Shown here in pieces: positions 1 to 64,000 of a stretch of DNA of 64,000 bases. This DNA is from Sphingomonas sp. CROZ-RG-20F-R02-07 (GTDB lineage: Bacteria; Pseudomonadota; Alphaproteobacteria; Sphingomonadales; Sphingomonadaceae). Below the pieces are notes generated by a model, which saw nothing but the letters and a program-made list of their open reading frames with translations, was not told the origin of the DNA and made no database searches. Position numbers and translations under genes: made by a program. Numbering within the stretch: position 1 is the stretch's first letter; the number at the start of each line of letters is the position of its first letter. The stretch lies in assembly GCF_022662335.1 (NCBI RefSeq), contig NZ_JAKNQJ010000001.1:124001-188000 (forward strand). Direction: 5' to 3'.

Positions 1-752
1 ACGAGCATCGCGACGTAGCGCGCCTTCTTCTTCACCGCACGGATCGACAGCACCGCCACCAGCACGATGCAGAGCAGCCCGGTGCGGGTCGAGGTGCCGA
101 TCGGGATCAGCAGGCACGCGAAGATCAGCGCGAGGCCATAGGCCTTCACCCGCCAGTCCGGGCGGAATACGGTGCCGTGCGTCATCAGCCACGCGATGAT
201 CGGGATGATCGCGATCGCGACGGTGGAGATCGTGCTGCCCTCGTAGAGGCCGCTGTTGTTGTCGACCATCAGGTTGAGCTGGCCATATCCGCCACCGCCG
301 CTCGCCAGCGTCTTGATGCCGCCGACGATGATGATCGACGAGGCGGCGAGGATCATGAACAGCAGCAGCGCCTCGATCCGCAGCCGCGTACGCAGCGTGA
401 GCGGCAGGAAGGCGGCGAACAGCAACGCCTTCCACACCCAATCCCATTTATCGAGCGCCTCGATCGGAAAGTCCGCGCCGATCGTCGTCACCCAGCAATA
501 GACGAGCAGCAGCAGGATCAGCGCCTGGCGCGGCGCCACGCGCATGTCGCGCTTGTCGTCCGCCAGTGCCCAGCCACCGACCGCCAGCCCTACCGCGATC
601 AGCGAGATCGGCACCGTGTTGAGCAGATAATAGGTCAGACGCTGCGGCGAGACGATGTCGATATAGACATAGGCGAGCACGAACAGGAACGGCCGACGAA
701 ATCCCATGCCGAGCAGCGCGACCAGAAAGCCGATAAAGGCGAGATCACGCAC
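1..752 (-). CDS. Putative O-glycosylation ligase, exosortase A-associated (3' end outside window)
   Basis: The minus-strand frame is open from a GTG at 752 to the window edge, so the C-terminal part is missing. It encodes a polytopic membrane protein that begins VRDLAFIGFLVALLGMGFRR and continues through hydrophobic segments, with YIDIVSPQRLTYYLL near residue 27 and a conserved-looking VDNNSGLYEGSTIS stretch. These match the N-terminal region of the Wzy/WaaL-like ligases associated with exosortase A (TIGR03097 type). They are thought to transfer or polymerise glycans in the PEP-CTERM/extracellular polysaccharide system at the inner membrane. The divergent neighbour at 973 is another exosortase A-associated gene, which supports the call. 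The GTG start overlaps the end of a 45-codon ORF by 8 nt. An internal ATG would be an alternative start. Confidence 0.8.
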   Translation of the reverse strand, partial: MRDLAFIGFLVALLGMGFRRPFLFVLAYVYIDIVSPQRLTYYLLNTVPISLIAVGLAVGGWALADDKRDMRVAPRQALILLLLVYCWVTTIGADFPIEALDKWDWVWKALLFAAFLPLTLRTRLRIEALLLFMILAASSIIIVGGIKTLASGGGGYGQLNLMVDNNSGLYEGSTISTVAIAIIPIIAWLMTHGTVFRPDWRVKAYGLALIFACLLIPIGTSTRTGLLCIVLVAVLSIRAVKKKARYVAML

Positions 753-882
753 CCGGCGGCCTCCGCCGGCGGATCCCGGAGGGGCGTTCGCCTTCCTGAT
801 CGAGATCGGGACGGCGCAGCAGCAGGATGGCGACCAGCATCAGCAGGCCGTGGCTGAGCCCGAGCGCGAGATTGTCGATCAT
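745..882 (-). CDS. Small single-pass membrane protein ORF (45 aa)
   Basis: A 45-codon ORF starts at ATG 882, immediately upstream of the glycosylation ligase, and overlaps it by 8 nt. The product begins MIDNLALGLSHGLLMLVAIL, so it has one hydrophobic helix (about residues 6-22) followed by a charged, Arg/Pro-rich tail. The arrangement suggests translational coupling with the ligase. I do not recognise a family. It could be a real small protein of the exosortase locus or a leader ORF for the ligase. Confidence 0.5.
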   Translation of the reverse strand: MIDNLALGLSHGLLMLVAILLLRRPDLDQEGERPSGIRRRRPPGA

Positions 883-972
883 GGCGCATGCTGCTCCGCT
901 GGTGTCGCCGGGCCCTAGCGCGGTTTCGGTTGACGGCCCGTTAAGCGCTTGTGACCTAAACCGGAAACCACG

Positions 973-2205
973 ATGCGCATCCTCCATATCCTCGATCACG
1001 GATTGCCGCTGCAAAGCGGTTACACCTTTCGCACGCGCGCGATCCTGAAGGCGCAGATCGCCCGCGGCTGGCAGGTCGCCGCCGTCACCGGCCCGCGCCA
1101 GGCGCAGCCGGGCGCTGCAGAGGCGGGTGGGGGGGCGCTGGTCGAGACGATCGACGGGTTGACCTTTCATCGCACCCGCGGCGCGGCGCCTGCCGGGCTG
1201 TTGGGCGAGGCGGCGGGGCTTGCGGCCTTTGCGCGGCGGATCGATGCGGCGGTCGAGTCGTTCCGGCCCGACATCCTCCACGCGCACTCGCCCGTGCTCG
1301 ACGCATTGGCGGCTTTGTGGGTGGCGCGGCGTCGGTGCCTGCCCCTGATGTACGAGATCCGCGCCTTCTGGGAGGATGCCGCGGTCGGCAACGGGACGGG
1401 GCGGGAGGGTTCGCTGCGCTATCGCACGACGCGCGCGCTCGAAAGCTGGGCGGTGGCGCGGGCGGATGCGGTGGCGGTGATCTGCGAGGGGCTTCGCGGC
1501 GATCTCGTCGCGCGGGGCATTCCGGTCGAAAAGATCCTGGTGTCGCCCAACGGCGTCGACATGGATCTTTTCGGCACGCCACCACCCCGGGACGCGGCGC
1601 TGGCCGCCGAACTGGGGCTCGACGGCGCCGATGTCGTCGGCTTCATCGGCAGCTTCTACGATTACGAGGGGCTGGACGACCTGATCGCGGCGATGCCCGC
1701 ATTGATCGCTGCACGGCCTGCCGCGCGACTGCTGCTCGTCGGCGGCGGCCCCATGGAGGTGGCGCTGCGCGCGCAGGCCGCGGCGTCGCCGGGGGCTCAC
1801 GCAATCCGCTTCGTCGGGCGCGTGCCGCACCAGATGGTCGAGCGCTATTACGGCTTGGTCGACATCCTCGCCTATCCGCGCAAGCGGATGCGGCTGACTG
1901 ATCTCGTCACGCCGCTGAAACCGCTGGAGGCGATGGCGCAGGGCCGGCTGGTGGCGGCATCGGACGTCGGCGGCCACCGCGAACTCATTCGCGATGGCGA
2001 GACGGGCACCCTGTTCGCCCCCGATTCGCCGCCTGCCATCGCCGCGGCGCTCGCCGGCTTGTTCGCGGACCGGTCGGGCTGGGACGCGCGTCGCGCCCGG
2101 GCGTGTGCGTTCGTCGCGGCCGAACGTAACTGGTCGTCAAATATTTCTCGTTATGCCCCGGTTTACCAGTGGCTTATCGACGCCGCAGCATCGGAAAAAC
2201 CATGA
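973..2205 (+). CDS. Exosortase A-associated glycosyltransferase, Daro_2409 family (GT4)
   Basis: A 410-residue GT-B glycosyltransferase. The N-terminus MRILHILDHGLPLQSGYTFR is the hallmark of the PEP-CTERM/exosortase A-associated family (TIGR04063). The C-terminal half (about residues 215-385) is a Glyco_transf_1 domain, with VGFIGSFYDYEGLDDLI and the nucleotide-sugar binding region PLEAMAQGRLVAASDVGGH near residue 315. It probably adds a sugar to an extracellular polysaccharide or glycoprotein precursor on the cytoplasmic side. It is divergent from the ligase at 752, with about 90 bp between the two coding blocks. A TTGACG at 930-935 could be a -35 element, but no clear -10 follows. The stop overlaps the next start (ATGA at 2202-2205). 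Confidence 0.9.
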   Translation: MRILHILDHGLPLQSGYTFRTRAILKAQIARGWQVAAVTGPRQAQPGAAEAGGGALVETIDGLTFHRTRGAAPAGLLGEAAGLAAFARRIDAAVESFRPDILHAHSPVLDALAALWVARRRCLPLMYEIRAFWEDAAVGNGTGREGSLRYRTTRALESWAVARADAVAVICEGLRGDLVARGIPVEKILVSPNGVDMDLFGTPPPRDAALAAELGLDGADVVGFIGSFYDYEGLDDLIAAMPALIAARPAARLLLVGGGPMEVALRAQAAASPGAHAIRFVGRVPHQMVERYYGLVDILAYPRKRMRLTDLVTPLKPLEAMAQGRLVAASDVGGHRELIRDGETGTLFAPDSPPAIAAALAGLFADRSGWDARRARACAFVAAERNWSSNISRYAPVYQWLIDAAASEKP

Positions 2206-2921
2206 TCGCGTTTCCTCGTCTGCACAGCCTCGGCCCCCATGCCCCCACCATCGGCGGGGCGGTGGGCGGCGCCATCGTCGTTCTCGCCTGCGTGTTCATG
2301 CCCACGGCGCTGCTCGAACGGGCGGTGTGGGCGAGCGGCGTGGCCGCGCTGGTGCCCGCCGCCGCGCCGCCGCTGGGCGTCACCGCGCGCGGCGTGCTGG
2401 CGTTGGTGGCCGGCGGGCTGACGGCGGCGATCCTGTGGTCGGCCCTCTACCTGCTTTTCGGTCCCGGCGGCGTGTTGGACCAGACGCGTATGGGCGAGCG
2501 GGACGTTCGGGCGCAGCGGAGCGAGAGCAAGCAACGCGCCGTTCCCGCGGTGCGCCGCGCCGACGCGCATCCCGACGCGCCGCCGCGCCGGCCGGTGTCG
2601 GCCGCCGAACTCGGCACGCCGCTGATGGACGTGGCCCCGGTCGAACGGTCCTTGCCGCGCGATCTGGAACAGCCGCTCGCCGCATTCGATCCGGCGGCGA
2701 TCCCGCCCGAGCCGCGCGCGCCCGTGCGCCCGGTGGCGCCGCTCACCGGCCGCCCCGCCGCGCCGAAGCCCGCCGCCAAGCCGATCGCCCGGATCGAAAC
2801 CTTCGCGCTGAACCCCGCGCCCGCCTCCGCATCCAAGCCCGCGCCCGCGCCGCCGCAGACGATCGAATCGCTGCTCCGCCGGCTCGAACAGGGCGCCAGC
2901 CGCCGCGCCCGGACACACTGA
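2202..2921 (+). CDS. Hypothetical membrane protein with Pro/Ala-rich tail
   Basis: A 239-residue protein whose ATG overlaps the stop of the glycosyltransferase (ATGA), so the two are probably co-translated. An in-frame codon at 2169 would lengthen it, but the coupled start is preferred. Two hydrophobic segments occupy roughly residues 17-45 and 62-88. The rest is a low-complexity, Pro/Ala/Arg-rich cytoplasmic or periplasmic tail with PAPASASKPAPAPPQTIESL near the end. The family is not recognised. Position suggests it belongs to the exosortase A-associated unit, but nothing in the sequence shows a catalytic role. Confidence 0.7.
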   Translation: MIAFPRLHSLGPHAPTIGGAVGGAIVVLACVFMPTALLERAVWASGVAALVPAAAPPLGVTARGVLALVAGGLTAAILWSALYLLFGPGGVLDQTRMGERDVRAQRSESKQRAVPAVRRADAHPDAPPRRPVSAAELGTPLMDVAPVERSLPRDLEQPLAAFDPAAIPPEPRAPVRPVAPLTGRPAAPKPAAKPIARIETFALNPAPASASKPAPAPPQTIESLLRRLEQGASRRARTH

Positions 2922-2984
2922 AACCACTTCGCACCCGCCCGATGCTCTGATACCCCCGTCGAACAGACACGGGAGAGGTCGGTG

Positions 2985-4541
2985 ATGGAGAGCGGTTTCG
3001 GGCAACCCCAGCGGGCGTCGCGCTACGCCTGGTACGTGCTGGCGATCCTGTTCCTCGTCTATGTGCTGAACTTCGTCGACCGGCAGATCATCTCGATCCT
3101 CGCCGAAGACATCAAGCGCGACCTTCACCTGAAGGACGAGGATCTCGGCTTTCTCTACGGCACCGCCTTCGGCGTGTTCTATTCGCTGTTCGGCATCCCG
3201 CTCGGGCGGCTGGCGGACAATTGGCATCGCGGACGGCTGATGACGTTCGGGCTCGGGCTCTGGTCGCTGATGACCGCGCTGTCGGGCCTGTCGCGCACCG
3301 GCGGCCATCTGGCGCTTGCGCGTGTGGGCGTCGGCATCGGCGAGGCGACCGCCAGCCCGGCGGCCTATTCGCTGATCTCCGACTGGTTTCCCAAACGCCT
3401 GCGCGCCACGGCGCTCGCGATCTATTCCTCGGGGCTCTATGTCGGCGGCGGGCTGTCGCTCGGGATCGGCGGCTTCATCGTCCAGCGCTGGGATCGCAGC
3501 TATCCGCATGGCGGGCCGCTCGGTCTCCATGGCTGGCAGGCGGCGTTCCTGGCGGTCGGCATTCCCGGGCTGTTGCTGGCGCTGTGGATCTCGACGTTGC
3601 GCGAGCCGATCCGCGGCGCGGTCGAGGGGCTGCCCGAGCCCGCACGCCACGACGCGCCGTTCCGCGCCTTCTTCGCCGAGCTGGCGACCATCCTGCCGCC
3701 GCTGACGCTGATCGCCGCGGCGCGCGACGGCGGGAGGGCGCTGGCGATCAACCTGCTGGCGTTGGGGATCGTGGTCGCCGGTGTGCTCGGGCTGCACGCG
3801 GCGGGCGAGCCCTATCCGCAATGGATCGCGATCGCGATCGGCGTCTATGCGGTGTTCTCCTGGGGCAGCGCGCTGCGCCGGCGCGATCCGCCGACCTTCG
3901 CGCTGATCGTGGCGACGCCCGCCTTCGTGCTCACCGTCGTCGCCTATGGCCTCAACGCGTTCCTGTCCTATGCCATGAGCTTCTGGGCGGCGCCGTTCGC
4001 GCTGCGCGAGCTGGGCGCGTCGCCGCTCACCGCAGGTCTGTTCATCGGCGGATCGGGCGCGCTGTCGGGATTTCTCGGCGTGACGATCGGCGGCGTGGTG
4101 GCGGACCGGCTGCGGCGCACCAATCCGGCGGGGCGGCTGCTCGTCGTGCTGTTCGGGGCGATCGCGCCGTTGCCCTTCGTCGGCATCGCCTTCACCGCGG
4201 GCACCACCGCGCTCTTCTACCCGATGCTGTTCTGCGCCTCGATCTGCGCCAGCACCGCGCTCGGCGCCGCGGCGGCCACCACGCAGGATCTCGTCCTGCC
4301 ACGGATGCGCGGCACCGCGACCGCCACGTTCTTCATCGGGACGACGCTGCTGGGTCTTGCGCTCGGGCCCTATCTGGCGGGGCGCATGTCCACGCTGACG
4401 GGTAGCCTGTCGGTCGGCGTGCTGTCGCTGCTGGCGGTCGCGCCGATCACGATCCTGGCGGGCGTCTTCGCCTACCGCTTCGTCCCCGCCGCCGAGACCA
4501 CGCGCGAGGGGCGCGCGCGGGCGGCGGGGGAAGCGATCTAG
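2985..4541 (+). CDS. MFS transporter, spinster-like
   Basis: A 518-residue Major Facilitator Superfamily carrier with about 12 predicted membrane helices. The first helix is followed by VDRQIISILAEDIKRDL, typical of the spinster-like subgroup common in sphingomonads. The loop 2-3 signature GRLADNWHRGRLM fits the MFS motif GxxxDxxxR(R/K). The substrate cannot be read from the sequence. The ATG at 2985 is chosen over the adjacent GTG at 2982 because GGGAGAGG at 2971-2978 is well spaced for it. The 3' end overlaps the convergent sodC by 4 bp. Confidence 0.88.
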   Translation: MESGFGQPQRASRYAWYVLAILFLVYVLNFVDRQIISILAEDIKRDLHLKDEDLGFLYGTAFGVFYSLFGIPLGRLADNWHRGRLMTFGLGLWSLMTALSGLSRTGGHLALARVGVGIGEATASPAAYSLISDWFPKRLRATALAIYSSGLYVGGGLSLGIGGFIVQRWDRSYPHGGPLGLHGWQAAFLAVGIPGLLLALWISTLREPIRGAVEGLPEPARHDAPFRAFFAELATILPPLTLIAAARDGGRALAINLLALGIVVAGVLGLHAAGEPYPQWIAIAIGVYAVFSWGSALRRRDPPTFALIVATPAFVLTVVAYGLNAFLSYAMSFWAAPFALRELGASPLTAGLFIGGSGALSGFLGVTIGGVVADRLRRTNPAGRLLVVLFGAIAPLPFVGIAFTAGTTALFYPMLFCASICASTALGAAAATTQDLVLPRMRGTATATFFIGTTLLGLALGPYLAGRMSTLTGSLSVGVLSLLAVAPITILAGVFAYRFVPAAETTREGRARAAGEAI

Positions 4542-5077
4542 CTCGCCCGGAAGACGCCGCAGGCGATCCGCCCCCCGCTGTTGCCCGAGGGATCGGTCAT
4601 CAGATCGTCGGGCCCGGCATGCACCACGATCGCGGCGCCGTCCGCGTCGAGCAGACCCGCCATCGTCGCGCCGGGCACCACCGCGCCCACCGTACCGCGG
4701 CCGTCGGTACCGACGATCAGATTGGGCAGGTCGCCCTCATGCGGCCCCTGCGGGTTCATGCTGCCATGCTTCATGCCCGTCGGGTTCCAATGACCACCCG
4801 CAGTCGCGAAGGCAGGCGCGTCGCACAGGCCCGTGGTGTGGATATGCGCGCCGTGCGTGCCGGGCGGCAGGCCGGTCGCGTCGATCGTGAAGCGCAGGCC
4901 GCCTGCCACCTCGGTCGCGGTCGCGCGCCCGGCGGGGACGCCGGTGGCGGTCATCAGCATCGCGGTGGCGGTGGCGCCACCTTGCGCGGGCATGCCGGTC
5001 CTCATCGAATCGCGCTGGCATCCGGCAAGGCCGAACGCGGCGATCGCCAGCAAGGCGGTGGTGGTCATCATGCGCAT
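4538..5077 (-). CDS. sodC: Cu/Zn superoxide dismutase family lipoprotein
   Basis: A 179-residue protein with a lipoprotein signal: hydrophobic helix then lipobox GLAGC, with Cys20 as the modified residue. Copper and zinc ligands of the SodC family are visible: HGAHIHTTGLCD (His pair), GGHWNP, HEGDLPN and IVVHAGPDD. The family disulfide and active-site Arg lie in GGRIACG near the C-terminus. It should dismutate superoxide in the periplasm while anchored to a membrane. It stands alone on the minus strand, convergent with the MFS gene and following thpR in the same direction. The ATG at 5077 gives MRMMTTTALLA; the internal Met residues are possible alternatives. Confidence 0.9.
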   Translation of the reverse strand: MRMMTTTALLAIAAFGLAGCQRDSMRTGMPAQGGATATAMLMTATGVPAGRATATEVAGGLRFTIDATGLPPGTHGAHIHTTGLCDAPAFATAGGHWNPTGMKHGSMNPQGPHEGDLPNLIVGTDGRGTVGAVVPGATMAGLLDADGAAIVVHAGPDDLMTDPSGNSGGRIACGVFRAS

Positions 5078-5112
5078 CGTCGTCGCTCCCCGGTCCGGTC
5101 GTGCAAGGTTCG

Positions 5113-5685
5113 TTACGCAGGCGAACCCGCGAGCGGATCGCCGGTTCCCAAGGGCCAGCGCGCGACCGCATCATAGGTCGCGCCGCTGCGGCTCAGGCGG
5201 CTTTCGTAGAGCACCAGGTGCGGCATGGCGAACGGCGCGCTGGACGTGCCGTCATGCCGCGCGATCCAGGCGCCGATCGCGGGACGGCCATCCGCGCTGC
5301 GCGCCAGCCGCGCGAGCGTGATGTGCGGCAGATAGGCCCGGCCGTCGGGTGCGATCCCGGCGGCGACGCAGGCCTGATCGACCTTGCGGTGCAGGTGCGC
5401 GAGCGCATCGTGCGGCGTCACCCGCGCCCACAGGCTGTCCGCCCGCCCGCGCTTCTCGAACGCGCCGACGCCCGCCAGCGCCACGTGCGGCACCGGCGCG
5501 CGGATGCGGGCGAGCGCGGCGGCAAGGTCCTCGGCCGTGACGCGCTCCACCTCGCCGACGAAGCGCAGCGTGAGGTGAAGCTGGTCGTCGTCCTGCCAGC
5601 GCGCATCGGGCACCCCGTCCATCAGGTCGGCGAGTGCCTCGCGGATCGCGAGCGGCGGACGAAGCGCGACGAACAGGCGGTGCAT
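5113..5685 (-). CDS. thpR: RNA 2',3'-cyclic phosphodiesterase (2H family)
   Basis: A 190-residue 2H phosphoesterase beginning MHRLFVALRPP, a start pattern typical of ThpR/LigT proteins. The two HxTx signatures are present: HLTLRFVGEV in the first half and HITLARLAR in the second. The enzyme opens 2',3'-cyclic phosphate ends of RNA and has weak reversible tRNA ligase activity in the E. coli homologue. A longer start at 5700 (MVDAGMHRL) is possible. The far upstream extension overlaps the divergent Bax inhibitor-1 gene and is not credible. It lies 35 nt upstream of sodC on the same strand. Confidence 0.88.
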   Translation of the reverse strand: MHRLFVALRPPLAIREALADLMDGVPDARWQDDDQLHLTLRFVGEVERVTAEDLAAALARIRAPVPHVALAGVGAFEKRGRADSLWARVTPHDALAHLHRKVDQACVAAGIAPDGRAYLPHITLARLARSADGRPAIGAWIARHDGTSSAPFAMPHLVLYESRLSRSGATYDAVARWPLGTGDPLAGSPA

Positions 5686-5801
5686 CCCGGCATCAACCAT
5701 CCGACTGGCGCATCGCGCAACCGGTTTCGCTTGAAATGGGGCCGGGCAGGGCCGATATCCCTCGCAACCGGGCTTATTCCGGCAAAGGAGTATTCGTCGA
5801 C

Positions 5802-6551
5802 ATGGCAAACTGGTCCGACCCCCAGCCGCGGGTAGCACCGTTCGGGCGTCCGGCAGCGGGCATGCGCTCGGATGCGTATGACTCGGGTCTGCGATCCTAC
5901 ATGCTGTCCGTCTACAACTACATGGCCTCGGGCGTGCTGCTCACCGGCATCGTCGCTTTGCTGTTCGCCTGGGGGGGCGAGACGTCGCCCGCGGCGCAGG
6001 TGTTCATCGGCGGTGGCCTGCTGAAATACGTCATCATGTTCGCGCCGCTCGCCTTCGTGTTCGGTATGAGCATGGGCCAGGCGCGCATGAAGACGTCGAC
6101 GCTGCAATTGCTGTTCTGGGGCTTTGCGGTGGTGATGGGGCTTTCGCTCTCCACCATCTTCCTCGTCTACAGCCCGACCGCGATCGCGCAGGCGTTCTTC
6201 GCGACGGCAGCGGGCTTCGCCGCGCTGAGTCTCTACGGCTACACCACCAAGAAGGACCTGTCGGCGTTCGGCACGTTCCTCATCATCGGCGTGGTCGGCC
6301 TGCTCGTGGCGAGCGTCATCAACATGTTCGTGCATTCGGGCCCGCTCGGCCTGCTCATCAGCCTCGTCGGCGTGCTGCTGTTTGCCGGGCTCACCGCCTA
6401 TGACACGCAGCGCACGAAGAGCCTGTACATGCAGGTGGCCGGCACTGACATGGTCGGCAAGGTCGTCATCATGTCGGCGCTGAATCTGTATCTCGACTTC
6501 ATCAACATGTTCCTGTTCGTGCTTCGTCTGTTCGGCAACGGCCGCAACTAG
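5802..6551 (+). CDS. Bax inhibitor-1/YccA family membrane protein
   Basis: A 249-residue protein with about seven membrane helices and the BI-1 topology. After a short soluble N-terminus come YMASGVLLTGIVALLF and later GLTAYDTQRTKSLY, the conserved C-terminal half motif of the family, ending in LYLDFINMFLFVLRLFG. Bacterial YccA-type members interact with FtsH, and other BI-1 proteins act as calcium leak channels; which applies here is not visible. AAAGGAG at 5784-5790 precedes the ATG. A strong hairpin at 6572-6607 follows the gene. Confidence 0.92.
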   Translation: MANWSDPQPRVAPFGRPAAGMRSDAYDSGLRSYMLSVYNYMASGVLLTGIVALLFAWGGETSPAAQVFIGGGLLKYVIMFAPLAFVFGMSMGQARMKTSTLQLLFWGFAVVMGLSLSTIFLVYSPTAIAQAFFATAAGFAALSLYGYTTKKDLSAFGTFLIIGVVGLLVASVINMFVHSGPLGLLISLVGVLLFAGLTAYDTQRTKSLYMQVAGTDMVGKVVIMSALNLYLDFINMFLFVLRLFGNGRN

Positions 6552-6571
6552 GACGTTCGAAGCGACGGTTC

Positions 6572-6607
6572 GGGAAGGCCCGGCGGGGAAACCTGCCGGG
6601 CCTTCCC
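6572..6607 (+). terminator. Terminator-like hairpin after the BI-1 gene
   Basis: GGGAAGGCCCGGC (6572-6584) and GCCGGGCCTTCCC (6595-6607) are perfectly complementary 13-base arms. The loop GGGGAAACCT can add three more pairs and close on a GAAA tetraloop. No long T tract follows. It sits 20 nt after the stop codon, the expected place for a transcription terminator. Confidence 0.75.
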
Positions 6608-6640
6608 TGTGTCTCGTCCCCTCCGTGTTCCAGGAGCGTC

Positions 6641-7435
6641 ATGCGCCTCGCGATCGACGTCCATCTCGATTACGGCTTCCCCGCACCCGCCGACGTGCTG
6701 CTCCAGATCGAGGCCGCGCTGCTGCCCGATCAACGGATCGTCGAGGCGGTGATGGACGTGTTTTCGGATCATCCGATCCGCGCGGTGCCGGGGGAGGAGG
6801 GAATCGGCCAGCGCTGCTGGGCGCGCGGCGACGGACGGCTGGTGGTGGACTATCGCGCGCTGATCGATGTCGACCGCCCGGTCGTCGCGCTGGAGGCCTA
6901 TGCCGCCACGCCGATCCGAATGCTGCCCGGCCCGGTGACGGCCTATCTGTTGCCGAGCCGCTATTGCCAGTCGGACCGGCTCGAAGGCTTCGTCCTGCGC
7001 GAATTCGCCGGGCTGGACGGCGGTCCGCTCGCGGCCGCGCTGGCGGCGTGGGTGGAAGGCGCGATCGATTATCGCAGCGGATCGAGCATGGGCGAGACCA
7101 CTGCGCTCGACACGTTCGCGACCCGGGCTGGCGTCTGCCGCGACTATGCGCATCTGCTCGTGGCGCTGGCGCGCGGCGGCGGCATCCCCGCGCGCTGTGT
7201 CTCGGCCTATGCGCCCGGCGTCGATCCGCCCGATTTTCACGCGGTCGCCGAGCTGTGGCTGGAGGGCGCATGGCGGCTGGTCGACGCGACGGGCATGGCG
7301 CGCTGCCAGGACATCGCGCGCGTGGGCGTCGGGCGCGACGCGACGGACATCGCGTTCATGACGATCTTCGGCAGCGCGTGGCTGCAACGGCAGGAGGTGC
7401 GTGTGCGCGCCGTGCAGGAACGCGCGGCCGATTGA
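6641..7435 (+). CDS. Transglutaminase-like family protein
   Basis: A 264-residue protein with a C-terminal transglutaminase-like (papain-fold) domain. The nucleophile motif is TRAGVCRDYAHL (Cys about residue 166). The His and Asp of the triad are probably in DFHAVAELWLEGAWRLVDAT. An N-terminal beta-rich region (residues 1-110) is typical of this bacterial family. Such proteins are usually predicted cysteine peptidases or amidases, and no substrate is known. GGAG at 6633-6636 supports the ATG. It is followed by a small acidic protein gene in the same direction. Confidence 0.82.
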   Translation: MRLAIDVHLDYGFPAPADVLLQIEAALLPDQRIVEAVMDVFSDHPIRAVPGEEGIGQRCWARGDGRLVVDYRALIDVDRPVVALEAYAATPIRMLPGPVTAYLLPSRYCQSDRLEGFVLREFAGLDGGPLAAALAAWVEGAIDYRSGSSMGETTALDTFATRAGVCRDYAHLLVALARGGGIPARCVSAYAPGVDPPDFHAVAELWLEGAWRLVDATGMARCQDIARVGVGRDATDIAFMTIFGSAWLQRQEVRVRAVQERAAD

Positions 7436-7470
7436 ACCGTTCTCTTCCCGTAACCTGACGGAGATACGCC

Positions 7471-7746
7471 ATGACCGATATCGATGATCGCGCACTCGAC
7501 AGCCTGTCCGTGGCACCCGCCGAGGATGATGGCGACGGCGCCCGCGACCCGCGCCAAGATGCCGGCCAGGATAAATCGATCGCCAAGCGCCTGGAGAAGA
7601 ATCCGGGCAGCGAGGACGCCAAGCTCGACAACGGTCTCGATGAATCGATGGACGCCAGCGATCCGCCCTCGATCACGCAGCCGTCCGGCAGCGGCGAACC
7701 CGCGCCGTCGTCGGGCTATGACGCCGATGCCGAGGCTGGGCGCTGA
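7471..7746 (+). CDS. Small acidic, disordered hypothetical protein
   Basis: A 91-residue, Asp/Ser/Pro-rich protein (MTDIDDRALDSLSVAPAEDD) with no hydrophobic core, predicted largely disordered. GGAG about 10 nt upstream supports the ATG. It contains KSIAKRLEKNPGSEDAKLDN in the middle. It resembles in style the two small acidic proteins at 56934-57458. The family is not recognised. Confidence 0.6.
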   Translation: MTDIDDRALDSLSVAPAEDDGDGARDPRQDAGQDKSIAKRLEKNPGSEDAKLDNGLDESMDASDPPSITQPSGSGEPAPSSGYDADAEAGR

Positions 7747-8146
7747 GCTACACCGAGGCGCCTTCGCGCGGGCTTTGGCTCACGCGAGGGCGCGGATAAC
7801 AATGAGGGCGCGCAGGCGCCCAGATACTAATCCCGGCCAATGGATTCTGCCCGCTACGCCGGACGATTTACTTCGGCGCCTGCGCGCCTGCGCATGGACC
7901 CATTTTTCTTGGTGTCTTAGCGCCCTCTCGCAAGCCCTTAACCGCTTCCTCAGACCGATTGTTGCTCAAAAGCGCCAATCGGCGTTTGATGGCAGATCTC
8001 CAATTCAGTTCATCGCAACCGATGTTGCGCCGCGCAAGCTTTCGTGATGACTTGGGAATACCGGTGGCGGTGCGGCGGTAAGATGGATGTTAACCATCCT
8101 GATCCTATCGTTGGAGTGTTGGACGATAGCGGGCGGGGTGAGGGCG
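7747..8146. other. 400-bp intergenic region with a 14-bp inverted repeat
   Basis: No convincing gene is seen here, and base composition is visibly less GC-rich in the second half (7900-8100). GGCGCGCAGGCGCC (7807-7820) and GGCGCCTGCGCGCC (7875-7888) form a perfect inverted repeat separated by 54 nt. Related GC-rich words occur at 7758-7792. An in-frame start for the next gene at 8087 would occupy the end of this region. Confidence 0.5.
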
Positions 8147-8701
8147 ATGGGTTCGAGAATGAAGCCGGCCGACGGCGCGATGACGCTGGCCGAGATGAAG
8201 GAATTCGCCGGGTTTCCGGCCGCGACGCAGCGATATATCCGGCGCTCGCTCGATATCGGGCTCGACCGCGAGGACGCGATGGCGCGCTGGTCGCGCGATG
8301 TCGTCGAGGCCGCCAGCATCCGGGCGCAGGCGCGCATCTATGCGATGCTCCCCGAACTGCGCGAGATGGTGCCCGACGACAGCGGCCTCGATGCGGTGGA
8401 GGCGTTCCTCGGGCCGCTCGTATCGGTGGTAGCGTTCGATCTGGGGCAGGGGCGGCTGACCAGCTTTTCCGCCTTCCGTTTTCTCTACGAACGGCTGATC
8501 GGCGCCGAGGTGCGGCCGTGGCTGCCCTCCGCCTTTTGCGCGGCGGCAGCGCTGCCGCATCTTCATCCCGAGCTGCGGCGCAAGCTGCTCCAATCAATCA
8601 GCGAGGCGGCGGCGACGGCGTCGGGCTGGTCCAACCGCCAGCCCGCCTTTTTTCCCTATTGGGTGGAAAAGGTGGATGCCGGTGCGCCGATGGCGGGCTG
8701 A
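8147..8701 (+). CDS. Hypothetical protein, family not recognised
   Basis: A 184-residue soluble, helix-rich protein (MGSRMKPADGAMTLAEMKEF) with no motif I can assign. ATG 8147 follows a purine-rich GGGGTGAGGG. An in-frame ATG at 8087 would add MLTILILSLECWTIAGGVRA, a hydrophobic stretch that could be a signal or anchor, so the start is uncertain. It ends 9 nt before the convergent Nudix gene. Amino acid composition and codon use look native. Confidence 0.65.
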   Translation: MGSRMKPADGAMTLAEMKEFAGFPAATQRYIRRSLDIGLDREDAMARWSRDVVEAASIRAQARIYAMLPELREMVPDDSGLDAVEAFLGPLVSVVAFDLGQGRLTSFSAFRFLYERLIGAEVRPWLPSAFCAAAALPHLHPELRRKLLQSISEAAATASGWSNRQPAFFPYWVEKVDAGAPMAG

Positions 8702-8710
8702 GCCGGGGGG

Positions 8711-9481
8711 CTATCCTCGTACCGCCTGGTCGAAGGGCTCGGACGTGACCGGATAGCCCAGCCCCTCGGGGATGCAGAGATGCCGAACCCCGTCGCGCTC
8801 GTCCTCGAACGGCGTGATGGTGCGCACCGGGTGCGCGGCGGCGTCCGCGGCGGCGGCGGCGAACCCGGCGAAGCGCGCCAGCCGCTCGAGATTGCGCCGG
8901 GTGGGATAGATGATCGCTACCCGCCCCGCATCGGCATCGGCCAGCACCGTCGCGGCGCTGGCCCAGAGCAGCCTCACATTCTCGGTGCGATCGACCTGCG
9001 GCTCGCCGAGGCCGTCGGGCCAGGCGACCAGATAGAAACGGGTATCGAAAATGCGCGACGCGCGGTGCGCCGGCCGCCAGCGGGCGAATGCCACCAATAC
9101 CGCCGGATCAATCGCACAGCCCGCGCGGTCGAGCGCCTCGGCGAACGCCATCCCATCGGCCAGATCCGCGCGCAACCGGTCGAGCGTTGCCGCCGCAGGC
9201 ATCGGCGACAGCCCCATCGGCACGCCTGCCTCTTCGATCGTCTCGCGGATCGCTGCGATCCGTGCGGCGGTTTCGCCCTCGGCATCGTCGCTGCCGAGCC
9301 GCTGCGCGAGCGCATGGTCGCCTGAATCGACGCGGCCACCGGGAAAGACCAGCGCGCCACCCGCGAATGCCATCGCCCGGGCCCGCTCGACCATCAGCAA
9401 GTCGGGCGGCGCGCCCGCACGCGCGCGCAGGATCACCAGCGTCGCCGCCGGGATCGCCACAGGCGGCGCATCGAGGGTCAT
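8711..9481 (-). CDS. Nudix hydrolase with insertion in the Nudix box
   Basis: A 256-residue Nudix-fold hydrolase. The N-terminal beta-strand and GGALVFPGGRVDSGD lead into the box, but about 20 residues separate the first Gly segment from the catalytic helix AAIRETIEEAG. This split resembles the NUDT19-like branch rather than MutT. The catalytic REx2EExG portion is intact. The substrate is unknown; CoA or nucleoside diphosphate derivatives are typical. It is transcribed away from tRNA-Ala, whose 3' end lies 38 nt upstream of this start. Confidence 0.82.
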   Translation of the reverse strand: MTLDAPPVAIPAATLVILRARAGAPPDLLMVERARAMAFAGGALVFPGGRVDSGDHALAQRLGSDDAEGETAARIAAIRETIEEAGVPMGLSPMPAAATLDRLRADLADGMAFAEALDRAGCAIDPAVLVAFARWRPAHRASRIFDTRFYLVAWPDGLGEPQVDRTENVRLLWASAATVLADADAGRVAIIYPTRRNLERLARFAGFAAAAADAAAHPVRTITPFEDERDGVRHLCIPEGLGYPVTSEPFDQAVRG

Positions 9482-9518
9482 CGTTGGGTGGTCATGCGAT
9501 ATCGAAAGCTTGGCGCGG

Positions 9519-9594
9519 TGGTGGAGCCGAGGGGAATCGAACCCCTGACCTCTGCAGTGCGATTGCAGCGCTCTCCCATCTGAGCTACGGCCCC
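9519..9594 (-). tRNA. tRNA-Ala (anticodon CGC)
   Basis: The minus strand folds as a complete 76-nt tRNA. Acceptor arm GGGGCCG pairs with CGGCTCC (one G-T pair), followed by A and an encoded CCA. The D arm is GCTC/GAGC, the anticodon arm CTGCA-ATCGCAC-TGCAG, and the T arm AGGGG-TTCGATT-CCCCT. Positions 34-36 are CGC, reading the alanine codon GCG that is abundant here. Loop residue 38 is C opposite A32. Confidence 0.97.
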
Positions 9595-9820
9595 GCGCCT
9601 TTTTCCGCGGCCAGAAGACCGGGTCGGATGCGTTTAGCGGCTCGATCAGGGCGATGCAACAGCGCTGGCGGCTTTCCTGCCATCGCCGCAGCGGCTCGTC
9701 GTGGCGCAGGGCCGGCTTTGCGATCGGAACAAAGACGGGCGTCGGCCCTTATGGAATCCGGTGCGGGACGACGCGCAAACCGCGGGCCTGCCACCGAGTG
9801 AAACCGTCAGGAGGTCTGTC

Positions 9821-10888
9821 ATGGTGATCCGTTATCCCGGAACCAACAACGAGCCGAACCCCGATTATTACGGCGGCGAGAACCCCGCCGATTATGCGCC
9901 CGACCGGTCGAGCCGCGACTATTACCGTTCGAGCGCGCGCGAATATGCCGCCGCCGGCGAATATGATCGCGGCAACCGCGACCGCGGCGCCTATGGTGCG
10001 CGCAACGACGGCAACGACCGTTACGGCCCGCGCGGCGACCAGGGCCGCTATGCCCAAGGTCGCAGCGATGATCGCGGTTATGGTCGTGACGAGCAGCCCT
10101 ATCACGGCAGTTATGCGCATGACGGTCACCGGTTCGAGGATGTCGGTCGTGCGCGGCATGCCGATGACGACAACCGCCACGATCCCGATCGGTCCCGCGG
10201 CCGTCCGGCGCCCCGCGGACCGGAGGCGCAGCGCGGCTATGGCCGTCAGCCGCAGGGCTATGACTATGAGGATCGCGGCTTCTTCGCGCGAGCGGGCGAC
10301 GAGGTCCGTTCGTGGTTCGGCGACGACGAGGCGGAGCGCCGTCGCGACCGGGACGCGCGCCACGACGAGCAGAATTACGCGCATCGCTCGCAGAACGACC
10401 GCGACGATGATTATCATAGCTGGCGCAAGTCGCAGATCGACGCGCTCGACCGCGATTACGATGAATATCGCCAGGAGAACCGCACCAAGTTCCATGCCGA
10501 GTTCGGAAGCTGGCGCACCCAGCGCGAGGGCCAGCGTTCGTCGCTGTCCAAGGTGAGCGAGCATATGGACGTGGTCGGCTCGGATGGCGCGCATGTCGGC
10601 ACCGTCGACAAGGTGCGCGGCGATCGCATCCTGCTGACCAAGAACGATCCGGACGCGGGCGGCCAGCACCACTCGATCCCGTCGCGCTGGATCGCCACCG
10701 TCGACACCAAGGTGACGCTGGCGAAGACCGCCGACGAGGCCAAGGCGCATTGGCGCGACGAAGAGCGCAATCAAGCGATGTTCGGCTATGGCGACAACCA
10801 GCGCGATCCGTCGGGTGAGGATCGCGGCACGACGAACGCGCGCGACAGCCAGGGCCGCGTGCTCGGCCGGAGCGGCACGAACGCCTGA
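9821..10888 (+). CDS. DUF2171 domain protein with Arg/Asp/Tyr-rich N-terminal region
   Basis: A 355-residue protein. Residues 1-190 are low-complexity, rich in Arg, Asp, Tyr and Gly (for example YRSSAREYAAAGEYDRGNRD). They are followed by RSWFGDDEAERRRDRD, a motif seen in sphingomonad surface or stress proteins. The C-terminal region (about residues 245-310) fits DUF2171: MDVVGSDGAHVGTVDKVRGD then HSIPSRWIATVD. The domain is PRC-barrel-like, with no known activity. AGGAGG near 9809-9814 supports the ATG. A good intrinsic terminator follows. Confidence 0.82.
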   Translation: MVIRYPGTNNEPNPDYYGGENPADYAPDRSSRDYYRSSAREYAAAGEYDRGNRDRGAYGARNDGNDRYGPRGDQGRYAQGRSDDRGYGRDEQPYHGSYAHDGHRFEDVGRARHADDDNRHDPDRSRGRPAPRGPEAQRGYGRQPQGYDYEDRGFFARAGDEVRSWFGDDEAERRRDRDARHDEQNYAHRSQNDRDDDYHSWRKSQIDALDRDYDEYRQENRTKFHAEFGSWRTQREGQRSSLSKVSEHMDVVGSDGAHVGTVDKVRGDRILLTKNDPDAGGQHHSIPSRWIATVDTKVTLAKTADEAKAHWRDEERNQAMFGYGDNQRDPSGEDRGTTNARDSQGRVLGRSGTNA

Positions 10889-10916
10889 CCCGCGGCTTCG
10901 GAAAGCCACAGGCGAG

Positions 10917-10949
10917 AAGGGGCTCGGGCGGAAGCGTCCGGGCCCTTTT
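10917..10949 (+). terminator. Intrinsic terminator after the DUF2171 gene
   Basis: AAGGGGCTCGGGCG and CGTCCGGGCCCTTTT form a GC-rich stem with a few G-U pairs around a GAAG loop, ending in TTTT. It lies about 28 nt after the stop codon and is the best canonical terminator in this part of the window. Confidence 0.82.
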
Positions 10950-11036
10950 GCCGTCGACGCGGTGCCGCGTACAGGCTTGCATCCGCCGCCGCGCGGCCAT
11001 ACCGCAGGCCGGAATTCACACGAGGAGGATCGACCA

Positions 11037-12026
11037 ATGGCGCGCGCATGGAGCCTGCATTCCCGTCCCGAGGGCATGCCCAAGCATACCGACTTTGCGA
11101 TGATTGACGTGGCCCCGGCGGCGCTGGGCGACGGTGAGGTGCGGATCGCGAACCGGTGGCTGTCGGTCGATCCCTATATGCGTGGCCGGATGAACGACGT
11201 GAAAAGCTATGTCCCGCCCTTCGCGCTGGGCGAGCCGATGCAGGGCGGCGCGGTGGGCGAGGTGATCGAAAGCCGCGCCGATGCGGTGCCGGTCGGCACC
11301 TGGGTGCAGCATATGGGCGGCTGGCGCGACGAGGCGGTGATGCCCGCCGCGCAGGTGCAGCGGCTGCCGGATCTGGGCGTCGATCCGCAGGCGTTTCTCG
11401 GCCAGTTGGGGATGCCCGGAATGACCGCCTATTTCGGCCTGCTCGCGGTCGCGGAAGCGAAGGCGGGTGACACGGTGTTCGTGTCGGCGGCGGCGGGCGC
11501 GGTGGGATCCACCGTCGTCCAGATCGCCAAGGCCAAGGACATGACGGTGATCGGCTCGGCCGGCGGCGCGGACAAATGCGACTGGGTGCGCTCGCTCGGT
11601 GCCGATGCGGTGATCGACTACAAGGCCGGGGAGCCGCTGGTGAAGGCACTCGCCGCCGCCGCGCCCAAGGGCATCGACGTGTATTTCGACAATGTCGGCG
11701 GCGATCATCTCGACGCCGCGCTGGCGCATGCGCGGCCGAATGCGCGCTTCGCGATCTGCGGCATGATCGACGTGTACAATTCGGGCGAGCCGACGAAGCT
11801 GCGCTATCTCGCCCGGCTGATCGGCAACCGGGTGCGGATGCAGGGCTTCATCGTCAGCGACCATATGGCGCGCGCCGCCGAATTCTACGACGACATGGGC
11901 GCGATGCTGAAGGCGGGAACGCTGAAGCGCGAGGAGACGGTGCATGACGGACTGGAGGCGATGCCCGACGCGTTTCTCGGGCTGTTCACCGGCGGCAACA
12001 AAGGTAAGATGCTCGTCCGACTCTAA
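11037..12026 (+). CDS. NADP-dependent oxidoreductase, MDR (CurA/PTGR-like) family
   Basis: A 329-residue zinc-independent medium-chain reductase. The N-terminus is a GroES-like fold with DVKSYVPPFALGEPMQGGAV. The signature GMPGMTAYFGLL sits near residue 130, and the Rossmann motif VFVSAAAGAVGSTVVQIAKA near 150. Relatives reduce alpha,beta-unsaturated ketones or aldehydes with NADPH (curcumin reductase, prostaglandin reductase). GAGGAGG at 11022-11028 supports the ATG. It is followed closely by a small hypothetical gene. Confidence 0.88.
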   Translation: MARAWSLHSRPEGMPKHTDFAMIDVAPAALGDGEVRIANRWLSVDPYMRGRMNDVKSYVPPFALGEPMQGGAVGEVIESRADAVPVGTWVQHMGGWRDEAVMPAAQVQRLPDLGVDPQAFLGQLGMPGMTAYFGLLAVAEAKAGDTVFVSAAAGAVGSTVVQIAKAKDMTVIGSAGGADKCDWVRSLGADAVIDYKAGEPLVKALAAAAPKGIDVYFDNVGGDHLDAALAHARPNARFAICGMIDVYNSGEPTKLRYLARLIGNRVRMQGFIVSDHMARAAEFYDDMGAMLKAGTLKREETVHDGLEAMPDAFLGLFTGGNKGKMLVRL

Positions 12027-12038
12027 GGGAGATCGGCG

Positions 12039-12464
12039 ATGCTCGTGGTTCTGATCGGCGCGGCTCTGGCATCGGGTTCGGCCGCGTCAAGTGGGACGGC
12101 GATGGAGCCGCCCGCCGCGATCGCCGCGGCGGACGCGGCATCGTCGAACGGGCGCACCGGGCGGTTCGTGATGACCGTCGTTTCTACAGCCAAGACCGCG
12201 CGTGGCACGTTCCTCAATTCGACGGACGATTATCGCCGCCCCGACGATCTGACGTTCGACCTGTCGCGCGTCGCGGCGAATGAACTCGCCAAACGCTATG
12301 GCGCGCCGCCCGAAATCTACTTCAAGGGGCGCCATATCGTGGTGGATGGTGTCGTGCGCCGCAACCTGATCGTCAACACGGTGTCGGGGCGCGCGCACAG
12401 CGTGAACCGCTATCAGCACGTCGTCCAGATTCAGCATCCGCAGCAGATCGTCGCGGTGGACTGA
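12039..12464 (+). CDS. Hypothetical exported or membrane-anchored protein
   Basis: A 141-residue protein starting MLVVLIGAALASGSAAS, a possible signal peptide. The remainder (about residues 46-141) is beta-rich, with GRFVMTVVSTAKTARGTFLN, KRYGAPPEIYFKGRHIVVDG and QHVVQIQHPQQI. This resembles an OB-fold layout but matches no family I know. GGGAG precedes the ATG by 8 nt. It lies 12 nt after the oxidoreductase and is probably co-transcribed. It converges on the metallopeptidase through a shared hairpin. Confidence 0.65.
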   Translation: MLVVLIGAALASGSAASSGTAMEPPAAIAAADAASSNGRTGRFVMTVVSTAKTARGTFLNSTDDYRRPDDLTFDLSRVAANELAKRYGAPPEIYFKGRHIVVDGVVRRNLIVNTVSGRAHSVNRYQHVVQIQHPQQIVAVD

Positions 12465-12480
12465 CCCGCCCGCGCACCGT

Positions 12481-12505
12481 CTCGGGCGCTCAGATCGCGC
12501 CCGAG
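12481..12505. terminator. Bidirectional terminator-like hairpin
   Basis: CTCGGGCGC (12481-12489) and GCGCCCGAG (12497-12505) are perfectly complementary around a 7-nt loop. It sits between two convergent genes and overlaps the last codons of the minus-strand metallopeptidase. No T tract follows on either strand. Confidence 0.6.
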
Positions 12506-13410
12506 AAGGTGTCGCATTGCGCGGGATCGCCGCTGTCCAGCCCGCGCTTCAGCCACTTCATGCGTTCGGCCGAGGTGCCATGGGTGAAGCTGTCGGGCAC
12601 GACGCGGCCCTGGCTTTCCTGCTGCAGCGTGTCGTCGCCGATCGCGTGCGCGGCGGTGAGCCCTTCCTGGATGTCGCCCGGATCGAGCCGGTCGCGGTTG
12701 TTGGCGGCCCACACGCCCGCATAGCAATCCGCCTGAAGCTCGAGGCGCACCGACAGCGCGTTGCCCTGCGTCTCGCTCGCCTGGCGCTGCGCGTTGGACA
12801 CCTGATCCGACACGCCCAGCAGATTCTGGATGTGGTGGCCGAACTCGTGCGCGATCACATAATCCTGCGCAAAATCGCCGCCGGCGTGGAAGCGATTCTG
12901 CAATTCCTGGAAGAAGCTGGTGTCGAGATAGATGCCGCGATCGGTCGGGCAATAGAACGGGCCCATCGCACTCTGCGCCGCACCGCAGCCCGAACGGCCG
13001 CTGCGACTGTAGAATTGCAGCGAGGGCGCCTCGAACGTCTTGCCCTCGCGCTGGAAGATCGCCGCCCAGGTCTTGTCGGCCGAACTGAACGCGTTGCAGG
13101 CGGCAGTGCTCGACGCATCGACCCTGCAGGCGGTCGTTGCCTCGCTCTTGCGCGCCGATTGCTGCGTGGGGACCGAGGTCTGGCTGCCGCCGCCACTGCC
13201 GAGCATCGAACCGATATTGCCCAGACCGCCGAAGACGGCGAGCACGATCAGCACCACGACGATCCCACCGCAACCGAACCGGCTGCCGATCAGCGGGAGC
13301 AGGCCGAACAGCAGGCCGCCACCGCCACCACCCCCAAAGCCATCGCCGCCGCTTTCACCGCGCTGGTCGCCGACGTTGATGTTCGGGTCGAAATCGTCGA
13401 GCCGCATCAT
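12490..13410 (-). CDS. Neutral zinc metallopeptidase (YpfJ/KPN_02809 family)
   Basis: A 306-residue membrane-anchored protein. The N-terminus MMRLDDFDPNINVGDQRGES is diagnostic of the family. A Gly-rich linker and a membrane helix (FGCGGIVVVLIVLAVFGGL, about residues 50-68) precede the predicted peptidase domain. The zinc motif HEFGHHIQN lies near residue 186, with downstream LELQADCYAGVWA supplying the third ligand region. Its substrate is not established. The start at 13410 (or 13407) is fixed by the family N-terminus. Confidence 0.9.
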   Translation of the reverse strand: MMRLDDFDPNINVGDQRGESGGDGFGGGGGGGLLFGLLPLIGSRFGCGGIVVVLIVLAVFGGLGNIGSMLGSGGGSQTSVPTQQSARKSEATTACRVDASSTAACNAFSSADKTWAAIFQREGKTFEAPSLQFYSRSGRSGCGAAQSAMGPFYCPTDRGIYLDTSFFQELQNRFHAGGDFAQDYVIAHEFGHHIQNLLGVSDQVSNAQRQASETQGNALSVRLELQADCYAGVWAANNRDRLDPGDIQEGLTAAHAIGDDTLQQESQGRVVPDSFTHGTSAERMKWLKRGLDSGDPAQCDTFSGAI

Positions 13411-13519
13411 GGGCCTCCCTTGTCGTCTCCCCTGCGCAATGCTCGGCCTCCCGCGTGGTTGCAAGGTTGATCGCGACGGCGCGCGGGCGCAGGGGGGGGG
13501 ACGAGTGGAGGATCGGTGC

Positions 13520-14305
13520 ATGTTTCTGAAGGGCAAGACTGCGGTCGTCACCGGCTCCACCTCGGGAATCGGCCTGGCCTATGCGCGCGCGCTGGCGGCC
13601 GAAGGCGCGACGGTGGTGCTCAACGGCTTCGGCGAGGGGGACGTGATCGCGGCGGTGCGAGACGAGCTGACGGCGACGAGCGGCGCGGCGGCGCTGTACG
13701 ATGCGGCGGACATGACCGATCCCGCCGCGATCGCTGCGCTGGTCGAGCGCGCCGTCGCCGAGACGGGGCGGATCGACATCGCGATCAACAATGCCGGCAT
13801 CCAGCATGTCGCGTCGATCGAGGATTTTCCGATCGACGCGTTCGACCGGGTCCTGGCGATCAACCTGTCCTCCGCCTGGCACGTGATGCGCGCTGTGGTG
13901 CCGCACATGAAGCGGCAGGGCTGGGGCCGGATTATCTCGACCGCCTCGGCGCATTCGCTCGTCGCGAGCCCTGGCAAATCGGCTTATGTCGCCGCCAAAC
14001 ATGGTCTCGTCGGGCTCACCAAGACGGTGGCGCTGGAGACGGCGCGGCACGGCATCACCGTCAACGCGATCTCGCCGGGCTATGTCTGGACGCCTTTGGT
14101 CGAACGCCAGATCCCCGACACGATGGCGGCGCGCGGGATGACGCGCGATCAGGTGATGAACGACGTGCTGCTCGCAGCGCAGCCGACGCGCGAATTCGTC
14201 ACCCCCGAACAGGTGGCGGCGCTCGCGCTGTTTCTCTGTCGCGACGAAGCGGCGTCGATCACGGGCGCGAACCTGTCGGTCGATGGCGGGTGGACGGCGG
14301 CATGA
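13520..14305 (+). CDS. bdhA: 3-hydroxybutyrate dehydrogenase
   Basis: A 261-residue short-chain dehydrogenase. The cofactor motif is TGSTSGIGLAYARALAAEGA with VVLNGFGE, characteristic of D-3-hydroxybutyrate dehydrogenases. Also visible are NNAGIQHV, the catalytic Ser in STASAHSLVAS and YVAAKHG (Tyr-x3-Lys). It oxidises 3-hydroxybutyrate to acetoacetate with NAD, as in polyhydroxybutyrate turnover. It ends VDGGWTAA. The stop overlaps the start of the DUF4893 gene (ATGA), so the pair is co-translated. The start at 13520 gives the family N-terminus MFLKGKTAVVTG. Confidence 0.9.
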   Translation: MFLKGKTAVVTGSTSGIGLAYARALAAEGATVVLNGFGEGDVIAAVRDELTATSGAAALYDAADMTDPAAIAALVERAVAETGRIDIAINNAGIQHVASIEDFPIDAFDRVLAINLSSAWHVMRAVVPHMKRQGWGRIISTASAHSLVASPGKSAYVAAKHGLVGLTKTVALETARHGITVNAISPGYVWTPLVERQIPDTMAARGMTRDQVMNDVLLAAQPTREFVTPEQVAALALFLCRDEAASITGANLSVDGGWTAA

Positions 14306-14934
14306 GCGCGCGGATCGCTCAGGCTGCCGCCGCCCTGCTGCTGGTCGCCGGCCCGGTGATGGCGCGCGACGTGCCGACCGACTGGCGCCGCGCCGCCAGC
14401 CCGGCGGATCGCGACCGGCTGCGGCGGTGGCGCGACGCGTGGATCGAGGCGCTGGGCAAGGCGCAGCGCAGCGGCGGCGGTGCGCAGATCGCGGCACAGG
14501 GTGCGCTGCTCGATCCCGATCACGCGCTGGCCGGCGCGTCGCCACCGCCCGGCGCCTATCGCTGCCGGACGATCCGGCTCGGCGGTTATGGCGGCGGTGA
14601 CGGCTTTGCGCCGGGGGTGTGGGCGCCGTGCCTGATCGCGGGAGAGGGCACGAACCGAGGCTTCGCCGCGCTCAGCGGGCCGCAGCGCACGACGGGCACG
14701 ATCTTCGAGGATACCGGGGCGCGCAGCGTGTATCTCGGTGCGCTGATGCTCGGCGACGAGACGCGGCGCATGGCCTATGGCCGCGATGCGCGCCGCAACA
14801 TGGTGGGGGTGGTCGAGCGGATCGGGCCGGCGCGCTGGCGGATCGTGCTACCCTATCCGAGCTTCCAGTCGACGCTCGACGTCATCGAACTGGTGCCGGC
14901 GCCGGTCGAACCGGAAGCGGCGCCGCCGCACTGA
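14302..14934 (+). CDS. DUF4893 domain-containing exported protein
   Basis: A 210-residue protein with a signal peptide (MSARIAQAAAALLLVAGPVMA, cleavage after about residue 21). The mature part has DRDRLRRWRDAWIEAL, PGAYRCRTIRLGG and DETRRMAYGRDARRNMVG, matching the DUF4893 family of sphingomonads. The function is unknown. The start overlaps the bdhA stop. The 3' end overlaps the convergent gene at 14882 by 53 nt, an unusually long tail-to-tail overlap. The C-terminus is Pro/Glu-rich. Confidence 0.75.
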   Translation: MSARIAQAAAALLLVAGPVMARDVPTDWRRAASPADRDRLRRWRDAWIEALGKAQRSGGGAQIAAQGALLDPDHALAGASPPPGAYRCRTIRLGGYGGGDGFAPGVWAPCLIAGEGTNRGFAALSGPQRTTGTIFEDTGARSVYLGALMLGDETRRMAYGRDARRNMVGVVERIGPARWRIVLPYPSFQSTLDVIELVPAPVEPEAAPPH

Positions 14935-15523
14935 GCGCCGGCGCTGCCGCGGCGGCCGCGCCGATCGGCGGCGGTGCGGCCAGATAGACCGTCCCGCTCT
15001 CGTCGATCCTGGTGATGCGCGACGCGTTCGCGGCGGCGACCGCCTGGAGATAGGAGCGCGGGCGCTTCATCAGATCGGGATGGTCGAGCCCGGTCAGCCC
15101 CATGATCCGCGCCGCGGCCATGACGAAATGGACGCAATTGTGCGTCTTCAGGTTATAGGTGCTGTCTGCGCCCTTGTCGTCCCACGCCGCTGCCAGCGCC
15201 AGCACGGCGGCATATTGCGCGTCGGTCATGGTCGTCGAGAATTGGGCGGTGCTGCTGCGGACATAATAGGGCGTGGCGATATCGAGCTTGCCGCGCACGG
15301 AGCGGAACAGCAGCGCCGGACTCAGCGTGCGCGCGGTGAAGCCGAAGTTGCGATCGACCGCCGCCCCGCCGGCATCGGGCACGCCGCGGAGCGTGACGAA
15401 GGCGTGGGGGAAACTGTCCCCCAGTTCGTGGCTCCAGAAGGCGATCGTCACCGCGGCGTGCGCGGGCAGCGCGGCCCCGATCGAGAGCAGCACGAACGCG
15501 ACGAGATGGGAGAGGCGAGGCAT
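14882..15523 (-). CDS. Hypothetical exported protein
   Basis: A 213-residue protein with a clear signal peptide (MPRLSHLVAFVLLSIGAALP, cleavage near AHA). The mature domain contains HELGDSFPHAFVTLRG and TYNLKTHNCVHFVMAAARIM. The paired His and Asn-Cys-x-His could be parts of a papain-like active site as in NlpC/P60 or DUF4105-like proteins, but this is only a suggestion. An Ala/Pro-rich tail follows. It overlaps the DUF4893 gene by 53 nt tail-to-tail and sits 4 nt after the CDF transporter on the same strand. Confidence 0.65.
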   Translation of the reverse strand: MPRLSHLVAFVLLSIGAALPAHAAVTIAFWSHELGDSFPHAFVTLRGVPDAGGAAVDRNFGFTARTLSPALLFRSVRGKLDIATPYYVRSSTAQFSTTMTDAQYAAVLALAAAWDDKGADSTYNLKTHNCVHFVMAAARIMGLTGLDHPDLMKRPRSYLQAVAAANASRITRIDESGTVYLAAPPPIGAAAAAAPALSAAAPLPVRPAPAPVR

Positions 15524-15527
15524 GACG

Positions 15528-16487
15528 CTAGCCTATCGCACTGGTTTGTCCCGGGAAAGCGGCGATGGCGTCCTCGCGCTTCTCCGGCCGGATATAGATG
15601 GAGGCGAGCATCGGCTCGGCGGCCTTCAGCTTCGCCTCGATCCGCTCCACCAGCGTTTCGCCTTCGCCCATCGTCAGCGAATCGTCGAAATCGGCGCTGA
15701 TCGCCACGAAGATGCTCGTCGGTCCGGTGTGGATCGTGCGGACATGGTTGACCGCGGTGACGCGCGGTTCGGCGGCGACGATGGCGCGCACCGTCTCGAC
15801 GATCGCGGGGTCGGCGCGCTCGCCGATCAGCAGCCCCTTGGCCTCGCGCGCCAGCAGCATCGCGACCAGCCCGAGCACCAGCCCGATCAGGATCGAGGCG
15901 ATGCCGTCGATCCGCGGCTCGGCGAGCGCATGGCTGAGCCACACGCCCGCCGCGGCGATCACCAGTCCGGCCAGCGCCGCGCTGTCTTCGAACAGGACGA
16001 TGAACCCCGCCGGATCCTTGGAGCGCCGGATCGAGGCCCACCAGCCGAGCGGTCCCTTGGCGCGGCCGAACGCGCGCATCGCCAGGAACCAGCTGCTGCC
16101 TTCGAGTGCGGTGGAGACGCCCAGCACGATGTAATTGACCAGCGGCGAGCGCAGCGGCTCGGGATCGATGATGTGGAGATAGCCCTCATAGACCGACACG
16201 CCCGCGCCCACCGCAAAGATCAGGATCGCGACGACGAAGCTCCAGAAATAGAGTTCGCGCGCATAGCCGAACGGGTGGATCTCGTCCGCCGGCCGCTTCG
16301 CACGATGCTGGCCGTAGAGCAGCAGCAATTGGTTGCCGCTGTCGACCACCGAATGGACGCCTTCGGTCAGCATGGAGGAGGATCCGGTGATCGTGGCGGC
16401 CACGAATTTGGCCACGGCGATGCCGAGATTGGCGGCGAGTGCCGCCAGGATGACGAGATTGGATTCGCGTTCGACGGGTTCGGCCAT
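15528..16487 (-). CDS. Cation diffusion facilitator family transporter
   Basis: A 319-residue CDF protein with about six membrane helices. TM2 carries GVHSVVDSGNQ (the H/D-x3-D metal site). EIHPFGYARELYFWSF is the family loop, and RIDGIASILIG marks TM5. A C-terminal cytoplasmic ferredoxin-like domain follows (HVRTIHTGPTSIFVAISADF). It should export divalent metal (Zn, Fe, Co or Ni) by proton antiport; specificity is not readable. ATG 16487 gives MAEPVERESNLVILAALAAN, whose first helix begins soon after. Confidence 0.9.
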   Translation of the reverse strand: MAEPVERESNLVILAALAANLGIAVAKFVAATITGSSSMLTEGVHSVVDSGNQLLLLYGQHRAKRPADEIHPFGYARELYFWSFVVAILIFAVGAGVSVYEGYLHIIDPEPLRSPLVNYIVLGVSTALEGSSWFLAMRAFGRAKGPLGWWASIRRSKDPAGFIVLFEDSAALAGLVIAAAGVWLSHALAEPRIDGIASILIGLVLGLVAMLLAREAKGLLIGERADPAIVETVRAIVAAEPRVTAVNHVRTIHTGPTSIFVAISADFDDSLTMGEGETLVERIEAKLKAAEPMLASIYIRPEKREDAIAAFPGQTSAIG

Positions 16488-16559
16488 GGTCACTCTATGC
16501 GGGGGGCGGGCGCGAGATGCGAGCTTTGCGTGACGCGGCAAGCATGTTGTTACGTCAGT

Positions 16560-16788
16560 ATGAACATCGCCCTGAAAATCATCCGCTTCGGCAACTCCGT
16601 GGGCGTCATCATCCCCAAGGAAATGCTCTCCAAGCTGCGCGTCGATCTGGGGGGATCAGATCGTTTTGACCGAACAATCGGACGGCTTCGCAATCCGACC
16701 GCATGATCCGGCCTTCGTCGAAGCGATGACGGCTGCCGAGGCGATCATGCGCGAAGACCGCGACATACTCGCCGGTCTCGCCAATTGA
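16560..16788 (+). pseudogene. AbrB/MazE-type antitoxin gene with a +1 frameshift
   Basis: The frame begins MNIALKIIRFGNSVGVIIPK, the SpoVT/AbrB-like DNA-binding fold of MazE-type antitoxins, but ends early at 16706. Removing one G from the G6 run at 16649-16654 restores a 75-residue product that continues GDQIVLTEQSDGFAIRPHD and EAIMREDRDILAGLAN. That C-terminus is typical of antitoxins paired with Doc toxins. It stops at 16786-16788 in TTGA overlap with the toxin start. The break may be a real mutation, a slippage site or a sequencing error. The G run makes all three plausible. Confidence 0.8.
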
Positions 16789-17180
16789 CGTCGTCGGGCA
16801 CGCCGCGTTTTCCCAGTGCAGACATTGCGCGTGCGGTGCATGATCGGCAACTGGCCGAACATGGCGGACCAGCGGGCGTCAAGGACATAGGCCTGCTCGA
16901 GTCAGCCATCGCACGGCCGGTCAACAAACATGGCTGTAGAGAAGACGATCTCTGCGCCTCAGCGGTCGCTAATGCGTTCGGCATCGCCCGAAATCACCCG
17001 TTCGCGGATGGCAACAAGCGCACCGCATGGGCCATGGCGCGCTTGTTCCTGCGCCTGAACGCCGTAGAGATCGAGTTCGACAAGGCGGACGCCATTCGCA
17101 CCATGTTGGCACTCGTCTCCGGTATTCTGGCAGAGGACGATTTCGCCGCTTTATTTCGCGAGCACATCGTTCGCGCCTGA
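16785..17180 (+). CDS. doc: Death-on-curing (Doc/Fic) family toxin
   Basis: A 131-residue Fic-fold protein. Family landmarks are LAEHGGPAGVKDIGLLESA near residue 23 and the active-site motif HPFADGNKR at about residues 71-79. In phage P1 Doc, this motif phosphorylates EF-Tu and stops translation. The TTG start overlaps the antitoxin stop (TTGA), the usual coupling for this type II pair. No later in-frame Met keeps the N-terminal helix. With the upstream antitoxin frameshifted, the toxin might be unexpressed, weakened or neutralised elsewhere. All motif residues look intact. It is convergent with the aldo/keto reductase. Confidence 0.9.
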   Translation: MTSSGTPRFPSADIARAVHDRQLAEHGGPAGVKDIGLLESAIARPVNKHGCREDDLCASAVANAFGIARNHPFADGNKRTAWAMARLFLRLNAVEIEFDKADAIRTMLALVSGILAEDDFAALFREHIVRA

Positions 17181-17193
17181 CACCGCGCCCCGG

Positions 17194-18144
17194 TCACACC
17201 CCCGCGTCGGTCAGCCGTTCGCGCTGATCGGGGGTGAGCGTCAGGTCCATCGCCGGCAGCAGATCCTCGATCTGCGCGGCGCTGGTCGCACTGGCGATCG
17301 GCGCGGTCACGCCGGGTTGCGCCATCAGCCAGGCGAGCGCGATCTGCGCGAGGCTGGCGCGGGTCTCCGCCGCCACCGAGTCCATCGCCGCCAGCACGAC
17401 CTTGCCCTTGCCCTCCAGCAGATCGCCCATCCGACCGCCGCGCACGCTTTGCCCCAGATCGGCGGTGCTCCGGTATTTGCCGGTGAGGAAGCCCGAGGCG
17501 AGGCCGTAATAGGGCGTCACGCCGATATTCTCGGCCACGCAATAATCCTGCAGTTCGCCCTCGAACTTCTCGCGGCTCAACAGATTATATTCGGGCTGGA
17601 GCACGTGATAGCGCGGCAGATGCGCAGCGAGAGCGGCGTCGTTCGCCGATTTCAGGCGCCCGGCGTGGAAGTTGGAAGCGCCGATCACCCGGACCTTGCC
17701 GGCGTCGACCAGCCGGCCAAACGCCTCGAGCACCGCGTCCTGCGGAACGGAATCGTCGTCCTGATGCGCGAAATACAGGTCGATGCGGTCGGTGCCGAGC
17801 CGCTTCAGCGAGGCCTCCGCCGCGGCGGCGATGCGCGCGGGGGCCAGCTTCTCGCCGCCTTCGCCCGGCAGCATCCCCACCTTGGTCGCGATCAGCACCC
17901 GGTCGCGCTTGCCGCCCTGCGCGAGCCATTCACCGATCATCGTCTCCGATTCGCCGCCGCGGTGGCCGTCCGCCCAGGCGGAATAGACGTCGGCGGTGTC
18001 GATCATCGTGCCGCCGCCGGCGACGAAGGCGTCAAGCACGGCGAAGCTCGCGGCCCTGTCCGCGGTCCAACCGAACACGTTGCCGCCCAATACCAGCGGC
18101 GCGATCTTCAGGTCGGTGGAGCCCAGGCGGCGAAGTTCGGTCAT
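17194..18144 (-). CDS. Aldo/keto reductase
   Basis: A 316-residue TIM-barrel oxidoreductase of the YdhF/Tas-like AKR branch. Motifs: MIDTADVYSAWADGHRGGES (catalytic Asp and Tyr), VLIATKVGML (Lys) and LYFAHQDDDSVPQ (His). VIGASNFHAGRL and YNLLSREKFEGEL are usual for this branch. It reduces aldehydes or ketones with NADPH; the substrate is unknown. Its start overlaps the stop of the small lipoprotein gene by 4 bp, so three minus-strand genes (18637 to 17194) form a likely operon. Confidence 0.92.
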   Translation of the reverse strand: MTELRRLGSTDLKIAPLVLGGNVFGWTADRAASFAVLDAFVAGGGTMIDTADVYSAWADGHRGGESETMIGEWLAQGGKRDRVLIATKVGMLPGEGGEKLAPARIAAAAEASLKRLGTDRIDLYFAHQDDDSVPQDAVLEAFGRLVDAGKVRVIGASNFHAGRLKSANDAALAAHLPRYHVLQPEYNLLSREKFEGELQDYCVAENIGVTPYYGLASGFLTGKYRSTADLGQSVRGGRMGDLLEGKGKVVLAAMDSVAAETRASLAQIALAWLMAQPGVTAPIASATSAAQIEDLLPAMDLTLTPDQRERLTDAGV

Positions 18145-18329
18145 GATGGATCGCTTTCGTTGTCGCTACCGACGGCATTGGCGTCGACGCTGTTGGCATC
18201 GAGCATCGCGGCGGCGTCGTTCAATTGCCGGGCCTCGTCCGCGGTGACGGCGCCCGGCTGATCGTTATGCGACGAGCAGGCGGCGAGCGCGAACGCCGCC
18301 GCGGCCGCCATGCTCGCGCGGCCGCGCAT
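18141..18329 (-). CDS. Small lipoprotein (62 aa)
   Basis: A 62-residue product with a short signal and lipobox LAACSS (Cys about residue 19). The tail is rich in Asp, Asn and Ala (QLNDAAAMLDANSVDANAVG). No family is recognised. It overlaps the upstream lipoprotein stop by 1 nt (TGATG) and the reductase start by 4 nt, so all three are probably translated together. Confidence 0.65.
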   Translation of the reverse strand: MRGRASMAAAAAFALAACSSHNDQPGAVTADEARQLNDAAAMLDANSVDANAVGSDNESDPS

Positions 18330-18637
18330 CAGTTCTTCAGCGAACGGCCGGCGCGCTCCAGCGCGTTACCGGTGGCGTTGGAGGCGCGATCGATGCCGTT
18401 GTCGATCGAATTGCCGGCGCGATCGGCGGCCGGCCCGGCACGGTCGATCGAGTTCTGCGCGGCACCCAGCGCGCGGTCGGTGGCGGCGTTCACGTCGTCC
18501 ACTGCGTTGCGCGTCGTGGCGTTGGCGTCCGCGGCGACCGCATCGGCGGCGTTGGCGCTCGCATCCTGCGCGTTCTGGCTGCAGGCGGCGAGTGCCAACG
18601 AGGTGGAGGCCAGCAGGGCCAGCAAAGGCGTCTTCAT
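18329..18637 (-). CDS. Small repetitive lipoprotein (102 aa)
   Basis: A 102-residue product with a signal peptide and lipobox LALAACSQ (Cys about residue 19). The mature part is almost entirely Ala, Asn, Asp, Arg and Ser with an approximate 11-residue periodicity (NATTRNAVDDVNAATDRALG), as in amphipathic helices or LEA-like proteins. It is predicted helical and surface- or periplasm-associated. Start 18637 (MKTPLLALLAS) is preferred over upstream Met codons because it places the signal correctly. The next lipoprotein gene overlaps its stop. Confidence 0.7.
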   Translation of the reverse strand: MKTPLLALLASTSLALAACSQNAQDASANAADAVAADANATTRNAVDDVNAATDRALGAAQNSIDRAGPAADRAGNSIDNGIDRASNATGNALERAGRSLKN

Positions 18638-18725
18638 GATCGTCACTCCCCATGTTGTTGCGGCAATGGTATTCAGGCCCGAACGCGTTGTCACGGCATC
18701 GGGTCCGTGCCGGATCGATTGACCG

Positions 18726-18747
18726 CATATAAAGATATCTTTATATG
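18726..18747. promoter_or_regulatory. Perfect 22-bp palindrome, likely ArsR-family operator of the met operon
   Basis: The half-site CATATAAAGAT (18726-18736) is followed directly by its exact reverse complement to 18747, giving a perfect AT-rich 22-bp dyad in a GC-rich setting. It overlaps the first possible start codon (18745) of the ArsR-type regulator and lies 9 nt before the second (18757). ArsR-family regulators bind such dyads. Autoregulation of the regulator-metF-metH operon is the natural inference. Confidence 0.8.
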
Positions 18748-18756
18748 TTGTTCCCG

Positions 18757-19737
18757 ATGACCCTCGCGCTCGACATCTTCCGTGCCTTGGCCGACGCCAC
18801 GCGGCTGCGCATCTTGACGCTGCTGCGCTCGATGGAGCTGTCGGTGGGTGAGCTCGCGCAGGTGCTGGGCCAGAGCCAGCCGCGCGTGTCGCGGCACGTC
18901 AAGATTCTCTGTGACGCAGGCCTCGCCGAACGGCGCAAGGAGGGGAGCTGGGTGTTCGTGGCGCTCGGCAAGCCCGATGCGGTCGCGCCCGTGGCCGCCG
19001 CGCTCGATCGCTGGGGCGCGGCCGAGCCCGATCACTGGGCGCTGGCCGACGTCGCGCGCCTTGCCGCTGTGCGTGCCGATCGCGCCGCTTCGGCGGCGGG
19101 CTGGTTCGAGGACCATGCCGGCGAATGGGACGCGATCCGCTCGCTCCACATCGCCGAAAGCGAGGTCGAGGCGGCGATGGCGGCGGTGCTGGGCCTGGAA
19201 GGCGGAGAGACCGGATCGCTCGGCACGCTGATCGACATCGGCACCGGCACCGGCCGGATGCTCGAGCTATTCGCCGGCCGCGCGCGATCCGCGCTCGGGA
19301 TCGATCGCAGTTCGGAGATGCTGCGGCTCGCGCGCGTGAAGCTGTCCGAACGCGGGCTTTCCAATACCGAGCTGCGCCAGGCGGACCTCTATGCGCTGCC
19401 GATGGCGGACGGCGCGGCGGACGTCGCGATCCTGCACCATGTGCTCCATTTCGCGCAGCAGCCCGGCGCCGCGATCGCCGAGGCGGTGCGTGTGCTGGGG
19501 CCGGGCGGGCGGTTGCTGATCGCCGATTTCGCGCCGCACGACCGCGAGGATCTGCGAACGCGCGACGCGCACACCCGGCTCGGCTTTTCGGATGCGCAGA
19601 TGGCGCAGTGGTTCGCCAATGCCAGTCTGGTGCCCGCCCGCATCGAGACGCTGGGCGGCGGCGAGCTGACGGTGAAGCTGTGGCTCGGCCAGAAACGGGA
19701 CAAGACTGTGGAATTGCGTGAGGTGAAGGCGGCATGA
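18757..19737 (+). CDS. ArsR-family regulator fused to a SAM-dependent methyltransferase
   Basis: A 326-residue two-domain protein (330 if started at 18745). Residues 1-95 are an ArsR winged helix: IFRALADATRLRILTLLR and VLGQSQPRVSRHVKILCDAG form the recognition region. Residues 140-320 are a class I methyltransferase: LIDIGTGTGRMLELFAGRA (SAM-binding motif I), ADVAILHHVLHFAQQ and GPGGRLLIADFAP. It leads metF-metH with an ATGA junction, so it probably senses SAM or SAH and controls the methionine cycle. Compare the ArsR-type SahR regulators described in Proteobacteria. The later start is chosen because the first lies inside the palindrome. Whether the methyltransferase domain is catalytic or only a sensor is unknown. 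Confidence 0.88.
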   Translation: MTLALDIFRALADATRLRILTLLRSMELSVGELAQVLGQSQPRVSRHVKILCDAGLAERRKEGSWVFVALGKPDAVAPVAAALDRWGAAEPDHWALADVARLAAVRADRAASAAGWFEDHAGEWDAIRSLHIAESEVEAAMAAVLGLEGGETGSLGTLIDIGTGTGRMLELFAGRARSALGIDRSSEMLRLARVKLSERGLSNTELRQADLYALPMADGAADVAILHHVLHFAQQPGAAIAEAVRVLGPGGRLLIADFAPHDREDLRTRDAHTRLGFSDAQMAQWFANASLVPARIETLGGGELTVKLWLGQKRDKTVELREVKAA

Positions 19738-20678
19738 CGACGATCTCGATCCCCCAGCTGGCGGAAGCGCGCCGCGCATTGGAGGAGCCGCTGTTCGCCG
19801 ATCTGGCAGGCGATATCGGCATCAGCTTTGAATTCTTCCCGCCCAAGAGCGAGAAGATGGAGACGCAATTGTGGGAGGCGATCCGCGCGCTGGAGCCGCT
19901 CGGCCCCGATTTCGTGTCGGTCACCTATGGCGCGGGTGGCTCCACGCGCGAGCGCACGCATGCCACGGTCGCGCGGATTCAGCGCGAGACCTCGCTTAGC
20001 GCCGCCGCGCACCTGACCTGCGTCGAGGCGACCCGCGCCGAGATCGATCAGGTGGCCGAGGAATATTGGGCGGCGGGCGTCCGCCACATCGTCGCGCTGC
20101 GCGGCGACATGCCGACGCCGGGCGAGCCCTATCGCCCGCACCCGGGCGGCTATGCCAACGCCGCCGAGCTGGTCACGGGATTGGCCCGGCTGCACCCGTT
20201 CGACATTTCGGTCGCGGCCTATCCCGAATGCCACCCTGAAAGCGGCGGCGACCAGGCCGATCTCGACAATCTGCGTGCGAAGTTCGATGCCGGCGCCAAT
20301 CGCGGGATCACGCAATTCTTCTTCTCGCCCGAGGCCTATTTCCGGTTTCGCGACCGGGTGGCGGCGGCGGGGATCACGGCGGAGATCCTGCCCGGCATCC
20401 TTCCCGTTTCGAATGTCGCGCAGTTCCGCAAATTCGCCGGCCAGTGCGGGGCGGCGATCCCCGCCTGGATGGACCGGCTGTTCGAGGGGCTGGACGACCA
20501 TCCCGCCGCGCGCCAGCTCGTCGCGGCGACGGTGGCCGCCGAGATGTGCCGGCGGCTCTATGCGGGCGGCGTGAAGAACTTCCATTTCTACACGCTCAAC
20601 CGCGCCGAGCTGGCCTTCGCGATCTGCCACATGCTGGGGGTTCGCGCGAAGCCGACCGAAAAGGCCGTGGCCGCATGA
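19734..20678 (+). CDS. metF: Methylenetetrahydrofolate reductase
   Basis: A 314-residue TIM-barrel flavoenzyme that reduces 5,10-methylene-THF to 5-methyl-THF, the methyl donor for MetH. Landmarks: ISFEFFPPKSEKMETQLWEA (catalytic Glu in FEFFPPK), DFVSVTYGAGGSTRERTH and HIVALRGDMP (FAD/folate site). The C-terminal part has NFHFYTLNRAELAFAICHML. The start overlaps the regulator stop (ATGA), and the stop overlaps a possible start of the next gene. This gives a tight regulator-metF-metH operon. Confidence 0.95.
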   Translation: MTTISIPQLAEARRALEEPLFADLAGDIGISFEFFPPKSEKMETQLWEAIRALEPLGPDFVSVTYGAGGSTRERTHATVARIQRETSLSAAAHLTCVEATRAEIDQVAEEYWAAGVRHIVALRGDMPTPGEPYRPHPGGYANAAELVTGLARLHPFDISVAAYPECHPESGGDQADLDNLRAKFDAGANRGITQFFFSPEAYFRFRDRVAAAGITAEILPGILPVSNVAQFRKFAGQCGAAIPAWMDRLFEGLDDHPAARQLVAATVAAEMCRRLYAGGVKNFHFYTLNRAELAFAICHMLGVRAKPTEKAVAA

Positions 20679-20704
20679 ACGCGGCCAGGACGAAGGAAAC
20701 ACCG

Positions 20705-21751
20705 ATGACCGCCCGCGAACGCCTGAACGCCGAAGCCGCCAAGCGCATTCTCATCACCGACGGCGCGTTCGGCACCGAGATCCAGAACTGGAAGCTGGAC
20801 GAGGCCGCCTATGCGGGCGATCTGGGCTTGCCGCACGACCAGAAGGGCAACAACGACATCCTCGCGATCACCAAGCCGGAGGTGCCCGAGACGATCACGC
20901 GCGAATATCTTGATGCCGGATCGGACATCGTCTCCACCAACACGTTCAGCGCGAACCTGATCTCGCAGGCGGATTACGGCGCCGAGCATCTGGTGCGCGA
21001 GATCAACCTGCAAAGCGCGAAGATCGCCCGCCGCCTCGCCGACGAATATGCCGCGAAGGACGGCCGGCCGCGCTTCGTGGCGGGCGCGATCGGGCCGACC
21101 AACAAGACGCTGTCGCTCTCGCCCGACGTCAACGATCCCGGCTACCGGGAGATCGATTTCGATTATCTGAAGGGAGTCTATCGCGACCAGATCGACGCAT
21201 TGCTGGAAGGCGGCGTGGATTTCATCCTGATCGAGACGGTGTTCGACACGCTGAACGCCAAGGCCGGGATCATGGCCGCGCTCGACGCCGCGGACGATCT
21301 GGGGCGCGACGTGCCGATCATGCTGTCGATGACGTTGACCGACCTGTCGGGGCGCAATCTGTCGGGCCACACCGTCGAGGCGTTCTGGCACGCGGTGCGG
21401 CATGCCCGGCCGGTGACGATCGGGCTGAACTGCTCGTTCGGCGCCGAACAGCTCCGCCCGCATGTGAAGACGCTGAGCGGCATCGCCGACACGCTCATCA
21501 TGATCTACCCCAATGCGGGCCTGCCCAACGAACTCGGCGAATATGACGAGATGCCGGCGACCACGGCGGGGCTGGTGGGCGAATGGGCGGCGGCCAGGCA
21601 GGTGAACGTACTGGGCGGCTGCTGCGGCTCGACGCCCGCGCATATCAAGGCGATGGCGGACGCGGTGCGCGGGCTGGAGCCCAGGGTGCCGGCCCGCCCC
21701 GAGGTGCGGACCAAACTCGCCGGGCTCGAACCGTTCACGATGGCGGCGTGA
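20705..21751 (+). CDS. metH: Methionine synthase, homocysteine-binding half (split MetH)
   Basis: A 348-residue homocysteine S-methyltransferase domain. It begins near ILITDGAFGTEIQNWKLDEA, and the zinc ligands are the Cys in GLNCSF plus the pair in GGCCGSTPAHI near the C-terminus. It corresponds to the first domain of E. coli MetH. The folate, cobalamin and reactivation domains are encoded by the separate gene downstream, so the two products must act together. GAAGGAAAC just upstream supports ATG 20705. An ATG at 20675 overlapping the metF stop would add ten residues. The split form is familiar in sphingomonads. Confidence 0.9.
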   Translation: MTARERLNAEAAKRILITDGAFGTEIQNWKLDEAAYAGDLGLPHDQKGNNDILAITKPEVPETITREYLDAGSDIVSTNTFSANLISQADYGAEHLVREINLQSAKIARRLADEYAAKDGRPRFVAGAIGPTNKTLSLSPDVNDPGYREIDFDYLKGVYRDQIDALLEGGVDFILIETVFDTLNAKAGIMAALDAADDLGRDVPIMLSMTLTDLSGRNLSGHTVEAFWHAVRHARPVTIGLNCSFGAEQLRPHVKTLSGIADTLIMIYPNAGLPNELGEYDEMPATTAGLVGEWAAARQVNVLGGCCGSTPAHIKAMADAVRGLEPRVPARPEVRTKLAGLEPFTMAA

Positions 21752-21774
21752 ACGGACCTGCCGCAATCCTGTCA

Positions 21775-21841
21775 CCGTTCGTGCTGAGCCTGTCGAAGCA
21801 CCTGCCCGGACCATGCCCTTCGACACGCTCGGGGCGAACGG
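21775..21841. repeat. Inverted-repeat element, GTTCGTGCTGAGC family, copy 1
   Basis: The left arm CCGTTCGTGCTGAGCCTGTC continues with GAAGCA. The right arm reads CCTTCGACACGCTCGGGGCG to AACGG at 21841. The arms are largely complementary, giving a 67-bp REP-like hairpin. It fills the gap between the two metH genes and ends directly against the ATG at 21842. A second copy is at 62747-62834. Confidence 0.8.
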
Positions 21842-21850
21842 ATGTTGAAA

Positions 21851-24460
<2,610 letters not shown>

Positions 24461-24470
24461 GCGCATCCCT

Positions 24471-24501
24471 CCTGTTCCCCGGCCTTTCCCCTGGGAACAG
24501 G
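24471..24501 (+). terminator. Hairpin after metH
   Basis: CCTGTTCCC (24471-24479) pairs with GGGAACAGG (24493-24501) across a 13-nt loop, 10 nt after the metH stop. It lacks a T tract. The outer sequence CTGTTCCCCGGC is shared with the repeat elements at 56806 and 59428, so it may be a shortened relative that serves as a terminator. Confidence 0.55.
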
Positions 24502-24600
24502 TTCGCAACGCTGCCCGCGATCGTAGGTGCCGTTAACGTCCTTTGTGGCTTGCCGAACCACCGGCTCCGCGTCCACGCTGCCCCGCGAAAAGGACCCATC

Positions 24601-25521
24601 ATGCGCCAGTTCCTCCCGTTCGCCCTGCTCCTTGCCGCTCCCGCCGCCGCGCAGGGCACCGCACCCTTCACCATCGACGGGCACGGCTTCGCGACGTTGC
24701 AGGATGCGGTGGATTCGGTGCGGCTGGGAACGGCCACGATCCTGATCGCGCCCGGCGTCTATCACCAATGCGCGGTGCAGGCGGGCGGGCGGATCACCTT
24801 CAAGGCGCAGCAGCCCGGCACCGCGATCTTCGACGGCGCGCCATGCGAGGGCAAGGCGGTGCTGGTGCTGCGCGGGCAGGGCTCCACGGTCGACGGCCTC
24901 GTCTTTCGCGGCATCCGCGTGGCGGACGGCAATGGCGCGGGCGTGCGCACCGAGATGGGCGACCTGACCATCACCAACGCCATGTTCCTCGACAGCCAGG
25001 AGGGCGTGCTGGGCGGCGAGCCGACCGCACAGCACATTGCGATCGACCGGTCCACCTTCTCGGGCCTCGGCCAGTGCGACGAGACGCCCGATTGCGCGCA
25101 TTCCATCTATCTGGCGAACCGCGGCAGCGTGTCGATCACGCATTCGCGCTTCGAGCGCGGGCGCGGCGGCCACTATGTGAAGCTGCGCGTGCCCAACGTA
25201 TCGATCACCGACAACAGCTTCGACGATACCGGAGGGCGCAAGACCAACTATATGATCGACCTGCCCGAAGGGGCGACCGGGCTGATCGCGGGCAACGTCT
25301 TCGTGCAGGGGCGGAACAAGGAAAACCATTCCGGCCTGATCGTCGTGTCGGCCGAGGCGAAGACCTATCGCTCGACCGGGCTGCGGATCGAGAACAACGA
25401 TGCGCGCCTGTCGCCGGGCGACACCACCAGCCCCGCCTTCGTCGCCGATCTCAGCCACGATCGGCTGGCGGTGGGCGCGAACCGGCTGGGCGCGGGCATC
25501 CGCCCGTTCGAGACACGCTGA
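24601..25521 (+). CDS. Exported right-handed parallel beta-helix protein
   Basis: A 306-residue protein with a signal peptide (MRQFLPFALLLAAPAAAQ, cleavage near residue 18). The mature chain has short repeating turns typical of parallel beta-helices: FATLQDAVDSVRLGTATILI, VYHQCAVQAGGRITFK, IAIDRSTFSGLGQ, SITHSRFERGRGGHYVKL and VSITDNSFDDTGGRKTN. Such folds are common in polysaccharide-modifying or binding proteins. No catalytic residues are evident. It follows metH by about 140 bp and is convergent with the membrane protein gene at 25534. Confidence 0.75.
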   Translation: MRQFLPFALLLAAPAAAQGTAPFTIDGHGFATLQDAVDSVRLGTATILIAPGVYHQCAVQAGGRITFKAQQPGTAIFDGAPCEGKAVLVLRGQGSTVDGLVFRGIRVADGNGAGVRTEMGDLTITNAMFLDSQEGVLGGEPTAQHIAIDRSTFSGLGQCDETPDCAHSIYLANRGSVSITHSRFERGRGGHYVKLRVPNVSITDNSFDDTGGRKTNYMIDLPEGATGLIAGNVFVQGRNKENHSGLIVVSAEAKTYRSTGLRIENNDARLSPGDTTSPAFVADLSHDRLAVGANRLGAGIRPFETR

Positions 25522-25533
25522 CCGCGCCGGCGC

Positions 25534-27051
25534 TCAGCCGGGAACGATCGCATAGAGTTCGCTGATGTCGTCGCGCCAGATCCGGCGGAGGCGGCGATCA
25601 TGATGGCCGGGCGGTAGCTGCACGCCCGTCAGCCAGAGATAATCCGCTTTGTTCAGGGGAAGGGTGCGCAGCGCCATGAGCGCGGTCTGCGCGGGGCGGT
25701 AATTGGCATAGGGCTTGAAATCCCGATCGACGCAGCGCGCCGGAAACACCATTTGCGACGGGTCGTCATAATAGGCCGGGGCGGGCCGGTAGGTCACCTG
25801 GAGGAGATGAAGGCCGGGCACGCTCCAATGCGCGTTGACCCAGGCGCCGCGAAACGTCGTGGCCAGATTGCCGAGATGCTCCAGCCGCTCCGACCGCCAG
25901 CGGTCGCAGCTCACCTCGGCCAGATTGAAGACGCGGGCGCCGTAGCGGACATGATCCAGGGCAGTGAGCTCGCGCCGATAACGCTGGTCGTAGCGGGCAA
26001 AACTGACGGTTGTCACCGCGAAGCGGACCGTCAGCAGCGCCAGCCCCGCCAGCAGGATCCATCGGCGCCGGCGCGGATCGACCCGCGACCAGTCCTGCAT
26101 CGCCAGCGCCAGCATCGGGATCAGCGGCGCCAGACGCGTATCGATCTCGTCGCTGCCGCTGATCATGCTGGGCGTGGCCAGGAACAGCGCGATCACGAGG
26201 ATCACCGCACCCGCCGCGCCGCCGTTCAGCCGTGCGCCCCACCGCCAGCCCAGCAGCCAGACGAGAAGGCAGGCGGCGACCGAGCCGATGTCGAACAGCT
26301 TGTTCTGGTCGCGCAGCGTTGCTGGGATCGCCCCCAGCTTTCGCGGGAACAGCCAGAGCGTGGCGCCGCGATCCGACGACCCCACCGCCTTCCACAGGAC
26401 GAGCGTGGCGATCGCCGCCAGTACCGGCGGCCACAGCGTCATCGCGGCGGCGCGGATGGCCGCCCGGTTCCACGCCCGCGGGCGATGGAGCGAACCGGCC
26501 CATGTCGCGTGACCGACCATCATCGCGATCAGCGCGACGCCGGCGACGCCGTGGCCGATGGTCAGCACCGGCACCGCGACGATAGCGAGGACCGCCCGCC
26601 GGCGCGGCGCGTGCTCCAGCGCCACCCATGCCGCGAAGACGATCAGCGCGAGCGCCTCGCTCAAGGCGAAGTTGAGAAAGCCCCAGAGGAACGGCAGGTT
26701 GAAGACGAACAGCAGCGCCCAGGGCAGGGCGTATGCGCCCGCGCGATTGGTCGTGCGCGCGATCGCGGCGATCCCGATCACCGTCAGTGCCGGGGTGGCC
26801 GCGCAGAGCAGGCGAACCGTCGGCACCACGCCCAGCCAGGGATGGACCGCCTGGACGATCAGATCGCTCGCGAGATTGAGCGTCAGCGCCCAGTTGAAGC
26901 TGAAATAGCGCAGCACCGCGTCGCCCGCCGCCGCGGTCTGTACCGAGAACTGGCCGATATGACCGGGAACGTCGGTGAGCGGCGGGATCGCGGTGAAAAG
27001 CAGCGGCAGCGCGGCCAGGATCGCGAGCAACGCCATGATCGGCAGGCGCAT
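25534..27051 (-). CDS. Polytopic membrane protein, function unknown
   Basis: A 505-residue protein with roughly ten membrane helices in residues 1-370 (MRLPIMALLAILAALPLLF, then PPLTDVPGHIGQFSVQ) and a soluble C-terminal region of about 130 residues containing PAPAYYDDPSQMVFPARCVD. The layout resembles GT-C type glycosyltransferases or mannosyltransferase-like proteins, with a short acidic DVPGH in the first periplasmic loop, but the identity is not secure. Start 27051 is chosen from the first long hydrophobic helix; 27036 is an alternative. Longer upstream frames run into the divergent dsbD-like gene. Confidence 0.72.
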   Translation of the reverse strand: MRLPIMALLAILAALPLLFTAIPPLTDVPGHIGQFSVQTAAAGDAVLRYFSFNWALTLNLASDLIVQAVHPWLGVVPTVRLLCAATPALTVIGIAAIARTTNRAGAYALPWALLFVFNLPFLWGFLNFALSEALALIVFAAWVALEHAPRRRAVLAIVAVPVLTIGHGVAGVALIAMMVGHATWAGSLHRPRAWNRAAIRAAAMTLWPPVLAAIATLVLWKAVGSSDRGATLWLFPRKLGAIPATLRDQNKLFDIGSVAACLLVWLLGWRWGARLNGGAAGAVILVIALFLATPSMISGSDEIDTRLAPLIPMLALAMQDWSRVDPRRRRWILLAGLALLTVRFAVTTVSFARYDQRYRRELTALDHVRYGARVFNLAEVSCDRWRSERLEHLGNLATTFRGAWVNAHWSVPGLHLLQVTYRPAPAYYDDPSQMVFPARCVDRDFKPYANYRPAQTALMALRTLPLNKADYLWLTGVQLPPGHHDRRLRRIWRDDISELYAIVPG

Positions 27052-27216
27052 GAGCAAGATGGGGCGGTCGTCGGGGTGTTGCGACAATAGGTGTTCCGCC
27101 GGTTGTTCGAAGCGCAGGGGTGGGACGCTTAGCGCAAAATCGGCGCGGTGCAGCGTCATTCGGCACGGTACCGCGCGGCTGATGCAAAATCCGAGATACC
27201 CCGCTATGCCGCGCCT

Positions 27217-29250
27217 ATGACCCGTTTCCGCCTCGTCGCCCGCGCGCTCGCGCTCGTTCTCGCGCTGATCGCCTGGCCCGCGCTGGCCGATACGCTGGGG
27301 CCGCCGACGCAGCATCTCGCGATGCGGCTGGTCGCGGAAAGCGCGCACCCGCGCGCCGGCGCGCCGCTGACGATCGCGATCGACACCCGGCCCGAGCGGG
27401 GCTGGCACGGCTATTGGCAGAATCCGGGCGATGCGGGCTTCCCTGCGCGCTTCGGCTGGACGTTGCCGAAGGGCATGACGGCGGGCGAGGCGCGCTACCC
27501 GGTGCCGGGAACGCTGCTCGTCGCGGGGCTGATGAACTATGTCTACGAGGCGCCCTATGCGCCGCTCGTCCCGCTCCAAGTGCCGGCGGGGCTCGCGACG
27601 GGCACGCCGCTGCCGATCCGGCTGAAGCTCGATTATCTCGTCTGCACCGACACGATCTGCGTTCCCGAGGAACAGACGCTCGCGCTCGACCTGACCGTCG
27701 GCGACGGCGCGGTGGACCCGGCGGCGCGCGGCGCGTTCGACGGCTGGCGCCGCGCGATCCCGCATCCGCTCGATGCCGTGGCGCATTATGCCGTTGGCAA
27801 GGATGGCGCGGTGCGGATCGCGGTGCCCTATCCCGCGGCGGCAGCGGTGACGAACGCCTATTTCTTCCCGCTCACCGCCGGCGCGATCGACTATGCCGCG
27901 CCGCAGACGGTATCGCGCGACGGCGACACGCTGACGATCGCCACCAGGGGCAAGGCCGCAACCGGCCCGATCGACGGCGTGCTGCGGATCGGCGCGGGGC
28001 AGGGGCTCGCGGTCCATGCGGTGCCGGGCGCGATCGGCGCGGACACGGGGGCTGCGGCGCCCGCGCAGGGCGTGCTGCTCGCCACGCTCGTCGCCTTTGC
28101 GGGCGCGGTGCTGGGGGGGCTGATCCTCAACATCATGCCGTGCGTGTTTCCGATCCTCAGCCTCAAGGCGCTCAGTCTCGCGCGCGGCAACACGGATGCG
28201 CGCACCGCGCGCCACGACGCGCTGGCCTATACTGCGGGCGTGGTGCTCGTGCTGCTGGCGTTGGGCGGCGCGATCCTGGCGCTGCGCGCGGGGGGCAGCG
28301 CGATCGGCTGGGCGTTCCAGTTGCAGGATCCGCGCGCGATCGTCGTGTTGCTGCTGCTGTCGGTGGCGATTTCGCTCAACCTATCCGGGCTGTTCGAGGT
28401 GCCGATGCCGCGGTTCGCGGGCAATAGCGGCGTGAGCGGCTCGTTCGCGACCGGCGCGCTGGCCGCCTTTGTCGCGACGCCGTGCACCGGGCCGTTCATG
28501 GGCGCGGCGCTGGGCGCGGCTTTGGTGCTGCCATGGCCCGCCGCGCTCGCGGTGTTCGGCGGCCTGGGGCTCGGGCTGTCCCTGCCGTTCCTCGCGATCG
28601 GGTTCGTGCCCGCGCTGCGGCGGCGGCTGCCCAAGCCCGGCGCCTGGATGGAGACGTTTCGCCGCATCCTCAGCGTGCCGATGTGGCTGACCGCGATCGC
28701 GCTCGCCTGGGTGCTCGGGCGGCAATCGGGCGTCGACGCGCAGAGCTTCGCGCTGCTCGTCGCGCTGCTGCTCGGCTTCGTGCTGTGGTGGGCTGGCACG
28801 CGTCAGCGCCGGGGCGAGGCCGCGGGGATCGTGCTAGCGCTGGGGCTGATCGCGGTGCTCGCGATCGGCGTGGAGGCACTACCCAAGGCGCAGCCACACG
28901 GTGCGGAAGCCGTGGCGGGCACCACGCCGTTCAGCGAGGCGAAGCTGGCGGAACTGCGCAAGGCGAACCGCCCGGTCTTTGCCTATTTCACCGCCGACTG
29001 GTGCCTGACGTGCAAGGTGAACGAAAAGGCCGCGATCGAGACGGCCGGCGTCCAGGCCGCGTTCCGCCGGCATAAGGTCGCGGTGCTACTGGGCGACTGG
29101 ACCGATGGCGACCCGGTGCTCGGCCGCTTCATCCAGGCGCACAACCGCGCGGGCGTGCCGCTCTATCTCTATTACGCGCCCGGCGCCGCGGAACCGCGGG
29201 TGCTGCCGCAGGTGCTGACGCCGGGGATGCTTGCTACGCTTGGCGAATAA
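27217..29250 (+). CDS. Protein-disulfide reductase, DsbD/ScsB family
   Basis: A 677-residue protein with a signal peptide (ARALALVLALIAWPALA). There are three parts: an N-terminal periplasmic domain (about 20-275) with DYLVCTDTICVPEEQTLALD; a membrane domain (about 285-560) with cysteines in NIMPCVFPILSLKAL and TPCTGPFMGAAL; and a C-terminal thioredoxin domain with the redox pair DWCLTCKVNEK near residue 596. It carries electrons from cytoplasmic thioredoxin across the inner membrane to periplasmic thiol pathways. It is divergent from the membrane protein gene. Its stop touches the convergent TonB receptor with no gap. Confidence 0.9.
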   Translation: MTRFRLVARALALVLALIAWPALADTLGPPTQHLAMRLVAESAHPRAGAPLTIAIDTRPERGWHGYWQNPGDAGFPARFGWTLPKGMTAGEARYPVPGTLLVAGLMNYVYEAPYAPLVPLQVPAGLATGTPLPIRLKLDYLVCTDTICVPEEQTLALDLTVGDGAVDPAARGAFDGWRRAIPHPLDAVAHYAVGKDGAVRIAVPYPAAAAVTNAYFFPLTAGAIDYAAPQTVSRDGDTLTIATRGKAATGPIDGVLRIGAGQGLAVHAVPGAIGADTGAAAPAQGVLLATLVAFAGAVLGGLILNIMPCVFPILSLKALSLARGNTDARTARHDALAYTAGVVLVLLALGGAILALRAGGSAIGWAFQLQDPRAIVVLLLLSVAISLNLSGLFEVPMPRFAGNSGVSGSFATGALAAFVATPCTGPFMGAALGAALVLPWPAALAVFGGLGLGLSLPFLAIGFVPALRRRLPKPGAWMETFRRILSVPMWLTAIALAWVLGRQSGVDAQSFALLVALLLGFVLWWAGTRQRRGEAAGIVLALGLIAVLAIGVEALPKAQPHGAEAVAGTTPFSEAKLAELRKANRPVFAYFTADWCLTCKVNEKAAIETAGVQAAFRRHKVAVLLGDWTDGDPVLGRFIQAHNRAGVPLYLYYAPGAAEPRVLPQVLTPGMLATLGE

Positions 29251-32250
29251 TCAGAATTTGAACCCGACCGCTACGCCGTAACGCCGCGGATCGATCGTGA
29301 AGATGTTGGTGAACAGCCCCGACGATTGATCGGTCACATATTGGCCGGTGATCGCGTTGTTGTTCGTCAGGTTCTGCACGAAGCCGCGGATATAATAGCG
29401 GTCGGCGCGGGCGTTGAGCTGCACCTGCATGTTGATGACCTCGTAGCCCGGAACGCGGTCGATATTCTGGTTGAAGATGCTGGCATACAGGCCGCCGGTA
29501 TAGTTGAGGTCCGCGCGTGGCACGAGGCTCATGCCGTTGGCGAAGTCGATCGTGTATTGCGCACCCACCGAGAATTTATAGGTCGGTGCCTGGGGCAGGC
29601 GGTTGCCGCGCAGGTTGGTGGTGACGCCGTCGAGCACCTGGACGCCGCTGGCGGGCGCCACCGCCGACAGCAGCGAGCAGATGCCGAACGCGCCCCGGGC
29701 CGCCACGCTGGGGATCGCGGTCGTGCCTTGAAGCCCCGCGCCGCCCTGAACGCCGGCCGCGGCGAAGGCGCCCGCGTTGATCGCCGCGTTCGTGGCGTTG
29801 ACGAAGCCGTTGGTGAGCGCGGCGCCGCCCGCGCCCGTCGGCAGCACGACGCAGTTCGACGCGTTGGTGATGTCCTTGATGATGACCGCATCGGACCGGC
29901 CGCCCGACACGTCGCGCGGGTTCACGAGGAACTTGTCGCTCGTCACCTTCGAATGGAGGTAGCTCGCGTTCATGTTGACGACGAAGGCGGGGATGGGTGC
30001 GATGATCGCCTCGGCCTCTACGCCATAGATGTCGGCATCGACATTGTCGTTCACCGACGTGCGCGCGACGATGCGGCTGAGCTGGAGATTCTTGTACTGG
30101 TAATAGAAGCCTGTCAGGTTCAGCCGCAACTGGCCATGGCCGAAGGTGTTCTTCGATCCGATCTCATAGGCGTTCACCTGTTCCGGGCCAAACGTGCTCG
30201 GCACGTTGAACTGCGGCAGCAGCGGCGGATTGATCCCGCCCGATTTATACCCGCGCGAATAGGAGGCGTAGAGCAGATTATTGTCGGTGATCTTGTAATC
30301 AAGCACCGCGCGTCCCGTCAGCCGCGAGAAGCTCACCTGCGCGAAGGCATATTCCTGCGTGCCGGCGATATTCGGGTCGAAATCGGTCGCGGCATAATTC
30401 AGCCCCTGGTTGATGTTCGTCGAGCCGATCGCGGAGAGCACGTTGAGCGCGGTGTTGCGCGCCTGATCGCTCTTCTGGTCGTGATTGTAGCGCAGGCCGA
30501 GCGTCAGCTTCAGCTTGTCGTTGAACGCGAAATAGGTCTCGCCGAAGATGCCGTAGGATTTCAGCCGGAACTGCTCGTCGGCGTTGCGGTAGAAGGGCGT
30601 GCTGAGGAAATAGCCGTTGCCATTGGGCAGGCCGGCGGCGAACGCCTTGGCCGATCCCAAGATGCCGGACGCGTAATCCAGCCCGAAGGCGTTGACGAAA
30701 TAATCGGTGTTGGTCGATTTGCTGTCGACATAGATGCCGCCGAGCAGGAAGTTGAACGGACCGGTGAAATGGCTGTCGATATGCGCTTCGGCCGAATATT
30801 GGCGGTTCACCTGGCGCGAACGATCGAAATCGATGCTTTGCGGATAGCAGCCGATGCCGTTGCCGCCGAAGACGCCGACGCCGTTCGGATCGGCGGCCGA
30901 TTGGCACACGCTGCCCGTGCCGTTCGGGATCAGCGTCTGGCGCACGCCGTTGAGGAACGGGGCCAGGCTGCCGGTGCGGCCATAGGCGTTGAGCGCGGCC
31001 AGCCCCGCATTGTTGGCCAGCGGGCCCTCTACCGCGAGGTTGTAGTCGGTCGTGCTGTCGACGACGTTGCGCGTATAGCCACCGGTGAAGGTGAAGTTCA
31101 CCGTGCCGAAATCATGGAAGACCTTGGCAGTATATTGTTCTTCTTCGGCATAATAGGTCGGGTCGTGATCGATGTTCACGGTGCGCACGTCGGCCGGGTT
31201 GGTGACGCCGGCATAGGTGTCGGTCCCGTTCAGATCCTGCAATCCGAACGGGCGCAGCCCGGCGCCGCCCTGCGTGGCGAACAACTGGCTGGAGCTCAGC
31301 ACCGCGGCGAGCGTCGAATTGCCGTTCGGCTCTTCATAGGCGAGCCGATCGGGCAGGCAGCCCAGAATGCCGGTCGGGTCGCGGTGGCAGAGCTGTTTCT
31401 GGATGCGGCTGCGATCGTCGCGCTCGTGGAAATAATAGCCGATCAGGTCGATCCGGGTGTCGCTCGTCGGTGCCCAGGACAGCGTGCCGCGCAGCGAATA
31501 CAGGTCGCGCCCGTCGATGTCGCGGTTGTCGTAGGTGTTGTGGGTATAGCCGCCACGGTTGAGATATGTGCCCGCCAGCCGGATTCCCAGCGTGTCGGTA
31601 AAGGGCAGGTTGAGCATCGCCTTCACGCGCTTCGAATCGTAATTGCCATATTCGAACTCGCCCGCCGAATGGATGCCCGACAGATCGGGTTTGGCGGTGA
31701 TGAAGTTGACGACACCCGAGGTGGCGTTGCGGCCGAACAGCGTGCCCTGCGGCCCGCGCAGCACCTCGACGCGCTCCAGATCGAAGAACTCGCTTTCGAA
31801 CAGGCGCGTCGTCACCAGCGGCATGTCGTTGACGTGGATCGCGGTCGCGGTGTCGCAGGTCGCGCCGGTGCACAGGTCGCCGATGCCGCGGATCGTGAAG
31901 CTGGACGTCGTGAAATTGGTCTTGGTGAAGGTGACGTTGGGCAAGGTCTGCTGAAGCGCCAGCGGGTTGACGATCTGCTGCCGCTCCAGATTCTCGGCGG
32001 TGAAGGCGCTGACCGCGATCGGCACGTCTTGCAGCCGCTGCGACTGGCGCTGTGCGGTGACGACGATGTCGCCCGGCATCGTCGCAGGCGCGGTGCGGGC
32101 GTCATCGGTGGGCGTGGAGGTCGCCTCCTGCCCAGGCCCGTTGGTGGGCGCGCCATCCTGCGCGGAGGTGGTCGAGGCGGTCTGCGCCACGGCGGGCGTA
32201 GCGATCAGCAACGCGAGCGCCGACGCGGCGAGCAGTTCGGTCTTTTTCAT
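29251..32250 (-). CDS. TonB-dependent receptor
   Basis: A 999-residue outer-membrane receptor. The signal peptide is MKKTELLAASALALLIATPA. It is followed by a low-complexity linker and a TonB-box-like DIVVTAQRQSQRLQDVPIAV. The plug domain (about residues 60-170) includes SSFTIRGIGDL and VEVLRGPQGTLFGRNATSG. The rest is a 22-stranded barrel ending in the aromatic terminus DPRRYGVAVGFKF. It imports a nutrient across the outer membrane with TonB/ExbBD energy. The ligand cannot be deduced, and no catabolic neighbours point to one. It is the only TonB receptor in the window. Confidence 0.93.
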   Translation of the reverse strand: MKKTELLAASALALLIATPAVAQTASTTSAQDGAPTNGPGQEATSTPTDDARTAPATMPGDIVVTAQRQSQRLQDVPIAVSAFTAENLERQQIVNPLALQQTLPNVTFTKTNFTTSSFTIRGIGDLCTGATCDTATAIHVNDMPLVTTRLFESEFFDLERVEVLRGPQGTLFGRNATSGVVNFITAKPDLSGIHSAGEFEYGNYDSKRVKAMLNLPFTDTLGIRLAGTYLNRGGYTHNTYDNRDIDGRDLYSLRGTLSWAPTSDTRIDLIGYYFHERDDRSRIQKQLCHRDPTGILGCLPDRLAYEEPNGNSTLAAVLSSSQLFATQGGAGLRPFGLQDLNGTDTYAGVTNPADVRTVNIDHDPTYYAEEEQYTAKVFHDFGTVNFTFTGGYTRNVVDSTTDYNLAVEGPLANNAGLAALNAYGRTGSLAPFLNGVRQTLIPNGTGSVCQSAADPNGVGVFGGNGIGCYPQSIDFDRSRQVNRQYSAEAHIDSHFTGPFNFLLGGIYVDSKSTNTDYFVNAFGLDYASGILGSAKAFAAGLPNGNGYFLSTPFYRNADEQFRLKSYGIFGETYFAFNDKLKLTLGLRYNHDQKSDQARNTALNVLSAIGSTNINQGLNYAATDFDPNIAGTQEYAFAQVSFSRLTGRAVLDYKITDNNLLYASYSRGYKSGGINPPLLPQFNVPSTFGPEQVNAYEIGSKNTFGHGQLRLNLTGFYYQYKNLQLSRIVARTSVNDNVDADIYGVEAEAIIAPIPAFVVNMNASYLHSKVTSDKFLVNPRDVSGGRSDAVIIKDITNASNCVVLPTGAGGAALTNGFVNATNAAINAGAFAAAGVQGGAGLQGTTAIPSVAARGAFGICSLLSAVAPASGVQVLDGVTTNLRGNRLPQAPTYKFSVGAQYTIDFANGMSLVPRADLNYTGGLYASIFNQNIDRVPGYEVINMQVQLNARADRYYIRGFVQNLTNNNAITGQYVTDQSSGLFTNIFTIDPRRYGVAVGFKF

Positions 32251-32474
32251 GCTAGCATCCCCCCATTCGAGCCCCCTCCGATCTTGCGTCGGCGGTGTTC
32301 GATTGTTCGGTACGGAGATTAGCGACGAAAAAAAATGGCCGTCAATCGAATTTTATCCCGCTTTGCCGCGGGTCAACGGAGATGTTGCCGGAATGAAACA
32401 GTTGCTCTTTAGAACTTATGTCCTGCTGGCCGGCGACGGCCGTAGCGGCATCTCGGGATCGGCGGAGGCGTCGC

Positions 32475-33101
32475 ATGGATGATCTTCACGCGTCGCCCGA
32501 CGATGGCGATCTGATCGCCGCGCCCGGCCAGAGCGACGTGCCCGCCGATGTCGCCGCCGCCATCCGCACGCTGATCGCCTGGGCCGGCGACGACCCCGGG
32601 CGCGAGGGGCTGGTCGACACGCCCCGCCGAGTCGCCAAGGCGTGGAAGGAATATTGCGCGGGCTATGCCGACGACCCGGCGCATCATCTGGAGCGCGTGT
32701 TCGAGGAGGTGGGCGGCTATGACGAGATCGTGCTGCTGAAGGACATCCCGTTCCAGTCGCATTGCGAGCATCACATGGCGCCGATCATCGGCCGCGCGCA
32801 TATCGCCTATCTTCCCAAGGACCATGTCGTCGGCATTTCCAAGCTGGCGCGCGTGCTTCACGGCTTCGCACGGCGCTTGCAGGTGCAGGAGCGGCTCACG
32901 GCCCAGGTGGCGGATTGTATCTGGAACAAGCTGCAGCCGCAGGGCGTGGCGGTGGTGATCGAGGCGAGCCATGCCTGCATGACCGCGCGCGGCGTACGCA
33001 CCCCCGGCGTGACGATGGTGACGAGCCGGATGATGGGCGTGTTCCGCGATGACGATCGCAGCCGCAAGGAGGTGCTGGCGTTGATGGGGCATCGCTCGTG
33101 A
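32475..33101 (+). CDS. folE: GTP cyclohydrolase I
   Basis: A 208-residue enzyme that converts GTP to 7,8-dihydroneopterin triphosphate, the first step of tetrahydrofolate synthesis. Zinc and catalytic residues are in PFQSHCEHHMAPIIGRAHIA (Cys97 and the His residues) and in ASHACMTARGVRTPG (second Cys). HVVGISKLARVLHGFARRLQ is the conserved helix. The length is normal. Upstream, 32251-32474 is AT-richer than average and should hold the promoters of folE and of the divergent TonB receptor. Its stop overlaps the next start (TGATG). Confidence 0.95.
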   Translation: MDDLHASPDDGDLIAAPGQSDVPADVAAAIRTLIAWAGDDPGREGLVDTPRRVAKAWKEYCAGYADDPAHHLERVFEEVGGYDEIVLLKDIPFQSHCEHHMAPIIGRAHIAYLPKDHVVGISKLARVLHGFARRLQVQERLTAQVADCIWNKLQPQGVAVVIEASHACMTARGVRTPGVTMVTSRMMGVFRDDDRSRKEVLALMGHRS

Positions 33102-33859
33102 TGCGAACCGTTCTGGTTACCGGCGGTGCGCGGCGGCTGGGGGGTGCGATCGCGCAGGCGCTCGCCGCGGCCGGTCACCGTGTGGTGATACATCACCATG
33201 GTTCGGCGTCCGATGCGAACGCGGTGGCGGCGCGGATCGGAGCGGTGACTGCCGAGGCGGACCTGTCCGATCTGGCGCAGGCCTCCGCGCTGATCGGCCG
33301 TGCACGCGCGGCGGCGGGTGCCCCGATCGACGGGCTGGTGAACAGCGCGTCGGCGTTCCTGTTCGACCGGCCCGAGGCGATCGACCCGGCGTTGTTCGCG
33401 ACGCTGGGCGCGATCAACGCGGGCGCGCCCTCGCTGCTCGCGAGCGCGCTGGCGGCGCAGGACGATGTGGCGGACGGATCGGTGGTGAACATCCTCGACC
33501 AGAAGGTCGCGAACCTCAATCCCGACTATTTCTCCTATACCTGCGGCAAGCTGGCGCTGGACGGTGCGACGCGGATGCTCGCGCAGGCGCTCGGCCCCCG
33601 GATCCGCGTGAACGCCGTCTCGCCGGGTCTCACGCTGCCGAGCGGCGACCAGACGTCCGAGCAGTTCGCCAGCGTCGCGAGCCGGAACCTGTTGCGTCGG
33701 CCGGTGGGCGCCGATGCGGTGGCAGATGCCGTGGTGTACCTGATCGGTTCGCATGGCGTCACCGGGCAGAATCTCTTCGTCGACTGCGGCCAGCGCTTCG
33801 TCGCCTCGGCGCGCGACGTGATGTTCGAGGACGCGACGGCGGAAGGCGCACATGGCTGA
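33101..33859 (+). CDS. SDR oxidoreductase, pteridine reductase/FolM-like
   Basis: A 252-residue short-chain dehydrogenase with the atypical cofactor motif VTGGARRLGGAIAQALAAAG, the Arg-containing form found in pteridine reductases. LVNSASAFLFDRPEAID replaces the usual NNAG. SVVNILDQKVANLNPDYFSY and YTCGK (Tyr-x3-Lys, near residue 145) give the active site, with Asp in the Ser position as in PTR1/FolM. It sits between folE and folB with overlaps at both ends. The inferred role is reduction of dihydromonapterin or dihydrofolate with NADPH. Confidence 0.82.
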   Translation: MRTVLVTGGARRLGGAIAQALAAAGHRVVIHHHGSASDANAVAARIGAVTAEADLSDLAQASALIGRARAAAGAPIDGLVNSASAFLFDRPEAIDPALFATLGAINAGAPSLLASALAAQDDVADGSVVNILDQKVANLNPDYFSYTCGKLALDGATRMLAQALGPRIRVNAVSPGLTLPSGDQTSEQFASVASRNLLRRPVGADAVADAVVYLIGSHGVTGQNLFVDCGQRFVASARDVMFEDATAEGAHG

Positions 33860-34202
33860 ATTCACCACCATCCTCGACGCGCTGTCGGTGATGATCCGCC
33901 TCGGCATCCACCCGCACGAGGCCGAGCCGCAGCGCGTGATCGTCTCGCTCGCAATGACCGTCGACTATCCCGCACCGCTCGACGAGGATTCGATCGACCG
34001 GGTGCTCGACTATGATTTCGTCCGCGAGGCCATCCTGTCGCTGGCGGCCACGCGCCGCTTCGCGCTCCAGGAAACGCTGTGCGAGACGATCGCCGCTTTG
34101 TGTCTCGCCGACGCCCGCGTGACGCGCGTCACCGTCCGCACGATGAAGGCGGACATATATCCCGACGCGCGCGTCGGCTGCGAGGTGATGCGCGGGCGGT
34201 GA
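33852..34202 (+). CDS. folB: Dihydroneopterin aldolase
   Basis: A 116-residue FolB-fold protein that cleaves 7,8-dihydroneopterin to 6-hydroxymethyl-dihydropterin and glycolaldehyde. Motifs: SVMIRLGIHPHEAEPQRVIV at the N-terminus (substrate-binding Glu), ALQETLCETIAALC in the middle and VRTMKADIYPDA near the end (catalytic Lys). The start overlaps the preceding SDR gene by 8 nt, so folE, the SDR and folB form one operon. No folK or folP is seen nearby. Confidence 0.9.
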   Translation: MAEFTTILDALSVMIRLGIHPHEAEPQRVIVSLAMTVDYPAPLDEDSIDRVLDYDFVREAILSLAATRRFALQETLCETIAALCLADARVTRVTVRTMKADIYPDARVGCEVMRGR

Positions 34203-34282
34203 GGGGGGCTGGTCGGGTGGCCTGGCGAGCAAAGGCGCGTCGACAGATACGCCGAGCCGTTAAACTCTGTTGAAAGGCCATC

Positions 34283-35062
34283 ATGTTGCGATTGACGGGA
34301 AAAAGGTGCGTCATAACCGGTGCGGCGCGCGGTATCGGCCGCGCAATATCCGTCCGATTCCATGAGGAAGGGGCGCTCGTCATCCTCACCGACATCGACG
34401 AAAAGATGGGATCGGCGGCGGCTGCCGAGATCGGCTGCCGGTTCGAACCGCTCGACGTGCGTGAAGAAGCCGATTGGTCACGTCTGGCGGCCATCATTCC
34501 CGCGGCCGATGTGGTGGTCAACAATGCCGGTGTCACAGGGTTCGAGGCGGGGATGGTGCCCCATGATCCGGAACATGCCAGCCTTGCGGATTGGCGGGAG
34601 GTGCACCGCGTCAACCTGGATGGAACGTTTCTCGGCTGCCGTTACGCCATCGGCGTGATGAAAGAAGCCGGCATGGGATCGATCATCAACATATCCTCGC
34701 GATCGGGACTGGTTGGTATCCCCGGTGCGGCCGCCTACGCCTCGTCCAAGGCCGCGATCCGCAACCACAGCAAGACCGTCGCGCTCTACTGCGCCCAACA
34801 AGGCTGGCGCATCCGGTGCAACTCCATCCACCCGGCCGCCATCCTCACGCCGATGTGGGAAGCGATGCTCGGCAACGGCGCAGACCGGGATTCCAAAATG
34901 CAGGCGTTGGTAGCCGATACGCCGCTCAAGCGGTTTGGATTGCCCGAAAAGGTAGCGGCTATTGCGGTCACGCTCGCCTCCGACGAAGCCACCTATGTCA
35001 CCGGCACGGAAGTGAACATCGATGGCGGGCTGCTCGCCGGCTCGGTCGCGTCGCCGGGGTGA
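34283..35062 (+). CDS. SDR family oxidoreductase
   Basis: A 259-residue classical short-chain dehydrogenase. Cofactor motif: [20 protein letters not shown]. It also has [15 protein letters not shown], catalytic Ser in [13 protein letters not shown] and [14 protein letters not shown] (Tyr-x3-Lys). It is close to 3-beta/20-beta-hydroxysteroid dehydrogenase and cyclopentanol dehydrogenase-like SDRs; the substrate is unknown. The coding sequence uses more A/T-ending codons than its neighbours (TTGCGATTG, GGAAAAAGG at the start), a hint of acquisition. AAAGG before the ATG supports the start. It ends 135 bp from leuA, convergent. Confidence 0.85.
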
Positions 35063-35197
35063 CCGTGGCGGGCGTGATGGATGCCTAACTATGCGTCTTT
35101 CAACTTCGAAAGCATGGAGAGGATAGTTGGGTGGCGAGCCGCAATCCCGTTGCCGATTAAGCAGAGTAACTACGGCGCCCCCCGCGGCGGCGCTCAC

Positions 35198-36856
35198 TCA
35201 CACCCGGTTCGCCGCGCTCAGCACTGCGCGGACGCTGGCGGTGGCGATGTCGGTGTCGAGGCCCACGCCGAACACGGTACGCCCGTCCGCGGTCCGGCAT
35301 TCGACATAGGCAGCGGCTTGCGCATCGGCGCCGTGGCCAATCGCGTGCTCGCTATAATCCACCACGTCGAGCGCCGGGCCGGTGCTCGTCTCCAAGGCGG
35401 CGATCACGCCCGAGATCAGGCCGTTGCCGCGTCCGGTGATCGAGCGCTCCTCGCCGTCCACCGCGACGCGGCCGATGAAGATCCGCTCGCCCGCCGCGCC
35501 GCTCTCCTCATAATCGCGCAGCACGAACCGGTCCGCGTCGCGCGGCAGATAGACCTGCTCGAACCGGCCCCAGATGTCGGCGGCGTTCAGCTCGCGGCTG
35601 GTCTCGTCCGCCAGCCGCTGGACGTGCGCGCTGAAATCGGCCTGGAGGCGCTTGGGCAGTTTCAGCCCCTTGTCCTGCTCGATCACCCAGGCGACACCGC
35701 CCTTGCCTGACTGCGAGTTGACGCGGATCACCGCCTCGTAGCTGCGCCCCAGATCGGCGGGGTCGATCGGCAGATAGGGCACCTCCCACAGCGTGTCGTT
35801 CTTCGCGGCCTGCGCGGCGAAGCCCTTCTTGATCGCATCCTGATGGCTGCCCGAAAAAGCGGTGAACACCAGATCGCCCGCATAGGGGGTGCGCGGGTGG
35901 ATGGGGATGTTGGTGCAATAATTCACCGTGTTCACCACCGCATCGATGTCCGACAGGTCGAGCTTCGGGTCGACGCCCTGGGTGTAGAGATTGAGCGCGA
36001 CGGTGACGAGATCGCAATTGCCGGTGCGCTCGCCATTGCCGAGCAGGCAGCCTTCGACCCGGTCGGCGCCCGCCATCATTCCCAGCTCCGCGGCCGCCAC
36101 GCCGGTGCCGCGATCATTGTGCGTGTGCAGGCTGACCACGACGCTGTCGCGGTTGCGGATGTGCCGGCCGAACCATTCGATTTGATCGGCATAGACGTTG
36201 GGCGTCGCGCATTCGACGGTGGCGGGCAGGTTGAAGATGATCGGCCGTTCGGGCGTCGGTGCCAGCACCTCCATCACCGCCTCGCAGACCTCCAGGCTGA
36301 AATCGAGTTCGGCGGTCGAGAAGGTTTCCGGGCTGTATTCGAACTGCCAGGCGACATCCGGCTGCTTCGCGGCTTCGTCGCGCAGCACCTTGGCGCCGGC
36401 GATCGCGATTTGCTTCACCTGCGCGCGGTCCATGCCGAAGACGATCTTGCGCCATGCCGGGCTCACCGCGTTGTAGAGATGGACGATCGCCGATTTCGCG
36501 CCCTTGAGGCTGGCGAAACTCGTCTCGATCAGGTCGCGGCGCGACTGGGTCAGCACCTGGATCGTCACGTCGTCGGGAATGCGATCCTGCCGGACGAGGC
36601 CGGAGATGAAGTCGAATTCGGTCGCGCCGGCGCTGGGAAAGCCGACTTCGATCTCCTTCAGGCCGATCTTCACCAGCAGATCGAAGAAGCGCGTCTTCTT
36701 CTCGGCGTCCATCGGGTCGATCAGCGCCTGGTTGCCGTCGCGCAGGTCGGTCGAGAGCCAGCGGGGCGCCTGGGTGATGGTGCGCGACGGCCATTGGCGG
36801 TCGGGCAGGGCGATGGTGGGAAAGGGGCGGTATTTGGTCGATGGGTCGCGCAGCAT
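35198..36856 (-). CDS. leuA: 2-isopropylmalate synthase
   Basis: A 552-residue enzyme for the first committed step of leucine synthesis (acetyl-CoA plus 2-oxoisovalerate). The TIM barrel starts [20 protein letters not shown] (metal-binding Asp in LRDGNQ). [20 protein letters not shown] carries the HxH metal ligands. The C-terminal regulatory domain (about 430-552) should bind leucine for feedback inhibition. ATG 36856 ([20 protein letters not shown]) matches the family. An in-frame ATG at 36931 would extend into the leader. A Leu-rich leader ORF and hairpins precede the gene. Confidence 0.95.
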
Positions 36857-36907
36857 GGCTCGGTCTCTCGGTGGTTCGGGAGCGTTCGGGTCAGCCCTCA
36901 GGCGCGG

Positions 36908-36955
36908 GGTGCGCCGCAGCGGGCACACCATCGGGTGACGCGCCTAAGGGCGCGT
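36908..36955 (-). promoter_or_regulatory. leuA leader hairpins (probable attenuator)
   Basis: On the minus strand, ACGCGCC-CTTA-GGCGCGT (36955-36938) is a perfect 7-bp hairpin that spans the leader peptide stop. Just downstream, GGTGTGCC-CGCTGC-GGCGCACC (36929-36908) forms an 8-bp stem with one G-U pair. The GGCGCG of the first hairpin can also pair with CGCGCC at about 36901-36906, an alternative fold. No T tract is present, so the termination mechanism is not obvious. Confidence 0.55.
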
Positions 36956-36988
36956 AAGTCGAAGGAGCGTGGGCAGCCGATGCGTCAT
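36944..36988 (-). CDS. leuL: leuA leader peptide (14 codons, Leu-rich)
   Basis: A short ORF encodes MTHRLPTLLRLTRP and stops 87 nt before the leuA start. Four of 14 codons are Leu, including an adjacent pair. This is the pattern of transcription-attenuation leaders that measure charged tRNA-Leu. The stop lies inside a perfect hairpin. It starts 20 nt after the TMEM175 gene stop. No strong ribosome-binding site is visible, which lowers confidence. Confidence 0.6.
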   Translation of the reverse strand: MTHRLPTLLRLTRP

Positions 36989-37007
36989 CGCCGTGCTGGG
37001 TAGCGCG

Positions 37008-37640
37008 TCAGGGGCGCAATTGTCCAGCAGAACCGTCGAACAGCCGATCGAGGGGGCTGGCGGGCAGGAACCACAGCATCGCCACCAGCGCGGCGGCGGC
37101 GATGCCGAGCCAGGGCTCCCAGAGCGCCAGCACGAGCCCCAGCGCATAGATCAGCGTGGCGGCCACGCCCTTGCGGATCGTGCGCCGGTGGTAACGCTCC
37201 GCGCGCGGGCCCTGGACGCCCGTCCGCCGGATCACGCGCTGCAACGGCACATAGGCGAGCGTCGGCAGCAGCAGGATGACGAGATACACCCCGGTCGCAC
37301 CGCGGCTGAAATGCTGGCCCCCCAGATAGGCCGTGGCGAACGGCACGAGCGACAGCGTGAAGAGCAAGGCGAGGTTCCACCAGATCAGCGCGTTCGTCAC
37401 CCGGCGGGCATGGCTGAACAAGCGGTGATGGTTCGCCCAATAGAGACCGACATAGGGAAAGCTCAGCGCATAGGCGAGGAGCGTCGGCCAGAGCGACCAG
37501 AGATGCCCGAGCCCTGCCGCCTCGGGCGGATGGAACTCGAGCACCATGATGGTGATGATGATCGCGATGACGCCGTCGGAAAAGGCCTCGACCCGGCCGA
37601 TGCCGGGAACACCCTCGCCGACGGCATCGTCGTCGCTCAC
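37008..37640 (-). CDS. TMEM175/DUF1211 family potassium channel-like membrane protein
   Basis: A 210-residue protein with about six membrane helices. The first helix carries RVEAFSDGVIAIIITIMVLE, the FSDG(V/I)xAIxxTxxVLE signature of bacterial TMEM175 channels, which form tetrameric potassium channels. HHRLFSHARRVTNALIWWNL is also typical. Its start overlaps the yceI stop by 4 nt (37637-37640). It ends only 20 nt upstream of the leuA leader ORF, so leuA could be reached by read-through from this unit. Confidence 0.87.
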   Translation of the reverse strand: MSDDDAVGEGVPGIGRVEAFSDGVIAIIITIMVLEFHPPEAAGLGHLWSLWPTLLAYALSFPYVGLYWANHHRLFSHARRVTNALIWWNLALLFTLSLVPFATAYLGGQHFSRGATGVYLVILLLPTLAYVPLQRVIRRTGVQGPRAERYHRRTIRKGVAATLIYALGLVLALWEPWLGIAAAALVAMLWFLPASPLDRLFDGSAGQLRP

Positions 37641-38257
37641 TGCTTCTCGAACGCCGCGTTGATGACGAGCACGGTTTCGTCCGAAACGAGCGGGACATAT
37701 TTGGTCACGCCGAAATCGGCGCGCTTGATCGCGATGCGACCGAGAAAGCCGACCGAGGCCTTCTTGCTCATCGGGTTGGTTGCCGCGCCGAAGAAACGGG
37801 CACGCAGGACGACGGGTTTGGTGACGCCGTGTAGCGTCAGCATGCCGTCGATCTCCGCGCCGCCACCCATCGCGCGCACCGCGGTCGACTTGAAGGTCGC
37901 GGTCGGGAACCTGGCAGTGTCGAGCCAGTCGGCGCTGTTCAGCTCCTCGGTCAGCTTGGTGCTGGTGGTCTGGATGCTGGTCGTCGGGATCGTGACGGAA
38001 ACGGTGGCGGCCGTCGGTTTGGCCGGGTCGATCGTCAGCTTGCCGCTACCGCCCGAGAAGGTGCCGGCGAACGGCGAAATGCCCATGTGGCTGACGCTGA
38101 ACGTCACCTGCGTGTGAGTGGGTTCCAGCGCGTAAGTGCCCGCGGCCACGTCGGCGGGTGCGCCCGCGCCGTGAAGCGGATCGGGGATCGCCATCTGTGC
38201 AAGGGTGGGACTGGCAACGAGCGCGGCGAGCGCGAGCGGAAGGATGAAACGGCGCAT
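37637..38257 (-). CDS. YceI family periplasmic protein
   Basis: A 206-residue lipocalin-like protein with a signal peptide (MRRFILPLALAALVASPTLA). The YceI barrel includes YALEPTHTQVTFSVSHMGIS, then TAATVSVTIPTTSIQTTSTK, and DTARFPTATFKST and DGMLTLHGVTKPVVLRARF. The family binds isoprenoid lipids such as polyprenyl chains in its barrel. It is translationally coupled to the TMEM175 gene. ATG 38257 fits the signal peptide, and upstream Met codons do not. Confidence 0.92.
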   Translation of the reverse strand: MRRFILPLALAALVASPTLAQMAIPDPLHGAGAPADVAAGTYALEPTHTQVTFSVSHMGISPFAGTFSGGSGKLTIDPAKPTAATVSVTIPTTSIQTTSTKLTEELNSADWLDTARFPTATFKSTAVRAMGGGAEIDGMLTLHGVTKPVVLRARFFGAATNPMSKKASVGFLGRIAIKRADFGVTKYVPLVSDETVLVINAAFEKQ

Positions 38258-38339
38258 GGTGAACTCCCTTTTGATGATGGGGAGAGTGACGGGCTGGCAC
38301 GCCGAGGTCAAACGCCGTCCTCGCAACGATATGTTTCCG

Positions 38340-38373
38340 CATGCCTCCCTCCCGTATGGGGAGGGGAGGCATG
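38340..38373. terminator. Long hairpin downstream of ilvC
   Basis: CATGCCTCCC-TCCC and GGGGAGGGGAGGCATG form a stem of about 14 bp with one bulged base around GTAT. It lies 5 nt after the ilvC stop on the minus strand. No T tract follows. The CCCTCCC/GGGAGGG sequence is shared with the repeat element between ilvC and ilvN. Confidence 0.6.
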
Positions 38374-38378
38374 TCCGA

Positions 38379-39555
<1,177 letters not shown>

Positions 39556-39562
39556 GGATGAA

Positions 39563-40078
39563 TCAAGCGGCGTCCCGACCCCGTGCGATGGCGACGATGC
39601 CGGTGCGGGCCACCTCGACCAGGCCCACCTCTGCCATCAGGCTGACGAACGTGTCGATCTTCTCGATTCCGCCCGTCACTTCGAACACGAAGCTGGTGGT
39701 GGTCGCATCGAGCACGCGGGCGCGATAGACTTCGGCGAGGCGCAGCGCCTCGATCCGGTGATCGCCCGTGCCGGCCACCTTCACCAGCGCCAGTTCGCGC
39801 TCGACATGCGGGCCCGCGGCGGTGAGATCGGTCACCTTGTGGACCGGGATCAGCCGGTCCAGCTGCGCCACGATCTGTTCGAGCACCGAGGGCGAGGCCG
39901 ACGTCACGATCGTGATCCGGCTGACCGCCTTGTCCGCGGTCACCTCGCTGACGGTCAGGCTCTCGATATTGTAGCCGCGCGCGGTGAACAGCCCGGCGAT
40001 CCGCGCGAGGATCCCCGGTTCGTTGTCGACGATGACGGCGAGCGTATGCCGCTCGGCCTTGTCCTGCGTGATGTGCAT
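39563..40078 (-). CDS. ilvN: Acetolactate synthase small (regulatory) subunit
   Basis: A 171-residue protein with an N-terminal ACT domain (TLAVIVDNEPGILARIAGLF, then RGYNIESLTVSEV) and a C-terminal ALS_ss_C-like domain. It binds valine and confers feedback control on the catalytic subunit encoded 4 nt upstream. KVTDLTAAGPHVERELALVK is the usual linker strand. The length is as expected for IlvN/IlvH. Co-transcription with ilvB is evident from the spacing. Confidence 0.95.
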   Translation of the reverse strand: MHITQDKAERHTLAVIVDNEPGILARIAGLFTARGYNIESLTVSEVTADKAVSRITIVTSASPSVLEQIVAQLDRLIPVHKVTDLTAAGPHVERELALVKVAGTGDHRIEALRLAEVYRARVLDATTTSFVFEVTGGIEKIDTFVSLMAEVGLVEVARTGIVAIARGRDAA

Positions 40079-40082
40079 GGGC

Positions 40083-41828
40083 CTACACCAGCGCCCTGGC
40101 TTCGTCGTCCATCGTGCCGGACACCTCGTTGGCCTGAAGGATCATGTCGGTATGCGCCGCGCCGCTGGGGATCATAGGGAAACAGTTGACGAGCTTCGAC
40201 ACCATGCAGTCCACGATCACCGGCCCGTCATGCGCCAGCATCGCGGCGATGCCGCTTTCCAGCGCGTCCGGCCGCTCGATCCGGATGCCCTTCCAGCCAT
40301 AGGCTTCGCCGAGCTTCACGAAATCGGGCAGGCTGTCCGAATAGCTTTCGGAATAGCGGCTCTCATAGGTCAGTTCCTGCCACTGGCGCACCATCCCCAT
40401 ATATTCGTTGTTGAGGATGAATATCTTGACGGGCAGCCGGTATTGCTTGGCGGTGGCGAGTTCCTGGATGTTCATCTGGATCGACGCCTCGCCGGCAATG
40501 TCGATCACCAGCGCGTTGGGATTGCCGAGCTGCGCGCCGATCGCGGCGGGCAGGCCGTAGCCCATCGTGCCCAAACCGCCACTCGTCAGCCACGTGTTGG
40601 GCTTTTCGAACCCGAAATGCTGCGCGGCCCACATCTGGTGCTGCCCCACCTCGGTGGTGATGATCGGATCGCGGGCATGCGTCGCCTCCCACAAGGCGCG
40701 GATCGCGCGTTGCGGCATGATGGCGGCGCCGTCCTCGGGAAAGTCGAGGCTCTTGCGCGCGCGCCAGCCGGCGATGCGGCGCTGCCACTCGGCGGTGTCG
40801 GGCCGGGGATGCTGGCGCGCCTTCCAGATGCGGACCATGTCCTCCAGCGCATGGCCGACATCGGCGACGATGCCGAGATCGACGCGCACCGTCTTGTTGA
40901 TCGACGAGCGATCGATGTCGACATGGACCTTGCGGCTGTTGGGGCTGAACGCATCGAGCCGCCCGGTCACGCGGTCATCGAACCGGCTGCCCAGTGCGAC
41001 CACCAGATCGGCCTGGTTCATCGCCATATTGGCTTCGTAGGTGCCGTGCATGCCGAGCATGCCGAGCCATTGCGGGCCGCTCGCCGGATAGGCGCCCAGG
41101 CCCATCAGCGTCGAAGTGACCGGCGCACCGGTGATCCGCACCAGCTCGCGCAGCAACTGGCTGGCCATCGGCCCCGAATTGATGATCCCGCCGCCCGTGT
41201 AGAGTACCGGCCGCTCGGCGGCGGCGAGCATGTCGACGAGCTGCTCGATCTGCGCCGGATCCGCCTTCACCTGCGGGCGATAGGTCTTGTGGCGGATCGG
41301 CCCGGGCTTCGCATAGCGCGCGGTCGCGACCTGGACGTCCTTGGGAATGTCGACCACCACAGGACCCGGGCGGCCCGAGGTGGCGATGTGGAACGCCTCG
41401 TGAATCACCGCGCCCAGGCGGGCGGGATCCTTCACGAGATAATTGTGCTTCGAGCAATGGCGCGTGATGCCGACGGTATCGGCCTCCTGAAAGGCGTCCG
41501 ATCCGATCAGCGCGGTCGGCACCTGCCCGGTGATGACCACCATGGGGATCGAATCCATCAGCGCGTCGGTGATCCCGGTCACCGCATTGGTGGCGCCGGG
41601 GCCCGAGGTGACGAGCACGACGCCGGGCTTGCCGGTGGAGCGGGCATAGCCCTCGGCGGCGTGCGTCGCGGCCTGTTCGTGGCGCACGAGGATATGCTTG
41701 ATCCGGCCGCTGCGGAACAGCGCGTCGTAGATCGGCAGGACGGCACCGCCCGGATAGCCGAAGACGATCTCGACGCCGAGATCGCACAGCGCCTCGACGA
41801 GGATATCGGCTCCGCTTTTCTCGGCCAT
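40083..41828 (-). CDS. ilvB: Acetolactate synthase large (catalytic) subunit
   Basis: A 581-residue ThDP-dependent enzyme catalysing the first common step of valine and isoleucine synthesis. Features: catalytic Glu in LVRHEQAATHAAEGYARSTG (about residue 50), EAFHIATSGRPGPVVVDIPK, FAD-binding middle domain and ThDP pyrophosphate region ALVIDIAGEASIQMNIQELA. GEAS stands where many enzymes have GDGS. ATG 41828 (MAEKSGADILVEAL) is preferred; GTG 41852 is in frame. Upstream is miaA, 86 bp away, with a 9-bp inverted repeat overlapping its stop. Confidence 0.95.
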   Translation of the reverse strand: MAEKSGADILVEALCDLGVEIVFGYPGGAVLPIYDALFRSGRIKHILVRHEQAATHAAEGYARSTGKPGVVLVTSGPGATNAVTGITDALMDSIPMVVITGQVPTALIGSDAFQEADTVGITRHCSKHNYLVKDPARLGAVIHEAFHIATSGRPGPVVVDIPKDVQVATARYAKPGPIRHKTYRPQVKADPAQIEQLVDMLAAAERPVLYTGGGIINSGPMASQLLRELVRITGAPVTSTLMGLGAYPASGPQWLGMLGMHGTYEANMAMNQADLVVALGSRFDDRVTGRLDAFSPNSRKVHVDIDRSSINKTVRVDLGIVADVGHALEDMVRIWKARQHPRPDTAEWQRRIAGWRARKSLDFPEDGAAIMPQRAIRALWEATHARDPIITTEVGQHQMWAAQHFGFEKPNTWLTSGGLGTMGYGLPAAIGAQLGNPNALVIDIAGEASIQMNIQELATAKQYRLPVKIFILNNEYMGMVRQWQELTYESRYSESYSDSLPDFVKLGEAYGWKGIRIERPDALESGIAAMLAHDGPVIVDCMVSKLVNCFPMIPSGAAHTDMILQANEVSGTMDDEARALV

Positions 41829-41890
41829 GATCGTGCTCCATTCGGGTGACACGCTCCCTTAGCGTGCCAAGGCGGCAGCGGCTAGGGGAT

Positions 41891-41917
41891 TGAAAGATGC
41901 GCGTCAACCATCTTTCA
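41891..41917. repeat. 9-bp inverted repeat between miaA and ilvB
   Basis: TGAAAGATG (41891-41899) and CATCTTTCA (41909-41917) are perfect inverted arms with a 9-nt spacer, overlapping the miaA stop codon. A second small hairpin CACGCT-CCCTT-AGCGTG (41850-41866) lies nearer ilvB. They could be a miaA terminator or ilvB leader structures. Neither has a T tract, and no convincing Ile/Val/Leu leader peptide was found. Confidence 0.45.
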
Positions 41918-42832
41918 CATAACTAAATTGCTTGGAGGATCGGCCGGCGGCGTGGTCGCGATTGGCCATTCGGCGGGCAATTGGTTGCGAAACCACGTAT
42001 ATTGCCGCTTGGCATATTGCCGGCTCGCCAGTTTTGCGGTTTCCAGCGCCGCGGCACGCGACAGGGTGCCCGCCAGCATGGCGGCGATGGGCGCGACCCC
42101 GATCGCGCGGCGGACGGGCGCGTCTTCGGGCAGATCGGACCGCGCCACGAGCGCGGCGACTTCGGCGATCGCGCCTTCCTCGAACATCATATCGAGCCGG
42201 CGATCGATCCGCGCGAACAGCCAGTCGCGATCGGGCAGCAGGATGCGGGGATCGAGCGTTACGGCGTCGCCGATCCCGCCGCTTTTCGCGCGCTGCCAGT
42301 CGGCGAGCGGGCGGCCGGTCGAGCGCACCACCTCCAGCGCGCGGGCGACCCGCGTCGTGTCGGCGGGGGCGAGACGCGCGGCGGCGGCGGGGTCCTCGTC
42401 AGCCAACGCGGCATGTGCATCGGCCACGGGGAGCGCGCGGACCGCGGCGCGCACCGCGGCGTCGATCGGCGGCACGGGCGCGATCCCGTCGATCAGCGTG
42501 CGGAGGTAGAGGCCGGTGCCGCCCACCAGCACGGGCAATCGCCCCTCCGCCAGCACCGCGGCGATCGTCGCGCGCGCATCCGTCGCCCATGCCGCTGCCG
42601 AATAGGACACCGCGCCATCGACATGGCCGAAGAGCCGGTGCGGCACCGCCGCCTCGTCCGCGATCGAGGGCCGCGCGCTCAGGACGCGCAGGTCGCGATA
42701 GACCTGCGCCGAGTCCGCGTTGACGACGACGCCGTTCTCGGCAGCGGCCACCGTGATGGCCAGCGCGGACTTGCCGCTGGCGGTGGGCCCTGCGATGAGC
42801 ACGATCCGCGGCTTGGGAGACGATATGTTCAC
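41915..42832 (-). CDS. miaA: tRNA dimethylallyltransferase
   Basis: A 305-residue enzyme that prenylates A37 of tRNAs reading UNN codons. The P-loop is [20 protein letters not shown] (about residues 9-28). [19 protein letters not shown] and [15 protein letters not shown] are family hallmarks, and [14 protein letters not shown] is the C-terminal tRNA-binding motif. GTG 42832 is the best start, because it leaves eight residues before the first beta strand. It overlaps the divergent serB start by 8 nt, an unusual head-to-head arrangement. Upstream in-frame starts would run deep into serB. Confidence 0.92.
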
Positions 42833-43709
42833 AGCGACGCTGATAGCAGCCGGCGGCCTGGCCGCAGGCGATATTTCCGCCGCGACCGATCGCCTGGCGC
42901 AGGCGGGTTGCGCGCCAGGCCCGTCACGCTGGATCGACGAGGCGGTGGCCGTCGACCTGATATTCGCACGCGATCCGGATGCGGCGCGTCGCGTGCTGGA
43001 GGGCGCGTTTGCACGGACCGACGTGATCGTGCAGCCGCGTGTCGCGCGCGCCAAGGCGTTGCTCGTAGCGGACATGGATTCGACCATGATTACGGTCGAA
43101 TGCATCGACGAACTCGCCGATTATGCGGGGATCAAGCCGCAGATCGCCGCGGTAACCGATGCCGCGATGCGGGGAGAGCTCGATTTCGCCGCGGCGCTCG
43201 ATGCGCGCGTGGCGCTGCTCGCGGGGCTGGACGAGGGGGCGATCGACCGGTGTCTCGCCGAGCGGGTCGCCATCATGCCCGGCGCGGTGGCGCTGGTGCG
43301 TACGATGCGCGCGCGCGGGGTACGGTGCGTGCTGGTGTCGGGCGGGTTCACGCGCTTCGCCGAACCAGTTGCGGCGCAGATCGGGTTCGATCTCGCGATC
43401 GCCAATGTGCTGGAGGTGGCGGACGGCCGGCTGACCGGACGGGTGGCCAAGCCGATCGTCGGTTCGGACACCAAGCGCGCGACGCTCGACCGCGAGATCG
43501 CCGCGCGTGGGATCGCGCCCGCCGCGAGCCTTGCGGTGGGCGACGGCGCGAACGATCTGGCGATGATCCGCGCCGCTGGGCTGGGCGTGGCCTATCATGC
43601 CAAGCCAATTGTGGCCGATGCCGCCGCCGCGCGGATCGACCATGGCGACCTGACCGCGTTGCTCTACGCGCAGGGGATCGCGCGGCGCGACTGGATCACG
43701 GCCGAATAA
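42825..43709 (+). CDS. serB: Phosphoserine phosphatase
   Basis: A 294-residue HAD-family enzyme for the last step of serine synthesis. The N-terminal part (1-75) is ACT-like. The HAD core starts [20 protein letters not shown] (DxDxT near residue 84), continues with [20 protein letters not shown] (motif II Ser) and ends with [18 protein letters not shown] (motif IV) after [13 protein letters not shown] (Lys). ATG 42825 lies inside the start region of the divergent miaA, so one of the two starts may be misplaced. Confidence 0.93.
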
Positions 43710-43755
43710 GCCCGTGCCGGCGACCACTGGGATCGCAGGACCTCGCTTGCCCGGA

Positions 43756-44754
43756 TCAGGGCGCCAGCACCACACAGGCCGAACCTGCGCTCTTCGCCGC
43801 CGCACAGGCCCGCGTCGCGTCCGCGCGCGAGCCGAACGGGCCGGCGACGAGACGCGTCACCGCACCGGCCTTTTCGTAGCTGGGCGTGCTGCCCGTCATC
43901 CGGCCGCGCACCTTGGCCCATTGCACCTGCGCATTGCCCGCATCGTGGAACGCGCCGAGCTGGACGCGCCAATGGCCGCCAGCAGGTGCGGCATGCACGG
44001 GGGCCGGGCGGGGCTCGGGCGATGCGTGCGCGATCACGGGCGGCCGGGGGGCGGGCGACGGCGCGGCGTGGGTCATCGGCGCGGCGGGGCGGGGCATCGG
44101 GCGCGGTGCGGCATCGGCGATGCGCGACGGCGGCACGTCGACATTGGCGATGCTGCCCGCGCGGCGCGGCGCGGGTGCGGGCTGCGCCTTGGCCTGGGCG
44201 GCATATTGCGCGGCCATCGCGGTGCCGCGCTCGCGATCGGCCGGGCTGATATACTGATCCATTTGCGACAGCGTCTGTGAGGCGGACTGGAGCCCCGACT
44301 GCGAGGCGCGCGTCATCAGCGCATAGGCGCGCGGCCAATCCTTGGCGACGCCGTCACCGTTGAACAGCATCGTGCCCAGCACGAGCTGCGCGCGCGGCTC
44401 GCCGCGGGCGACCGACTTTTCGAGCCATGGCACGGCCTCGCTCTTCCGGTCCGCCTGGAACAGCGCGAGCCCGTAATTGTCCTCCGCCTGAAGATGGCCC
44501 TGAAGTGCGGCCTTGCGGAACCAGCTTTCGGCAAGCGCCGGATCGACGGGCACGCCGCGGCCGAGCTTGTAGGCCTGGCCTAGATTGAATTCCGCATCGG
44601 CGTCGCCGGCGATCGCGGGGCCGCGCCATTGCTCGACGGCGGCACGGTAATCGCCCGCCTTCCACGCATCGACGCCCGTCTTTACATCGGCTGCTGCCGG
44701 TGCGGCGACAGCCAGCGCCGCCATCCCGATCGCACCCAAGATCCGCTTGTCCAT
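43756..44754 (-). CDS. Sel1-like repeat and SPOR domain protein
   Basis: A 332-residue exported protein with a signal peptide (MDKRILGAIGMAALAVAAPA). Sel1-like/TPR repeats cover about residues 25-150 (FNLGQAYKLGRGVPVDPALA, then AESWFRKAALQGHLQAEDNY). A Pro/Ala-rich linker follows, then a C-terminal SPOR domain (about 255-332): HWRVQLGAFHDAGNAQVQWA to ATRACAAAKSAGSACVVLA. SPOR domains bind denuded septal peptidoglycan. It is divergent from a ParA-RHH-SPOR operon, which suggests a common role in cell envelope or division. Confidence 0.87.
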   Translation of the reverse strand: MDKRILGAIGMAALAVAAPAAADVKTGVDAWKAGDYRAAVEQWRGPAIAGDADAEFNLGQAYKLGRGVPVDPALAESWFRKAALQGHLQAEDNYGLALFQADRKSEAVPWLEKSVARGEPRAQLVLGTMLFNGDGVAKDWPRAYALMTRASQSGLQSASQTLSQMDQYISPADRERGTAMAAQYAAQAKAQPAPAPRRAGSIANVDVPPSRIADAAPRPMPRPAAPMTHAAPSPAPRPPVIAHASPEPRPAPVHAAPAGGHWRVQLGAFHDAGNAQVQWAKVRGRMTGSTPSYEKAGAVTRLVAGPFGSRADATRACAAAKSAGSACVVLAP

Positions 44755-44892
44755 CGCCACCACCTGAAAACGCGCCACTTGAAAAATCCGCGCCCACCAT
44801 GGCGCCGTTCGCGAGCGTTGGCAAAGCCGTTAACCGCTTCTTAGTCCACCCCATGCGATCGATCTTGCAATTGGCGGGAGTTCTGGGGACCT

Positions 44893-45606
44893 ATGCGCGT
44901 TCTCGCGATGGCATCACAAAAGGGCGGTTCGGGCAAGACGACCCTGTCGGGGCATCTGGCCGTGCAGGCGCAGCGTGCCGGATCGGGCCCGGTCGTGCTG
45001 ATCGACATCGATCCGCAGGGCAGCCTGGCGGATTGGTGGAACGAGCGCGAGGCCGAATATCCCGCCTTCGCCTCCACCACCGTTGCGCGGCTCGCCGCCG
45101 ATCTCGAAGTGCTGCGCCAGCAGGGCTTCAAGCTGGCGATGATCGACACCCCGCCCGCCATCACGATGGCGATCCAGAGCGTCATCAACGTCGCCGAGCT
45201 GGTCGTGGTGCCGACGCGCCCGTCGCCGCACGATCTGCGCGCCGTGGGCGCGACGGTCGATCTGTGCGACCGTGCGGGCAAGCCGCTGATCTTCGTCGTC
45301 AACGCCGCCACGCCCAAGGCGCGGATCACGTCGGAGGCCGCGGTCGCACTGTCGCAGCACGGCACGGTCGCGCCGATCACGGTCCATCATCGCGTCGATT
45401 TCGCGGCCTCGATGATCGACGGACGCACGGTCATGGAGGTCGATCCCGGCGGCAAGTCCGCCGGCGAGATCGAGGCGCTGTGGACCTATGTCTCGGACCG
45501 TCTGGAAAAGAATTTTCGCCGCACCGTGTTCAGCGTACCGCAGGCGGGCGCTGGCGCGGGCCAGCGGCCGCAGGGTGGGGGTTTCGGCCGCCGCGTGGTG
45601 GGCTGA
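44893..45606 (+). CDS. ParA family ATPase
   Basis: A 237-residue ParA/MinD-type P-loop ATPase. The deviant Walker A motif QKGGSGKTTLSGHLAVQA has Lys10 as the signature lysine. Switch region IDIDPQGSLADWW and Walker B KLAMIDTPPAITM follow. It is probably not the main chromosomal ParA, because no parB or parS sites are seen beside it. The next gene, 3 nt downstream, encodes a ribbon-helix-helix-like protein, matching orphan ParA/RHH pairs that position cargo. The Gly/Arg-rich C-terminus (GAGQRPQGGGFGRRVVG) is unusual. Confidence 0.87.
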   Translation: MRVLAMASQKGGSGKTTLSGHLAVQAQRAGSGPVVLIDIDPQGSLADWWNEREAEYPAFASTTVARLAADLEVLRQQGFKLAMIDTPPAITMAIQSVINVAELVVVPTRPSPHDLRAVGATVDLCDRAGKPLIFVVNAATPKARITSEAAVALSQHGTVAPITVHHRVDFAASMIDGRTVMEVDPGGKSAGEIEALWTYVSDRLEKNFRRTVFSVPQAGAGAGQRPQGGGFGRRVVG

Positions 45607-45609
45607 GCG

Positions 45610-46140
45610 ATGTTCGGAGGACCAAAACCGCTCGCATCGCTGTCGTCGGGCCTGTTGGCGCGCAAGGGGCAGGCACGCCCCGCGATGCGGCCGCAGGGCG
45701 GCAGCTTCGCCGCCACCGCCGACGATCTCGGCTGGAACGACATGGGCGCGCCTGTGCCGATCCCGCCCGTGCCGATCCCGCCCGTGCTCGTCGCCCGCGA
45801 GGCGCTCCAGGAAGAATTCGCGGAACCCGCTCCCGCCCCTGCAGCCGCGCCCCAGGCGCCGCCGACGATCGCATCCGATGCGCCCGTCGCGGTGAAGCCG
45901 GTCTCGCTCGCCACCGCGGCGCGGATCGGTCGCGAGGCGGCGGCCAAGACGGCGAAGGGCAGCAAGGCCGCGTTCACGCTGCGCCTCGATGCAGATCGGC
46001 ACCTGCGGCTTCGGCTCGCGAGCGCCGTCGCCAACCAATCCTCGCAGGCGCTGGTCGCGCAGGCGCTCGATGCTTTCCTGAAGACGTTGCCGGAAGTGGA
46101 GGCGCTCGTCGCCCAGCTTCCGAAGCCGAAGACACGGTGA
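45610..46140 (+). CDS. Ribbon-helix-helix-like partner of the ParA ATPase
   Basis: A 176-residue protein. Residues 1-115 are Pro/Ala-rich and probably disordered, with the direct repeat PIPPVPIPPV. The C-terminal 60 residues contain AAFTLRLDADRHLRLRLASA and SSQALVAQALDAFLKTL, the strand-helix-helix pattern of RHH DNA-binding proteins. The gene lies 3 nt after the parA-like gene and its stop overlaps the SPOR gene start. A ParG/omega-like role is inferred from the context, not proven by the sequence. Confidence 0.7.
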   Translation: MFGGPKPLASLSSGLLARKGQARPAMRPQGGSFAATADDLGWNDMGAPVPIPPVPIPPVLVAREALQEEFAEPAPAPAAAPQAPPTIASDAPVAVKPVSLATAARIGREAAAKTAKGSKAAFTLRLDADRHLRLRLASAVANQSSQALVAQALDAFLKTLPEVEALVAQLPKPKTR

Positions 46141-47408
46141 TGGGGTTCACAGCCATGAAGACGCGCATGATGTTGGTGGGCGGCCTTTCCGCCGTGGTGA
46201 TGGGCGGCACGATGGTCGGGTGTTCGGCCACCGGCGGTGGCGGCGGCGTCGCCTCGGCGAGCGATCGCAGCGCGGCGGTTGCGGCCAGGGGCGCGGCAAC
46301 CGAGGCGGGCCAGGCGACGCGCGCGCTCGCACGGCACGAATCGGTGGCGGCGGTCGGCTTCGCCGAGGGAGCCGCTGGCCTTGCACCGCGCAACGCCGCG
46401 TACCGGATGCTGCTCGGCCAGGCCTATCTCCAGTCCGGCCGGTTCGTCTCCGCCAAGGCTGCGTTCGGCGAGGCGCTCGCGCTTTCGCCGCAGAACGGCC
46501 GCGCCGCGCTGAACCTCGCATTGTCCACCATCGCGACCGGCGATTATCCGGCGGCGCGACGCGTCCTTGATGCGAACAGCGCGACCATTCCGGTGGCCGA
46601 TCGCGGCCTTGCCATGGCGCTTGCGGGCGATCCCGCAGGCGCGGTGGCAGTGCTGACCCAGCTTGCGCGCTCGCCGCAGAGCGATGCCAAGGCGCGGCAG
46701 AATCTGGCGCTGGCGCTGGCGCTCGGCGGCCAGTGGCAGGGCGCGCGGGTCGTCGCGGCGGCCGATATGTCGCCCGCCGATGTCGATCGGCGGATGCAGG
46801 AATGGGCGGCCTTCGCGCAGCCCGCCACAGCCTCCGACCAGGTGGCGCAATTGCTCGGCGTGCACGCCGTGGCCGATCAGGGCCAGCCGATCGCGCTCGC
46901 GCTGAACGGCCCGGTCTCGGTCGCGCAGGCGATGCCCGTGGAGCGGGCGACGAGCCCGGCTCCGGCGACGGCGGTCGCGGCAGCACCCGCTGGCAGGATC
47001 GCGTTCGCTGCGCCCCACGCGGTCGTCCAGCCGCTGCCAGCGCCGCTGCTACGCGCGGAGCCCGGCGCCACGAAGGTGGCGCTCGGCGCACCGTCGGTTG
47101 CCCCGGCGGCCGAGGGGCCCTTCTATGTCCAGCTCGGCGCGTTCGGCAACGCGGGCGTGGCGCGTGACGCCTGGGGCCGCGCCAACCGCCGCTTCGTCGG
47201 CTTTGCCGGCCATGTGCCCTCGGCCATGACGATCCGCGCGCGCGGTGCGGCGCTGTATCGCCTGTCGGTGGGCGGCTATGCGCGCGGCGAGGCGGATGCG
47301 GTGTGCCGCCGTTATCGCCAGGCCGGCGGCGCCTGTTTCGTCCGTCATGGCGCGGGCGATCAGGTCGCGGCCTGGGCGCGCCACTCGGTGCAGCTCGCCG
47401 CGCGCTGA
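46140..47408 (+). CDS. TPR and SPOR domain lipoprotein
   Basis: A 422-residue protein with an export signal and a lipobox-like GGTMVGCSATG (Cys near residue 28). TPR-like helices occupy about residues 75-200 (YRMLLGQAYLQSGRFVSAKA). An Ala/Pro-rich linker follows. The C-terminal SPOR domain (about 325-400) starts PFYVQLGAFGNAGVARDAWG and ends AVCRRYRQAGGACFVRHG. The start at 46140 overlaps the RHH gene stop (TGATG); ATG 46155 is an alternative. It parallels the divergent SPOR protein at 43756. Confidence 0.85.
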   Translation: MGFTAMKTRMMLVGGLSAVVMGGTMVGCSATGGGGGVASASDRSAAVAARGAATEAGQATRALARHESVAAVGFAEGAAGLAPRNAAYRMLLGQAYLQSGRFVSAKAAFGEALALSPQNGRAALNLALSTIATGDYPAARRVLDANSATIPVADRGLAMALAGDPAGAVAVLTQLARSPQSDAKARQNLALALALGGQWQGARVVAAADMSPADVDRRMQEWAAFAQPATASDQVAQLLGVHAVADQGQPIALALNGPVSVAQAMPVERATSPAPATAVAAAPAGRIAFAAPHAVVQPLPAPLLRAEPGATKVALGAPSVAPAAEGPFYVQLGAFGNAGVARDAWGRANRRFVGFAGHVPSAMTIRARGAALYRLSVGGYARGEADAVCRRYRQAGGACFVRHGAGDQVAAWARHSVQLAAR

Positions 47409-47410
47409 GC

Positions 47411-48643
47411 TCACGCCGGCGGGGGTGCGATCTCCCGGCCGCCCTTCCACAGTCGCAGCACGCGGCCCTGGACCGGCAGACCGTCGAAGGGCGTGTTGCC
47501 GGCCGACGCCACGAACGAGTCGCCGCTGATCCGCCACGGCGTGGCGCCATCGAACAGCAGCAGGTCGGCCGGCTTGCCCGGCTCCAGCGTGCCGGTGTCG
47601 AGTCCCAGCACCGCCGCCGGGTTGCGCGCGAGCAGCGCGAACAGCGCGGGCAGCGTCACCAGGCCGTCGCGCACCAGCATCAGCGCGAGCGGCAGCAGCG
47701 TTTCCGCCCCCGCCATCCCGGCCGCCGAATCGGCGAAGGGCAGGCGCTTGGCCTCGGGGCCCTGCGGATCATGGCCGGAGGCGATCACGTCGATCGTGCC
47801 GTCCGCCACCGCGGCCAGCGCCGCGCGCCGATCGCTTTCCGCGCGCAGCGGCGGCGAAAGATGCGCGAAGGTCCGGAAATCGCTCATCGCGATGTCGGAG
47901 AGATGGAGATGCGCGGGGGTGATCCCGCACGTCACCGGCACCCCCCGGCGCTTGGCCGCGCGGACCAGATCGAATCCGCCCGCGGTCGTCACCTGGCGGA
48001 TGTGGAGCCGCGCGCCCGTTTCCTCCGCCAGCATCAGGTCGCGCGCGATCGCCAGCGCCTCGGCGGCGGCGGGGGCGGCGGGCAGGCCCAGCCGAGTCGC
48101 GGTCTCGCCCGCGGTCGCCACCGCATCGCCGATCAGCCCGCCATCCTCGGCATGGACGACCATCGCCACGTCGAGATCGCGCGCATAGGCGAGCGCGCGG
48201 TGCATCACGCCGGCATCCGCGATCCATCCCCGCCCGGTGCCGACCGCACGCGCGCCAGCCGAAGCGCAGATCGCCATCTCGGCCAGATCCGCCCCCGCCA
48301 GCCCGCGCGTGGCGGCGGCGATCGGGTGGATCCACAGATCGGGCTTGCCGATCAGCGCGGCACGCTGGACGATGCCGGGATCGTCCAGCACCGGCGACTG
48401 ATCGGGCATTAGCCCGACGCGGACGATCCCGCCCGCGCGGCAGGCGGCGCGATCGACCTTGAACACGCCCAGATCGACCAGCGCGGGCGCCAGCATCTTG
48501 CCCCCGCAATCCACCGTTTCTGCGTCGGAAGGCAGGTCGAAATTGCCGACGGCGCGGATCGTGCCGTCCTCGACCAGCAGGCCGCCCGGCCGCTCGCCAC
48601 CCACCGGGCAGACGAGCGATGCGTTGAGGAATGCGCGCTTCAT
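47411..48643 (-). CDS. pyrC: Dihydroorotase-like protein lacking metal-binding motifs (PyrC')
   Basis: A 410-residue amidohydrolase-fold protein coupled to pyrB (4-bp overlap). Overall alignment to dihydroorotase is clear, for example [33 protein letters not shown] and [20 protein letters not shown]. However, the first metal site DxHxH is replaced by [19 protein letters not shown], and the usual TDHAPH is ASGHDPQG. It is therefore probably a non-catalytic subunit that assembles with aspartate carbamoyltransferase, as the PyrC' proteins of Pseudomonas do. A separate active dihydroorotase would be needed elsewhere in the genome. Confidence 0.85.
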
Positions 48644-49623
48644 GCCCAGCCCTCCACGCCGCGCGCACGCCTCGTCAGCACGTCGAGACACGCCATCCGC
48701 ACCGCCACGCCCATCTCCACCTGCTCGGTGATCGCCGAGCGCGCATGGTCCGCCACCACCGAGTCGATCTCGACGCCCCGGTTCATCGGCCCCGGATGCA
48801 TCACCAGCGCGTCGGGCACGCGCGCGAACCGCGCCTCGGTCAGCCCGTAGCGCATCCGATATTCGCGCGCCGATGGGATATAGCCGCCCGCCATCCGCTC
48901 GTTCTGCACGCGCAGCATCATCACCACGTCCGCCCCCACCAGCGCGGCGTCGAAATCGGTGAAGGCGGTGACGCCCATCCGCTCGATGGCGGGCGGCATC
49001 AGCGTGGAGGGCGCGCATACCCGCACCTCCGCCGCCAGTGCGGTGAGCGCCAGGATGTTCGACCGCGCGACGCGGCTGTGGAGCACGTCGCCGCAGATCA
49101 CCACGCGCTGGCCGGCGATGGCGCCGCGCCGCCGCCGGATCGTCAGCGCATCGAGCAGCGCCTGGGTCGGATGCTCGTGCCGCCCGTCGCCCGCGTTGAG
49201 CACGGGGCAATCCACCTTGCCCGCGATCAGCCGCACCGCGCCCGACGCCATGTGGCGGATGACGATCACGTCCGCGCGCATCGCGTTCAGCGTCTTGGCG
49301 GTGTCGATCAGCGTCTCGCCTTTCTTCACGCTGGATTGCGCGGCGTGCATGTTGACGACGTCGGCGCCCAGACGCTTGCCCGCGATCTCGAACGACAGCA
49401 AAGTGCGCGTCGAATTCTCGAAAAAGGCGTTGATCTGCGTCAGGCCGGCCAGCCTCTTGTCGGGCGTGGCATGTGCGCGGTTCGCGTCCACCCAGGTTTC
49501 GGCCTCGTCGAGCAGGAAGGCGATCTCGTGCGGCTCGAGGCCGTCGATCCCGGTCAGGTGCCGGTGCGGGAACACGGCGCCCCCGTCGATCAGCGTGGCG
49601 GGGCGGTGGTCCGATCTGGTCAT
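48640..49623 (-). CDS. pyrB: Aspartate carbamoyltransferase catalytic subunit
   Basis: A 327-residue enzyme for the committed step of pyrimidine synthesis. Carbamoyl-phosphate motif [20 protein letters not shown] (about residues 67-86), [35 protein letters not shown] and [15 protein letters not shown] are all present. ATG 49623 ([12 protein letters not shown]) is the natural start. The frame stays open far upstream but has no family sequence there. It is followed by the inactive dihydroorotase-like gene with a 4-bp overlap. Confidence 0.95.
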
Positions 49624-49859
49624 CGAGGGTGTCGGGTAGCGGCCGGAACACGGCCGTGCAAGCCGTGCGGCGCCGAAGCGGAGGGCCGAAGTGGAGGAAG
49701 TGGAGGTGTGTGAAGCATCGAAGTGGAAGGACAGTGTGGCTGTCGCTCCGGCAGGCGGGCGGCGTGGCGGACGGCGTTCGGCATGCCGCCGAGATCGCAC
49801 GGATGCCGCCTTGTAGGACAGCGGCTGACGCGGCGTGGTCGCTGCGCTATGGCGCGGCG

Positions 49860-50465
49860 ATGACGGTCCGCACGCTCTTCGCCTCGCTCCTGTACGAAGG
49901 GTCGCTCGACGATCCCGCGCTCGTCGCCGATCTGGAGGCGTCGTGCCGTGCGCTGGCCGAGGACGACGGGGCGGGGCGGCGCTGGTCCAAGGCGCATGGC
50001 TATCGCGGCTATACCTCCTATGCGTCGCTGAACGACCTGCCGCAGCGCGATCCGGCCTTCGCCGATCTGAAGCGCGCGCTCGACCGGCATGTCGCGGCGT
50101 TCGCGAAGGAATGCGCGTTCGATCTGGGCGGGCGCAAGCTGAAGCTCGACAGCCTCTGGGCGAACGTCCTGAAACCCGGGGGCGCCCACACCGCGCATCT
50201 CCATCCGCACAGCGTCGTGTCGGGCACCGTCTATATCGCGCTGCCCGAGGGTGCGCGCGGGCTGAAGCTGGAGGATCCCCGGCTGCCGATGATGATGGCC
50301 GCGCCGCCACGGCTCGCCGACGCGCCCGACGCCCTGCGCACCTTCGTGGAGGCGGTGCCGGTGGCGGGCAGCGTGTTCTTGTGGGAAAGCTGGCTGCGCC
50401 ACGAGGTGCCCGCGGGCACGGGCAAGGGCGAGCGGATCAGCGTGAGCTTCAACTATCGCTGGTAA
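49860..50465 (+). CDS. TIGR02466 family putative 2OG-Fe(II) oxygenase
   Basis: A 201-residue protein matching the TIGR02466 type. [20 protein letters not shown] contains the first iron-ligand His region, [20 protein letters not shown] is the middle strand pair, and [17 protein letters not shown] supplies the distal His, with [10 protein letters not shown] as C-terminus. It is a predicted double-stranded beta-helix oxygenase with unknown substrate. ATG 49860 fits the family N-terminus [14 protein letters not shown]. The upstream 236 bp (49624-49859), shared with the divergent pyrB, has no gene I can support. Confidence 0.82.
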
Positions 50466-50474
50466 GTGCCTGTT

Positions 50475-50954
50475 TCAGAATGCCGGATCACCCGCCACCA
50501 GCGCATCGATCGCACCCTGCAGGATATAGGCGGCGGCCATGTTGTCGACCCGCTCGGCACGTTTGGCGCGGCTCATATCGGCCTCGATCAGGGTGCGCGT
50601 GACGGCTTGCGTCGACCAGCGCTCGTCCCACAGCAGGATCGGCAGACCCATGTCGACGCAGTTGCGCGCGAACGCCCGAGTCGACTGGCTGCGCGGGCTT
50701 TCGCTGCCGTCGAGATTGAGCGGCAGTCCGATCACGATCCCGCGCACCGCCTGCGCGGCGATCAGCCCGGCGAGCGCGGCCTTGTCCTTCATGAACTTGG
50801 TGCGGCGCACGAGCAGCGCCGGGCTCGCGAAGCTCCACCCCGCGTCGCACAGCGCGGTGCCGATCGTCTTGGTGCCGACGTCGAGGCCGATCATCCGGCC
50901 GCCCAGCGGCAGCGCTTCGCGAAAGACGGCGCGATCGACGGTCAGCACGCTCAT
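50475..50954 (-). CDS. ruvX: Holliday junction resolvase-like protein (YqgF)
   Basis: A 159-residue RNase H-fold nuclease involved in 16S rRNA 5' maturation and proposed Holliday junction resolution. Motifs: [20 protein letters not shown] (catalytic Asp), [36 protein letters not shown] (Glu) and [18 protein letters not shown] (Asp). Its start overlaps the stop of the upstream DUF3089 gene by 4 bp (50951-50954), so they are co-translated. It converges on the TIGR02466 gene with a 9-nt gap. Confidence 0.92.
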
Positions 50955-52057
50955 CGCCCGAACGCCGCCAGCCGCCGCGCCGCATCCGCGCGAACATTCG
51001 CCCAGAACAGGCTGTAATCATAGACATGATAGTTGTTGCCCGGCAGCACATAGCTGCCGACGTTCGGGGGCGGCCCGATCAGCAACAGCCCCGGCGGGGC
51101 GCAGCGCGCGGGCACCGCCTGCGTCATGATGACCGCGTCCGACAGGTCCTTGTTCGGATAGAGCGTGCCGAGATTCGCGCTGGCCGCCGCGGCGGCATCG
51201 GCGGTGCCCGTCAGCGGGTTGGTGCAGACCATCGCCGTGCCCTTGCGCGGCGCGCCGGTGAATCCCGTAGTCGCGTCATACCCCTCGACCACCAGAGAAG
51301 GATCGGCGGGCTCGGCATAGCTCTGCCAGGACAGGATGCAGCCGGCCTGATCGCCGCGCGTGCATTCGGGCAGCCCGAGCCGCGGCAGATCGGTGCTGCG
51401 CGAGATCGGCCAGCCGACGACATAGGCCGCGACGATCCGGTGCGACAAGGCGGGGTCGGGCGCGATCCGTTCGCGCAGCAGCCGCTCGAGATGGAGCGCG
51501 CCCTGGCTGTGGCCGGCCAGCACGATCGGCCGATCGGGGCCGATCTGCGTCAGGAATGCGTCGAACGCCGCGGCCACGTCGCCATAGGCGAGATCGAGCG
51601 CGCGACCGGCGTCGGCGGCGGTCGTCAGGAACGCGCCGAACGTCGCCTGGCGGTAGCGCGGCGCCCAGACCTGGCCGACGCCATTGAACGCGCTCGCCTG
51701 CCCGCGCAGGAACAATACGGCGCGGCCATTGGCCTCGGCATCGTTCAGCGGCGCGTTCCAGTGATCGCGCGCGAGATAGGATGTGGGGTGGACGAAGAAG
51801 ACCGCCGCGCCCGGCGCTTGGGTGGGCGCAGCCCCCGCGGGCGTCCAGAGCGAGGGGTTGCCGGCGATGTCGGGCCGCGCGATCCACATCGCGGCGGGCG
51901 CATAGGCATTGGGCGAGACGCGGCGCTGCACGGCGAACGCCGTTCGCGGCACGAGTGCCATCCGCAGGAGCTGCGTGCCGTAGAGCCGATAGGCGAAGGC
52001 GCCCGCGATCACGAGCACGATCAGCACGGCGAAGGCATAGAGGAACTTGCGGGCCAT
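50951..52057 (-). CDS. DUF3089 alpha/beta hydrolase family protein
   Basis: A 368-residue protein with an N-terminal membrane anchor ([20 protein letters not shown]). The DUF3089 domain has [40 protein letters not shown] and the nucleophile elbow [15 protein letters not shown] (Ser near residue 180). The fold indicates an esterase or lipase facing the periplasm; no substrate is known. It leads ruvX. Only 46 bp separate it from the divergent gatC, so that gap must carry both promoters. Confidence 0.85.
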
Positions 52058-52103
52058 CGTTGCACCCTTGCACGGGGCGCGGGCCGGATGCTAGCCGGGC
52101 GCC

Positions 52104-52391
52104 ATGTCCGTCACACCCGCAACCGTGAAGAAGATCGCGAGCCTGGCCCGCATCGCGATCACCGAGGAGGACGCGACCCGGATCGCGCCCGAGCTCGGCA
52201 ACATCCTGGGCTGGATCGAAATGCTGGAGGAGGTCGACACCCAAGGTGTCGAGCCGATGACGGCGGTGATCCCCAACCATCTGCGGTTGCGCGACGACGT
52301 CGTCACCGATGGCGGCATCCGCGAACAGGTTCTGGCCAACGCGCCCCAGGCCGAACACGGCTTCTTCACCGTGCCCAAGGTGATCGAATAA
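52104..52391 (+). CDS. gatC: Glutamyl/aspartyl-tRNA amidotransferase subunit C
   Basis: A 95-residue GatC of normal size. [20 protein letters not shown] and [20 protein letters not shown] are family signatures, and [20 protein letters not shown] wraps between GatA and GatB in known structures. It stabilises the GatCAB complex that converts Glu-tRNA(Gln) or Asp-tRNA(Asn) to the amide form. The stop overlaps the gatA start by one base (TAATG). Confidence 0.95.
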
Positions 52392-53875
52392 TGACCGAGC
52401 TGACCGATCTGGGCGTGGCCGCGATCCGCGACGGCGTGCGCGAGGGCGCCTTTTCCGCACGCGAAATCGCCGACGCCTTCGTGACGAAGGTGAGCCGCGC
52501 CAAGGCGTTGAACGCGTTCCTTGTCGAAACGCCCGAACATGCGATCGCCGCCGCCGACGCCGCCGACGCGGCGCGCGCGGCGGGCGAGACGCCCAAGCCG
52601 CTGGCCGGCGTGCCGATCGGGATGAAGGACCTGTTCTGCACCAGGGGCGTGGCGACGACGGCGGCGAGCCACATCCTCGAAGGCTTCGTGCCGACCTATG
52701 AATCGCGCGTGTCGCAGAATCTGTGGGATGCGGGCGCGGGGATGCTCGGCAAGCTGAACATGGACCAGTTCGCGATGGGCTCGTCCAACGAGACGTCGGC
52801 GTTCGGCAACGTGATCTCGCCGTGGCGACGACGTGACGGCGGCAATGCGGCGCTGGCACCCGGCGGCTCCTCGGGTGGCTCGTCGGCCGCGATCGCGGCG
52901 CGGCTGTGCCCGGGCGCGACCGGCACCGACACCGGCGGATCGATCCGCCAGCCCGCCGCCTTCACCGGGATCGCGGGGATCAAGCCGACCTATGGCCGCT
53001 GCTCGCGCTGGGGCACGATCGCGTTCGCCTCCAGCCTCGATCAGGCGGGGCCGATGGCGCGCGACGTGCGCGACTGCGCGATCCTGCTGGAGGCGATGGC
53101 CGGGTTCGACCCGCGCGACTCGACCTCGCTGAAGCTCGACGTGCCCCGGTGGGAAGCGGGATTGTCGGGCGATCTGAAAGGTTTGCGCGTCGGCATTCCC
53201 AAGGAGTATCGCGTCGACGGGATGCCCGCGGAGATCGAGGCCTTGTGGCAGCAGGGCATCGCCTGGCTGAGCGACGCCGGTGCCGAGATCGTCGAGGTCT
53301 CGCTGCCGCACACCAGATACGCGCTGCCCGCCTATTACATCATCGCGCCGGCCGAGGCCTCGTCCAACCTCGCGCGCTATGACGGCGTGCGCTACGGCAT
53401 CCGCGATCTGCCCGAAGGGGCGGGGCTGCAGGACATGTATGCCGCGACGCGCGCCGACGGCTTCGGCCCCGAGGTGAAGCGGCGCATCCTGATCGGCACC
53501 TATGTGCTGTCGGCCGGCTTCTACGACGCCTATTACACGCAGGCGCAGCGCGTCCGCACGCTGATCGCGCGCGATTTCGAGCGTGCTTGGGAGCGATGCG
53601 ACGTGCTGCTTGCACCGACCGCGCCGTCGGCGGCGTTCGCGCTGGGCGAGAAATCGGCCGATCCGATCGCGATGTATCTGAACGACGTCTTCACCGTGCC
53701 GTCGAGCCTCGCGGGATTGCCGGCGATGAGCGTGCCGGGCGGCCTCGATGCGAACGGGCTGCCGCTCGGCCTGCAGATCATCGGCAAGCCGCTCGACGAA
53801 CAGGGCGTGCTGAACGCCGGCCTCGCGATCGAGCAGCGCGCCGGCTTCGTCGCGCGGCCGGAGGCCTGGTGGTAG
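52391..53875 (+). CDS. gatA: Glutamyl/aspartyl-tRNA amidotransferase subunit A
   Basis: A 494-residue amidase-signature protein that releases ammonia from glutamine for transamidation. The catalytic triad is visible: Lys79 in [12 protein letters not shown], the cis-Ser in [18 protein letters not shown] (about residue 160) and nucleophile Ser184 in [34 protein letters not shown] is the next conserved block. The length matches the family. It is followed not by gatB but by a toxin-antitoxin pair, then gatB. Confidence 0.96.
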
Positions 53876-53890
53876 ACGCTTGAACCACAA

Positions 53891-53910
53891 AGTGTTACCA
53901 CGGTAACACT
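53891..53910. promoter_or_regulatory. Inverted repeat upstream of the vapB-like antitoxin gene
   Basis: AGTGTTACC and GGTAACACT are perfect 9-bp inverted arms separated by AC. The dyad ends just before the ribosome-binding GGAG (53911-53914) of the antitoxin. AbrB-fold antitoxins repress their own promoters by binding such dyads. The site would also lie in the path of transcripts running from gatA to gatB. Confidence 0.8.
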
Positions 53911-53921
53911 GGAGATGAGCG

Positions 53922-54224
53922 ATGAACGCCTATAGCCCCGTCACCGAAGCGAGCGACGGCAACATGACCAGCAAGGGTCAAGTGCTCATTCCCAAGGGCT
54001 TGCGCGAGCGCGCCGGTCTGGTGCCGGGCGGCGAGGTGACCGTCGGCCTGAATGCCGACGGACAGGTGGTGGTCGTGCCCCGCCAGCCGACCGAAACGCG
54101 CGAAGAGCGCAAGGCGCGGTATCTCGCACAGATCGGATCGGTGGTTGGCACGCTCGACACCGGCTTTGCGACGACCGACGATTACATGGACCATGTCCGG
54201 CCGCATCGGCACGAGGATTGGTGA
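53922..54224 (+). CDS. AbrB/MazE-fold antitoxin (VapB-like)
   Basis: A 100-residue protein with a swapped-hairpin AbrB domain at about residues 13-55: [20 protein letters not shown] and [18 protein letters not shown]. The C-terminal tail ([20 protein letters not shown]) should wrap the toxin. The stop overlaps the toxin start (GTGA). It lies between gatA and gatB, all in one direction. It is unrelated in sequence to the frameshifted antitoxin at 16560. Confidence 0.88.
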
Positions 54225-54637
54225 TCTTCGTCGACACCAACGTCCTCATCGACGTGTTGCAGGACGATCCGCATTGGCGGCCATGGTCGCTAAGGCAATT
54301 GGCCGAGGCCCGTGCCGATGGCGACCTGGCAATCGACGCGATCGTGATCGCCGAACTCAGCCGCGATTACCCGACGCTCCGCGCGCTTCAGGTGGCGGTG
54401 GCGCCGCTGGAACTGACGTCGTCCGTGCTGGACGACGCGACGGCGTTCCTGGCCGGGCACCGCTTCCTGCAAGCGCGCGCCGAGCGTGGGGAAGGAGAGG
54501 CGAAGCGGCCGCTGCCCGATTTCTTCATCGGGGCTCACGCGCTGTCGCTCGGCGCCACCTTGCTGACCCGCGATGCCAGGCTCTATCATCGCTACTTCCC
54601 CGATCTTTCCCTCATCACACCCGAGACGCATCCATGA
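54221..54637 (+). CDS. vapC: PIN-domain ribonuclease toxin (VapC-like)
   Basis: A 138-residue PIN-domain protein. Acidic active-site residues are Asp5 in [12 protein letters not shown], Glu45 in [10 protein letters not shown], Asp100 in [10 protein letters not shown] and Asp118 in LLTRDARLY, so catalysis should be intact. VapC toxins cleave tRNA or rRNA. GTG 54221 overlaps the antitoxin stop; a TTG 3 nt earlier is possible. Its stop overlaps the gatB start (ATGA 54634-54637), coupling toxin translation to that of an essential gene. Confidence 0.9.
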
Positions 54638-56118
54638 CCGACACCGCATACCGCATCCAGGGCGCTACCGGGGAATGGGAGGTCGTCGTCGGCCTAGAGG
54701 TCCATGCGCAGGTGACGTCGAACGCCAAGCTCTTCTCAGGCGCGGCGACGACGTTCGGCGCGGAGCCGAACACGCAGGTCAGCCTGGTCGACGCGGCCAT
54801 GCCGGGCATGCTGCCGGTGCCGAACCGCGAATGCATCCGCCAGGCGGTGCGCACCGGCATGGCGATCGACGCGCAGATCAACCGCTGGTCGCGTTTCGAC
54901 CGCAAGAATTATTTCTACGCCGATCTGCCGCAGGGTTATCAGATCAGCCAGCTCTACCATCCGCTGGTGGGGGAGGGCGCGATCGACATCGCGCTGGACG
55001 AGAAGAACCCCGACGGCGCGACGAAGCGGATCGGCGTGGAGCGCATCCATGTCGAGCAGGATGCGGGCAAGCTGATGCACGATCAGCACCCGACGCGCAG
55101 CTATGTCGACCTCAACCGGTCGGGCGTCGCGCTGATGGAGATCGTCAGCCGGCCCGACATGGCGTCTCCGGCCGAAGCCGGCGCTTACCTCCGCAAGCTG
55201 CGGGCGATCCTGCGCTATGTCGGCAGTTGCGACGGCAATATGGAGGAAGGCTCGATGCGCGCCGACGTGAACGTCAGCGTGCGCAAGCCCGGCGCGGGGC
55301 TCGGCACGCGCACCGAGACGAAGAACGTCAACTCGGTCCGCTTCGTGATGGCGGTCGTCGAGCAGGAGGCGCGGCGCCAGATCGACGTGCTGGAGGATGG
55401 TGGCACGATCGCGCAGGAAACCCGCCTCTATGACCCCGACCGCAACGAGACGCGGTCGATGCGGTCGAAGGAGGATGCGCATGATTACCGCTACTTCCCC
55501 GATCCCGATCTGTTGCCGCTCGAACTGGACGAGGCGTTTCTCGACGAATGTCGCGCGAGCCTGCCCGAGCTGCCCGACGCCAAGCGCCGGCGTTACGAGG
55601 CGGCGGGGATCGGCGCCTATCAGTCCGCCGTGCTGACCGCCGAGGTGGAAGCGGCGCGCTGGTTCGACGCGCTGCTGGAGGCGGGCGCGCCGCCAGTGGC
55701 GGCGGCGAACTGGACGACGTCCGAACTGTTCGGCGCGCTCAACCGCACCGGGCGCGACATCGCGAATTCGCCGGTGACGCCGGTGCAGGCGGCGGAACTG
55801 CTGGCGCTGGTGGCCGACGGAACGCTGTCGGGCAGCCTTGCCAAACAGGTGTTCGAGGTGATGCTCGAAACCGGCGAGGCGCCGGCCCGGATCGTCGAGG
55901 ATCGCGGGCTGAAACAGACCAGCGACACCGGCGCGATCGACGCCGCGATCGACGCGATCATGGCGGCGAACGCGGACAAGGTGGCCGATTACCGCGGCGG
56001 CAAGGACAAGCTGTTCGGCTTCTTCGTCGGCCAGACGATGAAGGCGATGGGCGGCAAGGCCAATCCCGGCGTGGTCAACGCGCGGCTGAAGACGCTGCTC
56101 GGGCCGTCGGTGGCATGA
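54634..56118 (+). CDS. gatB: Glutamyl/aspartyl-tRNA amidotransferase subunit B
   Basis: A 494-residue kinase-like and tRNA-binding subunit. [20 protein letters not shown] is the N-terminal signature. [20 protein letters not shown], the family block [18 protein letters not shown] and [14 protein letters not shown] follow. A helical/YqeY-like tail (about 390-494) ends [17 protein letters not shown]. It activates the tRNA-bound acid with ATP. ATG 54634 overlaps the vapC stop. The start is sound because family similarity begins a few residues in. The cyclophilin gene overlaps its stop. Confidence 0.96.
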
Positions 56119-56765
56119 GCATGGCCGCGCCGTCGCTGCTTGCCGTGCTCGGCCTGTGGGCGATGCCCGCGCTTGCGCAGACGAACGCGGCGCCGGTGGC
56201 GACGTCGCCCGTGCCCGTCGCGTCCGCGCCACTGCCGCGCGTGGCGCTGGAGACGAGCGCGGGGCGGATCGTGATCGAGGCGGATACGGTGCATGCGCCC
56301 ATCAGCGCGGGCAATTTCCTGCGCTATGTCGACCAGCACCGGCTGGACGGCGTCACCTTCTACCGCGACGTGAAGGTGGCGGACCATTTCGGCTTCGTGC
56401 AGTTCGGCGCGAACGGCGACCCCAAGCGGTCGCTGCCGCCCGTCCGTCACGAGCCGACCACGGTGACCGGCATCAAGCATCTGAACGGCACGATCTCCAC
56501 CGCGCGGCTCGCCCCGGGCACCGCGCGCGGCGAGTTCACGATTCTGGCGGGCGATCAGCCGGGGATGGATGCGGATCCGACGAAGCCGGGCGACAATCTG
56601 GGCTATGCCGCCTTCGGCCATGTGGTCGAGGGTATGGACGTGGTGGTGGGCGTGATGGACGCACCGGTGTCGCCGACGGCGACGTTGCGCGGGGCGTTCA
56701 AGGGCGAGGTGCCGGTGGAGGCGGTGCGGATCGTTTCGGCGCGGCGGGTGCCGGTTTCGCGGTGA
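56115..56765 (+). CDS. Peptidylprolyl isomerase, cyclophilin type
   Basis: A 216-residue exported cyclophilin with a signal peptide ([17 protein letters not shown]). The domain (about residues 40-212) includes [20 protein letters not shown] and [33 protein letters not shown] and [17 protein letters not shown] follow. Several canonical active-site residues are altered (the FxFGGxx Arg loop reads FGFVQFG), so isomerase activity is not certain. It would assist folding in the periplasm. The ATGA overlap with gatB makes it the last gene of the gat unit. Confidence 0.87.
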
Positions 56766-56805
56766 GCTTTGGGCGCTTCATGCCGCGATCAGGGTAATGG
56801 CTGAA

Positions 56806-56914
56806 CTGTTCCCCGGCGAAGGCCGGGGCCCAGTTGGAAAGGCCATCGTGACGAGGCGCGGCGTTCTCCAATAAGGGTTCTCCCACCTGGGCCCCGGCTT
56901 TCGCCGGGGAACAG
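56806..56914. repeat. 109-bp inverted-repeat element, CTGTTCCCCGGC family, copy 1
   Basis: The 28-bp ends (56806-56833, beginning CTGTTCCCCGGCGAAGGCCG, and 56887-56914, ending CCGGGGAACAG) are inverted copies with 27 of 28 positions matching. The 53-bp middle is non-coding. Each end is itself a small hairpin. It lies between the cyclophilin gene and convergent small ORFs. A second copy is at 59428-59535. Confidence 0.85.
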
Positions 56915-56933
56915 ATTGGGCATCCCCTAAAAA

Positions 56934-57170
56934 CTACTGCGCATCGTCGTCCTGATTGCGCACCACGCCGCCGGTGCCGCCCACGCCGTCGGCCAGGCCG
57001 GGCGCGGTCATCGTTTCGGGTTCGGGGCCGCCTTCGCCGCGCGCCACCGCGTCGCTGCGCGCTTCCACCGCCTGTTCGATGTCGCTGCGCGGATCGGCGC
57101 GGTCGGGCGGGCTGTCGGGATGGTCGTCCGCGGGGGGCGGGCTGTCGGGCATGGTCTCGGGATCGGTCAT
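56934..57170 (-). CDS. Small acidic Pro/Asp-rich protein (78 aa)
   Basis: A 78-residue, highly acidic, disordered product (MTDPETMPDSPPPADDHPDS; SDIEQAVEARSDAVARGEGG). It has no hydrophobic or catalytic segment. It lies 12 nt after the similar-styled gene at 57183 on the same strand. The family is not recognised, but the composition is that of a translated protein with consistent GC3 bias. Confidence 0.55.
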   Translation of the reverse strand: MTDPETMPDSPPPADDHPDSPPDRADPRSDIEQAVEARSDAVARGEGGPEPETMTAPGLADGVGGTGGVVRNQDDDAQ

Positions 57171-57182
57171 GATCGTCCTTCT

Positions 57183-57458
57183 TTAGCGGCTGGTGCCGGC
57201 AAGGCCGCCGGTGCTTGCGGTCATGGCGTCGGTGCTGCCGATATCGCCGGTGTCGCCGGCCTCGCGCGTGCCGACGTCGCTGCTGGTCGGCATCGCGAAG
57301 CCCACCGGGTTCGGCGCGTCCATGTTGGGCGTCTCGGTCGGCTGGGGCGAGGGGATGTCGGTATCGGGCGCGGGCGTGTCGATCTCGTGGCCGGGCGCGT
57401 CGGGCTGGTCGAAATCGGGTGTCGGCGTCGGGAATTCGGCGGGGGGTATGCTGGCCAT
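57183..57458 (-). CDS. Small Pro/Asp/Thr-rich protein (91 aa)
   Basis: A 91-residue product rich in Pro, Asp, Thr and Gly, with short repeats (PTPTPDFDQPDAPGHEIDTP; SPQPTETPNMDAPNP). There is no signal peptide or domain. GGAGAAACC precedes the ATG on the minus strand. It is probably co-transcribed with the acidic ORF at 56934. The function is unknown. Confidence 0.55.
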   Translation of the reverse strand: MASIPPAEFPTPTPDFDQPDAPGHEIDTPAPDTDIPSPQPTETPNMDAPNPVGFAMPTSSDVGTREAGDTGDIGSTDAMTASTGGLAGTSR

Positions 57459-57514
57459 CGGGTTTCTCCTTGCAGGCCATCAACGCCTTGTTCGCGCAGC
57501 GGTTGCCTCGGCGC

Positions 57515-57542
57515 TTGCCCCGGAGCGCCCGGCTGGTATAGA
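57515..57542 (+). promoter_or_regulatory. Putative promoter of tRNA-Leu
   Basis: TTGCCC (57515-57520) and TATAGA (57537-57542) are separated by 16 bp and lie about 25 bp before the tRNA 5' end. The -10 is close to consensus and the -35 matches four of six positions. This is the best promoter-like pair near the tRNA. Confidence 0.45.
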
Positions 57543-57566
57543 CGCCCGCCGACCGGCGGTGTCCTT

Positions 57567-57651
57567 GCGGGCGTGGCGGAACTGGTAGACGCGCTTGGTT
57601 TAGGTCCAAGTATCGCAAGATGTGGGGGTTCGAGTCCCTTCGCCCGCACCA
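57567..57651 (+). tRNA. tRNA-Leu (anticodon TAG)
   Basis: An 85-nt class II tRNA with a long variable arm. Acceptor GCGGGCG pairs with CGCCCGC, followed by ACCA (CCA encoded). The anticodon arm is CTTGG-TTTAGGT-CCAAG with TAG at positions 34-36, reading CUN codons. The T arm contains GGTTCGAGTCC. The variable arm is TATCGCAAGATG. Confidence 0.97.
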
Positions 57652-57674
57652 GTCCCGCCGCCCCGCGGCGGGAC
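57652..57674 (+). terminator. Hairpin immediately after tRNA-Leu
   Basis: GTCCCGCCGC (57652-57661) and GCGGCGGGAC (57665-57674) form a perfect 10-bp stem with a CCC loop, starting at the first base after the tRNA CCA. It is probably a processing or termination structure. There is no T tract, so read-through into tig (start 57714) is possible. Confidence 0.65.
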
Positions 57675-57713
57675 GCACGCCTCAACCGATTATCCTTACC
57701 GGAAGGCCCGTTC

Positions 57714-59423
57714 ATGCAGACTGTCGAGACGTTGAGCGAGGGGCTGAAGCGCGCCTTCACGCTGACCATCACCGCCAAGGACATCGATTCGAAGGTCGAT
57801 GCCGAGCTGAAGCGCCTCGCGCCGCAGATGAAGATGCCCGGCTTCCGCCCCGGCAAGGTGCCCGCGAACCTCGTGCGCAAGATGCACGGCCCCGCGCTTC
57901 ATCAGGACGCGCTGAATGCGGCGATCCAGGAAGGCGTTCAGGGCCTCGTCGCCGAAAAGGGCCTGCGCCCCGCGATGCAGCCCTCGGTGTCGCTCGGCGA
58001 GGGGTACGAGCCTGGCAAGGATGCCGAACTGACCGTCGAGATGGAGGTTCTGCCCCAGGTGCCGACGCCGGCGATCGATTCGCTGACGCTGGAGCGGCTG
58101 ACGGTGCCCGTCTCGGACGAAGCGGTGACCGAGCAGTTGAAGAAGTTCGCCGATCAGCAGAAGAAGTGGGACGATGCGGGCGACAAGGCCGCCGAGACCG
58201 GCGACCTCGTCACGATGGATTTCGTCGGCAAGGTGGACGAGGTCGCCTTCGACGGCGGCACCGGCACCGACATGGCGGTCGAGATCGGCAGTGGCCGGCT
58301 GATCCCGGGCTTCGAGGAGCAGGTGATCGGCGCCAAGACGGGCGAGGAGCGCCGCATCGACGTGACCTTCCCGGCGGATTACCAGGAGAAGTCGTTGGCC
58401 GGCAAGGCGGCGACGTTCGACCTGACGATCAAGTCGGTCAAGGTGGCGGGCGAAAGCACGATCGACGACGATCTGGCGAAGGGGCTTGGCCTCGAAAGCC
58501 TGGAGCAGCTTACCGGCCTGCTGAAGGGGCAGATCGAGCAGGAGCATAACGGCCTGACGCGCACGCACATGAAGCGCAAGCTGCTCGACCAGCTGGCCGA
58601 GGGTCATGACTTCGAAGTGCCGCCCTCGATGGTCGAGGCGGAGTTCGCGCAGATCTGGTCGCAGCTGGAGCATGAGGCCGGCCACGAGGCCGATCCCGAA
58701 GCCGCCAAGGCCGAGATGGAGAATGAGCGCGAGGATTACAGCAAGATCGCCGAGCGTCGTGTGCGCCTGGGGTTGCTGCTGTCCGAGATCGGCCAGGCGA
58801 ACGGCGTCGAGGTGAGCCAGCAGGAGATGAACCGCCTGATCGCGCAGGCCGCGCAGCAATATGGCGCCGAGGATCGCCAGCGCTTCATCCAGTATATCCA
58901 GCAGGAGCCGATGGCGGCCGCCCAGCTCCGCGCGCCGCTCTATGAGGACAAGGTCGTCGACTTCCTGTTCGGCAAGGCCGAGATCACCGATCGCGAGACG
59001 ACCCGCGAGGAGCTGGAAGCCGCGATCGAGAGCGAAGACGGCTTCGCGACCGGCACGCACGTCCACAACCACGACGATCACGATCACGATCACGCCGGGC
59101 ACGATCATGCGGGCCACGATCACGCGGGGCACGATCACGCCGATCACGACCATGCGGATCACGCCGCGCCCGCGGAAGCGGCCGAGCCTGCCGAAGCGAC
59201 CAAGCCCGTCGCCAAGGGCGCCAATGCCGGTGCCGAGGTCGAGCCCGCACCCGCGCCCGTGAAGAAGCCGCGCGCCAAGAAGGCGGCGCCGGTGAGCGCG
59301 GAAACCCAGGTGCTCGAATCGTCGCCGGTGGCAGCCGAGAATGCGGAGGGCACGCAAGCCCCAGACGCCGCACCGGCGAAGAAGCCGCGCGCGAAGAAGG
59401 CCGCGACGACGACCGAGGGCTGA
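57714..59423 (+). CDS. tig: Trigger factor with long His-rich C-terminal extension
   Basis: A 569-residue ribosome-associated chaperone; ordinary trigger factors are about 430-450 residues. The ribosome-binding signature MPGFRPGKVPANLV is at residues 41-54. The FKBP-type PPIase domain spans about 155-245 (GDLVTMDFVGKVDEVAFDGG and GRLIPGFEEQVIG). The C-terminal arms extend to about residue 440. A tail of about 120 residues follows, with repeated HDHAGHDHAG units (about residues 448-482) and two KKPRAKKA motifs. The tail could bind nickel or zinc and nucleic acid. GGAAGG before the ATG supports the start. Confidence 0.95.
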   Translation: MQTVETLSEGLKRAFTLTITAKDIDSKVDAELKRLAPQMKMPGFRPGKVPANLVRKMHGPALHQDALNAAIQEGVQGLVAEKGLRPAMQPSVSLGEGYEPGKDAELTVEMEVLPQVPTPAIDSLTLERLTVPVSDEAVTEQLKKFADQQKKWDDAGDKAAETGDLVTMDFVGKVDEVAFDGGTGTDMAVEIGSGRLIPGFEEQVIGAKTGEERRIDVTFPADYQEKSLAGKAATFDLTIKSVKVAGESTIDDDLAKGLGLESLEQLTGLLKGQIEQEHNGLTRTHMKRKLLDQLAEGHDFEVPPSMVEAEFAQIWSQLEHEAGHEADPEAAKAEMENEREDYSKIAERRVRLGLLLSEIGQANGVEVSQQEMNRLIAQAAQQYGAEDRQRFIQYIQQEPMAAAQLRAPLYEDKVVDFLFGKAEITDRETTREELEAAIESEDGFATGTHVHNHDDHDHDHAGHDHAGHDHAGHDHADHDHADHAAPAEAAEPAEATKPVAKGANAGAEVEPAPAPVKKPRAKKAAPVSAETQVLESSPVAAENAEGTQAPDAAPAKKPRAKKAATTTEG

Positions 59424-59427
59424 TCTC

Positions 59428-59535
59428 CTGTTCCCCGGCGGAGGCCGGGGCCCAGTAGGGAGGACCAACGTGGCGGATCGCTCAGCTTCGTTATAGACCT
59501 TCCCCCACTGGGCTCCGGCCTTCGCCGGGGAACAC
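59428..59535. repeat. 108-bp inverted-repeat element, CTGTTCCCCGGC family, copy 2
   Basis: The ends (59428-59455, beginning CTGTTCCCCGGCGGAGGCCG, and 59508-59535) are inverted with 25 of 28 positions matching. The ends closely resemble copy 1 at 56806, but the 52-bp centre differs. It starts 4 nt after the tig stop and ends 21 nt before the GT2 gene. It may terminate tig transcription. Confidence 0.85.
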
Positions 59536-59556
59536 CGTGAAGGCAGGGAGCGACAC

Positions 59557-60489
59557 ATGACCGAACCCAGAATCGCCGTCCTGCTGCCCTGCTACAACGA
59601 AGAGGCGGCGATCGCCCAGACGGTGGCGGGGTTCCGCGCCGCGCTGCCGGGCGCGACCATCTACGTCTATGACAACAACAGCCGCGACCGGACCTGCGCC
59701 GTCGCCGCAGCCGCGGGCGCGGTGGTGCGCAGCGAGCGGATCCAGGGCAAGGGCGCGGTGGTGCGGCGGATGTTCGCCGATATCGATGCCGACATCTATG
59801 TGATGGCCGATGGCGACGCGACCTATGACGCAGCGTCCGCCCCCGCGCTGGTCGATCGGCTGCTCGACGAACAGCTCGACATGATCGTCGGCAGCCGGGT
59901 GCACGAAGCGGCGGAGGCGTATCGCCGCGGCCACCAATTTGGCAACGCGCTGCTGACGGGCATGCTGACGCGGCTGTTCGGGCGCAGTTTCACCGACATT
60001 CTATCGGGTTACCGCGTGTTCTCGCGACGGTTCGTGAAGAGCTTTCCGTCCCTGTCGGCCGGGTTCGAGATCGAGACCGAGATCAGCGTCCATGCGCTCG
60101 AACTGCGGATGCCGGTCGCCGAGATCGAGACGCCCTATTATGCGCGGCCCGAGGGCTCCGAATCGAAGCTCAGCACCTATTCGGACGGCTGGCGCATCCT
60201 GCGCACGATCGTGACGCTCTATCGCATCGAGCGGCCGCTGCTGTTCTTCGGCGCGATCGGCGGCGTGTTCGCGGCGCTGGCGCTGGCGTTGGGCGTGCCG
60301 CTGATCCTCACCTATCTGGACACGCATCTGGTCCCGCGCTTCCCGACCGCGATCCTCATCACGGGTCTCGGGCTGTTCGCCGCGCTCAACGTGTTCACGG
60401 GGCTGATCCTCGACACCGTGGTGCACGGCCGGCACGAGGTGCGGCGGCTTGCCTATCTGGCGCACCGCGCGCCGTCGCGCGGGGCTTGA
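59557..60489 (+). CDS. Family 2 glycosyltransferase, polyprenyl-phosphate type
   Basis: A 310-residue GT-A enzyme. AVLLPCYNEEAAIAQTVAGF opens the nucleotide-sugar domain, IYVYDNNSRDRTC follows, and MADGDATYD near residue 83 carries the DxD-like metal site. SGYRVFSRRFVKSF and ETEISVHALELRMP are typical of dolichol/undecaprenyl-phosphate sugar transferases. Two C-terminal membrane helices lie at about residues 228-250 and 263-288. It sits between tig and clpP, a departure from the usual tig-clpP-clpX order. GGGAG before the ATG supports the start. Confidence 0.88.
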   Translation: MTEPRIAVLLPCYNEEAAIAQTVAGFRAALPGATIYVYDNNSRDRTCAVAAAAGAVVRSERIQGKGAVVRRMFADIDADIYVMADGDATYDAASAPALVDRLLDEQLDMIVGSRVHEAAEAYRRGHQFGNALLTGMLTRLFGRSFTDILSGYRVFSRRFVKSFPSLSAGFEIETEISVHALELRMPVAEIETPYYARPEGSESKLSTYSDGWRILRTIVTLYRIERPLLFFGAIGGVFAALALALGVPLILTYLDTHLVPRFPTAILITGLGLFAALNVFTGLILDTVVHGRHEVRRLAYLAHRAPSRGA

Positions 60490-60514
60490 ACTCGCCGCGA
60501 CAAGCGCCGATGTT
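60485..60514 (+). promoter_or_regulatory. Possible heat-shock (RpoH-type) promoter of clpP
   Basis: CTTGAA (60485-60490) and CCGATGTT (60507-60514), 16 bp apart, weakly resemble the -35 and -10 elements of heat-shock sigma factor promoters. They lie about 30 bp before the clpP start and overlap the GT2 stop. ClpP is commonly heat-induced, which makes the match plausible but not established. Confidence 0.35.
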
Positions 60515-60543
60515 GCGGTCATCCCACACAAGCGAGTTCTTCC

Positions 60544-61233
60544 ATGCACAATCCGTTCGAGACCGGCGATTTCGCGAGCCCGCTGGCGCATGCCGGCCTC
60601 GGTCTCCAGCAGACCCAGGCGGGTCTGGTTCCCATCGTCATCGAACAGTCGAACCGGGGCGAACGTTCCTTCGACATCTTCTCGCGCCTGCTGCGCGAGC
60701 GGATCATCTTCGTGACGGGCGGCGTCGAGGATGGCATGGCCAGCCTCATCACCGCGCAGCTGCTCTTCCTCGAATCCGAGAATCCGAAGAAGGACATCTT
60801 CATGTACATCAACTCGCCGGGCGGCGTCGTCACGGCGGGCATGGCGATCCACGACACCATGAATTATATCCGGCCGCGCGTGGGTACGGTGTGCATCGGG
60901 CAGGCGGCGTCGATGGGCAGCTTCCTGCTCGCGAGCGGCGAGAAGGGCATGCGCGTCGCGCTCACCAACGCGCGCATCATGATCCACCAGCCTTCGGGCG
61001 GCGCGCAGGGCATGGCCAGCGACATCGAGATCCAGGCCAAGGAAATTTTGCGCATCCGCGCCCGGATGAACCAGCTCTATTCGCAGTATACCGGCCAGCC
61101 GATCGAGGAGATCGAGCGCCGGATGGATCGCGACACGTTCCTCGAGGCGCATGAGGCCAAGGAATTCGGTCTGGTCGACGAGGTGTTCGACAAGCGCCCG
61201 GCGCCCGCCGACGATATGGCGAAAGCCGCCTGA
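60544..61233 (+). CDS. clpP: ATP-dependent Clp protease proteolytic subunit
   Basis: A 229-residue serine protease forming the double-heptamer chamber used by ClpX and ClpA. The catalytic triad is Ser123 in [16 protein letters not shown], His148 in [15 protein letters not shown] and Asp197 in [29 protein letters not shown] is the substrate strand. A short N-terminal propeptide-like region ([20 protein letters not shown]) precedes the mature fold. The length is normal. clpX follows after 111 bp. Confidence 0.97.
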
Positions 61234-61344
61234 GACGGGACGAAATCGTTAGGCACTTTATGCCATTGTGGTTTGCGTAAGGGGCGGGTTACCATGCCTG
61301 TCCCACAATCGGCGGGGCCGGTCTCCGCCCGAAGGATGGTTTGA

Positions 61345-62610
61345 ATGACGAAGTTGAGCGGTGGCGACTCCAAGAGCACCCTCTATTGCTCGTTCTGCGG
61401 CAAGTCGCAGCACGAGGTGCGCAAGCTGATCGCCGGCCCCACGGTGTTCATCTGCGATGAGTGCGTGGAACTGTGCAACGACATCATCCGCGAGGAGACC
61501 AAGTCCGCCCTGGTGTCCAAGAAGGACGGCGGGGTGCCGACGCCGCAGGAGATCTGCAACGTGCTCGACGACTATGTCATCGGGCAGAAGCAGGCCAAGC
61601 GCGTGCTGTCGGTGGCGGTGCACAACCATTACAAGCGGCTGAACCACGGCGCCAAGGGTGCCGATGTCGAGCTTGCCAAGTCGAATATCCTGCTCGTCGG
61701 CCCGACGGGTTGCGGCAAGACTTTGCTCGCGCAGACTCTGGCGCGCATCCTCGACGTGCCGTTCACGATGGCGGATGCGACGACGCTGACCGAGGCGGGC
61801 TATGTCGGCGAGGATGTCGAGAACATCATCCTCAAGCTGCTCCAGGCCTCCGACTATAACGTCGAGCGGGCGCAGCGCGGCATCGTCTATATCGACGAGA
61901 TCGACAAGATCAGCCGCAAGGCCGAGAACCCCTCGATCACGCGCGACGTGTCGGGCGAGGGCGTGCAGCAGGCGTTGCTGAAGCTGATGGAGGGCACGAC
62001 CGCGAGCGTTCCGCCGCAGGGCGGGCGCAAGCATCCGCAACAGGAATTCCTGCAGGTCGACACGACGAACATCCTGTTCATCTGCGGTGGCGCGTTCAGC
62101 GGCCTCGAGAAGATCATCGGCGATCGCCTGCAGGGCAAGTCGATCGGCTTTGGCGCCTATGTCGCGGCGCCCGAGGAGCGGCGCACCGGCGAGCTGCTGC
62201 GCCAGACCGAGCCCGAGGATCTGCTGAAGTTTGGTCTGATCCCCGAATTCGTCGGCCGTCTGCCGGTGATCGCCACGCTCGAGGATCTCGACATCGACGC
62301 GCTGGTGAAGATCCTGAGCGAGCCCAAGAACGCGCTGGTGAAGCAATACCAGAAGCTGTTCGAGATGGAGGACGTGGAGCTGGGCTTCACCGACGACGCG
62401 CTGGTGCAGGTCGCGCGCAAGGCGATCGAGCGCAAGACCGGTGCGCGTGGCCTTCGTTCGATCCTCGAAAGCATCCTGCTCGACACGATGTTCGAGCTGC
62501 CCGGCATGGACGGCGTGGACGAGGTGATGATCGACAAGGACGTGATCGAGGGCCGCAAGGAACCGATCCGCGTCTATGCCGAAAAGAAGAAGGCGGGCGA
62601 CGCCGCCTGA
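61345..62610 (+). CDS. clpX: ATP-dependent Clp protease ATP-binding subunit ClpX
   Basis: A 421-residue AAA+ unfoldase. The N-terminal zinc-binding domain has Cys15, Cys18, Cys37 and Cys40 (YCSFCGKSQ and [10 protein letters not shown]). Walker [21 protein letters not shown] is near residue 118, and Walker [12 protein letters not shown] follows. [19 protein letters not shown] is the sensor/arginine region. The IGF-type ClpP-binding loop is SIGFGAY at about residue 267. AAGGAT before the ATG supports the start. A good terminator follows. Confidence 0.97.
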
Positions 62611-62639
62611 CGGCGGCGCGCCTTCCGGCAGCGATGAAG

Positions 62640-62667
62640 CGGGCGTCGAGCGATCGGCGCCCGTTTT
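62640..62667 (+). terminator. Intrinsic terminator after clpX
   Basis: CGGGCG (62640-62645) and CGCCCG (62658-62663), extended inward by CGA/TCG pairing, form a compact hairpin followed directly by TTTT. It is placed 30 nt after the clpX stop. Confidence 0.82.
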
Positions 62668-62746
62668 CGTGTGGGCTGTCGTCCCATCCGATGGGAAGGT
62701 CGCGGGCCTGGATCGGGATGTCAGCGGCTTGATTGGATTATCAAAT

Positions 62747-62834
62747 CCGTTCGTGCTGAGCTCGTCGAAGCACGCTCTCCGCAGGCCTGCCTTCGCAGTC
62801 GGTACAAGCCCTTCGACAAGCTCAGGGCGAACGG
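62747..62834. repeat. Inverted-repeat element, GTTCGTGCTGAGC family, copy 2
   Basis: It begins CCGTTCGTGCTGAGCTCGTC and ends with GCTCAGGGCGAACGG. The outer arms pair over about 25 positions with few mismatches. It is 88 bp long and non-coding, and lies just downstream of the minus-strand glycosyltransferase gene. It shares its arms with copy 1 at 21775-21841. Confidence 0.8.
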
Positions 62835-62853
62835 AGCAAGGTCAAGTTCAACT

Positions 62854-64000
62854 CTACCCGCCGAGCAGCGTCATGTACGCGTCGAGCACCTTCTGGTTGG
62901 CGCTGTCCCACCGAAAGCCGGCGGCGCGGGCATGGCCGGCTTCGCCCATCGTCCGGCGCAGCGCGGGTTCGGCAATGATCCGGCCGATCGCTTCGGCATA
63001 GGCTTCGGTGTCGCGCGGCGGCACGAGGAAGCCGGTGACGCCGTGCTCGACCAGATCGACCGCGCCCGTCGCGCGCGCGGCCACCACCGGCACGCCCGCC
63101 GCCATCGCCTCGGACGTCACCTGGCCCCAGGTCTCGGTGATGCTGGGGTTGAACAGGATGTCCATCGAGGCGACCGCACGGCCCAGATCGTCGCCGCGCT
63201 GGAAGCCGGCGAAGGCGGCGTCGGGCACACGCTCGGCGAACCAGTCGCGCGCCGGCCCTTCGCCGATCACCAGCACGCGGTGCGCGATGCCGCGCGCGCG
63301 CAGCGCGGTCGTCACGTCGGCGAAGACGTCGAGCCCCTTTTCCAGCACCAGCCGCCCGAGAAAGCCGATCGCGATCTCGTGATCGGCGATGCCCAGCGAG
63401 CGCCGCCATTCGAGGCTGCGCGCCTGCGGATTGAAGCGATCGTGATCGACACCGCGCGGCCACAGATCGGCGGGCGTCGTTACGCCCCATTCGCGGATCA
63501 GCGCGGTGACCGAAGGGGTCGGCACCAGCAGGCGATCCGCACGGCCGTAGAATCGTTTCAGGATCCACAGGATCGCCGGCTCGACGAAGCCGATGTTGAG
63601 CGGCCCGATATGATAATAGCGAAAATACGTCTCGAAGCGGGTGTGGACCGAGGCGATCGAGGCGATGCCGTGCGCGCGCGCGTAGGTGAGCGCGCCGTGC
63701 CCCAGGAATTCGGGCGCCGAGACATGGATGATGTTGGGCGCGAACGCCTCCAGATCGGCGCGGGTCTCCTTGGGGAAATAGCGGCCGAGCTTGTATTCGC
63801 CGCGGCCGGGGAAGGAGAAGCCCGGCACCTTCACCAGATCGCCCGTCGGTGCGAAGGCGGGCTTGTTCGTGGTCGGCGAATAGACGCGGACGTTCACCCC
63901 GCGCGACAGCAGATAGCCGACGAGCAGGTTCTGCGCCTGGTTCGCGCCGTCCCGCACGTAATTGTAGTTGCCGCTGAACAGGGCCACGCGGAGATCGGTC
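62854..64000 (-). CDS. GT4-family glycosyltransferase (5' end at window edge)
   Basis: The minus-strand frame is open to the window edge. It reads TDLRVALFSGNYNYVRDGAN at the right end, so the true start is probably an ATG just beyond 64000; GTG 63987 is an internal candidate. About 380 residues are visible. The N-terminal GT-B domain includes HVSAPEFLGHGALTYARAHG and VHTRFETYFRYYH. The C-terminal donor domain has IGFLGRLVLEKGLDVFADVT, then FNPSITETWGQVTSEAMAAG (the ExxG/A-type Glu), then GVTGFLVPPRD. It is a likely mannosyl- or hexosyltransferase in glycolipid or exopolysaccharide synthesis. Confidence 0.9.
   Translation of the reverse strand, partial: TDLRVALFSGNYNYVRDGANQAQNLLVGYLLSRGVNVRVYSPTTNKPAFAPTGDLVKVPGFSFPGRGEYKLGRYFPKETRADLEAFAPNIIHVSAPEFLGHGALTYARAHGIASIASVHTRFETYFRYYHIGPLNIGFVEPAILWILKRFYGRADRLLVPTPSVTALIREWGVTTPADLWPRGVDHDRFNPQARSLEWRRSLGIADHEIAIGFLGRLVLEKGLDVFADVTTALRARGIAHRVLVIGEGPARDWFAERVPDAAFAGFQRGDDLGRAVASMDILFNPSITETWGQVTSEAMAAGVPVVAARATGAVDLVEHGVTGFLVPPRDTEAYAEAIGRIIAEPALRRTMGEAGHARAAGFRWDSANQKVLDAYMTLLGG

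Follow-up and report, generated by a model that had tools for sequence, protein, structure and literature searches.

A predicted SahR repressor of the SAM cycle in Sphingomonas, with a palindromic operator inside its own probable promoter

The locus described here lies in a 64,000 nucleotide stretch of DNA from Sphingomonas sp. CROZ-RG-20F-R02-07 (the window), and consists of a regulatory gene, here annotated as sahR, followed on the same (plus) strand by metF and metH. The sahR gene (18757-19737) encodes 326 amino acids from the favoured start, ATG 18757, or 330 from position 18745. Its N-terminus is an ArsR/SmtB winged-helix domain (18769-18978, residues 9-78 of the 330-aa reading; NCBIfam HTH_metalloreg, NF033788, 84 bits; also Pfam HTH_5), and its C-terminal part contains a class I SAM/SAH-binding methyltransferase-fold core (19225-19551), assigned from Pfam Methyltransf_31 (161-269), Pfam Methyltransf_11 (E 5.8e-22; residues 163-259, 330-aa numbering), the AlphaFold model and a fold match to 1vl5. 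The next gene, metF (19734-20678; Pfam MTHFR, E 5.8e-94), encodes methylenetetrahydrofolate reductase, and downstream of it metH is split over two genes, the first for the homocysteine S-methyltransferase domain (20675-21751; Pfam S-methyl_trans, E 1.4e-89) and the second for the pterin-binding, B12-binding and activation domains (21842-24460; Pfam Pterin_bind, B12-binding and Met_synt_B12). ATGA overlaps, read from the sequence, join sahR to metF and metF to the first metH gene. A reading made earlier from the DNA letters (the sequence-only reading) had proposed that an ArsR-methyltransferase fusion heads metF-metH, and the NCBIfam and Pfam domains and the overlapping operon confirm it.

The interval that separates the metH genes (21752-21841) carries a copy of a dispersed TCGTCCTGAGCTTGTCGAAGGA-like repeat (21779-21800, 3 mismatches), and this repeat recurs near 62.8 kb in two opposed copies (62751-62772 and 62809-62830). 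Elsewhere in the window, a Fic/DOC-family protein is encoded at 16785-17180 (Pfam E 1.9e-14), and before it lies the end of a short ORF (16566-16706) that by eye resembles an AbrB-type antitoxin and has no Pfam match; the two may possibly form a Doc toxin-antitoxin pair.

The AlphaFold model of SahR was built on 28 orthologues and has a mean pLDDT of 91.6; L028 and L029 are left out of alignment A1. When the C-terminal part was compared with solved structures, VIA Z scores of 20.4-24.1 were obtained among the 50 matches listed, the value of 24.1 belonging to 1vl5, and several of the matched methyltransferase structures had been solved with SAH. Such model-based matches show a methyltransferase fold and not a function. 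The top six Foldseek matches were to Rv2258c, in a whole-length alignment with an rmsd near 20, and this is therefore a domain-by-domain match at best. In a sequence search of the PDB, none of the 60 matches listed (out of 67) covers both domains. Within the fold, the glycine-rich SAM/SAH motif DIGTGTG (19234-19254) is strongly conserved, with D160, G162, T163, G164 and G166 invariant in all 138 aligned rows (326-aa numbering) and T165 in 137, and D183 and D210, both acidic, are kept in 137-138 of the 138. These rows represent 137 distinct sequences, as our own gene is present twice, and 80 of them are tblastn segments. The conserved glycine motif, D183 and D210 are in keeping with a working SAM/SAH pocket.

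Immediately before sahR lies the predicted SahR operator, CATATAAAGATATCTTTATATG, whose core, ATATAAAG-NNNN-CTTTATAT, occupies 18727-18746. It had been described from the letters as a flawless 22-bp dyad, and indeed the palindrome at 18726-18747 has no mismatch, is the only match in the window at up to 3 mismatches (0 of 100 shuffles) and is the sole perfect 22-bp palindrome of the window, where 0.06 would be expected from base composition. The palindrome occupies the spacer and the -10 of what is probably the sahR-metF-metH promoter, which has a probable -35 element, TTGACC, at 18719-18724 (plus strand) and, after a 17-bp spacing, a probable -10 element, TATATG, in the right arm of the operator (18742-18747, plus strand). 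These elements were placed by conservation among relatives and not by consensus scanning. TATATG matches the sigma-70 consensus only weakly, and a simple consensus promoter scan, which demands T at the sixth position, returned no plus-strand promoter in the region upstream of sahR. Among the family orthologues with an operator, 23 of 26 have TTGAC 16-18 bp from the -10, compared with 8 of 9620 upstream positions in the control (0.0025 expected per locus); the named loci, described below, have it at promoter spacing in 65 of 78 cases, the control applying to the family set. The -10 in relatives is mostly TATATC, TATATG or TATGTC, and once TAAGTC or TATGTG.

The palindrome contains an ATG (18745-18747) in frame with sahR, and the sequence-only reading held that the dyad overlaps the translation start and makes it ambiguous. 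Comparison with relatives argues otherwise. Of the 26 family orthologues that have an operator, only 4 (the Sphingomonas copy in the window counted) show an in-frame ATG within it, as do 4 of 78 named relatives, and a start at 18745 was discarded on these grounds. ATG 18757, which stands 9 nt beyond the -10, is at the start position conserved among relatives; the first in-frame ATG past the operator follows the -10 by 6-12 nt in 24 of 26 family loci and by 7-12 nt in 72 of 78 named loci. Since the operator ATG is rare and the spacing of the later ATG to the -10 is kept, the true start is likely to be ATG 18757, past the dyad and with almost no leader, and the ATG inside the palindrome most likely arises incidentally from the -10 sequence. 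The sahR mRNA would then be leaderless or nearly so, its 5' end lying at or just before ATG 18757. Our literature search found no publication combining leaderless mRNA, Sphingomonas and 'transcription start site'. Across much of the family, the operator appears to be built into the promoter of a probably leaderless sahR mRNA. In many loci outside the family the operator lies farther from the start codon, and so this operator-in-promoter, short-leader layout is not class-wide.

A genome scan for dyad-like sites, which had been suggested alongside the original description of the palindrome, added ahcY and metK to the sahR-metF-metH operon. When up to 3 mismatches to the 16-bp core are allowed, the genome of this strain contains exactly four sites: the sahR site (0 mismatches), one located 66 bp before the ORF for S-adenosylhomocysteine hydrolase, ahcY (1 mismatch), one that precedes metK by 36 bp (3 mismatches of 16 positions), and a fourth (C34, L003; 3 mismatches) that lies within an unrelated 466-aa ORF and was taken as chance. 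The sites at sahR-metF-metH, ahcY and metK correspond to the published SahR core regulon. A search of the window against Rfam at the gathering threshold returned only two tRNAs and no SAM or SAH riboswitch upstream of metF/metH, and riboswitch control was rejected for the window.

The association between gene and operator extends well beyond this strain. We compared 59 'family' genomes, taken to be Sphingomonadaceae, of which 54 contain sahR (best E 1.1e-48 or better; a two-piece match in two of them). With up to 2 mismatches allowed, these genomes contain 135 matches to the core and 6 to a reversed control pattern, and at least one core site is present in 49 of the 59. Of the 54 genomes that contain sahR, 48 have a site, compared with 1 of the 5 others (Fisher p 0.002; these counts and the 135-site sum were tallied by hand), which leaves six sahR-bearing genomes without a site at this threshold. 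The one genome with sites and no sahR match (G025, in 380 contigs) has two; the four others (G008, G014, G017 and G026) have neither sahR nor an operator at up to 2 mismatches. In G007 the sahR match falls in two adjoining pieces in different frames (C1:2367492-2368411), and the operator is kept. When 66 family sites were classified, chosen to favour those away from sahR and with SahR, MetF, MetH, AhcY and MetK as the genes sought, 27 lay before ahcY, 17 before metK, 11 before sahR and 11 before none of these.

At the sahR gene itself, the dyad, whose absence from orthologues was named in the sequence-only reading as a refuting result, was found upstream of most orthologues at every level compared, although the loci are mutually related and the counts that follow are not independent tests. 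First, in the 30 best-scoring of the 54 family orthologues the operator was present in 26 (up to 4/20 mismatches, within 150 bp); the exceptions are L008, L024, L028 and L031. L024 does have a good site, but it ends some 165 bp before the ATG, so that the short-leader layout is lost in this locus. Second, among the best 80 of 591 loci on named genome contigs, 78 have the operator (up to 5/20 mismatches within 150 bp of the start) and metF is the next gene in 71; the closest of these 80 is Sphingomonas sp. QA11, with 82% protein identity, and the two without an operator in that interval, L151 and L153, are named Zymomonas. Finally, at the class level the protein occurs at E up to 1e-30 in 55 of 115 genomes (our own and one congener counted), and the 28 loci from other families, drawn from 30 class loci read, have the operator in 26 (up to 4/20 mismatches; L192 and L195 lack it) and metF in the locus in 27.

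Our preferred reading, to which we give a probability of about 0.93, is that this gene is sahR and encodes an SAH-relieved repressor of sahR-metF-metH, ahcY and metK, acting through the operator at the promoter. The winged-helix domain of SahR, presumably as a dimer, would bind the palindrome at 18726-18747 and block RNA polymerase at the sahR-metF-metH promoter, since the palindrome takes up the spacer and the -10; the same SahR would control ahcY and metK through the two further operator copies. The methyltransferase-fold domain would be the sensor. In SahR this domain is reportedly related to methylases. Accumulating SAH would bind there, the SAH-bound repressor would leave the DNA, and expression of SAH hydrolase, MetF/MetH and SAM synthetase would rise together. 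The identity with SahR is argued here from the domains, the conserved operator, the sites at three operons and the SAM/SAH motif, the SahR of Desulfovibrio alaskensis entering the comparison from the literature; repression and SAH as the effector are likewise taken from the literature on relatives, and by analogy the effector is probably the same in this strain.

A variant of this reading makes SahR a trigger enzyme, whose methyltransferase domain still turns over SAM on a cellular substrate, such that the repressor would respond to the flux through methylation as well as to the SAH level. We consider this unlikely; it is allowed because H227, H231, D257, H261, R267 and H272 are nearly invariant beyond the plain SAM motifs, and because activity has been claimed for a Brevundimonas protein, considered below. 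It is quite improbable that the same repressor instead uses SAM as a corepressor, in the manner of MetJ and as suggested for SamR of the Xanthomonadales. The pocket motifs do not distinguish SAM from SAH, and the effector of SamR, a distant relative, is left undecided in the available portion of PMC4239095; however, ahcY belongs to the regulon here, and the same source links SAH sensing to the presence of ahcY and other SAM-cycle genes and names SAH as the effector of SahR. The sequence-only reading had left the choice between SAM and SAH open, and the effector of Desulfovibrio SahR is reported as SAH (PMC4239095; PMC8877191, as far as these texts were available).

A role in arsenic detoxification also has to be considered. 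A literature search for an ArsR-methyltransferase fusion with metF and metH listed one paper, a 2023 study of Brevundimonas sp. M20 in which 'ArsR^M' is presented as an arsenite methyltransferase (PMC10190100). According to the available portions of that report, ArsR^M is the same fusion, heads the same four-gene operon (arsR^M-metF-HMT-1-metH) and binds its own promoter, in which the palindrome is given as CTTTATATAAAG, with the same half-sites in opposite order. Neither 'SahR' nor 'adenosylhomocysteine' occurs in the main text of PMC10190100. Judged by the residues that the report names, ArsR^M appears to be orthologous to SahR: H223, H227, F254, R263 and H268 map at a constant offset of 4 onto positions conserved in 136-138 of the 138 aligned rows, Q224 corresponds to a position with Q in 92 of 138, and such a constant offset points to the same family. 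If the regulator were fused to a working arsenite methyltransferase, it would link methionine supply to arsenic detoxification, and the parts of the report available to us describe a mobility shift (EMSA) on the ArsR^M promoter, an increase in the MIC of arsenite for E. coli and a methyltransferase signal, measured with a kit, of 0.87 U/mg. Nevertheless, we regard this as very improbable for the family. No conserved cysteine was found in the 138 aligned orthologues, including the As(III)-binding cysteines of ArsM-type enzymes: the best Cys column reaches 59 of 138 (in the winged-helix domain), in the methyltransferase part no column exceeds 25 of 138, and 35 rows have no Cys at all, the per-protein Cys counts being lower bounds given the 80 tblastn segments. 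C134 and P296 of ArsR^M have no conserved Cys or Pro at the matching positions, the accessible text of PMC10190100 itself places Q and Y near As(III) and no Cys, and 55 of the 66 classified operator sites front SAM-cycle genes. The lack of a conserved Cys makes arsenic unlikely as a conserved function, and arsenic or metal sensing was rejected as the conserved role; since ArsR^M appears to be SahR, its arsenic role deserves to be re-tested. A metal-sensing ArsR/SmtB repressor that stands beside metF by chance is scarcely credible, despite the name 'metalloregulator' of the N-terminal NCBIfam subfamily, as the metal-site Cys of the winged-helix domain is not conserved and the operator sites are found mostly at SAM-cycle genes.

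The SahR reading places this locus within a system that has already been described. SahR is an ArsR-family, SAH-responsive regulator of the SAM cycle with a 20-bp palindrome (Leyn et al. 2014, PMC4239095), and the portion of that study available to us gives its core regulon as sahR, ahcY, metH, metH2, metF and metK and reconstructs SahR regulons in 7 of 7 Sphingomonadales studied. The copy in the window shares with published SahR the ArsR domain, the methylase-like fold, an operator of about 20 bp at its own gene and the core regulon, with no essential difference. In Ensifer aridi LMR001, sites are predicted before sahR, ahcY, metH, bhmT and metK, so that bhmT is an extra target and metF is absent from the targets named in the accessible text, and sahR transcription is highest in a sahR mutant, which supports autoregulation (PMC8877191). 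An orthologue in Pseudomonas aeruginosa is named in the part of PMC7950407 available to us. SamR of the Xanthomonadales, a distant homologue, likewise controls methionine genes, but differs from SahR in its roughly 30% identity, its 24-bp motif and its wider regulon, of which metK is the only SAM-cycle gene (PMC4239095, in the portion available). The idea that this protein is a repressor and sensor of the methyl cycle, put forward in the sequence-only reading, is therefore supported by the operator at its own gene and by the predicted sites at ahcY and metK, and is already in print as SahR. A plausible-looking lead is thus closed as a described system, with the gene start fixed, and it is only the fine promoter layout, an operator within the promoter and a probably leaderless start, neither of them described in the available portion of PMC4239095, that adds to what is published on SahR.
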